NCBI RefSeq assembly: GCF_040436345.1
Contig: NC_133232.1
Location: 9,280,001 to 9,344,000, forward strand
From: Pagrus major
Lineage: Eukaryota > Chordata > Actinopteri > Spariformes > Sparidae
Reading direction: 5' to 3'
Length of the DNA: 64,000 bases
Every line of letters starts with the position of its first letter. Position 1 is the first letter of the stretch. Both the position numbers and the translations under genes were made by a program. This document shows, one piece after another, positions 1-64,000 of the stretch. Under the pieces are notes generated by a model. It was not told the DNA's origin. It did not search any database and saw nothing but the letters and a program-made list of their open reading frames with translations.

Positions 1-1192
1 CACTTCTGGCTTTCTCTCAGTCAGCTTCATGAGGCAGTCACCTGGAATGGTTTTCAATTAATAGGTGTGCCTTGTCAAGAGTTCATTTGTGGAATTTCTT
101 GCCTTCTTAATGTGTTTGACACCATCAGTTGTGTTCAATACAGTGAATAGCCCTATTCGACTACTGTTCTAATCCATATTATGGCAAGAACCACTCAGCT
201 AAGTAAAGAGAAATGACAGTCCATCATTACTTTAAGACATGAAGGTCAGTCAATCCGGAAAATATCAAGAACTTTGAATGTATCCTCGAGTTCAGTCACG
301 AAAACCATCAAATGCTATGATGAAAACTGGCTCTCATGAAGACCACCCCAGGACAGGAAGACCAAGAGTTACCTCTGCTGCAGAGGATAAATTCATTAGA
401 GTTACCAGATTTAGAAACCACAAATTAACAGCACCTCAGATTAGACACATCTCAACATCAACTGTTCAGGGGAGACTGTGTAAAACAGGCCTTCATGGCT
501 GAATTGCTACAAAGAAGCCACTACTGAGGAAGAACAACAAGAAGAAGAGAAGTGCTTGGGCCAAGAAACACAAGGATTGGACATTGGACAGGTGTGATGG
601 TGTGGGGGTGCTTTGCTGATGACACTGTTGGTGATTTATTCAAAATTCAAGACACACTTAACCAGCATGGCTACCACAGCATTCTGCAGCGACATGCCAT
701 CCCATCTGGTTTGCGCATAGTGGGACCATCATTTGTTTTTCAACTGGGCAATGACCCCAAACACACCTCCAGGCTTTGTAATGGCTATCTGACCAAGAAA
801 GAGAGTGATGGAGTGCTGCGTCAGATGACCTGGCCTCCACAATGACCCAACCTAAACCCAATTGAGATGGTTTTGGATGAGTTGGACTGCAGAGTGAAGG
901 CAAAGCAGCCAACAAGTGCTCAGCACCTCTGGGAATTCCTTCAAGACTGTTGGAGAACCATTCCAGGTGACTACCTCATGAATCTGATTGAGAGAATGCC
1001 AAGAGTGTGCAAAGCTGCCATCAAGGCAAAAGGTGGCTACTTTGAAGAATATCAAATATAAAACACATTCTGCTTTGTTTAACACTTTTTTTGTTTGCTG
1101 CATAATTCCATGCGTTCCTTAATAGTTTTGATGTCTTCAGTATTGATTTACAATGTAGAAAATAATAAAAATAAAGAAAAACCATTGAATGA
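1..1192 (+). mobile_element. Tc1/mariner-like transposon, decayed, cut by left window edge
   Basis: The first ~55 bases are an inverted copy of about 957-1008, the inverted-repeat layout of fish Tc1-like elements, so the true left end lies outside the window. A transposase reading frame starts at ATG 181 but meets TGA at 214, apparently a CGA codon lost by C-to-T change. The HTH part continues in another frame (to 502), which shows a one-base shift near 320. The catalytic half is seen from about 552: a WGCF motif, an NDPKHT motif near 750-770, a TGA at 843, then NPIE and a C-terminal stretch to 1061. The segment that normally holds the first catalytic Asp is missing at about 580. The right end fades at about 1192, before the usual outer terminal repeat. 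Non-functional relic. Confidence 0.88.
181..1061 (+). pseudogene. Tc1-like transposase pseudogene
   Basis: DDE transposase remnant inside the element at 1-1192. Visible parts in order are an N-terminal paired-like helix-turn-helix region (181 to about 500, in two frames), a basic linker rich in Lys/Asn (510-560), an abrupt join near 580 that skips the region of the first catalytic Asp, the VMVWGCF block (about 596-616), the second-Asp motif NDPKHT (about 750-770), and the NPIE motif holding the final acidic residue (about 855-870). Two in-frame TGA codons (214, 843), one frameshift and the internal deletion make it non-coding. Recognised by its family motifs; there is no sign of recent activity. 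Confidence 0.85.
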
Positions 1193-1628
1193 TATACAAT
1201 ACAGGGAAAACTGAATCATTGTAGCTTTTTCCTTAACATTTGTTCATTGGTGTTTATAGTTAACAAACAGTAAGCACTGTATAACCTACAAATTACATGA
1301 AATATTACAAAACGGTACAGTATTAACATGCTCAGACAGGTAGAGTAGATATACTGTACAGTATAAATGTTAACAGAGGTACAAAGCTCCTTTCCACGGT
1401 AATTACTGACAGCTCACATGACCCAGTTATTGTAGCAGCGACATCCGAGGAACAATAAAGAGTTTCCAAGTTTTATGGAATTTCTGAAACCTTGTAAAGT
1501 GAGTCTGATATTTTCCAGTTTCAGGTGTTCCTCACTTCTGAATCATTGTAGTTTTTGGACAAAAATATGTAATCTAAAGTCACTGAAAATATAACTTATG
1601 AACGGTTAAATCCCTTGACAGTAATTGT
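1193..1628. other. non-coding stretch, intron of the sec24 gene
   Basis: AT-rich sequence between two transposons. I see no exon, RNA gene or repeat structure beyond short A-runs. It presumably belongs to the intron upstream of the first visible sec24 exon, because that exon opens with an acceptor at 2923-2924 and no earlier exon is visible. Confidence 0.5.
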
Positions 1629-2186
1629 CAGAGGTGGCAAAAGTCCACACATTCTTAACTCAAGTAGAAGTACAGATACTTGTGTAAAAAAAAAAAAAAA
1701 GTACTGATTCAACTTCTGTACTCAAGGAAAAGTAAGAAAGTACATGCTCTGAAATGTACTCAAAGTATAAAAGTAAAAAGTATATCTCTGAAAGACATTT
1801 CTACCAGCCATTTCTGGTCAAAGCCAACTGAAGCTCATCTCATATTAACATAATTCAAAGACTATTAAACTTAAAGGTAGAATCAGTAGGATTTGTCCCA
1901 GCTGTTCCTAAACGCACCAAAAAGATAGCTGATTGTTGAGTCTCATTCCCAGGACATCAAATCGCCACATTTTGGGTTGGTAAAGCGTCGTAAGTAATCG
2001 ATAACTCCCCTCAAATGCATTCAAACTAAAGTATGGAGCCTGTTGATGTAAGGAGTAGAAAGTACAGATATTTCTGTTTAAATGTGAAGAGGAAAAGTCA
2101 AAATTTGTCAGAAAAATAAACAAGTAAAGTAAATACAGATACCTGGGGGGGAAAAAGTATTTGTACTTTGTTACTTCCCACCTCTG
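1629..2186. mobile_element. non-autonomous hAT-like MITE
   Basis: The left end begins CAGAGGTGGCAAAAGT at 1629 and the right end finishes ACTTCCCACCTCTG at 2186, a pair of inverted ends of the 'CAGnGGTGG' type common in fish hAT-like MITEs. The flanks GTAATTGT (1621-1628) and GTGATAGT (2187-2194) match at 6 of 8 positions, as expected for an aged 8-bp hAT target duplication. The inner ends carry 'aagtacagatact' type repeats. No transposase is present. Confidence 0.75.
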
Positions 2187-2924
2187 GTGATAGTAGATAT
2201 TTGAATGTGTTTGAGTTGTGATACTGTGTAAACTGTGCCATGATGAAATTAATCAAAAACAAAGAAATTAAATAAAACTCTTGATTTAGTTTCTCAAAGA
2301 CCCTGGAAATTTCCCAATCAGCTTCTTTGAGTGACATATATTTCAATCCCTCAATCAGAGTTTTTGAGAATTTAACTCTGAACAAACAATATCTTGAATT
2401 ATTTACTTTCTGAAAAAGGGACAGTGTACATCCATCAACATTCAAACAAATGTAAATGCACCAAAGTTAGCTGAACGGCTAGTTTTCATCTGCAGCCCCT
2501 TCGCCTGATGTTAATAGTCATCCTAGAATAAATAAAAAGGGTACAACAGGTGTAAAACATATTAAGTTGTTATAAAAACTCCTATAATACAGTTAAATAA
2601 CATGAGAGGGCAAAATCAGTCACCAGATGTTATAGGTAGATAAGAAATAGCATCTGTGTTCACATTTGTGGATGTCAGCAAGTATTTTCTTGGCATTTTC
2701 TGATTTTCTTTTTTGCTTATTTAGTGGTGAATATGTGGTATAGAGAAATACTTTGAAGCCAAGCTAATCTGTGTCAGGAAGATTAGAAAGGACCAACACT
2801 TCTCTTTGTTTCTGTCTCTTTTCTTTTAATTGTGTGTTTTTACAAAAGCACACAATTTAAAGTAATTCCACCAGAGTTAGCCAAGAGCTAATTTGCATCT
2901 GTTGTGTTGTTGTCTAATATACAG
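2187..2924. other. sec24 intron sequence
   Basis: AT-rich intronic DNA ending in the acceptor before the exon at 2925. I see no coding signal and no clear repeat here. Confidence 0.5.
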
Positions 2925-5900
2925 GTGTTTTATCTGTGGATCGGCAAATGCTGCAACGACATGTTCATCCGGGATGTTCTGGGCTGCCCCAACTATGCTT
3001 CAATACCCCCCAACATGGTAAGTAAGACACAAACTGTATGTAAGCAACAGGTCAGTTCAAAATGTGATGTTTATCATTTGAAAGGTAGATGTAAGTCAAG
3101 CCAGGAGGAGCTTTTCACCCACGTCCAACATGACTGTGATCAGGGAAATGGTGGTATTGTTTTGCATATGACACATACCACCGCCCAGTCGTTAGATGAA
3201 TGATGCAATGCAGCGTTGTACACAGTTCTCTTGAAAATTAGTCACACATTTGCCTCACAATAAAAGAGCCCTGCATTTCTTCTCAAATATGTCATACAGC
3301 AAAACAGGTTTGCTGGTGTAGCTTTTTTAACAAACCGTGCAGCTCCCTAGAAAGCTCTGTCACGCCCCCGCTGTGGTCATGACGGTAACAGCCAGAACAA
3401 ACAGAGGCTGTCAGCTCTTGTTTATGCTGCTTATTGTGTTTTTCTAGAAAGGGTTCGATGCATCAGAGAGCCACCTACAAACCTCACACTCTGGTCCACA
3501 GGCATATTTCTGTTAACCATTCTGTGTGGCCGACATGACTGTGTGAATCCACATTATCTGCCTTCTATCTGAAACAATGTTGATGATGTTTTTGGTTCTC
3601 GTGTCTTTCCCTTTATGAATCCCAGAGTCACATTCCTGAGCTGGAGACTCCGCTGTCTGAGAGAGTGCGAGCGCTCCTCGACTGGCTGCAGGATAACAGA
3701 GCGTTCAGCTCCATGATACAAGTCATCAAGTAAGCATCGCCGCACATCTGGAGTAACATCTGACTTTTACTAACACTCAGGGTCCAGATTGACTGTAGTA
3801 CACATTTTCTGACATCCAGATGCTGGATTTTAGTCTTAAAAATATGTTTACATTCATCAGCGGGGACCTTAAATGACCATAACGGCTAAAGAGTTTCACT
3901 TCCTCAACTACCAACAATGTCAGATGCCCAAAATTTAGCAGGGTCTTACGTCAGAAGACAGAGAGAAGGTTAAGATTGAAGTTTAGTAGAAAGGAGAACA
4001 TTTAAGAACCAAGTTTGTTTGTTGCCTTTACTGCTTCTTCTGCTGCTGTAATCCCTTTTGTGGAAGCACTAAAATTCTCCTCAGTAAAGAGCTGAGATGT
4101 GGACGAGGAAATATGAAAAACCCTCAGGTTATTTATTTTTGTTCCTTTTTAGAACACTCAAGCCACACAATGCTTACTTTGTTCTTCACTCCGCCCGAAA
4201 GGAATGTAAAACCAAGAGGTTTTTGTCAGGAAACAATGCCAAGATATACTGAAAACAGTCAACAAGCCTATGGAAGTCAGAGGTCATGGTTAGCCTGTGG
4301 TGGTGTCTCTGAGGAAAGAAGGCTGGAGGCTAGTGCTGAAATGGTTAATCGGTAAAAAAAAGATCAACAGCAAATATCAACAAAAATATTAAACATTCTC
4401 TGGTTTCAGCTTCTCAAATATGAGAATTTGCTGCTTTTCTCTGTTTTATGACATTTCAAATTGAATATCAGTCAAACAAAACCAGACAGCAACTTGGCCT
4501 CTGGGGAATAGTGACATGTTTCCCTATTTTTAATATATTTATTGTTTTCTTTCTTTTTTACTAACCTTTCATAAAAAACAAGTCAGAGGTAGAGAGACGG
4601 GAATGATGACAAAGGTCCACAAATCCACCAACAGATGAATCTTCATGAAATTAATAATTTGTTGCCGCTGTGCTTTACACAGTGTCCTCACTGCATGCGA
4701 GCAGCCGATGCGATGAGATGTCGGACGTTGGCTGTCCACACTGAATCCCTTAAATATGCATTCTGTTGTGTCAAATAAACAAACCACGTACCCATCAGCT
4801 GTGCGGTGGAGATCAGACTTAATCGCTCACGTAAAAGATGGGAGAGTTCACTGAGATTGCCATCACACATTTTGTACTTTGATATCTAGATGTCTCTACA
4901 GTGGACATGACATACAGTATAGCCAACAGCAAGTAGAGACAGTGTGATTTCTCACCAGAAAGCCAGCTGGCACATTATTTAAGTATTTTTTAGTTGAAGG
5001 AGATATTATTGTTCAGATAACTCCTCATTTCAACTTCATGAATCAACTGTTCCTCATTACACGCTTTCAGCGCAAGTTACAGGAATGAAAAGAGAAACAG
5101 GATGTTGGGCTCAAAAAGGCGCGCCGGCAATTAGGACACTCGTATAGGAAGCAGTGAAGTCAAGCTGATCATGTCGCTGACACTCACTCGCGTCATATGC
5201 AGTTAGGACACCGTGTTGGTGTTGAACTCACAGAACTGCCACATCACATCACCTGTGACTATCTGACTTAGAGCCGCAACAATTAATCAATTAGTTGTCA
5301 ACTTTAATGTTAATCACCAACTAGTTTGAGTAATTTCTAAAGAAAAAAAAGTCACTGAATATCTTTAGGTTGTGAACAAAACAACATTTGAGGACGTCAT
5401 CTTGAACTTTAGGAAACACTGATCAACATTTTCTGACATTTTATAGACCAAACAAGTAATCGCTTAATAGAGAAAATAATGGGCAGATTAATTGATTAAA
5501 GAAATTAATTTTTAGATGTAGCACTAATCTGAGTAGTTTATCTGTTTTAAGTCAAAAAGCAAACCGCACCATGGATGGTTTTTTGACGTTGGCTTTCTGG
5601 AAAATGTACTCATGTACTATAGAAACAGGGTGTGGTCGGTTTCATGTTAAAGTGGAATCTGTCTCTCAGCAGACATCGTTCTGAGGTTGACAGAAAAATA
5701 TTTCCAGTGTAAACACATAGTAAGCAGTGAGGTCACTGATTGACAGCGTTGGTAAAAGCTTCCACAGGGAACGCATTGTTTCTGTTTCCTGTCGCTCCTC
5801 CTCTGTGGCATGCCATTGTTACTCAACCACATGTTTACACCGCAGTGTTGTTGTGGAAGACGGCTTATGTCAGGACATATGGACTGAGAGGTATCTGGAC

Positions 5901-6984
5901 GGATGTTTGCTTCACTCTGACAGATGAGGAATATATGTCACGGGTTAAATGAGATTTCTTGACCCAGACAAACAAAAAGTAGATTCAGTTAGATTAGAAA
6001 CTGAAACTAGAAGTTTTAGTGCTGTAAAGCTTTCAATTTCAACTCATTTTAGGACAGTGCACTATTCTATGAATGACATGAGAGCCACAATTAACAATTA
6101 TTTTCATTATCAATTAATCTAATCAATTTATGGAATTGATTATTTTGTCAATTAAAATTCAGAAAACAGAGAAAATAGTTCCATAATTTCCCAGAGCCCA
6201 AGTGTAAGATGTCTTGTTTTTACAAAAGAAATTCAGTTAGGGAGTGAATGTTGTTTGTACACATTCACATTGAAGACAAAAGCCAGATGTTAGCGGGTGT
6301 TAGTGGGTCATTTGGACCAGTGTGAAAGGAATATGACTTACAGGATGTAGGCTGTTGCTATGAGCCTGCCATTAGAGGCCCTTTTAAGACAGCATTCTAC
6401 ATGCTTAAAGTTAAGTTAGCCTAACCCTAATCTTGTCGCTAATGGTACGAACTTAAACAAGCTACCAGCTGTTACCTTTTCTTTTGCGAAGATTTTGCCA
6501 TTGTAATGCCACACTGCCTACCCACATTGAAGAAAAAGTTGCTCCTGACATTATTTTGCAGGGGCAAAGACTCTGCATCCTGAGCTTAGTGCCGTCCAAG
6601 ACAATTTTGATTGGATTGAAGAAACAAACAAACCCATTAGCATAATGAGAATTGGTGCAGCCAGACCTTTCTCAAGCACTGACGGAGCACTTGCATAGAT
6701 TATGCGAGACTGCATCTCAACCAACCTGAAAATAAAATGATCACATTTGAGACGTTTCTATATTTGGTAACAGCACCCAGCCTTACATAGAATCCAAAAT
6801 AACAAACCAAGCACTGCTCTCTCTTTAACCCTCTTCTCTTTGTTTTTCTTCTTTTCTTCCCTCCTGCAGGGATGAAGCTTCGGCTAAATCGGCATTCTTC
6901 CAGCACCTGGTGGAGGATCGGTCTGAGTCGGCTTCTTCCTATTATGAATTCCTGCAGCACATTCAGCAGCAAATGTCCAAATAG
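2925..6984 (+). CDS. sec24b: SEC24 (A/B-type) COPII coat protein, last three coding exons
   Basis: SEC24 forms the inner COPII coat with SEC23 and picks cargo for export from the endoplasmic reticulum. Three exons are visible: 2925-3017 (31 codons, starts VFYLWIGK, donor GTAAGT), 3626-3729 (starts SHIPELE, ends with two bases of a Lys codon) and 6870-6984 (starts after CTGCAG, ends MSK then TAG at 982-984). Phases agree at both junctions. Together they encode the end of the C-terminal gelsolin-like domain, with the family's LWIGK, PNYASIP, FFQHLVEDR and SYYEFLQHIQQQ motifs. This ending is of the SEC24A/B class rather than C/D; LGCPNYASIP looks closer to SEC24B as I remember it, but A is possible. 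The 5' part lies outside the window. Confidence 0.85.
3730..6869. other. sec24 last intron with MITE fragments
   Basis: A 3.1-kb intron with no further exon visible. It carries at least two decayed pieces of the fish MITE that begins 'gctgcaact' and ends in ATTAAT-rich sequence: about 5270-5535 and 6085-6215, recognised by the 'attaatc' ends and the 'ttctgacattttatagacc' type core. The rest looks unique. Confidence 0.55.
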
Positions 6985-7905
6985 GCTCCCGTCACACTGA
7001 GAGAAACTTCAGTCTTCAAACCCGAGCGTGAAAAAGGATTTCAGCCTCGTAGAGTGAAAACTAGCGTTAGCCACTAACGGACACCCATCGCTCCTTCAGA
7101 CAGGTTTTAGCGAGGTCGGTTAAATCCGACAATTAAACAAATCCACCCTCAAAGCTCATTGGTCAGCCAGGACCTGACTATCAGAAAGGGAAGGAGGGGG
7201 ATAGTTGTAGTAAAGTTGAAGCTAGAAGTACAGAAAATTCGAATGAAGGAGGAGGATTTGTTCCACTTCAAAATGAAATATTGAGCGTCTCCTCGCTGCC
7301 TCTTAACCACTGTCAGACCCCCGTTTATCCTCTCGTCAAATCCATCGCTGCTGAGAAAAGAAGGGGGAAGTCGAGCCAAGAAGATGCCACTTCAACACGT
7401 TTTAGTTCGAGTTGTTTTTCGTGAGCCTCACATGTAGCTAGTGCTGTTTTGTTTTTTGTTTAATTTTTATAATTTATTCCCCTCCTCACTCCCCCCTAAG
7501 ACTATTTTGAATACACTGGTGAACAGAACCGTGCATTCCTTCTGTTGTTATTTTTTTACTGGCATGTGCTTTGAAATCCGGAACGCATGTCACCGTTTGA
7601 CCGTTTGCTGCTAGTCTGAGGAAAGACGACTGTGTAACGGGAAGATAATCGGACAGTGGTTGGATGTTGAAAACCCCCCGTGTCGGCTCTTCTCTCCTCC
7701 GCTCTGTGAACTCCTGATTTGTTGAGATCAAACTTCAAACACCCCCACCACCACCACCACCACTGTCAACAATCTTCTTCTCATTTATTTTATTTTTTCC
7801 AGGCGCTAACTGAAGTTGCTACACACTTTGTAACTATTGAAAAGAATCTTTTATGTGCGATAATTTATGAACCAGCTTATTAAATAAAAAACAAAAACAG
7901 AATCT
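6985..7905 (+). other. sec24 3'UTR
   Basis: Sequence after the TAG at 6984. An AATAAA signal lies at 7883-7888 within an A-rich stretch, and there is no better one closer to the stop, so the 3'UTR is about 0.9 kb. It contains a short (CCA)n run at about 7743-7763. Confidence 0.6.
7883..7888 (+). terminator. polyadenylation signal of sec24 gene
   Basis: AATAAA about 900 bases after the stop codon at 6984, followed by A-rich and then T/G-rich sequence. Confidence 0.55.
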
Positions 7906-10610
7906 GCTTGTTTCATGTCATGTGACATTAACCAGGAATTTATTATGCTGCTGTTTTACATCCCAGTCCACATGTTCCCACAGTTTCAGTGCACAAACAA
8001 ACATTTGGTGGCCTTTACTCTGATTCAGGGGATGATGTAATGTCACTCTCTCACTCAGACAGCATGTGACTTTTCAGGACTTTGACTAATTGCTTTCACG
8101 TTTCGACACATTTACATCATCTGTCACTCCCTCCACTTCACATCTCAGTGGATTTTATGACTCCTTCACATGTTTTATAGCTGCATTAGACCTCAACCAG
8201 GAAGATTTTTTGTCTTCATAAATCAGATACGCTTTTGGAGGGTTTGATGTCTGAATTGCTCATCAAAATAACTAAAAACATGCCTGCTTTAAGGAACCAG
8301 TAAGATATATTACTAATAACTTTTGTCCGCTCTGGATGAATCTTTTTATACATAATAATCACAGAATGTCATTTCAACTATATTGGTCAGTGTTCATTTG
8401 TGTCCAGCTGGCCACCTTGTCCTCCCGCCAAAATAAAGTACAGAGGGCACAGAGTTTGGTTTTAGTTTGAAAAGTTTGAAGAAATAAATCATTTAATTCT
8501 TTTAATTTTACAGAAATGTTTCAACTAATTTTAGTAACAGTGGCTTCTAACCACTGAGCTGCAGAAGATTAGCTACCAGGCCAAAATAAAATTATATGAT
8601 CCAGTAATCCTTCACAGGCTGTTATTTGGCTAGGTTAGTAGTTTGAACTGGATGCAATCTTCAGTGCTGCATCTTCTCTTCATCATTACCTTTCATGCAC
8701 ACAACAACAACAGGATATCATATGTTTTGTTATTTTTAAAACAGGTCTGTGGGTTCCCCTGTGTTACAGTGTCCATAAACCTTAAGAGAACTAATTTAAA
8801 AGGTATGTATTGATTTTATTGCTGTATTTTATAGGTCCTCAATTTTCTGATGAAGTTCTAGGAAGTCATTTGGTGCAAATTAAAATTTGTATTATCCTGT
8901 TTTCTAGATAATTTGTTCAAAATTCCATTTATCCACACTTAAAATACATATGATAAAGTGTTGCCACATAAATATAAAAGACAAAGATGCTGAAAGGTTC
9001 AACAAAAATTACATAAAATATCATTCAAAATCGGAGCTGACATTCAGCATTTTCCGATTATTGGTATCGGTGATTTTTCTGTCAGATTGCCGATAAAAAC
9101 TAATTTTAAAAACTGGGCTACTTTGGCTCTGATGCAGCATCCTCTCACACAATGCCCCGCCCACAACAAAATCTGATTGGTAACACATCACAGTTAATAG
9201 CCTATAAACACTGAATAACCTGAATCTGCAAAGTAACTAGTAACTACATTTATGATGTGAGGAAATTATGTTGTCAATTCTTTGCTTACTTACTGTGATG
9301 TATGCAGCCTCACAGACCATCACCGTCTACAACGCTGCCTCTTTAAAGGATGCATGGGAGTATGTGGGCAGTTGCATTTACATTGTTTCAGATCTGTTTT
9401 CATATGTAAACGGGGCATAAATGAGCCTTAAACGTATACACTGAATCTAACATTAAACTCTTATCAGTAAACGCTGCTCTTTGGTTCATGGACATAATTT
9501 AAACAAACTTTCTCATACTCTTCCAGACTTGTTCTGTGTTTTTCTTAAACTTCTCAACAACAGGAAATAAAAAAAAAACATCCTTTCAGACTTCACAGAC
9601 CTGCAGAGGACCCTTTTCTTAAACTGAGTCGAGCTGCTTAAGAAGGAGCTGCAAAATGCTCTGAGGCTAATCGCCTGTACTGTAGTAAACACACAAACGG
9701 CCTGTGAACTGCTCTCTGCTCCATTTGCAAACAGATCTGGCTTCCATATGGTCTCACTGCTGCTGTTTTCATGGAAAACTGCACCCCGGACCTCAAATAT
9801 TTTAGCCAGTCACGCTTTCAGTGCCAGCCAGGCAGAAGGCAAAACATTGCACATTTACAAAGTTTATCTAGTTTTCATTAGTGAAAAACTTAAGATGGCA
9901 CAGTCTAACATATGAGTTGGAGAAGTCTTGCCACACACTTCAAAGCAGCAGTGTTTTACATACTTTTCACTTTTTTTACAAATGTAAACGTTGACATGTG
10001 AAGCCAGATGTTCGTCTTTGCTCCTCTCTCACACTCATACATGTGCGCAAACCAGAACAAATCGAGCTCCGAGGCTTTCTTTGCGTTTTAAAAGCCGTCA
10101 CTGTTTCAGTCAACAACATGTTGAGCCAGCTCTCCTTTCTCTTTTTTCACCCAACAAACAACAAGTGGGTGCTGTTCTGCAGCTATATTTAAACTCCAGT
10201 TTCAACTGGTCCAACCCTTCACACTCCCACTTCCATCGGTCCAACCCATTACCCCCGTCCATCCCCCCTCTCACCCACCTCAGCCACAGCTCTGGTCCAA
10301 CTTTCCTTCTCACTACAGACCCTCTTTGATAAATTCATGATCATGAAGTCACAGTTTCCCCAACTGGCTGCTGAACATGTTACCTCAAGTATTTTACTCT
10401 GCTGTGAATGGCCAGAAAAGACAAAGAGCGAAATAGTGAAAACCACAACGACAGCAGAAGTATTGAAAATCTATAATGTTCCCTTGGTTCATGTCTGTTT
10501 TGGGGTTTATTTTTGTGATATTTTTTTTTTAGCGGTTCACATGTGGGAACGTTTGAGGGGTTGTAAATGTGAACATGTTTCTGACCGGTTCATCAAGTCA
10601 GTTGTATGTT
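7906..10610. other. intergenic, no gene seen
   Basis: About 2.7 kb without a coding signal. Around 8980-9180 there is a decayed transposon-like stretch with 'ccgattattggtatcggtga' text, similar in style to 35090-35400. The small open frames near 9990-10330 overlap each other on both strands and show no family motif. Confidence 0.5.
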
Positions 10611-10611
10611 G

Positions 10612-10985
10612 GTTGTGTGTGATGGAATGTAACTAAGGACATTTACTCAAGTACTATGTTAAAGTCCAGTTTTAAGGTACTTGTACTTTACTGCATTTTC
10701 TGTTACTTTATACTTCCACTACACTGCAGTTTGGAGGTTAATATTGTACTTTTACAGCGCCACATTTATTAGATTACTTTAGTCACGAGTTATTTTGCAG
10801 ATTGAGTGCTGCCTCAGAGCAAGTAGCGGATTTTTAAATTAATTCAAGTATTTTATCAGCAATCTGATTTTTTTAAAAAGAACTGTTATGCAGAAAATTG
10901 GTTCCTATAATCGATCGACCAACCGTTTAATTTACTCTTACTTGTACTTTTGATACCTAAGTGCATTTAATATCAGACACTATTT
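10612..10985. repeat. hAT-like MITE of the 'acttactcaagtact' family
   Basis: Starts near 'gatggaatgtaactaagg' and continues with 'catttactcaagtac', 'ttgtactttactgc' and 'cttccactacactgcag', text shared with the element at 24401-24921. The far end near 'gataccta' is decayed, so the boundaries are approximate. Confidence 0.6.
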
Positions 10986-11003
10986 GTATGAGTGACTTTC
11001 CCT

Positions 11004-11290
11004 TTAAAGGTGCACTCTGTAGTTTTGGGAAAGAAATTTAAATCAGAAGAGAAAGATCTTCATCATTTTCATCACTGATAAACAAACTGACCTTAAAGGA
11101 CAACACAGTTTCATACTATTTTACTTTGTTTATATGTGGCGGACCCTGCCACCTGTCTAGCTTCAACTAGTGTTCTGAGACCTTATTTTCCTTTAAGAAC
11201 AGCTTGTTTATTTACTTATGAGTTTGTATTATTACCTCATTAATATTGTAAATGTGAACATTCTAACTAATATTTTAACACCATGTTTTT
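11004..11290. repeat. decayed MITE beginning TTTAAAGGTGCACTCTGTAG
   Basis: The left end resembles the TTAA-flanked family at 51965-52309 (TTAA, then AG, then a purine/pyrimidine stretch and GTAG). No matching right end is clear. Confidence 0.35.
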
Positions 11291-11785
11291 ACTCTAACTC
11301 AAGTATGTCTGGTGCTTTTCACAACACTGGCTGTGTGAAGGGTTGGATATCACAGCACTATATCCATTAAATCTAGGTTGTAACTTTTGCATTTTGCTGA
11401 CTTGTGGCATTTTTGTTTGTTTTTCAGGCACAGCTCTTTTATTAGGAGCTAAGTCGGTTGTATTTGAGCTTGAGTTTTGCAGACTATGACTTTGCTGTTG
11501 ATTTGAAAGGTCGTTATAATTACTTCCATACCTCATGAACACAGCCTCGGCCTGCACTGCAGAGTTCTGCAGCTCTGTTATTTTCTCTGTCAATCACACA
11601 GAGCCAGCAGTGATGAATTTTGAGTTTTGGTAGCTTTTCAGTTTGTTCAGCCACAGTGGCAACTGCTGCTCATACTGCCTATTTCTTCCATTACTGCTTA
11701 TGGCAACAGACAATGCATCATTCCCTGAGGAGATGCCTTTATTTGTGTCCTGTTAAAATATTTTTTAACAAGGAGTTTATTTTGT

Positions 11786-11982
11786 TTCTTCTTCTTCTTG
11801 CTCTTCTTTTTCTTCTTCTTGCTCTTCTTTTTCTTCTTGCTCTTCTTGCTCTTCTTCTTTTTCTTCTTCCTGCTCTTCTTGCTCTTCTTGCTCTTCTTCT
11901 TGCTCTTCTTTTTTTTTTCTTTTTCGTATTCTTCTTCTTGCTCTTTTTTCTTCTTTTTGCTCTTCTTCTTCTTCTTGCTCTC
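11786..11982. repeat. pyrimidine-rich microsatellite (TTC/TTGCTC)n
   Basis: About 200 bases of TTCTTCTTGCTC-type units, purely pyrimidine on the + strand apart from the G of GCTC. It leaves open frames on both strands (Leu/Phe-rich on +, Lys/Arg/Ser-rich on -), which are artefacts of base composition. Confidence 0.9.
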
Positions 11983-13837
11983 CAACTTAAGGTGCAATCA
12001 GCCACCTACAGTACCAGTTTGTAAATGCTGTGCTTGTTAAGTCAATGAAAGCTCTATTTATTGGCTAGAATTAAAAAACCCCAAAAGTAAGAACTTGTCA
12101 GAGACAGCATTTCACGAAGTTTATAAAGTTTCTCCAAACACAGCAACTCCTGAAATGAGCAACTCGTTTATGGTCAATAAAATGTTCATACATTTGGTAT
12201 AAGTGCTGAATCAGTCTTCAGTTAGTGCATCAACGCTCAGTCGACCTCTGAAACAAATCTCAGTCTATCATTTAGCTTAGTTTTCCAGCTGTGTGATGTG
12301 CATTATCACTGACTTCTGCACACAGTTTGTTCAGTTATGATTTGAGGCAGCCGTTAGAAGATAAGCCCCCTGCCTCCTCTCCACATCTTCCTTTTCACCA
12401 TCCTTGAAATCCTAACGCGATTGTCAGACACGTACTCGGCTCCGGTCCTGTGCTCTCTGAGGTTATCTGCCACTGATACGCTGCTCTGCAATTTGTGGGA
12501 GCTTCTATGGGAGTCGACTGTTGGCTTCAATCAAAAGCAGTTTCTGTGTTCGTCCTGTAAGCAAACAATGGGGTATTGTTACACCGGATGTACTTCAGAT
12601 AGTCGCGGGCTGCAGTCAAAATAGAGAGAGGACTTCTTTTGTAGTCGTTGAGGGAAAATATTTGAGTCAGGGGCCAGATAAGGACCTCATGTGCCTTGTT
12701 TTCATCCCTGTGGTTTTGTCTTCATGAAGGAGACCTGTATCCTCTTCACCAAGATTTATTCTGAGTTCATTACTCCTGGTTCAAACATGACTTGAACTCC
12801 AGAGTTCGACAAACAAAAGCCTGCTCTCAAAACATCTGTCCGTCAAAGCATCATTAATGTCCTTAGCTCTCATCGTGTGTCTTTATCACAAACAAACGCT
12901 GTTGTTTGTTCAGCTTTCCTGCAGCTTGACGCAGCAACACGCCAGCTCTCTGCAGAATAACCTCTCCGCCTCCTGATGGAGCTTTTCAACTGTCAGGAGG
13001 AAGAAACAGAGAAGCCCAGCTGAGTTTATTTTGATGAGCATTCCTTCTCAGAGTCCTCAACTTGAACCACATGCAGAACGACTTCAGAGAGGGAACTCCG
13101 CGAGGCCTCAAAACACACCACAGACACCAGCAGTGTGTTAAAACTGGAGGGATTTCATGTAAAAGCGGTGTTTTCCACTCAGCCAGTCAGACTCAGGCAA
13201 ACTTTACTCCCACTTCCTCCATGTTTCATTAATGAGCTTACAGGAATGAATACACATGTTCCAGTTGAATTAGATTTTAAGGTCAGTGGTTGATGGGAGA
13301 CAGGCTGAGGATCAGGAAATTTATTTTAATGATTTTTTTCCCCTCCTAAATTTACGTGATAGTTTAATCACTCCAAAATACCAAAATGAGAAATGCCAAT
13401 GACTTGCTGGGGGATTTCCTACAAAATTCCACTTTAAAAATAAATAGAAATCAATAAATACAACGTGATTCTTACTTGTACAAAAAAAACTGCAGAGGGA
13501 ACAAGTGAAGAATTGTCTAAAAACTTCAATAATAACCTTATTTTATAAAGCACCTTTCAAAAACAAATTTACACAGTGATTTACAGTTAAAACATATGAT
13601 AATAACCCAACAAGGAACAAGATAAAAAGATACAAAAATACGTTAATTAAGAAAAAGAAATGCTGCTTTCTAATTTGTGACAAAGCAAGTGCAAATAGAT
13701 ATTTTTGACAAGAAATAAGACAAATATACTGAGTAAGATTTTGAGTTTTTACAATGTAATTAGGTTTTCGACTGTTAGTCAGACAAAACAAACATTTTGA
13801 GAGGCAGTTTTCTGACATTTCATAAACTAAATAATTA
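11983..13837. other. intergenic, no gene seen
   Basis: No coding signal. Bases about 12090-12160 ('gacagcatttcacgaagttt') resemble the tandem unit at 58480-59540, so this looks like a dispersed copy of that repeat. Confidence 0.45.
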
Positions 13838-14180
13838 AACTAGAGGCACTCAGTGGAGCGCATACGTCTACCAAGGCCCTACAGTCCCCTCTTATTATCA
13901 CTCACAGATACCAGCCACCTGATACACCTGATTGTTCATTTCATGCATTATTTCCCGAGAAATTAATGAAAATGTCAACAAACATTCATTCTCACAATGT
14001 TAAAGAAAGTGAGAAAAAGTCTTGGATCTGTCCCTTTATTTGGATCTGCATCAAAAGTTAAGAAGAAATCTGAGACAAGAAACCTGCTGACAAACCCAAC
14101 AAACCAACAAAAAAACGACCAGCACACAAATGGACACAGGCAAAACATAACCTCCTTGATGGAGGTAAAGGTTAGATTAA
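13838..14180. repeat. transposon relic, 'cactcagtggagcgcata' family
   Basis: Begins 'ctagaggcactcagtgg', then 'taccaaggcc', and ends 'aaaacataacctccttga' with a 'ggaggta' tail. The same family lies in the opposite direction at about 26704-27035, whose right end is the inverse of this left end. The class is not clear to me. Confidence 0.6.
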
Positions 14181-15970
14181 TCAGTGATGAACGTAACGTT
14201 TAGTTTCAGGTCTACAACTGTAGCTGTGACTGTATGTATGTAAAGTATAAAACATAACCTGTTTCACGGTTTTCGTATTAAACTGAGATGACGTCCACAC
14301 TAAGCCATCCGTCTGTTAAACCATGTTTTTCATGTGAAAGTGTTGTGTACGCACAAAAACGCCTGTACAACAAGAAAAATGGCTGAAACTCTGCTTCATC
14401 TTCACCTTCTCTGTCGACAAACTTACCGCAGATGACATCTGGCGTGAGTAACCATCCTCTGTTCAGCCCCTCCTGCTCTCTGTGATCAACTGTACTGAGT
14501 TTGATAGTAGTCGTTTACACATTTTTCTGTTTCAATAATGAAATAGTGATTTGTATTACATGTTAACCAGCAGTCATTGCCAAGTCATCTGACAAACTAA
14601 ACATAAACAGAAAGTCGACTAAAGGATGTCTCATTATCTCTCTTTTCCCTCTACACACAAAATGCCCAGGTGACTTTTTAAAATCTTTCTACTCTGGCGA
14701 CTGTTGTGATTCACTTTCTTGGTGAGAAAGTGCTCTCTCAGCGTGGACGTAGGGCTGAAAGAGAGAGAAAAGGTTGCATTTTTAACCCTAACCCTCACTG
14801 GCTTAATCTGAGATATTAAACAAACTCAGCAACATCAAACACCTTCTAGTTCTCCCACCCTTGGTCTCATGAGGCCTTTTGAAATTCACAAAAACCACCA
14901 AAAAAGTGTGACACTACTGTTTCTTCTATGATTCCTTCTTCTGAACATTTTGTACAATCCCCAAAGCCGAGGTGTTAAATACTAAAGAGGAGGATTTGCT
15001 GCTCTTCAGTGTTGCCTAAATGGACAAAATGCTGGTTTAACGGCTTTGTTTTCGGACTTCAGTTTAATTCTCCTCCATAAAAAGGTGGCAGTTCTTCATC
15101 TGATGCTCTGGACTGTTGTGCTTGGCCAGCAGCACCGGCAGGGTTTCTAGTCTCAACCCTTTCCCCAGAGAAGACCGTTACCTACTGAGGGCCCCCTGTG
15201 TTTGACGTGAATCGTATAAATCCACCCCGTTACGTAAGAGATCCTGCCTTTATGCTGCTCGGAGAACAGCTCCTCTGAAGCATTGTGCTTCCTCCAAACC
15301 GACTCAGGAAGTTGTTTCCTGCTGTCAAGTCTTGGCTTCCCCTTCTGGCTGTTTGAAACGTCTTTAGCACTTCCTCTATGACGGCCTGCCCGAGTGTCGG
15401 AGGAGAACAAACGGAAAATATCCGGATAGTAATCTCTCTGTTGCCATTCCTGTTCCTATATGACTTCAACACTGCTCTTATAGTATGAGAGTTCCCATCC
15501 CAGTGGAGAAAACATGCTAAAAATATCCACACATGGTGCTGAGACCCAGTTTGGATCTGAAAACAGATGTTGAAGCTGCAAAGAAGACTTTTAGGCCGAC
15601 GAGCTGCAGTTTTTCCGGCTTTACTTGTAAGAATCAATATCCAAGTCTGTGATGTCCCCAACTTTCATATTGATGGAGTGATACTGTTAATATACAGACC
15701 AACACTGTCAAACATGATCCTCCTTCATGCTGAAGGGAGCCATCTGAAGTGGTTTGGCTGTTCAAACTGCCAGCCCATATCTGTATTTTGTCATATCCAG
15801 AAGGGTTTTAGAAAGTCTAGACTGCATTTTATGCAAACTGGATCCAAACCGCATCTGGAGGTGGTTCCAATTGATTTCTACAGATGTGTCTCAGTCGTGA
15901 TGTTCTGGCCGTTCAAATAATATTATAGGCTTTGTTCAGATTGCAGACATACCAGATTTGTTTCTCAAAT
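14181..15970. other. intergenic, no gene seen
   Basis: Short overlapping open frames occur on both strands (for example 15230-15661) with no domain or splice structure. Two TAACCC units at about 14784 are too short to mean anything. Confidence 0.45.
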
Positions 15971-16310
15971 AACATCTTTAAAGGGTAACGCCAACAATTT
16001 TACTCATTAAAGTGTGTTTACAGGTCTTGGGGGAGTGCTACTGCATATGTGAAAAAAGTAGTATTTTTTGTGGCTTCAGAGGAAGCTGCTTGTAATCTGA
16101 TTAAATTGCCTCCGGTGATGTCACTCAGTGGCTAAACTGTATTGTGGGTAATGTAGGCACCAGCTTTTGAAAAGCAGTCCACTGGTCTCCTACAACACTG
16201 TTGGACTCATCATGGACAGTTTAAAAACAAATGATACACAATCGAACCAGCAGCACCAGAGATATCACCTTTTTTATTCAACACATTCTTCTTCCTTTTC
16301 AAGACAACTT
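15971..16310. repeat. possible MITE fragment
   Basis: Text such as 'gggtaacgccaacaatttta' and 'tactgcatatgtg' with 'gtgatgtcac' in the middle looks like a dispersed fish repeat, but I could not find matching ends inside the window. Tentative. Confidence 0.3.
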
Positions 16311-19300
16311 AACCACTGAGTGACATAGTGTGGAGTAGTTTGTAGCCTACATAGGTTGCTGTGGTAACGACGTAGGCGTCAGTAACAACACACACTCGTG
16401 ATGCAGCTTTCATATTTTTCTGTACAGAAGGCTTGCCACAATGTGCAAGCAAACAATTTAATTCAGTGCCTGTCCACAGACTGTTCTTTGTGTTGTTGTC
16501 CTCCATACTGAGCCACTCTGATGCACCTCTGTCATCTTGGATTTGATGCTGTGGAACATCTGGACTCACATTTCAAACCACTTCCAAATGTGGTTTGGAT
16601 CCAATTTGCAAATGTTTTTTATGCTGTTCAGTCTTTCTAAAATCAATCTGGATACAATCTCGATATGCTAAAAATGGATTTGGTCTGGCAGTCTGAACTT
16701 AGCCAAAAAGTCTTTTGCGTCACTCAGAACCCAAGACAAAGTCAAATCTGTTTTTTTATTAGGAAGGCATTCATGAATTCTTACACAGTTACTTACGCCT
16801 GTCTCGTTACCACAGCAAACGGTGCAGACAGGTTTGTGATGTCTGGACACACAAATCTGATCACCTGCACATATCAGTGCAGACAGTGCTGACTTTCAAA
16901 GATCATAAAAGTCTTCTTCATGTATGCAAATCTGCAAAACTGGTTTTCATCTTATCTGCTGAAAAGATAATATACCGCCCACAAACGACATGCAGCCGTC
17001 TCAATCAGCGGTCTGTTGTGAGCAGCCTCTCTCAGGTCAATGTGACTCTGAGTCTTCATTCCCAGATGTTTCTGTTTGATGAGGGAGTGGTTGAGTGGGT
17101 GGGCAGCTGGGGGCTGAGACTTACATAAGGGCCATGTGCCGACCACGAACCTCGGCCAATAATGAGCTCTGTCTTCCGGGCATCGGTGGTGACTCGCGGC
17201 CTCTCTTTAATGAAAACAAGTCTTTGTGAATTACGAGGGTTAAACGGTGAGGACACTGCTGGTGAGACGACCAGAGGTCTGTTGGCCCCGTTTCCCACAG
17301 GACTCAGAGATGTATTAATAGTAACCTACTGCACATATCAGATTCTCCATGGATTTACTGTCTCATGTAGAGGACGAAGCGCCTGTTCTCAACACAAAAC
17401 CCAGTGTTTGTCTTGGATTCTCCTTTTTCTCCGAGTGGTTAAACATCCTTGTTGCTGTTGTAGCCTTATTTTTGACAGAGAGAACAATCTATGAATTTGT
17501 GATGTTATCAGGATGTCTTGAGAGATAATAAACGTATTTTGTGATGTGATGCCTTCAGGAGATGTTCCTGCACACAGCTTTGAGAAGGATATTTTCTTTC
17601 ATGCAGGAGCATCCACAGGTAGACCGCACTGACGTCTGCCAATGTGCTTAAATCAGTTCACTGATATCATGACATCATCAGGCTCTGACTCAGAAGTCAA
17701 CAGCTGTATTCAGGTGGCCTTGACTGTGAGGAATCACAGGAGCTGCAGTGATGAGAGTTCGTGACAGGACTTTGACACTCGTACCTGTAATTATGTGTAA
17801 AAACAACACTTTACCAGCTGCATGCCTGCGTGGTGCAATAATCCGTCTCACCTTGTGAGGAGATGATCCCGTGTCTCGCTGCGGGGACGCCACATGGGAT
17901 CATCATGATTCAGAGTTTGTCACGAGTTTGATTTCCTCAGGGTTGTTTTATTCTCCCAACAGAAATCACATCCTGAAGGAACAGAAGGCTGCTTCTCATC
18001 CAGACAGTAATGTTTTTATGAAAGGTCGGTTATGCCGAGCCAACGTTGGTCCTAAGAGCCAGAATTGAACGCATCGTGAAACTAATAAAATTTACGTAAA
18101 TGGTCATTTTATTCTTACATACGAGGCTGAAAGGTCACTTTGTTGGACAAAGTGAGATACTGCCAGTCTTCATGTCCATGTGGAGCTGAACAACAATAAC
18201 AGCATTTGAGTTCTATCCTGTCACAACAGCTGAAATGCAAGACGATATCCAGCCTCTGGTCACTAAATTCATTTAATGACACCTATATCTCACACCTTTT
18301 AGCCAATGTACCAGTTTTAAATAGAAGTTAGTGTAGAAAGTTAATGTTTGTTCTAAGACCCGAAACACCCAGACCCCAAGAAACAACACTGAAGATGATA
18401 CTTAAAATCCATAATTATAAAGACTACACAGCCGCATTAGTGACGTCATCTCATTGAACTGTCACAAAAACCCGTAACTTAAACATTGTAGAGCTGCTCC
18501 TGTTTGTTAGCTCTCCTGTCACATAACTGCAGTTGTCAATATGACCAGATTTATTGTGTTTTTCGTCTTTTTTTTAACCTTTCCTGAGCCATGTTGGTGT
18601 TGTAACGTGTGTTGAGTGAGACGATGTAGTTCACTGAGCGCTTTAACACAAAACTAGATGATATTTAACTTCAGTTACAACAAACTGCGATTTTCTTGAC
18701 GTGGAACATTATCTTTTAAATTGACAAACATCATATTTGCAGTTCATGGCACAATTCAAACGGGATTAAAAAAATATTATTATTATTTGTCTCTCTCCAT
18801 TGACTACCATACAGTTTCTTTCCGGGTTCACTGGAAGCAGCGTGACTCCGGCTCTCTATTCAGTTATTTGGGTTTCAGGATGTGTTGTTTTATATGGATG
18901 TCAGACACAGTTTCAACCGATAGTGTTTCTCATCTTCAACCAAGTGAGTGAAGACTGTTCTAAATACAGTACAGTGTTTCAGACTTATCTGGACAGTTTG
19001 TGAATGAGATGACCCGCTGGGGAGACCGTCACCAGATAGTGTTAGAAAGATAGAGTAGGTGATAGAGGCAGAGAGCAAACTGTACTAAAGATAAAGTAGC
19101 GGGAAAAAAAGGGAAAGACAGGAAGACAGGAACTTTCTTGACGTACGGGTCTTCACTGCATGTTGTTTTTGGAGTGTAATTGTAATGTTACATGTTCAGG
19201 AAGGGGACAGCGTGACTCATTCACTGATAAATTCACTGATGGCCATCAGGACAGAAAACCTTTGGCTCAGAAATGATTGTACTGACTGGAAACAAAGGGT

Positions 19301-21090
19301 CATGACCTGTGATATTTTTACTCTCATATCCACTGTGGACTCACAGCCACTCACTGTTATCACGGTGTTTCTCTATTTCAGGCTCTTTATAAGTCCTGTT
19401 ATCCCACACCTGCAGTAGAAGGAAAAACTCCTGACCTGTTGACTGTGTCAGCAGTCTGTCAGATATCTGTGTTTATTTATCTGAACATTCAGAGTTTTCG
19501 GACACAACAGTTCCCTCAGTAGCTGCAGGACGCCAACTGTTGCCAAAATACACTACTCCTGTGTGATACAAGTGCTGAAAATCTCATTTTTATTTTATTC
19601 TTAGTCAGGAAAACATGATGTAACGTGTACAGGGAGAAAGGAAGATTTTCTGAGATTCTTATTCCGAACAAAGATCTTCTTTTCTTACGTTTAAAAGTCA
19701 ATTATTTTATTAACATGACCAATCCTCTCAAGTCGAAGTCTCCTATGTAAAACCGCTTTTGGATGCTTTCAGATCATCGTGCAAAAGGGGGAATTGATCG
19801 CTTCTCCAGTCAGATAGGAGCTAAAATCAATATCAAAGAACAGAGGTTACATTTAACGGCTTGTTCAAACAGTGAAAGTAAGGTGACGTACTGCTTGTAT
19901 CATTTCCAAATGATCATGTGTATGATCAGGCCGTCAGGGTGAACTTTGGATCGACGAGACCAGGATTTACCTTTCTTATCACTGAATACGACCTGCATGG
20001 ACCAATCATCAGCAGCCAATCAGCATGTACAGGACGTTTCCACAGAACTGTGGATTATGTTTGTCCGTCATAAACTGACATCTTGTTATCAGCAGGATCA
20101 CCATATGCTGTGTTAGCCCAGGATAATACTCAGTGGTCCTCTGCTTGTTACGTACATGTCTGTCAGACTGTCTGTTCTGATCAGCCTGACATGCTTGTAA
20201 ACAGTCAAACATCTTGAGCCTTGTTGCTGCTGAACAGTTTTGTATTTATGTGTTATGTTTTTAGAAATTCATGACACAAAAAATTAGAAATAAATATACA
20301 TAAACTGCTGTGGGAGCGGCAGCGTTTTTAAAGATTGTTCTTACTGACTACCTGATGTGTTTTGCTCTGTTTTTTGTTGGTGCGATCAGATGCTTACAGT
20401 TCTTTTCTTTTTGTCTACTATTTACTAGTTAAAATACTGACGATGTCATGTTGAGATCTGGTGAGAGATCTGTGAAATGTAAACACTTTTGAGAAGTTTG
20501 GACACAGTTTGGAGACACCATAATTGTTACGTTTCAGTCACTGCCAGCTATTGTATCTGGGTTACTTTTGTTTTGACCAAAATAATGAAGATTTCAGTCA
20601 GATCTTGTCAAATGTATTGATAACCATTCTCATACTTTTTTGTTTGTGTCCTTAGTGCAGAGCAGTGGGTGGTAAAGGACAGGAAGTCAGTGGCAGTCTC
20701 AACCCAGCTGCCAGACTAAAAGTTGGAAATGTGCATTTCTGCAAACCAGAGATATGTTGAAACTTCACATTTCTTTATGTTGCAACTTCTTGTTTTTTTA
20801 GGTTCATTTTTTTAATCTTATGGTGTGACAACACTGAGCTTATTGTTAGGTTAAGACACCAAAATCACTTGGTCAGGGTTGGGAAAAGATCACGTTTTGT
20901 CTTGAAATACTTAAAAAATGTCCAGTTGTTTCACTCTTACAAATGTTTAAAGGCCGTTTCAAACATTGGTTTCTGGCTTGGCAGCATTCTCATCTAGCTG
21001 TCACACCATAATAATCATCCTGACATGAAAATCAGCTCATATACATGTAATGTAATGTGACAGTGATATGACGTATGAAACAAATTTGAA
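16311..21090. other. intergenic, no gene seen
   Basis: 4.8 kb of sequence at ordinary base composition with only small, overlapping open frames (under 115 codons). No exon with recognisable protein similarity, no RNA gene and no clear repeat. A distal regulatory role for sec24 or hopx is possible but not shown by the sequence. Confidence 0.4.
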
Positions 21091-21680
21091 GGGGAAATTC
21101 AGTCATTATCTACTCACCCTCAGGCCGATGCAAAGTTAGGCGAAGCTTTGAAGTCCACAAAACATTTTTTGGAGCTACCCAGCAAAATAGCATTCTCCTT
21201 AACAACTAAAGTAGCTGGAGACTACACCCAAAAAACATAAAATGCTTCCATACAGCTTGTCTGGAGTAGCCAAAAGATTCCAAATTGATTTGAAAAGACT
21301 TTATTTGCACCTGTTTTAAGCCGACATCTTCACTGTAGCTGCAAAGCTAAAAGCATTCGCACACACGCCATCTAAAGTGGCTGCACAAGCTCGACCGTGT
21401 CAAGGGTGTAAATCATATCTTTTCAAATCAATCTGGGATCTCAGCGCTTCCAAAGACTTGGATTACGCCGGCCAAGCTGTATGGAGCAATTTATGGGGTT
21501 TGTTTTTGGTTGTTTTTATAACATTTTAAAACAAGCTAGTGACTATCCAACTACTTCAGTTGTTTAGGAGAATGCTGCAGCGCTGTTTTGATGTGAAGAT
21601 CCAGAAATGTTTTGTGGACTACGTGAATTCACCTTACTTTCCATTGGCTTTGGGGTGGGTAGATAATGACTGAACTTTTC
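21091..21680. mobile_element. non-autonomous DNA transposon (590-bp MITE)
   Basis: Left end AAATTCAGTCATTATCTACT and right end AGATAATGACTGAACTTTTC form inverted ends of about 30 bases with a few mismatches ('cactcaccct' inside left, 'ggggtgggt' inside right). The internal halves are also partly inverted ('tttaggagaatgctgc' against 'gcattctccttaac'), giving a long fold-back. No transposase. Confidence 0.75.
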
Positions 21681-22536
21681 ATTTTCATTTTCTAGAGTGT
21701 AAATAAACGGATCCAAACACGCCTGAAAAGACTGAGTGTACACGATAAAGCTTACATCCTAAACACAGGTGCAAATACGACTGCATTAAAGGGTATTAAT
21801 CAGTCTAAAAAGGCTGAATATGTTTGGACTTGTCCGAGCTTGCTGTCTGTATCACTGGTGAGATTTCTGTGGGCAAGATGTTATTTGCCACCAAAATCCA
21901 GGCTGTAGGAAATCACCCAGCAAGCTTTGCAGTCGATTAAGTCAAGCTTTCAGTGAGAGTACCGCATAATTATGGGTCTAATCAAATCCAAAGATAGCAT
22001 CAAAAGGAACTTTGTGTGTGTGTGTTGAGGCTGAGGGAGCGTTATCAGACCCGTATTTACTGTTTCTACCCTGTGAAATTCAACATGCTTGGTCAGGATC
22101 TTTCCTTTGCAGCGGACTCGCCATGACAGTCGGCATCTCTCTGATCAAAGTCAGTCCAGTGAGGGTTTTAAATAATCCACTTATTATTGTGAAGATAGCA
22201 TAATAACATTCACCAGAGAGAAGTGCATTTCAAGGGTGTGTGTGTATATGACAGAGTGAGGAGGTTTATTATTTAAAAAGGAGTATCTTATCTTTGTAAT
22301 CGAACAGGTGGCTCCCAAAGCACTGAGCTCTCCTTGAGTCAGTCAACATGTTCAGTAAGTGGATAAGATTTATAAACAGAAACAGAGGAAGATTAAGGTA
22401 CAGTAGGACTTTTTTTTCCTCTGCTGCATAAGAGTTTCACCCTAATTTTCCTGTTAGCACATCAACAACGTCTGTTGCAGGAAATTATTGATTTATTTAT
22501 AGCTTATTTTTAGACAGCTTTTAGTCTTATATAACA

Positions 22537-22680
22537 CAAAACACACAGCCCCTGAGCTGAGGAAAAGAGCTGTGGCAGCAGCAACAGCCTTCTTCAGAGG
22601 CTAACGTTAACACAAAGCACATAGCACCTGAGCCAAGCTTACCCAGTGAGCACAAAGCACACAGCCCCTGAGCCAAGTTC
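22537..22680. repeat. three degenerate copies of a ~27-bp unit
   Basis: 'cacaaa-cacacagcccctgag' occurs at about 22537, 22612 and 22650 with small changes. A short minisatellite-like triplication without coding potential. Confidence 0.5.
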
Positions 22681-22939
22681 ACCACAGGGCTGAGTCTGAG
22701 TCCCAGATTGTCAAATACCAACACTTTGGGTTCACGTCTCGGGTCCGACACCAACGAAGAGCGTCAGTATTTGATGAGCTGAACAATCAACTATCTTTGT
22801 TCAGAATCTTACGCAGTGTTGCTTTAAATTCAGTTTAATTGAGGTACCAACATAAAACAATATGGAAGCCTATTTCTGCCAGTTAAAGAAAAAAAAAGAT
22901 GAAAACTTACTTATGATAGAAAAAATAGTAATCCCAGTG

Positions 22940-23085
22940 TACATCATAATTATGAAAAAAGTCTAAATGATGAGAAGAATTGCGATTTTTTTAAAATCTC
23001 ATAATTATGCCATTTTATTTCATAAATATGACTTTTTAAATCTCATAATTACGACTTCTTTGTCACTTAATTATGACTTACCATG
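22940..23085. repeat. degenerate array of 'ctcataattatgactttt'
   Basis: Several imperfect units built on ATAATTATGA and 'aaatctcataatta' follow one another. The build (short palindromic AT-rich unit with 'ctca') is like that of the 21-bp arrays at 52507-52960 and 54477-54754, but the sequence differs. Confidence 0.55.
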
Positions 23086-23479
23086 GGAAATTAATCTTCG
23101 TTAAATGTCGATTTTTATCTCAGGTTTTTTCTCTAAATGGGCTTCTATTAAAAACTAGATATACTCTATAGCTTGAACAATTCCAGTTTTGGCGCCCCCC
23201 AGTGACGGTATCAATAAAGAAACTGAGATTGATCATAATAATTATAATTTGAAAGACTGCTGTTTTGCTTTACTTCCTGTAAAGGAATATAATTTATTGT
23301 TTAAACTCTCCTATATCACTTTGACAGTGTATTAGTAGGTGGTAAGTAGTAGGCCTACATCACTTTATCAATAAAGTTAATTTATTCCTGATCATTTTCA
23401 AGTGACTGACAGTAGTTTTATAGTTTTTGCTTTGGTCACCCTCCAGAATGTTCCTTTAACGCTCTTGTGTTTGGAGCTG

Positions 23480-23771
23480 TGTTCGGGGGAGGGCCCAGCT
23501 GGTGGGAACGGCCTCATGACGTACCTCTGTTGACAGTAGTAAAACCTCCACACACACACACACACACACTCAGTCACCCACCTACACACACACGCACACA
23601 CACACTCTCTCCCGCCGAGCTGCCAGTGAGCCGCAGCCGCTCCACGCTTCTCCATCCCCGCGTCCTCTGCGCACCGCGGTGCCTCTCTGCTCTGCGCGTC
23701 CAGCTGTGCGCACATCACCGGACCTGAAACTGAACTGTTTAAACCCCGGACTGACTTTGGGAAACGGGAAT
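23480..23771 (+). promoter_or_regulatory. likely hopx promoter and 5'UTR region
   Basis: CpG- and GC-rich stretch just before the hopx start. It has a CRE-like TGACGTAC at 23517-23524 and two CA microsatellites (23549-23569 and 23584-23605). The transcription start cannot be read from sequence. HOPX in other vertebrates also has upstream non-coding exons, so a more distal promoter may exist. Confidence 0.4.
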
Positions 23772-26700
23772 ATGGCTTCTAAAGCGCTGGAGTGTCTGAA
23801 TCTCTCGGAGGAGCAGACTAAAATTCTGGAGGAGAGTTTCTGCAAATATAGCAGGCATCCGGACGGGACGACGCTCATGTTGATCGCTGCGGAGTGCGGA
23901 CTGTCAGAGCAGGAAACACTAGTGAGTACAAACCTGATGTCATTAATAACACAAAGTCTAATAATGTGTCACTTTAACTGGTAGAGAATGAGTGGAACTA
24001 AGTTTTACTCATGTCAGTAGGTTTCTGATAGTGGTGGTTGTCCTGATCAGATAGTGTCTTGGATTTCTAGAAATCTATTCCTGTGGTGACTGATAACATG
24101 TTTAATGCTTAAAAGTAAGATGATTTTATGATTTGTTGTGATTTCCTTTGGAATCACTTTAGATTTTAGGATGATTTAATGTATTGTAATGAATTTTCAG
24201 TGGAAATTCAGGTCATACCAGTGATGGAAGTGTTGTAAAATGTAGCAGGTACCTTATTCTTCTACTCCACTACATTTATTTGATAACTTTAGTTACCAGA
24301 TACTAATTTATTTCATTTGCAATCAGATTTTTCAACAAAATCAGAAAAATGATGAATATTGTATCCGATAATCAGTCGACCCATAGTGCACAGTACATAC
24401 CAGAGGTGGAGGAAGTACTCACATCTTGTACTGAAGTAAAAGTGTAGAAATACTTTGTTACAAGTAAAAGTTATGCATTCAGACATTTACTGAAGTAAAA
24501 GTACAAAAGTATCAGCATCAAAATAAAGTACCAAAAGTAAAAGTACTCATAATGCAGAATGGCATATCTCAGCCTAACGTATATAATATTATTCCATTAG
24601 AATTCTTGCTGCATTAATGTGTTCATCTCTTTAATACTGAAGCTGGTAAATGTGGTTTAATATCTGCTCTGGGATCAATAAAGTTTATCTTAATCTTTAT
24701 TATTACGTAACAGTTTATTAGTAATTAATATTATGGAATACTAAACTAAATCTACAAAGTAACTAGTAACTTAAGTTGTACAAGATAAGTAGTGGAGTAA
24801 AAAGTACAGTATTTGCCTCTGAACTGCAGAGAAGTAGCAGAAAATAGAAATACTCAAGTATCTCAAAATTGTACTTAAGAACAGTACTTGAGTAAATGCA
24901 CTTAGTTACTTTCCCTCACTGTTGCCTTCATATAAATATATATTCTGCATATAATTTACTTGTACTTGGTATTTCAGTATATTTATTGCCAGAGAAATAC
25001 TTTTGATACTTTAAGTACTATTCGCATGGATTACATTCACAAATATTTTAAAACGTAAAACTTTATTTGCAATACAAAATATTTTATTTGTGAAGTTACA
25101 AATAGTGTTTTACTCCCAAATATAGGGAAGCACAAGTTTAATGTCTAAAATTACTTGAGTAAACTACCTATAAACTGTTCTGAACTACAGTACTTGAGTA
25201 AATGAACTTTGTCACTCCTTTCCATCTTTTTATTGAATTCGCCAGCACTGACAAGAAAAACAGTTGATCTAGACTCAGGAAACTTGACTTTAAGGCATCA
25301 ATTTGGTGTCAATACAGTTTACAAGTTGTCTTTTTTTTACCACTGATATCTCCCAGAAATAACCACAAACTGTTTCGAGAAGAAAAACAAAAAGTACATC
25401 TGTTTATCTAAAGGTAAAAAAAAGAGTGATGTGAAACTTGGAGCTGCTGCACTGACAGAGAATAGAGCTTTAGAGAGGTTTGTGAATGATCTTAGTATTC
25501 CTGTTAAAAGATGTGATGAAATAATCCTCCTCTGAGTGTAAACACTGACCACAGAGGCAGCAGCGCCCCGTTGATCGTCAGTGGAGCGGCTCCAGGTTGT
25601 ATTTCCTGATGAAGTCGTGTCAGAGTCGAGTTTCCTGATCCAACGTCCATTCAGCACTGATTCATCTGCACAGGGTGACTTAAAGTGTAAAGAGAGGACT
25701 TTAAGGGAAGATCATCAGTTGGTCAAACAGTGAGGGTGTGACTGTGACGTCACTTCTGTTGGTGCAGTTTGTGTAGCTGGTGATGCGGTCGCTGTCGCTG
25801 CTCGTGTTTCTGCGGCTTTCATATTTGGTCGGATGTGGGAAACGCGTTTTTACTGAGCTGTGAGGAGAAAAGAATAAAAACTGAAAACACATAAGCTCAA
25901 GTGTTTGTAAGTCTCTAAATCTGCAGCAGAACTTTAATGCACAGATGAAACCATTTGTCAATCTAATCTAGAAATCTAATCTTTTGATGATAAATGCATA
26001 GTTAATAAAAATGTTCAAGCAGCTTTTGAATGTGAGAGTTTATCGCATTTCTTTGTCTTATCTGAAACTGAATATCTTCATGTTTTTTACTGTTGTTCCT
26101 GCAAAACAAACATTTTAAACTACTATCTGACATTTTAAAGACCAAAACAACTGATTCATTGTCAATTCAATTGGTAGATTAAAAGTTAATGACGAACGTT
26201 TGCAGTTGAAGTCAGTTTTAATCATTGAATTTATTTAAAAGATTTTGAGCTTGGGAACAGTACTTTCACAAAATAATCTTAACTCTGAGTCCGCTCGCAA
26301 GCTTTTTCCAGAGCTTTCAACCACATATTCATCAGCAGGAGTTTGCTCTGACTCCAAACTTAAAAATGACAAAGTTTGAAAGTGAGAAAAACAGCAGCCA
26401 TTTTGATTGAAAGGTCCAATTTATAAGACTTCCCCACTCTTCAAATACTGAGGCTTTGGGATGGCGACCGATCCGACCTTCGATCCTAAAGTGTTGGTAT
26501 TTGAAACTCAAAAATCAACTTTCTTACAAATTGGACCTTTGACGTCAGACCAGGGTTTGAGGTAAAACATCTGCTTTCTAAATCTTGATCAGTTTTATTT
26601 TGTAATTGCTTGTAGGACATGTGTAGTCACAAGTTAGAGGTCAAGGAAATAAAGCTGCTGTGAGCGATAACTTTTATTCTCTAATCTGCTGATGATTAAC

Positions 26701-29700
26701 TCTGCCCAGGAGGTTATGTTTTACCCTTGTCTGTTTGTTTGTTGGTTGGTTTGTCAGCAGGATTACACAGAAACTGCTGAACAAATTTACACAAAACTTG
26801 GATAGATAATGGGTCTCTGTCCAAAATAGACCCCATTAACTTTTAGTGTAGATCTAGATAAAGGGACGGATCCAGGATTTTTTTTCTCACTTTCTTTAAC
26901 ATTGCGAGATTTACAACATTTTGGTTAATTTTCAGGGAATAATGCATGAATCTTGATGAAAATAATCAGGTTTAAGGAGACTTTTGGGCCTTGGCGGAGG
27001 TATGCTCTCCACTGAGGACCATTCTAGTTCTCTAGATTAACCAATTAATCGTTTTGTTTATAAAATGTAATAAAATAGTGTAAAATGTCCATCCCAGTCT
27101 CTCAAAATCCAAGGTGATGTCTTTGAATGTCTTGTTTGTCAGTCCAAAACCAAAAGATATTCAGTTTAATATGATATAAAACTGAGGAATTCTCCATATT
27201 TTATAGGCCAAAAAACAGCTTGTTGTGATCAACATAGTTGGCGATTATTTTTCTGGCGATAAGTTGACTCGTCGTTGCACAGCAGGAACAGCAGCAACTT
27301 TCCCCAAATGAGAAACAGGTAGATCATCGCAGCTCCAGAGCTTATAAATAAACACATTCCTATTAAAATCAAACCAGAAACACATCCACTCCGGCAGCAA
27401 AGAGCCGGCAGATAGCGATTGTTAAGTTTGTTGTTACAGTCATGAATTGAGAGGAAAAAAATGCCAATTATACAAAACATCACATTATCACTTCTATGTA
27501 AGGTATTTAATCTCTCCCACATGTAAACACTCCCACCTCCTCCTCTATCTGAGGAATGTCTTGGACCTACTGTAAAGTCTGTCCAACTGTCACATCAGGA
27601 GCCAGATGTGAAGCTTCAGAGTGCAGATAACGACCAACGTGAGAGTGAACTGAAGTTACGCAGATACTGTACCTCCAGCAGCATTCCTCTGAGAGACACA
27701 TCATTGTGAAAACACTCTGAGAATTTTAAGTCGTCATACATTAAAGAAAAATGGTGTTTGTCACTCAGGTGGTTTTTCCTCCTCAGGCTCCTGCAGGCAA
27801 ACAACAACAGGACTATTTGCTTAGCTGTACTCAGCAGGAGGTAAAACCCTACATGCAAATTCTGTCATTTGAGTTGACGCAGCATCAGGTTCGTTTTGTA
27901 GGCAAATTTCTGCTCATGCTTGTGCTCGTGAGGCTGACAGATGGGTTAACAGAGCGATCACATGGTAGGGAACGTGTCCTTTCATGAGCTCTTTCAGTAC
28001 ATTTAATCAATTCATAACTCATCGTCACACTCATGCTTGTCACTGGTTTTTCCACTTTGACTGCACAAGCCAGTTCCTCTAGATTTACACAGGCACTGAA
28101 ACAGTCTGCAGCTGCTCTGATCTTCACGTGTCAGCGGGTACATCAGCTGAAGTATTTTGTAGTAGAAGTGCAGGTGTCACCTCTTTTACACCATATCTAC
28201 GCTGGCTGTGTAGCAAAATACCTGAAGCCTAAAAATATGCTTTTATGTGCATGAAGAGTAAGTGAAACAAGAGCTGTCACGTGGCTGCTCATCAAATTGT
28301 GTCTTTTGTCCAACCAACGAACAAAACCCAATGACTCTTCATTTACTTCCATAAATGACAAAGTATAGCAGCAAATCCTCACATTTAAGAAGCTGGAACC
28401 AGTAAAAGTTTGACATTTTTAAATGTCCATTAATCGATTTTTACTAATCGATTAATGGACTGATCGTTGTAGCTGCAGTGTAAGATGAGTGTAAAAAAGG
28501 AAAAAACATGACCTGTGTAGGGATCCTGTAAAGCAGAAATAATGCTTCTGCAAACACACACATAAACGTCTCAGAGGACCCAATGTGCACACCCTCCAAA
28601 CCCCCACTGAGCAAAAACATATCCAAAATACGTCCTTTCAGCATCTTTGCTGACACTGAAGTTCTTTTCAACTACAGCTACAGATGTCTAAAGAACTTCT
28701 TGTGGTTCAAAATTAAAGTTTTGGTGACAGCCATATTTTAGTCCATGCAGCAAAAACTACAGGGTGGATTTGAACCCCAGGACTCAACCTCAGTAGCATG
28801 ATGAGACATGTACTTTACCAGGAGAGCTATTTATCAGCCTTATTACATATCATGTTTTGGTCATCAAGTAGGTAAATGTTCCAAGGTCCTGACCACAATA
28901 ATAACAGTAAAGCTAACCTTCTTGTGTAATATTGCTGAATCAATCTGATATTCACTTACCTGAGTATCATATTAGTAAAGATTGAAAGTATTATTGGTAA
29001 GTGTAAGCATTACTGTCCATAAAATGATCCCCCACTAACATGGCAAGGCTGCATAAGACAAGATCCAGTCCTCAGTCCGCGTACAATTCTGTTAGCCGAA
29101 GCTAACTAGCTAACAAGGCTTTAGCAGCTGGAGTTAGCCAAACCAAGTGTGGGTATCGTCATTATTTTGCAACAACACACCTACATGAAACGATAACGAT
29201 TGACACAGCACCAAAAAACACAAAGAGGTTGTCATATTAGAAAGGATTGTAACTTTGATAGACACACACTTTATTGAAAAACTACTATAACAGCCAAGCT
29301 CCATCTTTAGCCTGTCATTGCTACAACAGCAGAGGTGTTTCATCATCTGACCCGGTCCACTGAGGTTTATAAATCAGCCTTTTCTGCCTCCAGAGAGGCC
29401 ATGATAACTGCACGCTGCTGCTTCCTAATTCCTCCCCCAGTGTTAGTGACTGTTTCCATTCATAGTATACAAAGGTGGGAGAAGCCGGGCCGACCTGACA
29501 GGGGAAGCCTGGTCCGGGGTGAGGTAAAGGTCTGGCCCCTCATCAAAAGACCTGACTTCATTTCCAGCTGATGTGTGGCTTTTCTTTTCGTTTTTTTTTT
29601 TCTGGCTTTATTTTTCTTCCTGCCGCCCCCCCTGTCGAGTATTAACAAAGCTGTCATTGGAGAAGGTTTAGCTGAAGAAACACGCCCCGGCTACCACTCC

Positions 29701-32700
29701 CCGTTTCACATTAACAACATTTACAACTTGCTTCAGCCTTTGTGCGGCATGTTTGAGCTCCTTTCATGGACAGTTTTATTTGTTTTCTGTCAATGACATA
29801 AAGGTAGAGTCAAGTTTGAAAGACCTCGTTATGTAACCCAGAGCTAGTCAAAAGGGAAAAAACTACACAAGCGGTAATGTAAGGGTCAGCAGGATTATAA
29901 ATCTCACCATTAATGTCCTGAAGTGGCATGTGTGCTTTTATAAGACATTCAAAGATCTTTTGCACTTTGAAAACAGAGCAGAAACAAAACAAAGTTCAAA
30001 ACAACTGCCTTCCATTCAAAACCTGGTAGAGAAAATGAGCGTTTTGAAAGACTAAACCTTTACAGACTGGATCTTCTTAGAAATATCTGATGATGAACTA
30101 AAGTAACTTTTAAGTATCTCCAAAAAATTATGTCCTGCACCATAAGAAATGAGAGTATGAAATCCCAAAACACAGAATGCAGCATGAACAGCCAATTCTT
30201 GAATTGATTTAGTCTCAAACCCAGATGACTGCAAATGAGAATCTCATGTGTTTTCAGTACGAAATGTGGAAACTGTCCCTCCTGCCAGGCATGTCTCACA
30301 CAGCCAGCCAGGGTCTCGTGTCTTAAGGCCGCCGATCAGAATCCCTCCCTTTCCCCTCGGTGTTATCGAGATGATGTAAGCATTGTTGTGAATCCCCTGA
30401 CAACACGAACCGCAAAACAGCAATGCGCCGGGTCACGGGTGTGTGTCAAGGCACTCGGCACAGTCATCATGTGGTCAGAGGCTCAGTGATGCAGTGTTTG
30501 GTGCAGCGGTCAGAGAGCAGTCGGCTTTTGCAGGGAACTGGATCAGATCCAGTCAGTCCAACATTCTCTTATTAAATGAGACGGAAACATTCGTCTTCTG
30601 CGGTTTCTCTGATACGACTTAGCCTCAGGGTCACTGCTGTGTCTGAATGAGTCAGTGACCACATTTACATGCACCAAGAAATGTGACTGTATGTCTTCAT
30701 GGAGGTAATGAGAGGAACATAGCTACATTCAATGACTCTTTTAATCATAGATTTTATATTTGGGGTTTCTGTGTTGGTGATTGACTGCGCTGTAAACACA
30801 GAAATAACAAACAAAAACAGAAAAACTAAAAACAGCTGGTGTGAAGATCCATGATGCTAACAGACCATCAACTCAGACCAGAAACCTTTTCATTAGTTAA
30901 CCTGAACAAAACCTAAATTCTGGGTTAAGTTGGTATTTTAGGTGCCTAAACATAACTTTCAGGCATCCAGTAAATGTTTTTCTAACAGCTCTCATGATAT
31001 CCTACAAATAGCATATTGTTACATGCTAAACATTAACATGTTAACGCGTCCACTGTAGTCACACTGATTTTAATAGTATAGTAACAATTTAACAAGGGAC
31101 ATATGAGGCTACATTTATTGTATTGTGAAAATTTTAAATAGCTAATGGCTGAATGCTAAAATGCTAAATGTTACATGCTAAAATGTCAGGATATGTTAAA
31201 TTCAATAGCTGCTTGCATGTTGTAGTTAACATGCTTACATTGGAACACTAAAGTACACAATGTTACACGCTAAATGTTAGCGTATGTTAAATTTAAATGT
31301 TAAATTTCTCTGTAGCCTACTGATGCACAGACATTAACATGCTAACACGCAAAATGTACGTTATGTTAAATGTTAGCATATTTTAAATGAAATCACTTGT
31401 TGCAATGCTAAAATGTTGCATGCTAAAAGTTAGCATGTTTTAAATGAAGTAACTTGTTTCAATGCTAAAATGTTACATGCTAAATTTTAGCATATTTTAA
31501 TGAAATAGCTTGTTTCAATGCTAAAATGTTACATGCTAAATCCTAGCGTATGCTAACTTCAATAGCTGTGTATCAGTGTGTGGATGTTAACATGTAATGT
31601 TGGGATGCAAAATGTCAGCATATTTTAAATTCATTCTTGTTACATGGATGTCAACATGTTAATGTTAGAATGCTAAATGTTAGTGTATGTTATATTTGAT
31701 AGCTGTTAAGCGGTGCATGGATGTTATCCTGCTAATGCTAGAATTCTAAATGTTACATGCTAAATGTCAACATATATTAAATTCAGTAGCAATTAACATG
31801 GATTTTGACGTACTAAAGTTTCAATGCTGAAACATGCTCAACCACAACATAGGCCCTAAATTAAGTTTACTGGGTTGTTAACATGCTAATGCTAGATTTG
31901 CAAGATGGAAAACATAGTAGGCTACATAGTAGATTTTAGCACGTTTAATTTAATAGCTGCTAGCATGCTAACTTTAGCCATGTTAACATACTCGTGGCAA
32001 AGAAGGCCTATGTTATTTAGTGAATAACATGTTGCTCATGACATTGTTAGCTTGCTAACATGCTATGGCCATGTAGCCTCCACTTAGGGGGGGTGGAAGT
32101 GTGCAAGTTCACTGTTAATATTATGAAAATGTTGGATATTTTGGGCTTTGGGGATTTCGGGCTATCATGTTCTGACTAAAGCGTCTTATTTGACTGATAT
32201 AGATCCTCTAATTTCTAAACATTTCCTTTCTCCAAGCATGTCACATCAGCTTCATATAGACTTGCACATTTGTAGTAATGTCCAGGCTGGTGGCCACAAT
32301 GTTCAAATGACCTCAAAACAAACTGTCACAGACAGTTGAAACATTTCACAGGTCTTCAAGTTCCACATTAGTAGTACCACCGTTGTTGTAGTGTATTATG
32401 TGTCTTGCTTGAATACTCTCAATAACAGCACATGTAAACAAAAATATTAGGTTGCCTTCGCTGAGCTTAAGTCTCAGTGAGGGTTAAATAATTGTTGTGT
32501 ATGTAAATATAACCTGCCGCCTGAGGATGAGGAAAGTATAACAATGAATCTGGAGAGCATGGTATTTTGTTCAAATCATTCAACTCCACCTGTGTAACTT
32601 CTCAGGAGTATTCATGTCAGCCGGACCAGTTACCTCATCGCTCTCGTGTTTCCGGCAACCAAAACCTTAACCTGCTGTTAACAGATTTTAACACCTCCCT

Positions 32701-32805
32701 CCGTCCTGTCTTTCTTGTTTGCTCCAGGTATGGTTCAAGCATCGTAACGAACAGTGGAGGAAGGCGGAGGGTCTTCCAGCTAAACACGGATCGGTGTTGG
32801 ACTGA
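23772..32805 (+). CDS. hopx: HOPX, homeodomain-only protein
   Basis: HOPX is a very small homeodomain-like protein that does not bind DNA itself; it modulates SRF-dependent and HDAC-linked transcription in heart, muscle and stem cells. Exon 1 codes 50 residues (23772-23921, ATG at 23772, donor GTGAGT) and exon 2 codes 25 more plus stop (32728-32805, acceptor CTCCAG, TGA 32803-32805). The phase is zero on both sides. The product is 75 residues, close to the 73 I recall for human. Residues 14-70 form the three-helix homeodomain fold, with HPDGTTLMLIAAE and GLSEQETLVWFKHR as signature parts and the usual GSVLD-like tail. Conserved position beside thegl and arl9 supports the call. Its single intron (8.8 kb) is rich in transposon relics. 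Confidence 0.93.
24227..24400. repeat. fragment of hAT-like 'tacttctactccactacat' MITE
   Basis: 'gtgatggaagtgttgtaaaa' followed by 'cttctactccactacattta' is the left half of the same family as 24401-24921. It appears truncated by that copy. Confidence 0.55.
24401..24921. mobile_element. hAT-like MITE with CAGAGGTGG ends
   Basis: Left end CAGAGGTGGAGGAAGTACTC at 24401; right end 'agttactttccctcactg' at 24921, the inverse of CAGTGAGGGAAAGTAACT. Inside are the family's 'gaagtaaaagtacaaaagta' and 'agtaactagtaac' stretches. Flanking 8-mers match poorly, so the target duplication is not convincing. No transposase. Confidence 0.7.
24950..25220. repeat. further hAT-like MITE fragment
   Basis: 'ttgtacttggtatttcagta' at the left and 'cagtacttgagtaaatgaac' at the right match the same family. 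With 24227-24400 and 24401-24921 this makes three related pieces in a row. Confidence 0.5.
25221..26700. other. hopx intron sequence
   Basis: No exon seen. About 26040-26195 is a decayed, reversed copy of the 'gctgcaact' MITE ('gacattttaaagaccaaaac', 'caattggtagatta'). The rest appears unique. Confidence 0.4.
26704..27035. repeat. transposon relic, 'cactcagtggagcgcata' family (reverse of 13838 copy)
   Basis: Starts 'ctgcccaggaggttatgttt', has 'agcaggattacacagaaact' in the middle and ends 'ggcggaggtatgctctcc'. The right end is the inverse of the left end at 13838. Confidence 0.6.
27036..30985. other. hopx intron sequence with MITE pieces
   Basis: Fragments of the 'gctgcaact' MITE lie at about 27015-27240 and 28330-28480 (recognised by 'tcacatttaagaagctgga' and 'atcgattaatgg'). 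Elsewhere there are only small unrelated open frames. No exon that would fit between the two hopx coding exons is seen, and none is needed because their phases join. Confidence 0.45.
30990..32065. repeat. ~1.1-kb degenerate array of ATGCTAA / TTAGCAT motifs
   Basis: Dozens of imperfect 'catgctaaatgttagcat'-type stretches. Between about 31385 and 31560 they form clear tandem units of roughly 60 bases containing 'tgtttcaatgctaaaatgt' and 'tacatgctaa'. The motif is its own near inverse, so the array can fold in many ways. It lies in the hopx intron, about 0.7-1.7 kb upstream of exon 2. Confidence 0.7.
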
Positions 32806-32972
32806 AGAATCTGCTGGATGCCTGAAGCTCTGAGCTGACCCTGTTTCTCCTGGACAAACTGAACCCTACCCACCCATGAGCTCTCTTTTTGTATCTATGA
32901 AGCTATTTTAACTTTCTGTATGTTATGTGAAGGTGTTTGTGTTGCTGCCAATATAACCGCCATGTTTACAGA

Positions 32973-32978
32973 AATAAA
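32973..32978 (+). terminator. polyadenylation signal of hopx
   Basis: AATAAA about 170 bases after the hopx stop, followed by T-rich sequence. Confidence 0.6.
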
Positions 32979-33304
32979 CATATTGTTATTATGAGTTAAA
33001 ACGACTCGAGTGTGCTTTGAGGCTGCTGTACTGTACGTCTGGGGTTCAAATTCACTGAGGAAGCAGAGTTATACAATGGTGGGATGAAGTTCAGAAGGGG
33101 TGGGGGGTGCGGGGGGGTTTGGGGTCAGTGTGCTTTTGTTTTCAGGCTTTGTTTACATGCATGTCTGTCAGCAGGGAGCGGAGCTGGACGCCGGGAATAT
33201 AAAAGATGTAAGGAAGCGCTGCGATCACAATAGATGCTGCTGGAATCAGCTGCGGCTGTCCAGGAACTTTCAGGGACAAATCTGGAACAAGTCCAGTAGT
33301 ACAG

Positions 33305-33330
33305 GAGGGAGGGAGGGAGGGAGGGAGGGG
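33305..33330 (+). repeat. (GGGA)n run
   Basis: Six consecutive GGGA-type units ending in a longer G-run. It fits the classic G-quadruplex pattern of four or more G-triplets separated by single bases. Confidence 0.85.
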
Positions 33331-33593
33331 GTGGACATGTGAGCCGGCTGAGCTGAGTGGCATCATGGGCTAAACAAATAACAGGTGATGTCATTTCATT
33401 GTCTCTTTTTTCTGTGACCGCTCTCTTTAAAAAAGGATGTGATCTCAGCAGCCAGTGAGAGTTCAACGCCTCAAAAAGATATTCTGTGTTTTTCTTTCCG
33501 CCGAGAAATTTGAAGTCAAACAAAAGTAAGACTTTAAACTAAAAGAAAGAGAGTGTGCTTTGTTTACTTTGTTAATACTGACAGTACAGGGTG

Positions 33594-33705
33594 TCCATTA
33601 GCTCAGTTGGTAGAGCGGGTGTCACATGTACAGAGGCTTGGTCCTCGCTGCTGCGGCCCCAGGCTTGAGTCCGATCTGAGGCCCTTTGCTGCACGTTAGA
33701 ACATC
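33594..33705 (+). repeat. tRNA-derived SINE fragment
   Basis: TTAGCTCAGTTGGTAGAGC is a textbook tRNA A box, and 'ggcttgagtccgatc' about 70 bases later matches a decayed B box. The text 'gaggcccttTgctgcacgtt' after it is the body of a common fish SINE rather than a tRNA gene. No A-rich or LINE-like tail is clear. Confidence 0.7.
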
Positions 33706-34247
33706 TTTTCAGCCCTGGAGAAGGTGTGCAGAACACACTCTTTGTGTACTTTCTAGTATTTTCCTTTTTCCTGTGGATAACTGGTCAAATTTAGAGGATG
33801 TGATGTCATTTAGATATATGTTTGGTTAATATAAAAAAGGTCAGGTTTTGCTGTCAGTCCTTCGGAAAAAAACAAATGAGGGCTTCTTTCTTAAGCTGCC
33901 AGAAATTAGTCCAGAAACAAACAAACAAAAAACCAAAGGCCAGTTTCTCGACTACCAGGAGGTGAGAGACATGTTAAGTTTAACTGAGGTAAAATGAATT
34001 CTGTAACATGAAGGAAGTTGCTATTTACAACAGAAACAACTGAGGTAAGTTTGCAGGAAATTGGGAACAAAAATCTGAAGTAGTTTGACCGAATCCTTCT
34101 ACTGTGAGAATGAGCCTGTAATAGATGTTTATTGGAAGGTTAAATTAGGTTAAATTTGTCCTGAAATCAGAACACTCAGGCTGAAAAGTGGAGCGAGAGT
34201 GAGAGGGGCTACAGTTGCTCATTTTACAGGACAGAATGGAAATCCTG

Positions 34248-34250
<3 letters not shown>

Positions 34251-34296
<46 letters not shown>
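34251..34296. repeat. (TG)23 microsatellite
   Basis: Uninterrupted TG dinucleotides. Confidence 0.98.
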
Positions 34297-34297
<1 letters not shown>

Positions 34298-34658
34298 AGA
34301 CTGAAGAAGGTGGGAGAAAGAGAGAGAGGATGATGTTTCCTGCCAAAGAGCCTGGAGTGAAAACACTCAGATTGTGGGAACTGTCTGTATGGCGAGTTCG
34401 ACAGAAACCGACACTGAGCCAACAGGTAGTTTAACCACTCATAAAACACACACACAGCGGCTTTTTACCAGGAGTGTTTACACTGGCAGCTGCTGCACAC
34501 ACACACACACAAATACACACATTCATAAAATATGAACTGTGATGTTCATGTTTACCGACATTTTATTTGTTTACTCTTGAAACTGCAATTTTAACGGTCA
34601 AACTCCACTAAATCCCCTCACTTTGCTTTTCTATTTGCTTTTTAGGTAGAAAAAGAGA

Positions 34659-34679
34659 ACACACACACACACACACACA

Positions 34680-34735
<56 letters not shown>
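34659..34735. repeat. (AC)n microsatellite with one interruption
   Basis: About 38 AC units with a single G at 34680. It is the inverse of the TG array 360 bases to the left. Confidence 0.98.
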
Positions 34736-34737
<2 letters not shown>

Positions 34738-36040
34738 GGTGTCTGTTTCCTGAGCCTGGTGCTGTTTTCCTCTGTTCATCTGAAAAACAAGCATATTTGT
34801 GTACAGTATGTGCACACACAGTTGCTCAAGCTGAAAACACATTTTATGCCACACCCTGCCCCTCTCCTCGCTCATAAATCATCATTTTGATTGCTTAATA
34901 CTGTACATAGGTTAACTGTTACATCATGATATGGCAGGTTGCTAGTGCCTCCTATAGTGTTACAACGATCATGATATTGAGCGTCTCCTGCAGCTAATGA
35001 TGTGGATTATGGATTAATACACATGACTGAACAGTTTCTCCACCAGCTGATGTTTGGCTCTGCACTGTTTTGAAACAAAAATGAACAAAGTAGAGATGCT
35101 CAATAACATTTTTTACTGATATCTGACGTGCTGATATTCTCCAACTCATTTTATTTTGATAACCCCATATGCACATATGCTTTCCACCTAAATGCAGAGA
35201 ACATTCAGACTCTCTCGTAGTAGATTGAAAACTGTTATCGTGATGGCCCACCAGCAGATGCAGACACAAGATTGTTTTTAAATGTACACATTTGAGGGGC
35301 AAAATAAGAAAAATATGAATTTCATGTGTGCATTATCGAAGCCCCTTCTTATCGGCAGAAATGTTAATTTCCCTCCGATGCCAATATTTTATTTTAAAGC
35401 CTTTATCAGTCACTCACTACAGATGACAAGTTGATATTGTCGTGCAGCTTTAGTAAAATCTTCTGAAATCTTCACAGTCTGTTGATTTTTGTACTTCAGA
35501 TCTGTATAGACCTCAAATCAAACTCACAAACACATTCTCAGCTTGTCAAATACAGCAACTTCGGTCAAGTTAGCAATAATAAATATTCAACGTCCAGTTA
35601 GACTTTCAAAATAAAGCTTGACAAAAGTTCCTGCTTTCCTGATCTGATCACACATGACAGAAAATGTTCCTCAGCTCTCTCCGTCTTCCAGTCACTCTTG
35701 TTAAAGGATGATCTGAGTGTCTGATGTTTTGCCATAAGAGCCGATGAGAGTGTGTGCAGAATTTGAATGGAGTCTGGTTTTGTCTGTTGCTAAGAGGACT
35801 CTGCAGAGCTGTGAGGAATCTGCCATTTAGAAACTGCCAGACTCAGTCTGCGTCACTTTCTGCAACCTGACTTTTAGTTACACTTAATGTGACACTGTGA
35901 TCATTTCATCACTATTTCCTGATTTCTCACCTAGTCCTCCTCTGTGGTTGGCTGACTTTTTATTGCAATGTCTTCAACAGTTTTTAGTTGTCTTCATAGT
36001 AAAAAAAACAAAAACAAAAAAACAAAAAACTTTTTTTTCA

Positions 36041-36478
36041 GAGTGAAAAATATGTTTTCGGGGGGAAAAATTTGTAGAAGAAAAGAAACGTTTCTTTCAG
36101 GATAAGATTTTTTTCACGTGTGAAATGAAGTGAAAAAAGAGTGGAAAAAAATTAGCAGGAGAAATTATTTTGGAGTGAGGAAAATATATTTTTTTTTAAT
36201 GTGTGAAAAATTTCTTGAGGAAAAGAAAAATTACTGGAATTTCTCTTGTGTGAAATTGGGAAAAATTTGGAGAAAAAATTTTCAGGAGAAATTTTTATTT
36301 TTTTTCGGGAGAATTTTTTCTCATGTGTGAAACCAAATGAAAAAATTCAGGGGAATTTTTTTTTTTCATGTGTGAACCAGAGTGAAAAACAATTACTTGA
36401 GAAAAAAATTACAGGAGAAATGTTTGTTTCTTTCATGTGTGAAAAAAACATCTTTTTGTGTGTTTCACGCATGACTCC
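36041..36478. repeat. degenerate 'tgtgtgaaaaattt' array
   Basis: Around ten imperfect units carry TGTGTGAAA or the near palindrome TTTCATGTGTGAAA, separated by 'aggagaaatt' blocks and A/T runs. The spacing is irregular, about 45-60 bases. The long open frames here are artefacts. Confidence 0.6.
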
Positions 36479-38228
36479 CCCCCACACTTTTCACAGATGG
36501 AAAAATACTAGGTAATTTAGAAAGATTATTTTGGCAGAACTTTTCTTCTCCCACCAGTTCTCAAGTAATAAACACAAGAGAAAAAAACTATTTAGATAAG
36601 ACTTAGAAAATCACATTTCTTCACTTGCCCCTCAGGGCTTCCATAAGTAATATTTACATGTGCTATTAATGACATAACATAGCCGAAAAAGTACCCTCCC
36701 TCATTTCATTTTAGCATCCAGCACTACTCCCGTATCCAAAAATTTCCTTGGTAATGTTTTGAAAGTCAACACAGTTCAAAGTTGACTTTGGAAACATCAA
36801 CACTGAGAGGAAATGTGAGGACGTGGGAAGTGCTACATTGACTCTGTAAATTAAAATACAGCCAAAACAGATCCATCACACACCCACGTGTACATAGTAA
36901 ATTTAGATTTTTGATAAGTCCTCTTCATGAACATACTGAACACTGATCTGCTCTCAACTTCTTCTGAATCTGTTCCCAAGGCCTCAAATGTCTCGTTTTG
37001 TCCACAACCCAAAGATATTCAGTTTACTGCCATAGAGGATGAAAGAAACCAGAAAATATTCACATTGGAAGCTGGAATCAGAAAATGTTGACTACTACCT
37101 ACTCAAATCAATCAATGGATTATCAAAATAATTTGCAACTAATTTATTAGTTGACGGCTCAGTGCTTTCAAACTAAAAGCTGACCTTCCCTGGAAGCCTT
37201 TCAGACACCTTTGGATAAACTCTGACACGCTTGCCGTCCCTTTAATAACATTTCTTTCCTCCTGAATAGTTGACACGTTGTAGATTCTCATTTTTCACCC
37301 GTCTGTTTCTCCAGTTTTGGACCATTTACTCAAACGAATAAACCAAAGTAAAACCATATGTCTGTTCTGGTTTAACCTCATCTCACACAGCACAAATGGT
37401 GGTTAATTAAGTAAATACTGAGTTTGAAGAGTGAGGTCCAGCAGATGCATTGGTCCAACTGGTTCTAGTTCCAAACCACAGCAGCATCAGACACAGTGTT
37501 GCTGCAGCTTCCAGCATCTCTCAGCTCAGGAAATGTTTAGCAAAGGGTTTGTGTTTGGAGAGAGTTCCTGCAGCTCCACCCTGACACGGCTGTTTGCAGA
37601 GTTCCACCACGCAAACAAAAAATTAAACCAGAGATAATTCTGTTGAATATTTGTTATATCACTCAGGTGTAAAGCAGGAAGGTATCAAAACAAGAACAGC
37701 TTTAAACACACCTGTACATCATGCTGAATATTATAAACAAAGGCTTAGTGACTGTATTTATCTGACAGAGCAGGAGGATGATGAGAGCCGCTTGTTTTAA
37801 CTACTTCCTGTGTTTAACAGAAGGTGTGGGCTGACTGCACTACATCCTGTGTGAAGCTGCTGGCACAGAACATATGACAAACGAGTGTGAAGAAAAACAG
37901 CTCAGATAATAAGACAGTGAACTACACCACTGAGTACAAAGAAGGAAATGAAACTGAGCTGCTAATTATCTATACTGCAACTTATCAAGTAACAATCTTT
38001 TGCATAAACAGTATGTGGGTGTGGACGGAGTAAAAGAAACATCCTGATACCAAAATGCAAAACAGCAGTCTTAAAAATACCAATTCGACCTACATGCCCT
38101 ACAAACCAAGGTGATATTCATATTGGCAGATGTTCAATGTACAGTACTATAAAGGAGAGAAAAGCAGAAATTACATTCCAGATGTTAGAACTAGAGAGTA
38201 TTTGACATTTTTCGTTGATTAGTTATTT

Positions 38229-38500
38229 TAAGGGCAGCACGGCGGCGCAGTGGTTAGCGCTGTTGCCCCACAGCAAAAAGGTTGTGGGTTTGAGACCTGG
38301 CTCACACAGGGCCTTTCTGTGCAGAGTTTACATGTGTCAGCGTGGCTTCCTCCCACAATCCAAAGACATGCAAAAAAAAAAGTCAGGTTAGGTTCATTGG
38401 TTACTCTAAATTGTCCATGAGCGTGAATGGTGTACCCCGCCATTAGCTCCAGCCCCCCTGTGACACTGAAAAGGATAAGCAGTTTCAGTTGATGGATCGA
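38229..38500 (+). repeat. interspersed repeat with tRNA-like head
   Basis: 'gggcagcacggcggcgcagt' followed by 'ggttagcgctgttgcc' and 'ggtttgagacctggctc' looks like A- and B-box-type text. The later 'cctcccacaatccaaagaca', 'aaattgtcc' and 'ggataagcagttt' blocks are those of a very common fish repeat. Confidence 0.7.
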
Positions 38501-40168
38501 TAGTTATTTAATTATTATCAAACTGTTGTGTTCTGTTGATTGACTTAATGAACTTGACTATTAACTATACACACTATTATTCAAACTACTTTATATATTA
38601 CTGTTCAAGTATACTACTTACTATATTTAAGCAGCAGTAAGTCTGTACACCAACATCCCTGCAATAAATCCTGATTTCAGAAAGCTGAAGCATTTTAGCA
38701 AAGGTTTAAGCATGAGGACTGATGATTGGTTAGGGTTCCGTATCCATTCAAGCAGCACACAAACAACGTTCAGAGTTTGAAAGAGACTGAAGTAAAAAAG
38801 TAACCACTGTAACATCGTCACTGGCCTTCATGCTGCTTTCAACTGTTTGCTGTTTTCCAGAGTGTTCAAGACACTGAACGTGAAACGCAAACAGAAAGGC
38901 AAACTCATCTACTGGCAATGGTAAAGGAGTCAAGCACCTACTTTCAATGGGTTTACCTGTTTTAAATAAACCTGCATATCTGTGCAAATATTGGTCTTAG
39001 ATGGTAAATGATAATAAAGATCCTGTGTCTCCGTCTGTTGACAGTAAGTCAGACTCAGCCAAATCTTCGCCTTTAAGAAATGTTTGTTTGTCTTATACTC
39101 AGCTTTCTCCCCTCCACCTCCTCCTCCTCCTCCTCCTCGCCACCTTGCAGTTCGGTCCCAGGTCACGATCACAGCAGGCTAATCCCAGATTACCCTCCCA
39201 GCACGACGTGGGTTCAATCTCCTTTCATGTCTAGCCGAGCCGGGCCGGGCCACAAACCTGCGCTGGTCTAAAGCCCACACTGGCTGCCACTGACAGATCA
39301 AATTACAGTACAGAGCCTCCACCTCAACACATCTACTGTGACTATTCTCTATGTAACACTCACTTACAGGCAGCAGCAGTGTAAGTGGGATTACAGTGGA
39401 TTTCCAAACTGAGGCCCCGGCACCCTTTGTGGACTAAACTGTGGCCAGATTGTGGTATTTTCACCAAGTCGTGACCTCTAACAGGAGAAAGTTGAGCTTC
39501 TGAAAGGCTTTGGTACATTTTCTCACACTCTTCCTGCACATGTATACACACTGTATCATAACGTGACTGTCTGAAATCTGTACGGCGAGAAAACGCTCAG
39601 GGCACATACACCCATCTGTCCTCAAGCCAAAAACTGGTTGGATTGCTTCAGAGAGACGTAGTGAAACTGACAAAGAAGAAAACATGTCGCCTCAGTGGAG
39701 AAATTACTCTTTTAACTCTTTCAACCTCCTGAACAAAAATCAGATGATTGACGCCTTCTGTGTGTAAGAATCTGCAAAGTAAAAACCCTTTGGACCATCA
39801 CATCATAGTTAAACTCACACAACGGCTCCAGATCTGAAACATGTTTTTATTCCTGACATTATTCATTGGTATTTATATCAACAAACAACTAGAATGACAG
39901 AACTGCAAAGAAACAGACAGAACGATTTGAGTTGTTTCTTACTCACATTTCTCCTCCAGATGTCTCAAACAGACTTTTATAATCTTTTAGCTTTGTTTTC
40001 TAAAAATTTAGGAATTCTTATAATTTTTAAGGTTAATAATTATTTGTTTTTAGTTTATTTCCATGCTGTCATTTAGATCCTGTCACCAAATTCTTTTGAT
40101 TTTTCTTTCACTTGTTTGGAGTTTGCAGCTAGATGAAGGTCTTTCCCTATTTCTTGGTTTTACTGTGT
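38501..40168. other. intergenic, no gene seen
   Basis: Contains a (CTC)n run at about 39112-39138. Small open frames lack domain support. This is the downstream flank of thegl. Confidence 0.45.
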
Positions 40169-40174
40169 TTTATT
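40169..40174 (-). terminator. candidate polyadenylation signal of thegl
   Basis: TTTATT on the + strand (AATAAA on -) about 250 bases past the thegl stop. Another lies near 39846. Confidence 0.4.
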
Positions 40175-40422
40175 TCATTACTCGACAAACTGCCATTTTT
40201 TTTTTCTCAGCAAACAAAAGCTTTATCGTGATTGTCACCTCAAAAGAACTTTAAAAAATGTGTGTATACATGTGTTGTAGTTTCCTGGTTATGAGTTAGC
40301 ATGTAAACATCATATCCCAGTTTAGAGAAACCTGGACATAGTACCGCCAGCACTCCTACAGAAACCATGAAACTGGCATGTAAACAAACAGTGGTTAAGA
40401 CGTTGACGTTGACGGATGAAGT

Positions 40423-43400
40423 TCAGATGGACTGGACGTTTCTTCGGCTCCACTCTGGCTCTTGTGGAGGGATGTAGTCCTTGGAAAGCTGTTTGGGTGC
40501 CGCCAGCGTTTCAACATGAGCACTTGCTGTGGCTCTTGCCGCTGCCCTTGGAACCTGATTTTACAGATTCAGACATTTGGGATATATTTTAAGTACTGAC
40601 AAAGCCAAATTCTTGAAAGATCTTAATCATTTTGCTTCCATTCAAGCAAATGATCTTTCATCAACATACATGTTTCTGTCTGTTGGTGTTTGATCCATCA
40701 ATATAAAAGCATGACTGTAAAACTACAGATCATAAGGAAATCTGGCTATTATTAGCAAGCAGAAGATCCATTGATCCAGCTATTTCGACTACAAAGATCA
40801 GAAAATTCCTTTATTAATTGAAAGAACTATTCATCATGTGAAAACTCTGTGATGTTAGCGTATAGCCAGATGTTTGTTTCATCCAAGAAAGTTCTCCACA
40901 AGTAGAATTCCTCAATTCTGAGTCCTTTGCTGTTGTTTCATTGGCATCACTGAAATCTTTTATTGAGAGAGTTCAAACTAAATTGGACCAATAAACAATA
41001 AAGTGATCTATCAGTAGGTGCTCTTACGGTCCAGATCGGTTCCTCTGGGCGTCCGAGCTCGCTGCAGATGTTGCTCTGCTTCAGTCTGGGCAGTGACAGC
41101 TGGACCAGTCGCTGAGAGATCTGAGCCGACTTGGAAGCAAAGGAGACGATGTATTCAACACTCTGTGGAGCACAAACAGACGGAGGATTGCAAGCGGCAT
41201 CAGAGCCAAAGCAACACATTTTGCTAAATTGCCAACACTTTTTCTGGCGACTGGGTTGAGAGGGTCGAGGATTTTGACATCACAATCACATGAAAGAGGC
41301 TGAAAGCTTCTTTTAACAATGATACAAACTGACAAGGTCAAGAATCCACTCTATTTAGGTCTATTCCAAATCCTGTTTAATCAGTGCAACAGTACTGATG
41401 CATGCCATCAGCTGACATTACCGATTAGCATCACCTGCTGGTTTTCTCCCCTAAGGATGGTACCTGTCTGTTGCTCTGGAAGTCTGGATGGTTCAGTTTG
41501 GGGTTGGAGAGCTGCAGCAGTCGCAGTGTGACCACAGCAGTTTTCAGTCTGGGGTCAACATGCCAGATGGGACAGTTACTCTCACATTGAGTTGTGTGAA
41601 GAGGCCTGTGGGAGACGAAGAAAGACCTGCTAGAAATAAATGTATAAAGAGTCAAGTGGTTTGTGTCTGATTGAGCTGTCTTTGTCTTAGAAAATGACTT
41701 TCCTTGTAAAGTGATGTGTTTACTCTCAAGAGATCCTCACAATCTCCACTGGCATTACATTTTGTATCTAGAAACTCTGATGGAAGTACATTTGAATCAC
41801 ATCTGCGGTTATAATTCTAAACAAAAGGCCACTTACTTATCCTCTGAATACAGTCGAAAGCTCTGAGAAATTTAGAATAAGTACTATAGATTAAGATGTG
41901 CACACCATGAACTGCAACACCTCTCTCTCCCACTACCTAATAAAGGAAAAATGGCAAAATAGTAACAAGACTTTAACAGCCTAGAACAAGATGACTCCAA
42001 ACTAAAAGCCTTTCTAAGATGTATTCTTATAAAAAACATAATTATCAGACAAAAATGCAACTGAAACTCTGAAGCTGTAACAAGCAAACAAGGCTGCCAA
42101 ATGGCTGACCACAGTTTGAATCATACCACTGGATATTTGTAAAGACACCTGGAGACATTTCCATACATTTTTGTCACGTCAAACACATCAACACTGCAGA
42201 CATGGGCATCTGTGATCGTGACGAACAACACAGGTATTTTAAGCCAAACCATGACGTTTTCCAAACCCTAACCAAGTGGTTTAATGTGCTTAAACGTAAC
42301 CAGAGCATAAGCAGAGTGTTGTGACAAGAGAGAAATAGAAAATTCAACCTAAACAAATGTAAAGTTGCAAAATAAAGAAACATTCAGTTTCCATTTATCT
42401 GTGGTTTAGTAGAAACGGTGGGATGGTAACGGAGTCATTGACTGGTTCATAGTTTAACGATAACACTACACAACTGTTACTTCAGTATTTGAGTATATTA
42501 TTTTACTTCCCTTTACAACAAATGTCTCAGTTGGGAGGACATGTTGTATAAATAAAGTGATTTGCAACACATAAAGGTAAAACGGGAAAAAGGTAAAAAC
42601 ATACAACTTTCATTTTGTCAAGGTAGGCACTTTTATTCCCCGAGGGCCCATGTGTCTAATTTGAGAAGAAAAAGAATTTGACTTTCATCTGCCACATGGC
42701 TCATGCCGTCTTGTCTTTTGTCTGCTTTATTTATTTATTTTGCTTTTTTGTGTTGTTTTTTTGGAGCAACAAGATGAGAGGATTAAGTTTCGACTGCTGA
42801 TGATTATTAGTTTTTGTGCGTGGTTTTAAAACAGCAATCAATGTAATGTCTTCTATTTAAATCCCCAAAACAAATATTCATTTTGTGTATTGACTTCAGT
42901 AAAGCCTGTATAAATCTGTCTCCATGCCCAACATGTTCTGCTGCTGCGTTCAGGATTTATAAAAAGACTTCCGCGGCTGTCTACGAGCGTCCCAGGGGTC
43001 CTGAACTTTGGACAATAAGCTCTATTGTCTCGACTCCTCGCTCTCCCACAGTCTGACACTGAAATAACAGATGTCCAAACGTTGGCTTCCTCATGCAGCG
43101 TGGAGACGTTAGTGTTGGACCGCAGCCTTCTCATATTTAACTCTATGATATGTTATATTCTGCTGCGATTCAATTCTAGACTTTGGTTCGTACATGGACT
43201 CACTGAGGGAGAATAAAAAGCTTTGGAGTTTGAGTCACAAATCTGTCAAGATCTAGTGACATGGAGGTCTGCTGGAGGGTAATCTCTAAAACAGAAACCT
43301 CAGAGTGTTTGTCATGATGCTGGTGGACATACTGTGCACATTTCTTATGTTTAAAGCAGTAATAAGAAGAACTACTACTGACTTACATGGTCCTCTCCAG

Positions 43401-46400
43401 TAGCTTACACCACTACAAGGAACTTTCATTTTTTGTTAATTCTGGTGGCCTCTGTGGACAAAAGATGACAATGGAGAAACAAAGTTAACTTTTAGTGCCG
43501 ACCACCAGACTATAAATCAGCTTCTCTCTTTAGGCTGTGGACTCCTCAATTCATCCTCAGCACTCCGCCTTACAAGATAGCTTTAAACTTATCAGAACCA
43601 AGTCAGAATCAGACCCAGTGACAGGCATAACATACTGGAAATGAGTATAAAAAGTCTATAGAACTGTTCTTGCTGATGGTGTTGTTTGTTAGTCATATAG
43701 AGGCATCTGTATTAAAGTGAGACTATTTCATAACCAGTTAGAGGTTCCTTGTAGTATGTTTAAGTTACACTTAGGGCTGCAACTACTGATTATTAACCAA
43801 TACAATGGTCTGTTCACAAAATGTTGAACAATTCTGAAAAATGTTCATTACAAATTGCCGGAGCCTGTGGCGACATCTTCAGATTTTTGTTTTGTCTGAT
43901 TAACCCCCGAAACACAAACATGTTTAATATACATGGTTATAGGTTATAGCTTTAGTATGAGCAGTTCAACCAGAAACATGTTTTTCCTTACACATTTATA
44001 TTTTTATTATAAAAAACATTCAACTTTTAACCAAATATATCCCAGTTATGATCTAAGGATCTAGATGTCTTTTGACCTGCAAATCACCAAAACACGACCC
44101 CAACACAACATGATTATATTGGGCCTATTTGCTCAGAGCATTGACGTAGAAGCCAGTGTTGATCAGTAGAAGATGAGGAATTATTTACAGTAATTCTCTA
44201 ATTGTCTAAATTCAACCTATTTACTGATTTAACATATCAAATTAAATAACTTATGTAATGACAGTGAGTATTTACACCAGCACCAGAAAAAGCTCTTATA
44301 TCGGTTTCAGTGGTGATTACAAAGATGCTTAATGAGACTCAAAGCTTCCGCTCACATAATGGACATCCAAACACCCATTTAACCTGTGTTTGTTTGCTTC
44401 TCACTTTACTTGTTGTGTTTGATGTCTAATGAGGCTTTTACCCTGCTTCCTGGGAGCTGCAGCTCCTGGTTCTGGGTGTTGAAAGGCGGACAATGTGCTC
44501 GTACTGGGACGCCCTGGAGGAAGGACGCTGGATCTTCCTGAAGAAGCTCGCCTCCTCCTCCATCCTGCAGGAAAATGGAAGCTATTACCACGTCCATTAT
44601 ATGTTGTGTTGTGTGACTAGGACAAAAGAATGTCTTCAGCCAGAGGGGGGGAAGGAGGAGGGGGGTGCAGAACAATGGATAAGTTTTGTGTGTGGCTGAT
44701 GAGGGAGGTATGAGTGGAAAATCATCTGGAATCACAAAACATTAACGTTTGTTAAACGCTCAGTTGAGACAGAGGGAAGACACACAGCAAAAAGGTCAAC
44801 TGCTCCCTGCTGACAAATTCATTGTGACTCATTGTTTTGTTCTTTAATAGTCAAATATGAGGAAAATGTTTGAGGAATGTCGCATCTCTGAATCACCTTC
44901 CTGAGTGATTCAAGTTGTAAAGGATAAGACTGGTGATAATCTATATTTAGCTTATTGTCAACAAATCCAAGACCAAATCAACTATGAAAGTAACAAGCAT
45001 TGTTGTCTGGTTCATTTTCAGCTCAATCCCACTGAAAATACCCTCATTGTCTGTCTGGAGATACACATAAAACTACAGTGTGCAACCTTTTTGGATACAG
45101 ATTCAGTCTTTTTTTTAAAGTGAAAGTTTATATTTGAGATCTATTTAAGATTTACGCCGTCAGTAGAAAGCAGAAGGATTCATGCTAAGGGCAACAGACA
45201 TTAAAATGATCTAAAAACAGAAAAGCTGCAACTTTTTAAGATATGAAGAGTAGTATATGACTGATAAAGCTATATTTCTTAAAATTAGTAGTAGTAAGTA
45301 GTAAGTACATTTACTGTGCACATTTTGCTGCTACATCTTGGAGAGTTTTAGTCTGTGTATGTGTGAAGGTAAATGTGTTGTTGTGTTTTATGTATATTTG
45401 TGTTGGGGATCTCTTGAAAATGAGATTGTCCTTCTCAAGGTGTTTATCCTTCAAATAAATGTCTAACAATACAAGCCCCACCTAGCATACCCTCTTTTTA
45501 TCCACACACATTTGTAACTGAGGCATTACACCAGTGATATTGTGATATTTGATTTTACGTTACACTAGCGGAGCAGAACCAGACAGTCTACATCCTAATC
45601 AGATTAGAAATTAACCAAATGGACTAGACCTCTTGATTGCAGAGTGATGTGATTAGATGTAGAACAGAAGTGTAATTATCAGGCCTCAGACTACATTTAT
45701 CACAAATTTAATTCAGTATTCAACTAATCGATGCAAAACAAGCCAATATACACATACTGTATGTATTCAACAGCCTATACTGTGAATCTCTTATGAACCA
45801 AACCAGCAGGTGAAAACTGTCATCTTCAGTTACAGTAAATTACTGTTATTTGTTCTGGGCGGTGCACTTCCTGTGTGGGCTTCTGATTGAATTTCACTGC
45901 ATGATACTGTGCTTTTAATCTGACAACTGACGCGGGTAAACAACAAACAATATCACAATGAAAGCCCCTGCAGCTGTAACTACCATCACAGCCTCTCATG
46001 CACTAATTGAGTCTGACAGCTCCCAGGGGTGATCACCTCTGATCGGGATGCAACTGGCATCAGTCCTGAACATCACTTTGCAGTTTCCTGAATCAACTCT
46101 GTGCCAAAGAGCATCAAATCATTACCCTTCAGCTTTGCAAACATTTCCATGAATATGTCGATGCAGCACAACATAAAAAGCTTGTTCACACAAACAGCTC
46201 TCCCCCTCTCATCTCTTTTTGATGGAGTCATCAATAATGTTCGGGGTGCAGACAGGTTACAGTTACCTCCGGTGGTCCTCCCTTGCTGAGAAGTCTCTTT
46301 TGTGCCTGGATAGGTATTGGATTCTTGCGCTTGGAACGGCTCCGAGCGCTGAAGCAGAGACGGGCCATATTGGCTGCTGGTCGCCCCAGCTCAGCTTCTC

Positions 46401-48233
46401 ACTGATCAATGAAAAGATGAAAAGTTTCCAATAAGGAGACGGTGATGAAAATGTTGGTGTAGAAGCAGAATAAATATTTTCCAACTTTCCAATATTTACC
46501 AAATGAAAGAAAGACACTTTTAATCAAAAGGGACCTCTATTCATTCCCCCATTGTTTTGTCCTTTTAACCAAACGTCCAAAATGTGCCAGACATCTGTAT
46601 TTAATTATGTAGTTAAGAAAAATTGCACTCAGGGAAGGAAACAGTGACCACAGAGGCTCCTGAATTCTTGAGGCAATTTCACACTAGATCAATGAACAAA
46701 CAATTTCATATGATGTAACATCTGGACTGTGAAAACTGAACTTAAATGAGCCGAGGTCACTGTGATACTTTGTGTGGTATCAGGAATGCTGTGTTTGTTT
46801 TTACATATGTAAGAAAGAATCAGATTTTAATCAAGACGAAAACTTCGTATGACTCAGCTACTCACCAAGGAGTTGTGGCCCAAACAGTTTTTGAAGTTTT
46901 GTGCTGCGCCAGCTCCAGGATTCTGCCAAATAACACAATATTCCCGACCCAAAAAAAACAGAAATCAGCATTACATATGAGTGTAATTCAGAGACTGTAG
47001 GCCCAGGGGGAATAGCAATCACTCAGCGGGTTTCCCGTCTCTGTCGAGGGTTTTCTTCTTTCCTGGCAGCACTGTGACATCCAAAAACTGGTCTTACTCT
47101 TCAGTTGAAAAGTTGGCTTCAAATTCTAAACCTCACTGTGACCACCAATCAAATGTAAAGACACAAGTGTCAAAGTTTATCTGTGAGCTGGACATTTTCT
47201 TGAAAGAGGGTTTTCATTTGGCAGGACTGACTGAGAGAGAAATTTTTAGATTTTTGTCTTGAGCTTTAAGACTTTTTCTTTTTTTCTACTGTGGCCCATC
47301 AATGCTGTATAGGAATACAACAAGAAAAAACACGTCACACATCCTCCATTTATCACTAAGAGGCAGCAGCCTGTATAAACATATCATATATTGTTCATAC
47401 ACACTGTAATGTGTTAGCTAAGCAGCTAACCTTTCAACTGTTAGCAGGGTGTTTCAACTGTCAGTTTTAGCTATTGAAGCGGTTACTCTAATACTTTTTA
47501 CTATTTCAACTGTCACTTAGCTAACTATTCTATTTCAACTGATAATTCATTACTTTTAGCTATTTTAACTGTTAATTTAACACTTTTAGCTAACTATTTC
47601 AACTGATAATTCTCCACTTGTAGCTATTTCAACTGTTTTCGTTAACCATTTCAACTGTACAAGCTTATTTGTCAATTTTATTTATTTCCTGTTTATTTTA
47701 TTTTTTAAAATATGTAACTATTTCAAAACGTTTGTTACTTTGAGATCACTATTTCAACTATGCTGATGACTTTTAAATACCTGTTCCAACCGTTCCATAA
47801 CCATCTGTTTCAAACTGTTTCTTTAAACTGTTTAATTCTTTATCCATTATTTTCACCAAGTGATTTTTCAAGTTTATCACCTTTAGCTAATTATAAATGT
47901 ATAATGTTACACATATTATACAGTAAATACATTATTATGAAATGTATACAAAGGATAAGTAATGTAAAGAAATAAAATACAGTAAAGTACACTGGAAAAT
48001 ATTCAATAGTGACTCAAAAGTAGCCATTATGATTTTACATCAGACTCATTAAGATTGGACTTTGTAAGAAATTCATATAAATGATGTTAGATACTTCACC
48101 TGTTTGTTGGACCAAATCGGGACTGAATCCCTGTAAGAATAAACAACTAAACAAATTAGACTGAAAATAATAAATAGAACTCTTTTGAAGACTGTGTTGC
48201 ACATAAAGGTTTACCTTGTTTTCCAGACACCAT
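40423..48233 (-). CDS. thegl: THEG-like protein (sperm microtubule associated protein 2-like)
   Basis: THEG-type proteins are made of short repeats of the form W-x-x-x-x-S-xx-A-x-x-R-x-x-x-L-S/A-x-P/H-K and act in male germ cells, where they are linked to sperm tail microtubules. Exons, in order of translation: 48215-48233 (ATG 48233), 48100-48130, an uncertain part near 47.1 kb, about 47023-47087 (start unsure), 46866-46922 (ILELAQHK), 46267-46401 (PIWPVSASAL, ARIQYLSRHK), 44442-44564 (RASQYEHIVRLSTPR), 41464-41605 (CPIWHVDPRL, LLQLSNPK), 41028-41162 (QRLVQLSLPR) and 40423-40554 (stop TGA 40425-40423). Phases match at every junction from 46922 to the end; the join between 48100 and about 47087 is unresolved. 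The position next to arl9 and hopx agrees with human 4q12. Confidence 0.78.
41606..44441. other. thegl intron
   Basis: 2.8 kb without an exon. A fragment of the 'gctgcaact' MITE sits at about 43772-43880. Otherwise no feature seen. Confidence 0.45.
44565..46266. other. thegl intron
   Basis: 1.7 kb of AT-rich DNA. No exon, repeat array or RNA gene is visible. Confidence 0.45.
47432..47765. repeat. degenerate TTTCAACTG array
   Basis: Seven exact TTTCAACTG copies (47432, 47452, 47504, 47533, 47597, 47627, 47649) plus near copies, mostly preceded by CTA and followed by 'ataatt', 'ttagc' or 'gttaat' text. It lies in the 5' introns of thegl. Confidence 0.75.
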
Positions 48234-50255
48234 CTCGACAGTAGCAGCAGCAGGCTGGATGTGTCGCCTCGCTGCCTGTTGATGGTGTCACACTAATCTC
48301 CTACTGTTGCTATGGAGCCAGGAGTCCTTGGCAACCAACTCCACACCTGAGGACTCCTTGAAACTGGAGTCTACACACTCAACCCATCCATCTTGCTGTC
48401 TCAAGATTTCCGTTGCAGGATGTTAAAAGGAAAGTGATACGTCGAGGTCAGTGTTGAGGGCGGCTGCTGCAGTATTTCTGGAGAGCTGCTGTGTGTTTGG
48501 ATCAGATTCCAGAAATAAACGTGCTTTGACGAGTAAATGTCAGGCGCTATGTTAGGACAAAGCTTTTATGTCAGTCAGTCTACACATAAATTTGGCACTG
48601 CAGGGTGTCTATAGAGACTATATTTGGACGGTCATGTGCTCAATTCTCACTACTACAATGAAAGCACAAGAAGTCATCAATTTAGAGAAAACAATTTATT
48701 GTATACAAACACCTGTATACAAGACTACATCAAATGGGGATGAATCTGTTCACACAATACTGTATGTTGGACATGTTTTGATATTGGAAAAAGTGGAAAA
48801 TTTAGAAAAATGTGCTCTCAAAAATGGTACATGTAAAGGCTTTGCACACTTCAACAACATAGTTCAGAGGTCACAGTGAATTCAACAGTTTCCATCAAAT
48901 AAAACAGTTTTAAGACAAAACAACAAGCAAGTAGCTGTGTGCAGACATCTCTCTGAACAGCAAGAACACAAGCTTATTCACACTTTTTAAAGACGTCTTT
49001 TTTAAGATGAAGTAAATTCCCTTTTTAAGATTAAGACAATACACTCATCAAAGAACGCAACAATGAACTTGTGTCATGAAAGCAATGATATGTTTAAAGC
49101 TCTAATCCAAAAATTACACCCCTGCAGTAAGAAATCATTTGGTAGTGTTACAGTTTGGTGACAAGGTCTGATTATTTAATAATAAAATGACAATATAACA
49201 GATAATTATTAAAGCAAACAGCCCTCAATATCTACTCTGCCTGCCTCACTCAACAACTGTTTTACTTAGACATTAAATAGTTGTGGTGTCCTGTTGTTTA
49301 TTAACGGCACATGAGAAAGCTTCAACAGGTCAACAGGTCTCACAAGTTTGATGTCTTCTTCTTCTTAATGCTGTGACAGTTGGCGGCCCCAAATGGCAGA
49401 AAGAGGCACTGTTTAAAATGTTTCATATTTTTAATATCCAGAAATCATGTCAAGCACCTTCACTGACCTGAATGCAGCAGATACTACTTACATTTTGTGT
49501 TTTACTTTGAGATTTGGAGGCCAAAAAGTGGACAAATAGCAAGTGAATGTAACAGATCTTTATGAGCTCTTTGTACTCTTAAATTGATATGCTTGAATTT
49601 ATTTTTTCATGAAAATCTTGCCAGGTTTAGCTCTTTCTGTTGAGGTATTAAATATCCTATGGATCATGACACACAAAGAACATTGTGATACAGTTTAAGT
49701 AACTAGAAAACTAACAGGTGGTTACATTTATGTTTGCTAAGACAATAAAACTATGAGTATGATGATAACAGACTGTTACACAGATGGGCCTAGAGAATCT
49801 ACAGCGTGAAATAAATCCACTGTGATTCTGTACCGTCTGACACTCTGCATTAAAACCTGAAGGCAGCACCTGAACTGCCTCTACAGTCACTCGTGTATCA
49901 TCATCTACAGAAGCCCACAATCTTGTAAAGAGAAATGTTTACGGATCTATTTAATTGGTGAATTAACCCACTTAGATGTAAAGAATATAAATCTTTGGTT
50001 TTTCGGAGATTAAGATTAAGATCTGGTCATTTGGTAACAGTGAAAGAAGGAAATGTTTCTCAATGTCAGCGTTTTTACACTGTCACATAACTACATATAC
50101 CACACCAAAACAAGAAAAGAGTTTTAATTTTCTCAAAAAATAAATAAAAGACTTCCAGCCAACCTGGTGTAGTGAGAACAGTTAAGTGAAAAGGTGCAAA
50201 CAGCCTATTAGATTTTCTCAAAAACACAGGATTAAGTGATCAATGACAGATGATT
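48234..50255. other. spacer between thegl and arl9
   Basis: Holds the thegl 5' flank and, at its right end, the arl9 3'UTR. A TTTAAT at 50123-50128 (ATTAAA on -) about 130 bases past the arl9 stop is a possible polyadenylation signal. An open frame at 48568-48879 shows no family resemblance. Confidence 0.4.
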
Positions 50256-53200
50256 TTATCTGCCGTCACAAACCATCTGGGAGATCAGGTCTCGAGCGTC
50301 TTGAACACCTGAGCTGAGCTCTGCCTCTCCGTTCCTCACATATGTGCCAATGAGGAACAACTTGCGGTCTCCGACCTCAGACAGGGACAGACCGTCGTGG
50401 AGGTCAGTGATGCTGCAGGCTCCTGGAAGGTCCTGGAAACATGAGACAAACAAGAGGAAACATCAGGGATAATAGATCTCAAAGATGATCCCCTTACTTT
50501 ATAACAAAAATACATCAGAGGATACTCTGTTAGTTAAGCATCCTCTTGTCTTTTCTTTCAGACTATAGCTCCAAGGAATTTTAGGCATTCCCACACACCA
50601 AAATCCAAGGAGATAAAAGACAGAATCACTTCAATGTTAAATGTAATTCATGTTAAAAATCGCCAGCTATAAGATCTGATGGACAAAAACTTATGTTTTG
50701 ATCAAATCATTTCCCACTGACACAGTTAAAGCTCAAAGGGTGTGCATGTTTTCTTACTAAATATTCGGTTTATTTGGATAAGTAACATCATTTCCAATTT
50801 CCTGATGACATTAGAGAAATAAAACACATAGACCACAGACAAGAATCTCAAACATTTTGTTTTAGAACAGTCTGTTCAAAAATGCAAGTCTTAGCTTTTA
50901 AAATACCCTTTCACTCTCCTGTGAATTCTTGTGTGCAATGTGACTCTTTATCCATTTCCAATCTGAACAACTATTTTGATAACCGATTTAAGAAAAAAAT
51001 TGATGAAAACGTTCTGGCTACATCTTCTGTTCTGGCACCAAATGTGATTACATGCTTGCTTTCTTCATCTTTTAAAATAACAAACTGAAGATATTTGGGT
51101 TATAGAGTTTTAATGAGACAAAAACTTAATGAGATTTTAAGAAAGTGTGATGGGCACTTAATCATTTAATCAAGAAACATTCTATATATTAATCAATAAT
51201 AAAATCATTAGTTGCAGCCAATCCCAACATAGACTGACAGTGCGAGGTTCTTTAAGGACAACAGGCCTACAGGCTTTTGTTGGAAACAATCTGGAGTGAT
51301 TTTTCTGTCACACTCACCTGTTTGTTGGCCAGGACCATTAAAGGCAGGCGGGGGTCAGAGACCAGCAGCTCGTGTAAATGTTTCTTAGCAACGGGGAAAA
51401 GCTGTGGGTTGGAGGAGTCGACCACAAACACCAGCAGAAGAGCCTTGGACATGTACTTCTGCCAGTACGGCCGCAGCTCCTCTTTACCTCCAACTGACAC
51501 AGACAGACAGACAGATGACTATGACACCAACTCATTGACTTTTGTTTCCTTCAGATGTGAATAAGAGGTCAGACTCACTTTCTAGGAACTCAATGTGCAG
51601 GTCCTCTCTGCTGATGGAGACGGCGTTGAAGCCCTGTGTCGGCTGCATGTCATCCTCCTGGCTGCCAGTGGCCAAACAGTGAAGCAGGCTGGTCTTACCG
51701 GCTCCATCCAGACCCAGAACCAGAACCTGGGTCCCAGCTGACTGTACAGGCCGGGACTGCAGCACACACAGAACAATGCACATCAGATTAGCCTTTAGAT
51801 ACTATCTTTTATCTATTGGGCAAAAGAAGCCTAATTTTAAAAATGAAAACAGTTAATTTTGACAAAATGCAGTCGAATACACACTTGTAAACTAAAACAT
51901 AGTCTAAAATGTCAAAATTACTATTACGTCATTGAAACAGCAACAGTTTTGACAATTGACTTTTTTAAAGCTCCAGTGTGTAGGATCTAGTGGCATCTAG
52001 TGGTGTGGTTACAGACGGCAACCAATGAAATATCGCTCGCCTCAGCCTCCCATGCAGTGGCTGCTAAAAACGCAAAACATGCGAGAGGCTGTCACTAGAG
52101 CGAGCGGTTGGTTTGTCCGTGCTGGGCTACTGTAGAAACATGACTCTGTGGAAGATCAAGCCCTTTAAATCTACTTCTGTGGACATAAAAGGCCCAAACA
52201 ACTAAAAAACGCAACGATTCTTAATTTCAGGTGATTATACACTAATTAAAACATAATTTTGAATATCATATCCATTTCTGCCTCTGAATTCTACACACTG
52301 GACCTTTAAATCAATGATAAAGCAAAAATGGCCTCATCTTCTCAAACGTGATATAATAAATGTACCTTATTTCAGTGTCTTGTTGAATGTAACGTCTTAC
52401 TACTATTTATGTTGTCATGATGCCTATGTCCTTTGTTTTTGTATTGCTACCGTATCATTGATGTATGAAAGACCATTTCCACCAGTGTGATGAAAAAAAA
52501 GATCCTGTAAGTCATTATAATGAGATAGTATCTCAATATATTGACATAGTATCTCAAAATAATGAGATAGTATCTCAAAATACTGACTTAGTATCTCAAA
52601 ATATTGACTTAGTATCTCAATATATTGACTTAGTATCTCAAAATAATGAGATAGTATCTCAAAATACTGACTTAGTATCTCAAAATATTGACTTAGTATC
52701 TCAATATATTGACTTAGTATCTCAAAATAATGACTTAGTATCTCAATATATTGACATGGTATCTCAAAATATTGACTTAGTATCTCAAAATAATGACTTA
52801 GTATCTCAATATATTGACATGGTATCTCAAAATATTGACTTAGTATCTCGAAATAATGAGGTTGTAGTATCTCGAAATAATGAGATACTATCTCATTATT
52901 TTTTCAATATTGACTTGGTATCTCGAAATAATGAGGTAGTATCTCAAAATAATGACTTAGGCCTATGTCTTGTGCCTCATATGCGCCAAAGCAACAGAAG
53001 CAAGTGGGTGAGACAAGGCAAGAAAAATGATGTGGCTAGAAGCATACAAGACCAACAGTGACCAACAGTGACACTATTATCGCAGGTTATTTTATAGATG
53101 CTGTGACCGAAAACAATGGATGTCCACAAAAAGTCAGGTTAAATCTCCGTACTGAGAATACACACGTTGCAGTGATGCAAAAGTTTCTGCACAACAGTGA

Positions 53201-55847
53201 GGATGAGAATGGTACGGAGTATGTCACTTTAGGTCCAAGTACTGGCAATCAAAGGCTTGAATGTTGGTGGTGCACCTTGAGAAGTGAATGCGTCCAGTTT
53301 TGGATGGATCACTTCGACCAGCTGAAAGCAGATGGCTATTTTGTTGACAGCTTCATTGACAAATCACTGATCCAAGTTTGCTTCCAAAATACTATACAGG
53401 TATAGTATCCTCAAAATATTGTTTATCAACACAAATGTAACTATGAGATATAACGGCATAAACACGGATTATTTTCACACAACCGTTTCACTCCTTTTCT
53501 ATAGGAGGAGCTTGATGAAGTTGAACTGTCTGGAATGATCATCGCATAAGAACAACCAACAATCCTCGGGCTCCAAATGCCCGCCCTTCAATAATCTATG
53601 CAGGTCCCAATCTTTATGGGTCTCAGAATTTCTTGCAGCCAGCTGATCAAATGAAGATAGAAATAGGTCGAGAGGACTGTGTTTTTAAGGACTATCCTTG
53701 TGATGAGGATGTGTTTCACTTATGTATGGAATTTATGGCTGAGCACAACCTTGCCATGTCTGACGATGTGTATGAAATTACTGAACTTTATCTAAGACTT
53801 TGTCAAATGATTATTAATGGGTTGGGGGAATAGAGAAAAAGCTTCAGCTAAATAGGCCTACCATTGTATATAAATATGCCCTTAATTGTTTATTGTACAT
53901 GCCATCTGAAATACAGGCACACAGGGTGGATACATTAGTGACACTGTCTTTAAATTATAGGTTGATGTTTTTGTAGCTCCATTTTGCCTTAACAACAAAG
54001 GTATAAAAGAGCAGCACATGTAGATAATAATTTTTACATTTTAATTTTGAGCAAGCTCACACGCAGGTGTTGCATCTCTTTGAGTGTCATTCTAGTCATT
54101 ATTAGTTACTCTTACAGTAACTGTTATTATGCTGATAAAGCCATTTTGTAATATAGACTGGCGAGTGAGATGCAATAAAACATAACACACGGAGAAGAAA
54201 AAAAAGTGTCTTAAATTTTTCCAAACCTGATTTTGAAATTCTTACAATGCTGGTTGTTAAGAACAAATATCTAGTAAAGTCGGCAAAGGTGGATGCTGTC
54301 ACTTGTTACATTTAATGAATTTTTAGTAGTGAGAAGATGTCCATATCAGTCAAAGGACTGGTTTCAGTGCTCCTAAAATGAAACAAAATAATTAAAATCA
54401 AAGTACATCAGCGATTCCATTCTCATTCTTAATTGATAGTCTGATATTTTTGGATATATATATTATTTTATATAATACTATCTCATTATTTTGAAATACT
54501 AAGTCAATATTTTGAGATACTTTCTCAATATTTTGAGATACTATCTCATTATTTTGAGACACTAAGTCAATATTTTGAGATACTATCTCATTATTTTGAG
54601 ATACTAAGTCAATATATTGAGATACTTTCTCAATATTTTGAGATACTAAGTCAATATATTGAGATACTATCTCATTATTTTGAGATACTAAGTCAATATA
54701 TTGAGATACTATCTCATTATTTTGAGATACTAAGTCATTATAATGACTTACAGGATCTTTTTTTTCATCACACTGGCGGAAATGGGCTTCCATATTGATG
54801 AATGATAAATAAAGCTTTGGGAAAAAAAAAACCTTCTCAAACATGATAATTCACATTGACATTCAAAGACACTACCTTGGACTCGACTGTATTGAACTGT
54901 AATGGGCATTTCTTACTATTTTGATTCATCTGATACATCATACAATTAACTATTCATCAAGAAAATTATGTGCAGAATAATCAGAAATGAAAATGGTCAG
55001 TATTGTACTGTATTGTATTGTAGTTAGTGATAAATCAGCATTTATTTTTATTAAATGGTGGAAAAATCAATGTCCATCACAGTTTTCCACAGCCCAAGAG
55101 ATGCCTCCAATTTCCTTATTGTAAATACTACATTTTCACGTCATAGTAAAACATCAAATTTGCACACTTGAGAGCCTGGATATCGTGTAATCTGGCATTT
55201 TCGCTTACTGCGCACTTAAAGGTTTCACTAAACCTATTCCTAAATAGTATGGTCTAGACCTGCTCTAAATAAAACTGGCATGACAGTTAGTTTGACCTCC
55301 AATCTATTTCAGTCAGTAAGCTCCTACATTTCCCAGCATGCCCCCACAGGAACCTCCAGAGAATTTGCTTCGACTTGTTGCTGTTTTAACCATACAAATA
55401 AAAGCATTTAGATGCTTGTAGTAATACTCTATAAACTCTTGATGATGTTTAGAATTAAATACAAACTTAAAACATAAAATATGTTCTGTAGAAGCTCTTT
55501 AATCTGGTCTAAAGTTAGAAATGTGTTTCTTCTTCTATGGTTCTTTTAGATGTACACACTCCACCACGGTTCCCATGAAGGTGTGTCGGGTAAACTTAAT
55601 GTTTTACCTCTGGTGCTTTCTGAGCTTCAGCAGCTACAACTGGCGCAGCAGCGACCACGACTGCTTGTTCAGCTGCCTCTCTTCTCTCCTCTTTCTTCCC
55701 CTCTCTCGCACTTGTGCCGTCTTGATTCGGCGGTGTTCCACGCTTCTTCTCCCCGAAGGAGGACGCGTAGTTCCAGATAAGATAGGCGACTCCCCCCGCC
55801 AGAGCGACGGAGGCGCCGAGGACACCGGCTTCTCTCAGACCAAACAT
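50256..55847 (-). CDS. arl9: ARL9, ADP-ribosylation factor-like GTPase with N-terminal membrane segment
   Basis: A small ARF-family GTPase. Four coding exons: 55608-55847 (80 codons, ATG 55847-55845), 51579-51756, 51318-51493 and 50256-50432. Donors and acceptors are all GT-AG and the phases agree, giving 256 residues. Residues 8-27 form a hydrophobic segment (about GVLGASVALAGGVAYLIWNY), followed by a Lys/Glu-rich and Ala/Val-rich linker to about 85. The GTPase domain follows: P-loop GLDGAGKTS (about 95-103), threonine/GFN switch I (about 121-125), IGG of switch II (about 140-142) and NKQD (about 196-199). Switch II reads IGGKEEL, so the catalytic Gln of typical ARFs is absent, as in human ARL9. 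The N-terminal exon recalls the membrane anchor of ARL10. The adjacency to thegl and srp72 matches human 4q12. Confidence 0.88.
51965..52309. mobile_element. TTAA-flanked MITE
   Basis: TTAA at 51965-51968 is followed by AGCTCCAGTGTGTAGGATC; the right end reads 'ctacacactggacct' followed by TTAA at 52306-52309. The ends are inverted copies (AGNTCCAGTGTGTAG). TTAA duplication suggests piggyBac- or Kolobok-type mobilisation. No transposase. Confidence 0.75.
52507..52960 (+). repeat. 21-bp tandem array, left arm
   Basis: About 19 units of 'ttagtatctcaaaataatga' type, alternating mainly between 'aaaataatgagatag', 'aatatattgacttag' and 'aaaatattgacttag'. TGAGATAGTATCTCA, a perfect 7+1+7 inverted repeat, occurs where two units meet. 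The array keeps a frame open, which has no coding meaning. Confidence 0.9.
53058..53833 (+). pseudogene. integrase core (rva_4-like) transposase, C-terminal half, broken
   Basis: An open frame from 53058 carries the order typical of the integrase-core proteins found widely in fish, cnidarian and sponge genomes: GCPQKVRL, RTENTHVAVMQKFLH, GPSTGNQRLECWW, FDQLKADGYF and VCFQNTIQ. The exon ends at 53399 (donor GTATAG) and continues at 53505 after TTTCTATAG, giving EELDEVEL. One frame change then occurs near 53530, after which DHRIRTTNNPR and a YAGPNLYG block run on to the stop at 53833. The residue expected to be the second catalytic Asp, before RTEN, is Asn; the final acidic residue in NQRLE is kept. 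The N-terminal half is absent. Dead copy; spliced polyA at about 54174-54179 (AATAAA). Confidence 0.6.
53400..53504 (+). other. intron of the integrase-like gene
   Basis: 105-bp GT-AG intron inferred because CAG/GTATAG and TTTCTATAG/GAG border the two halves of a continuous family motif (FQNTIQ then EELDEV). Confidence 0.6.
54477..54754 (-). repeat. 21-bp tandem array, right arm
   Basis: About 13 units of the same family as the left arm but in the opposite direction ('gagatactaagtcaatattt'). Ends at 'aatgacttacaggatc', the inverse of the left start. Confidence 0.9.
54801..55607. other. arl9 intron 1, right part
   Basis: Ordinary AT-rich intronic DNA without repeat or exon signal. It ends at the GTAAAAC donor of arl9 exon 1. 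Confidence 0.45.
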
Positions 55848-56060
55848 GGCGCTCAACCGCCGGTTCTGTTTTTCAAACTGCCGCTTCTTTTATCCGTCCG
55901 TTTCCACCATTGCTCGACTTTTTTGATGAAGATTTTCCAACCTCTTCGTCCTCCTCCTCTTCTCATCAACAAGTGGATTAGCTGACAGGAAGCTCAGGAG
56001 GAACTTCTACAAACGATATTTCCGGGCTGCTTTCTGTTGATGCAGTGCTACAGTCTCACC
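55848..56060 (-). promoter_or_regulatory. candidate arl9 promoter region
   Basis: CpG-bearing stretch directly upstream of the arl9 ATG, with an ETS-type TTCCGG at about 56019-56024 (CCGGAA on the coding strand). No TATA box is seen. The start of transcription is not determinable here. Confidence 0.35.
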
Positions 56061-56926
56061 GCATGATGGCGCCCTTATACCCAGTATAAATTTAAATATC
56101 TTCAGAACGCTTAGCTTTTTTAAAAATTATTATTATTACAATAAATAATTATTATAACAACAGTTCACTTAATACATAATACTATATAGGAATGAATATT
56201 AACTATATAGTTAGTTACATCCCAAAAGACCCATGTCTAAATACTTTTACAGGAAATAAATGAAAAGATGTTGGCGTCATGGCTTTTCCCACTGTAAATA
56301 ATAAATACATTTTAAAATATTTAGGGAAAATAAAAAAAAATCCGTTGGAGATAAACTCAGAAGTATCTTTGTTGAACTTTCATTAATTCTCCCACATCAT
56401 GTGGTGGGTATGTATACCAGAATATTTTGCACATATGAAGACCACTTTTAGAGTATTGTTTGTGATTCAGTTGTTTATTTTACGCAGTAAATAAACATAT
56501 GATAAAATTATATCATGAAAAATTATATCATGAAATAACGATATCCAAAATCTCAGACGATACATAGTCTCATGTCACGATAACGACATATATTGTATAT
56601 ATCACCCACCCTAGTTATAATATTCTCCCTGGTGGGATTTTTCAGACGAATTCAGGCCTTAAAACTCACTCATGGTGCCTCTGGTAATATTAAGTAGTGA
56701 CTCATTAGCTGCCATTTTTTATTGTATATTTCCTCCAATCACTACTCAGTGAACTGCTCTTTATATTTCTACTGGGTCTTAAACTTCACTTTTTTGACAC
56801 CACACAAAGGAAGAAAAAGCTTAGCACTTAACACTTAGGTTTACAAAAAAACACACCTTGTATTCATGCATTTTTTCCCCCAGTGTACAGGAGTGAAAAC
56901 AAGAAGGTGAGATAATTATGATTTCA
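56061..56926. other. spacer between arl9 and the snapc1-like gene
   Basis: AT-rich, with 'cgatatccaaaatctcagac' text typical of decayed MITEs near 56500-56620 but without clear ends. No gene seen. Confidence 0.4.
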
Positions 56927-56932
56927 TTTATT
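56927..56932 (-). terminator. polyadenylation signal of snapc1-like gene
   Basis: TTTATT on the + strand (AATAAA on -), 156 bases past the stop. Confidence 0.5.
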
Positions 56933-57087
56933 AACAAATAAAAGGATCCCAGTTTAATAACCAACTCAAATTTCACTGCATCTCAAATTATAAATGTCAT
57001 TTTCCAAATGAACTTGCTTTAACCTGGAGGAACAAAAACAAATGACAGAACTTCTCTGTGGAGCTGACGGTCCTCCTTCCTCGCCTC

Positions 57088-58170
57088 CTATGCGGGTTTG
57101 AGAGGTGCGACCTGGTTCATCCTCTTTATTAGTAACCTCTGTCTCTGCTCAGGAGCACTCAGGAGCCAGGATTGGAGCGTGCTCTCCTCCTTCATCCTCC
57201 CCAGACTCTCCCAGGTCCGAGCCCGCAGTGAGGGAGGCCTCTTCTTCTGCAGTGCTGCCTCTTGGACCTGCTCCGGCCCCGAGCTGGACGACTCCACCAC
57301 CTGGGCCTGCCGGTGCCTCCTGGACTTGGACGCCTCCTGGCAGCTTCCATAGCTCTTCTGCTTGATGGAGGCCAGGAGCCGGGCCCTGCTGCTGGACTCT
57401 TTCTCAGCTCGATCCTCCTCATCATCTTCATCACTGGAGTTCCTGTCTTTGTTCTCCTGTGAGAAAATCTTCTGCTGCCAGGTGATGAACTCTGACATGC
57501 ACTTCTCCAAGCTGGTGGTTAAGTCTCGACGGATCATGGTGACCTCGGAGCCAACCTCCACCGTGGCCTCCTTCATCTTCTCGTAGCAGCTCTGGATGTT
57601 ACTCACCTCCTCCAGGACGTCTGCAGTCATGAGCTCTTGGATGGCTGTGGTCCTCCCAAGAAACTCAGCACACACAGGCTCTCTCTTTGGTTTCCTCTGC
57701 TTCTGGAAGGTGAGGAAATGTGGCATGGCGGTGTAGTGTATGGCTTTGTTTGTGACAAGCTTCTGATATACGTAAACAACATCCTGATGTCCAGCATCCA
57801 CAGAGTCTTTGAGAAACTTCTGAACCTGATCCCAGTCCCTCAGAGCGAGTCTGATATTCACAGGTGGAACAGCAGGTTGTATGTGGTAAAAACCAAACAT
57901 CAGATACAAGCCGCCTACTCTGATCTGGTAGCTGTATGGAGGCAGGAAGTACTTTACAGCTGTGGCCAATGCTATTCTGAGGAATCTCTTCATTTCAGCC
58001 ACATGGATGATTCCTAAAAACACATCCGAGAGGCCCATCTCCCTCCAAATGGCTGAAAACTGCTCATACCTGACTGAGTCAGTCTGCTGGAAACGAGCCA
58101 GTAGTTCCTCCACATCTTCAGTCAGAGGACTGTAGAAGAATTCAGAGTAAACAGGCGGCACACGAGGCAT
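57088..58170 (-). CDS. snapc1: SNAPC1-type snRNA-activating complex subunit, intronless
   Basis: SNAPC1 (SNAP43) is part of the SNAPc complex that binds the proximal sequence element of snRNA genes for RNA polymerases II and III. The open frame runs from ATG 58170-58168 to the stop at 57088 and encodes 360 residues, near the ~368 I recall for human. The N-terminal half shows the family pattern: LLARFQQTDSVRYEQF (about 23-38), FLPPYSYQIRVGGLYL, RDWDQVQKFLKD, and IHYTAMPHFL. A middle helical section (about 180-235) is followed by an acidic stretch EDDEEDRAEKE and the basic SKSRRHRQAQV motif also seen in human. There is no intron anywhere, while mammalian SNAPC1 has many, so a retroposed or intron-lost copy is likely. 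Which fish paralogue it is cannot be told. Confidence 0.88.
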   Translation of the reverse strand: MPRVPPVYSEFFYSPLTEDVEELLARFQQTDSVRYEQFSAIWREMGLSDVFLGIIHVAEMKRFLRIALATAVKYFLPPYSYQIRVGGLYLMFGFYHIQPAVPPVNIRLALRDWDQVQKFLKDSVDAGHQDVVYVYQKLVTNKAIHYTAMPHFLTFQKQRKPKREPVCAEFLGRTTAIQELMTADVLEEVSNIQSCYEKMKEATVEVGSEVTMIRRDLTTSLEKCMSEFITWQQKIFSQENKDRNSSDEDDEEDRAEKESSSRARLLASIKQKSYGSCQEASKSRRHRQAQVVESSSSGPEQVQEAALQKKRPPSLRARTWESLGRMKEESTLQSWLLSAPEQRQRLLIKRMNQVAPLKPA

Positions 58171-58264
58171 CTCCTCTACGAAATAAACACCTCAGATAAC
58201 AGTCAAAGTGTTTGTCAGTCGTCTGAAGGAGCTTTGAACGCGTTCAAGGCAGGTGAGGCTCGTC

Positions 58265-58277
58265 ATTGGCTAATTGG
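58265..58277 (-). promoter_or_regulatory. two CCAAT boxes upstream of the snapc1-like gene
   Basis: ATTGG at 58265-58269 and 58273-58277 read as CCAAT on the coding strand, about 95-107 bases before the ATG. A pair at this distance is typical of a housekeeping promoter. Confidence 0.45.
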
Positions 58278-58479
58278 AAAATAACCACGCCCACAACAGG
58301 TGGAAGGAGCGATTAACCGATCAAACTCTGCAGAAGTAAAATGAAAATGTTGAAATATGCAATCAAGACGAGTTCATTTAATTGCCACAATAGCTGGAGT
58401 TGTATTTCTCTGTGCACCACTGGAACAAACGGACACGAGGTTTTTTACACAAAGATAGAAATATTTTAACATTTGCTGA

Positions 58480-59540
58480 ATTAACAAGAAGGGCCAAATA
58501 GTTAAGAATTTGTTGTAGACAGCATTTCACAAAATTATAAATATTTTCCCTAACAACTTACAAAATTGAGCGTTTTCTCAAGGGAGTCTGGGGACTTCAT
58601 GAGCATCAAAGAAGTTGCCTATAGGCCCATTTACTGTTCACTGTATTTGTGAAATGATGTCTTCTTTCTTAAACACAGTCAGCTGTAACAGTGTGTTCAA
58701 ACAGCTGCTTTATGTTGACAGCTAAGACGCACTAATGACACAGAAGCAGACAAGCTGGTGCAACGCTGCCGTGACAAACTGACCATTTTTACTAGGAAAG
58801 AAACAACTGAATGTGTTGTATTTAATGCCGAATTTACAAGAAGCCACAAACAATTTAGAATTTGCGTTTCATAATGTTCATGAAGTATGTCCTAACTCAA
58901 CAGCTCTCAAAATTGAGTGATTTTTAAGGGAGTCTGGTGACTTTGTCCACGTCAACAAAGAGAAGCAATACTTATATCTAACAATCGCCGAATTAACAAG
59001 GAGTCCCAAATAGCTAAGACTTTGTTGAAACAGCGTTTCACAAAGTTGTTATGTTTCTCTTAACTCAACAACTTACAAAACTGAGCGATTTTTTAAGGGG
59101 GACTGGGGATTTCACAAGCGACAAAAAAGTTGCCTATAGGCCTGTTTACTGCATTTGTAGAATTTGATATTAATAAATTGTTGTCTTCTTTCATAAATGA
59201 GTGTAAATGGTGAAATCAGTTGTAACAGTGTTTTAACAGCTGCTAAATGTGTACAGGTTAGACACACTTTAGACACAGAAGCAGACAGGCTGGTACAGCG
59301 ATGCCGAGACAAACTGACAAAACTGACCGTTCTTTCAGGGGAGTCTGGTGACTTTCTCCACTTCGACATAACATTCGCCGAATTATCAAGGAGGCCCAAT
59401 TTGTTGTAAACAGCGTTTCACAAAATTATAAAGTTTCTCTTAGAAGCTCCTAACTTACAAAACTGAGTGATTTCTCAAGGAGTCTGGGAACTTTCTCCAC
59501 GTCGGCAAAGAAATGGCCTATATCAGTTACTGATACCTGC
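58480..59540. repeat. tandem duplication of a ~520-530-bp unit
   Basis: Marked by paired blocks: 'gttgcctatagg' at about 58613 and 59129, 'cacagaagcagacaagctgg' at about 58740 and 59273, and 'caaaattgagcgtttt' at 58562, 58908, 59076 and 59459 (with variations). The fourfold 'aaaactgag' block shows a nested shorter repeat of about 170-380 bases. A similar sequence lies at about 12090-12160. Confidence 0.7.
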
Positions 59541-60084
59541 CATTTCAAATTTGATGTTCAAAAAACAGAAGGTATTTTATCTATTCAGATTAAAATGTTA
59601 TAGGAAACACAGGGGTCACATGTCGCTGTAAAGACTTTTATTAAGACTTAACAAAATGGGACACCTGTTTGGTCTTTCATTTCCTGAAACATGCAGCTGA
59701 CAAAACTTAATTCAAGAATTAAAATCCTTTTGCTTGAATTTAAACCAACACAGGGACTGAAAAATAAATACTTCTCTAGCATTGCATCTTTGCAGCTGAT
59801 TGAAAGTAAAGGGACAATTTAAGGATGTATGAATGACGTGTGACATCCTAATACTCAGACACAAGAAACATTAAGGACAATTCTCTAAAAATGTATCTTC
59901 AAGTTACTTTGCAAAAGCAATATGTTTTCAAAACTACTATCATTAGAGCTAATCTGTGGTTGTATCTAAATGAAAATGAAAGGTCCCACAAAATGGCTTT
60001 CATGTCAAAAGGGTCATGATTTCAAGGATTTAGTTAAAACTTTATTGAACAGAGGTTTGCGGAATCAAAAATCTATGATCGCAT
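59541..60084. other. downstream flank of srp72
   Basis: AT-rich DNA with further AATAAA candidates on the - strand near 60041. No gene seen. Confidence 0.4.
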
Positions 60085-60090
60085 TTTATT
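60085..60090 (-). terminator. candidate polyadenylation signal of srp72
   Basis: TTTATT on the + strand about 440 bases past the srp72 stop. Another is at 60041-60046. Confidence 0.4.
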
Positions 60091-60527
60091 ACAGAATTGT
60101 ACAGATGTAAACTTGGCATATAATGATAAAACAATACAGCCAATAACACCATGTAACAGTAGAGAAAAGGCATGTTTCCATTCTCTGGACCTTCCATTAA
60201 AAAACATTAAGTGGCTTCAGTTTTCTTCTTTTAACTGTGGCCTTAAAAAGGTCACAAGTCAAAACGAAGTAAAAAACCTTTTGCAGAGCAACAAAAAGTT
60301 AATTTGAGCAGAACTGTCCTTTGAATATTCTCTCTTCTGTACTTCAAAACACAAATGAATGACAGAGGATCAAAGGGGAACTTTTGGTTTCATGTTAAAA
60401 TGAAAGGCCAGACCGAAAAAAAGTGAAACTGAACATAAAAAAGTGAAAAGCTTATGATTTCTTGGCGATGTCTCAGCCACACAGACATCAGTGTATTCTA
60501 TGTTCCCTCCTCCTCACGTGCCCCTGA

Positions 60528-63500
60528 CTACCAGCCTCCTTTGCCTCCTTTCTTCTTCTTCTGTGGTGCCTTCTTGCGCGTGGCCCCCGAGGCTGCAGGT
60601 TTCTGCTGTCGAGGCGGGACCACGTTGCTGGCTGGAGCTGTAGATGAGCCGGAGGCAGACCCTGGTCTAGGGGAGGTAGGGGGGCTGCTGGCCGTCTTAC
60701 TGGCATCACTGGAACAGAGGAAGAGCCAAAAATCAGACATGAGAGATCAATCTCAAGGAAATGACTCTTTTACTGTAACTTTTAAAACAAGTTGAAATGC
60801 GATGTTTGGAAAACCTTGTACCATCTGTGCCCTGCAAGTGGTTAAAAGGAATTAGGGCTGCAACTAACGATTGCATTAATTGTTGACTAATCTGTTGATT
60901 ATTTTCTCGATTAATTGCTTAGTTGTTTGGTCCATAAAATGTCAGAAAATGGTGAAAAATGTGCATCAGTGTTTCCCAAAGCACAAGAGGACGTCCTCTA
61001 ACGTCTTGTTTTGTCCACAACCCAAAGATATTCAGGTTACTGTTATAGAAGAGGAGAGAAACCAGAAAATATTCACATTTAAGAAGCTGGAATCAGAATG
61101 TTGACTTTTTTCGTTTTCAGAAATGACTCAAAATGATTAATTGATTAGCAAAATACTTGGCCAATAATTTAATAGTTTACAACTCAGTAAATAACAATTG
61201 CAGCTCTAAAAGGAATAGTTTGAAATTTTTGGAAATATGTTTATCTGTTTTCTTGAAGAGATTTAGATGAGAGAGCCAATTCCCCTTTAGCTTCAGCCCC
61301 AAACATGAGGTTGGTATTGATCCTATTATCCAACTCAGAGCAAAAAAGCTAATTTCTCAAATTAACAACTAAGGCTAATTTTTTAAATATTTGTCCCTCA
61401 ATATTAATACTGCAACTCAAAAAACATCAATTTATGGGGGAAAATACTGTTTGTTTTGCATATACATATATTTCCTTGTGATCTTTCTAAATTTCTAGCA
61501 AAAGTTATGATGAAGAGTCATCTGCAGCTAAGGTATGTTATATCAAAATGATAGAATCATCATTAAAAGCTAGGGGTGTCATGATTTTTCCAGCACATAT
61601 GGCTACGTAATTGTTATATGATCACATCTGGATTTGTAAAGATCTGATCAGATCATTGGTTGTATGCCCTATGCCCATCATTTACAAATACTTCATTAAA
61701 AAGAGAAGGGTATTTTACAACAACAGCTTGACTTTATCTTGGTGGCTTTTTGCAATTTAGGGTTAGACAAGTTAACAAAAAAAGATTCCAGAGGTCAACA
61801 AAGATACCATCCTTCAGTGATCCAACAATAAAAGATAGAGGGTCAGTTTCTTAAATCTGTCCCAAGTAAACCCCCTTCTTTAAATAAAGGATCTCCGAAA
61901 AAGAAAATAAACCAAACATCTCTGTGCAACCCCTCATATAGGCAGGCCTCACTTTCCCAAATGTAGAAGCATTTCTGATAGTCCTAACATGTGGGTTTAA
62001 ACTTTGGCTGAGACTGAGTGTATTTTTTATTTTGGCCTAAATAACACAGAAGCTGTTTCTCCTGCACAGCAGCTGGACAGCTCCACTGAGGATTCACTGG
62101 CAGGGAAACAAAAGGACAATCTCAGGGTGCTTTTTCCTCCATTAGTGGTGAAAATTACTACGGTTCAATTACAGGAAATTGCACCCAGACAGCTCTACTC
62201 GCAGGTGACGTGCATATGTGAGTCTGGAGTTTACTCACAGCTCAGCTGAAGCTCCTGCTGTTGCTCCCTGTGTGCCTTTTCCGATCTGCTCCTTCTTCTT
62301 GCCCTTCTTCTTGCCTCTGTAGTAAGAACGCTCCCTCATGGGCAGCCACCTCTCAGGGTCAGGCGTCGCTTTGGGGTCGCAGTTTTTGGGCAGTTTGCCT
62401 GAAAAGATGATCAGAAGGAAACATGAAAAGTAGCACTCAGCTTAGCATAGCTTAAGTAAAGATATGAGGTGAATCCGTGGTCAGAAGTTCAGTATCTACA
62501 GTGCCTATAAAAAATATTCACCCCCTTGGTTGTTTTCCCCTTTTATTACTTTTAGAAATTGAATCATGGTCAATATAATTTGTTTTCTTGACAAGAATTC
62601 AAGTGAAAACAGATTTCTACAAAGTAATGTCAATTAATTAAAAAATATATAATGTAAAATAATTGATTGATTGCATAAGTATTCACTCCCTTCTAGTCAG
62701 TATTTAGTAGATGCATCTCTGGTCGCAATCACAGCACTGAGGCTGTGTGGACAGGTCTCAATCAGGCTTGCACATCTGGACACTGCTATTTTACTCCATT
62801 CTTTGCAAAACTGCTGAAGCTCTGTCAGGTTGCACGGGGATCGGACATGAACAGTCCTTTTCAAGTCCAGCCACAAATTCTGTATTGGATCGAGGTCTGG
62901 GCTTTGACCCGGCCACTCCAGAACATCCACCTTGTTGTCTTTAAACCATTTATGTGTAGCTCTCGCTGTTTGCTTCGGGTCCCTGTCTTGCTGGAAAAGA
63001 CACTTCTCCCAAGTTGTAGTTCTCTTGCAGACTGAATCAGGTTGTCCTCCAGGATTTCCCTATATTTTGGTGCATTCATTTTACCCTCTACCTTAACAAG
63101 CCTTCCAGGGCCTTCTGCCGAGAAGCATCCCCACAGCATGATGCTGCCACCACCATGCTTCACAGTGGGGATGGTGTGTTTGTGGTGATGTGCAGTGTTT
63201 GGTGTCCACCAAACATAGCGTCTAGTCTGATGGCCAAAAAGCCTTTGCCAGTTGACCTTGAAGTCTCCCACAGGCTTTTGGGTGAACTCTAGTTGAGATT
63301 TAATGCGCTTTCTTCAACAGTGGCTTTCTCTTTGCCACGCTCCCATGAAGCTTTGACTGGTGAAGAACCCGGGCAACAGTTGTTGTATGCAGAGTCTCTC
63401 CCAGCTCAGCTGCTGAAAGCTTTAAATCACTCGCAATCACTTATTTTACATTATATATTTCAATTAATTGACATTACTTTGTAGAAATCTGTTTTTACTT

Positions 63501-64000
63501 TGACATTGAAGAATTTTTTTGTAAATTCTTGTCAAAAACGGCAAATTATATTGACCATGATACCATGATTTATAAAAGCAATAAAACAGGAAAACATCCA
63601 AGGGGGTGAATACTATCTATAGGCACTGTAAATTAAACAGACCTTCTGAACAGTAATAATTTGTTTTAGGATGCGTTATTTTCCCCCAAAAAACCTATTT
63701 TGGAAACTATCCAACAAACAAGATCTGATTATTAATGGCTTGCCTTTCTTCTTCTTCCTCTTCTTTTTGATCTCGCCTTGGCTGTGAAGACAAATGTAAA
63801 AATTTTTGCATAAATAAGGTGATAATGTACCCTACCTCAATACATTCTCAACAAAAAATCCAAGTCGTTAAATTAAAAAAATGTTCTGAACATCATATAG
63901 CTGATATGGAAGACAGTGATGAGGGTTTACCCTTGTTCTTTGGGAAGGTTTTCTCCTGTGACCTTTGCAGCTTTTTTCCTGACATAGGTCGCTCCGTGAG
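60528..64000 (-). CDS. srp72: SRP72, signal recognition particle 72-kDa subunit, C-terminal exons (cut by right edge)
   Basis: SRP72 pairs with SRP68 on the SRP RNA and is needed for protein targeting to the endoplasmic reticulum. Visible exons in order of translation: 63931-64000 and beyond ([11 protein letters not shown], ends ...KEQG), 63744-63781 ([12 protein letters not shown]), 62239-62398 ([19 protein letters not shown], then [19 protein letters not shown]) and 60528-60708 ([20 protein letters not shown], ends [10 protein letters not shown], stop 60528-60530). All joins have matching phases. These cover the C-terminal RNA-binding region: the conserved PDPERWLP motif, basic Lys blocks and a Ser/Pro-rich tail. 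The exon ending at 63744 uses a GC donor (AAAG then GCAAGC). The N-terminal TPR part lies outside the window. Confidence 0.92.
60853..61213. mobile_element. 'gggctgcaactaacgatt' MITE (hAT-like), nearly full
   Basis: Left end 'tagggctgcaactaacgatt' and right end 'aacaattgcagctcta' are inverted copies. The core text 'ttgttttgtccacaacccaa', 'agatattcag', 'ttcacatttaagaagctgga' and 'ctcaaaatgattaattgatt' is that of a common fish MITE. It lies in the last srp72 intron. The small open frame inside has no meaning. Confidence 0.8.
61214..62238. other. srp72 intron sequence
   Basis: Non-coding sequence between the MITE and the exon at 62239. No exon, RNA gene or repeat array is visible. Confidence 0.45.
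62499..63628 (-). mobile_element. Tc1/mariner-like transposon with both ends
   Basis: The left end CAGTGCCTATAAAAAATATT (62499) and the right end, which reads CAGTGCCTATAGATAGTATT inverted (to 63628), flank the element. Both sit next to TA (62497-62498 and 63629-63630), the Tc1 target duplication. The inverted ends run on for about 200 bases, with 'acagatttctacaaagtaat' in both. The 1130-bp length is somewhat short for the family. It carries a broken transposase on the - strand. Confidence 0.9.
62697..63271 (-). pseudogene. Tc1-like transposase pseudogene
   Basis: On the - strand, frame pieces show [36 protein letters not shown] and, after a frame change near 62950-62980, [18 protein letters not shown], where the last acidic residue belongs to the DDE set. 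A Cys-rich tail follows. The N-terminal DNA-binding domain cannot be read cleanly in any frame. Non-functional. Confidence 0.8.

Follow-up and report, generated by a model that had tools for sequence, protein, structure and literature searches.

A decayed DNA transposon, most likely an IS3EU/GingerRoot element, with facing and phase-locked 21-bp repeat arrays in Pagrus major

The locus described here, found in a stretch of 64,000 nucleotides of Pagrus major DNA (hereafter the window), consists of two inverted ends, two tandem arrays of 21-bp units that face each other and an integrase-like coding remnant between them, raising the question of whether these parts belong to one mobile element, to which superfamily such an element would belong and what its arrays are for. 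The locus is placed between the exons of an Arf-family GTPase and the SNAPC1 gene (Table 1). An open frame at 55596-55889, which we take to resemble ARL10 and to be a possible first exon of an Arf-like gene, was without a Pfam match; if it is that exon, the element may lie within an intron of the gene. Near the two edges of the window, the frames at 528-845 and 62697-63313 presumably represent remnants of Tc1/mariner transposases, and Pfam searches with frames 528-845 and 62861-63313 gave no match at 0.001.

The element was found to measure 2,331 bp (52464-54794), or to span 52458-54800 together with its target-site duplication (TSD), meaning that the range given for it in a preliminary description of this DNA, 52455..54800, was correct to a few bases. 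That description had also reported outer ends of about 51 bases, nearly identical and inverted, which agrees with the 48 of 51 positions that match between the ends; when 70 bases of each end were compared, mismatches fell at positions 5, 9, 18, 61 and 62. The search for a TSD that it had recommended yielded the hexamer TTGATG directly outside both ends. Of 31 symmetric offsets of the boundary that were tried, a 6-bp match was obtained at offset 0 only, the probability of such a match by chance at a fixed boundary being 0.0004. At the boundary fixed by the TSD, the ends read TATG... and ...CATA, that is, the element has TA...TA termini.

Table 1. Features of the element and its surroundings, in positions of the window.
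Feature	Position	Strand	Remark
Arf-family GTPase exons	51267-51518, 51532-51801	-	Pfam PF00025
Left TSD copy, TTGATG, 6 bp	52458-52463	.	Identical to 54795-54800
Left terminal inverted repeat, 60 bp, begins TATGA	52464-52523	+	57/60 identical to right end
Left 21-bp array, 20 units and one dyad within the inverted repeat	52512-52960	+	Inner units irregular
Exon A, integrase core PF24764, profile 50-152 of 194	53040-53399	+	Homology from near 53076
Putative intron, GT...AG, 105 bp, phase 0	53400-53504	+	Read-through raises the Pfam score
Exon B, frameshift near 53529	53505-53833	+	C-terminal frame 53525-53833 ends at a stop; frames picked by eye
Right 21-bp array, 12 units and one dyad within the inverted repeat	54475-54746	-	Without indels
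Right terminal inverted repeat, 60 bp, ends CCATA	54735-54794	-	Paired with left end
Right TSD copy, TTGATG	54795-54800	.	Perfect 6-bp match to left copy
SNAPC1 gene	57088-58191	-	Pfam PF09808
Short diverged relative, no gene	22861-23149	+	Terminal motif and internal repeats

The integrase-like coding remnant that had been noticed between the arrays was recovered by Pfam above the curated cut-off. Exon A alone matched PF24764 (rva_4) with an E-value of 1.1e-7 and about 31.6-32.3 bits (cut-off 26), and exons A and B, read through the putative intron, reached 54.6 bits with an E-value of 1.5e-14 over profile positions 50-173 of 194, in a translation that carries an X at the frameshift near 53529 and for which the frames of exon B had been chosen by eye beforehand. 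Exon B by itself was without any Pfam match, and the upstream limit of exon A is that of the open frame only. A single-sequence fold prediction of exon A returned a mean pLDDT of 39 and gives the fold no support. No other match above cut-off was found by Pfam on the minus strand of 52962-54470 or on the plus strand of 53834-54470, and a sub-threshold match to DUF2039 in the inner region (E 0.3, 11.8 bits versus a cut-off of 27) was taken as chance.

The N-terminal part of the enzyme, corresponding to the first 49 profile positions of PF24764, is missing from the remnant, and the gap between the left array and the start of homology is only ~115 bp, so that the copy looks internally deleted, as it probably is. 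The missing positions are those in which we would expect the first catalytic residue. Further downstream, an Asn (53142) located 38 residues ahead of a Glu (53259) presumably stands where the consensus has the second catalytic Asp. With the match beginning at profile position 50 and an Asn standing for the second Asp, no complete catalytic triad could be traced, and the present copy could hardly encode an active enzyme. Just ahead of the homology start, at 53050-53069, lies a 10-base tandem duplication, GACCAACAGT, a possible scar of the internal deletion that would suit abortive gap repair.

The preliminary description had matched the element to no named superfamily, a statement that we revise here, as IS3EU/GingerRoot fits it by termini, TSD length and transposase type. 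Complete IS3EU families are described as always having TA..TA termini and usually 6-bp TSDs; in GingerRoot, which belongs to the same lineage, the TSDs are of 6 bp and most termini are TA..TA (PMC10045372). IS3EU elements of rust fungi end in TAYGG..CCRTA and have TSDs of 6 bp (PMC12730594). The element has TA...TA termini, its right end fitting the rust-fungus CCRTA and its left end reading TATGA, not TATGG; it has a 6-bp TSD, found in one copy, the short relative described below reaching 4/6 at best; and it encodes a DDD/E integrase-like transposase insofar as the homology to the integrase core (PF24764) indicates one. Because ends, duplication length and gene type are concordant, we consider the element to be a decayed DNA transposon of the cut-and-paste type that most likely belongs to IS3EU/GingerRoot (probability about 0.82), and we infer from the same concordance that PF24764 would represent the IS3EU transposase. 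A point against this inference is that, in the literature searched, PF24764 was named by a single paper, which judging from its title concerns Micrococcus luteus. IS3EU elements have been annotated in zebrafish, with 17838 copies (PMC4746887), and recorded in killifish (PMC12763893) and cyprinids (PMC9472340), and the family to which the present element belongs may already carry a name.

Turning to the arrays, a 19-base unit pattern (up to 3 mismatches) had 32 matches in the window, all inside 52512-54732, compared to a mean of 0.06 matches in 100 shuffles. The earlier count of about 19 and 13 units was right in that the arrays are real and slightly too low on the left, where 20 units were measured versus 12 on the right (21 and 13 when the dyads within the inverted repeats are included), and their facing orientation was borne out by inverted arms of 320 nt that are 87% complementary. 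All 11 spacings between units of the right array equal 21, as do 17 of the 19 on the left, where the remaining two, 24 and 30, are close to the inner edge. The first regular unit (GTATCT) lies at element position 65 on both sides, placing it at an equal distance from each end. Within the unit, 14 of the 21 columns are conserved in 31 or 32 of the 32 units, with variation mainly in columns 12, 16, 20 and 21, and it is in the constant part that a dyad, TCA-N6-TGA, was found. On either side this dyad recurs at element position 49+21k, starting with a copy within the inverted repeat; on the right all 13 dyads are exact and in this register, and on the left 17 of 21 are exact, 16 of them in register. 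The bare dyad is common: 41 further copies are scattered over the parts of the window that belong to neither element, and one lies in the gene at 53249, so any argument for docking depends on phase and repetition and not on the motif alone.

The units may also hold a record of how the arrays grew. In the left array the mean mismatch between units reached its minimum at lags 4 and 3, in the right at lag 2; identical pairs of units were found on the left at lag 4 (4/16) and lag 3 (3/17) with none at lag 1 (0/19), and on the right at lag 2 (2/10) with none at lag 1 (0/11). This pattern points to growth by block duplication at each end separately, and the arrays probably expanded in blocks of 2-4 units, independently of each other. 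Such multi-unit duplications fit the earlier proposal that copy number varies by array slippage. For part of the left array (52507-52720), strong folding of one DNA strand was predicted (z -6.6), as expected of a quasi-palindromic repeat.

A second copy of this design appears to be present in the window at 22861-23149. Its left end, TATGGAAGCCTATTTCTGCCAG, matches the right end of the element at 20 of 22 bases, and its right end, near 23149, has the minus-strand sequence AATAGAAGCCCATTT. The interior holds five TCATAATTATGA-like repeats (up to 2 substitutions) compared to 0.1 expected from 300 shuffles, for a motif chosen after inspection of this relative, and Tandem Repeats Finder reported periods of 21, 23 and 44. 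Only two exact dyads are present, a number reached by 11 of 1000 shuffles, and no TSD was recognizable (best 4/6). With less than 300 bp there is no room for a transposase gene, and the sequence looks like an old non-autonomous relative, which lends moderate backing to a common plan in which a terminal motif is combined with TCA-N6-TGA repeats. The preliminary description had held that genome copies with these ends and no integrase would refute its reading, and this relative is in part such a copy; the transposon reading still stands, since short non-autonomous derivatives are normal among DNA transposons. Scans of the whole window with the motifs also gave, at 36635-36645 on the minus strand, an isolated stretch of 11 bases that matches the terminus of the element.

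What, then, might the arrays do? The transposase of an intact relative, an integrase-type DDE enzyme, would cleave the DNA at the TA...TA termini and join the element to target cuts with a 6-bp stagger. The two facing arrays would serve in this process as docking ladders offering the transposase many sites, where the dyads of the 21-bp units, being in phase with the dyad of the inverted repeat, would align the bound subunits on one face of the helix, leading to the end. As 21 bp correspond to two turns of B-DNA, successive dyads face the same side. Binding of the transposase to the 21-bp unit is plausible and is helped by the phase-locking of the dyads; to the wider role of the arrays as docking sites, which would be the best mechanism that we can offer, we give about even odds.

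A strong rival, to which we assign a substantial chance that stops short of even, holds that the transposon is real and that its arrays are functionless minisatellite growth, seeded by the single dyad of the inverted repeat. The duplication of 2-4-unit blocks, different at each end, is what slippage or unequal exchange would yield, and the strong DNA fold of the left array may favour slippage. Moreover, the oyster satellites CgiSat35 and CgiSat47 resemble IS3EU elements (PMC8268682), as does half of the beetle satellite TCAST10 (PMC5844308), indicating that IS3EU elements can feed tandem repeats. Against passive growth stand the 21-bp phase, kept across all 12 right units and the first 16 left units, and the similar dyad carried by the diverged short relative; the same start distance of both arrays and their near-invariant core also speak against it, although recent duplication could explain the uniformity too.

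Assignment of the element to another superfamily with an integrase-like transposase, namely Ginger1, Ginger2/TDD or Polinton, appears improbable. Polintons are much larger elements with genes of viral type, including those for DNA polymerase and capsid, whereas the element is 2.3 kb long and its inner region has no Pfam match to viral-type genes, though this copy is probably internally deleted. All three groups are placed with retroviral integrases and Polinton likewise makes 6-bp duplications, but the TSDs of Ginger1 are 4 bp and those of Ginger2 4 or 5 bp (PMC10045372), compared to 6 bp in the element. About as improbable is the idea that the integrase remnant is a separate element inserted between two arrays, with ends and gene unrelated: homology does begin abruptly near 53076, just inside the 10-base duplication, but no second pair of inverted ends (at least 14 bases) flanks the gene inside 52962-54470, where the only inverted repeat of at least 14 bases (16 nt, 81%) has both arms downstream of the gene and direct repeats of at least 14 bases were not found, the outer ends, with the 6-bp duplication beyond them, enclose everything, and end type and gene type indicate one superfamily. 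With a single set of inverted ends and a single 6-bp duplication enclosing the gene, the earlier view of a transposon with its own integrase-type transposase is upheld.

The arrays can also be read as coding sequence, since open frames of 7-codon repeats run through both (52465-53061 on the plus strand, 198 codons; 54793-54398 on the minus strand, 131 codons), each starting at an ATG on base 2 of its end, with a VSQNIDL-like repeat peptide that has I/N and V at coiled-coil spacing, and two array indels (+3 and +9) that preserve the frame. No third-position excess was found in the variation among units, minor letters numbering 28, 23 and 18 at codon positions 1, 2 and 3, and 26 of the 32 unit peptides differ from the consensus, so there is no sign of purifying selection on the peptide. 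Both arrays are open on their opposite strands as well, and openness may simply follow from the unit sequence. We therefore regard as highly improbable that the arrays are double-purpose, docking the transposase while also encoding a coiled-coil protein that begins in the inverted repeat and whose length follows that of the array.

Beyond the window, an 18-base end motif had two matches in viral contigs, with GC contents of 0.64 and 0.62 and without the A-rich stretch that follows the motif in the element, which were taken as chance; a degenerate 20-base end motif had 17 matches in genome contigs, all bacterial by title and none with an array unit or the opposite end, and no match in viral contigs, where a 24-base array pattern also gave none. 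Protein scans for transposase relatives returned 17 pattern stretches in viral contigs and 26 in genome contigs, none of which was confirmed, a PDB sequence search gave one chance match (E 0.66), and an NCBIfam search none. When DNA strings of the element were sought in the literature, only a 12-base string matched, in papers titled on non-transposon subjects.

Compared with known systems, Polinton differs from the element in size and gene content. Ginger1, Ginger2/TDD and Polinton share with it a transposase related to retroviral integrase, the duplications of the Gingers (4 bp, or 4/5 bp) being unlike its 6 bp (PMC10045372). IS3EU/GingerRoot has TA..TA termini, a 6-bp duplication and an integrase-like DDD/E transposase (PMC10045372) in common with the element, which adds phase-locked 21-bp arrays at both ends. 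Within the literature searched, IS3EU was not found together with subterminal repeats; in the sections available, an insertion in the fungal element Styx is flanked by a 32-bp tandem repeat (PMC10853768) and half of TCAST10 resembles IS3EU-1_TC (PMC5844308), neither being a case of arrays at both ends. Through the analysis, a repeat that had seemed unclassifiable receives a likely name and exact boundaries, and a possible source is suggested for some of the 21-bp minisatellite-like arrays that are dispersed in genomes of this kind. If the phase-locked dyads are transposase sites, IS3EU would make a good case in which to study how the length of the terminal arrays tunes transposition. In maize En/Spm, the transposase binds many subterminal repeats, and these many short repeats near both ends offer a possible functional likeness to the element; En/Spm differs in its transposase, duplication length and ends, and the repeats of the element form a strict head-to-tail 21-bp ladder.
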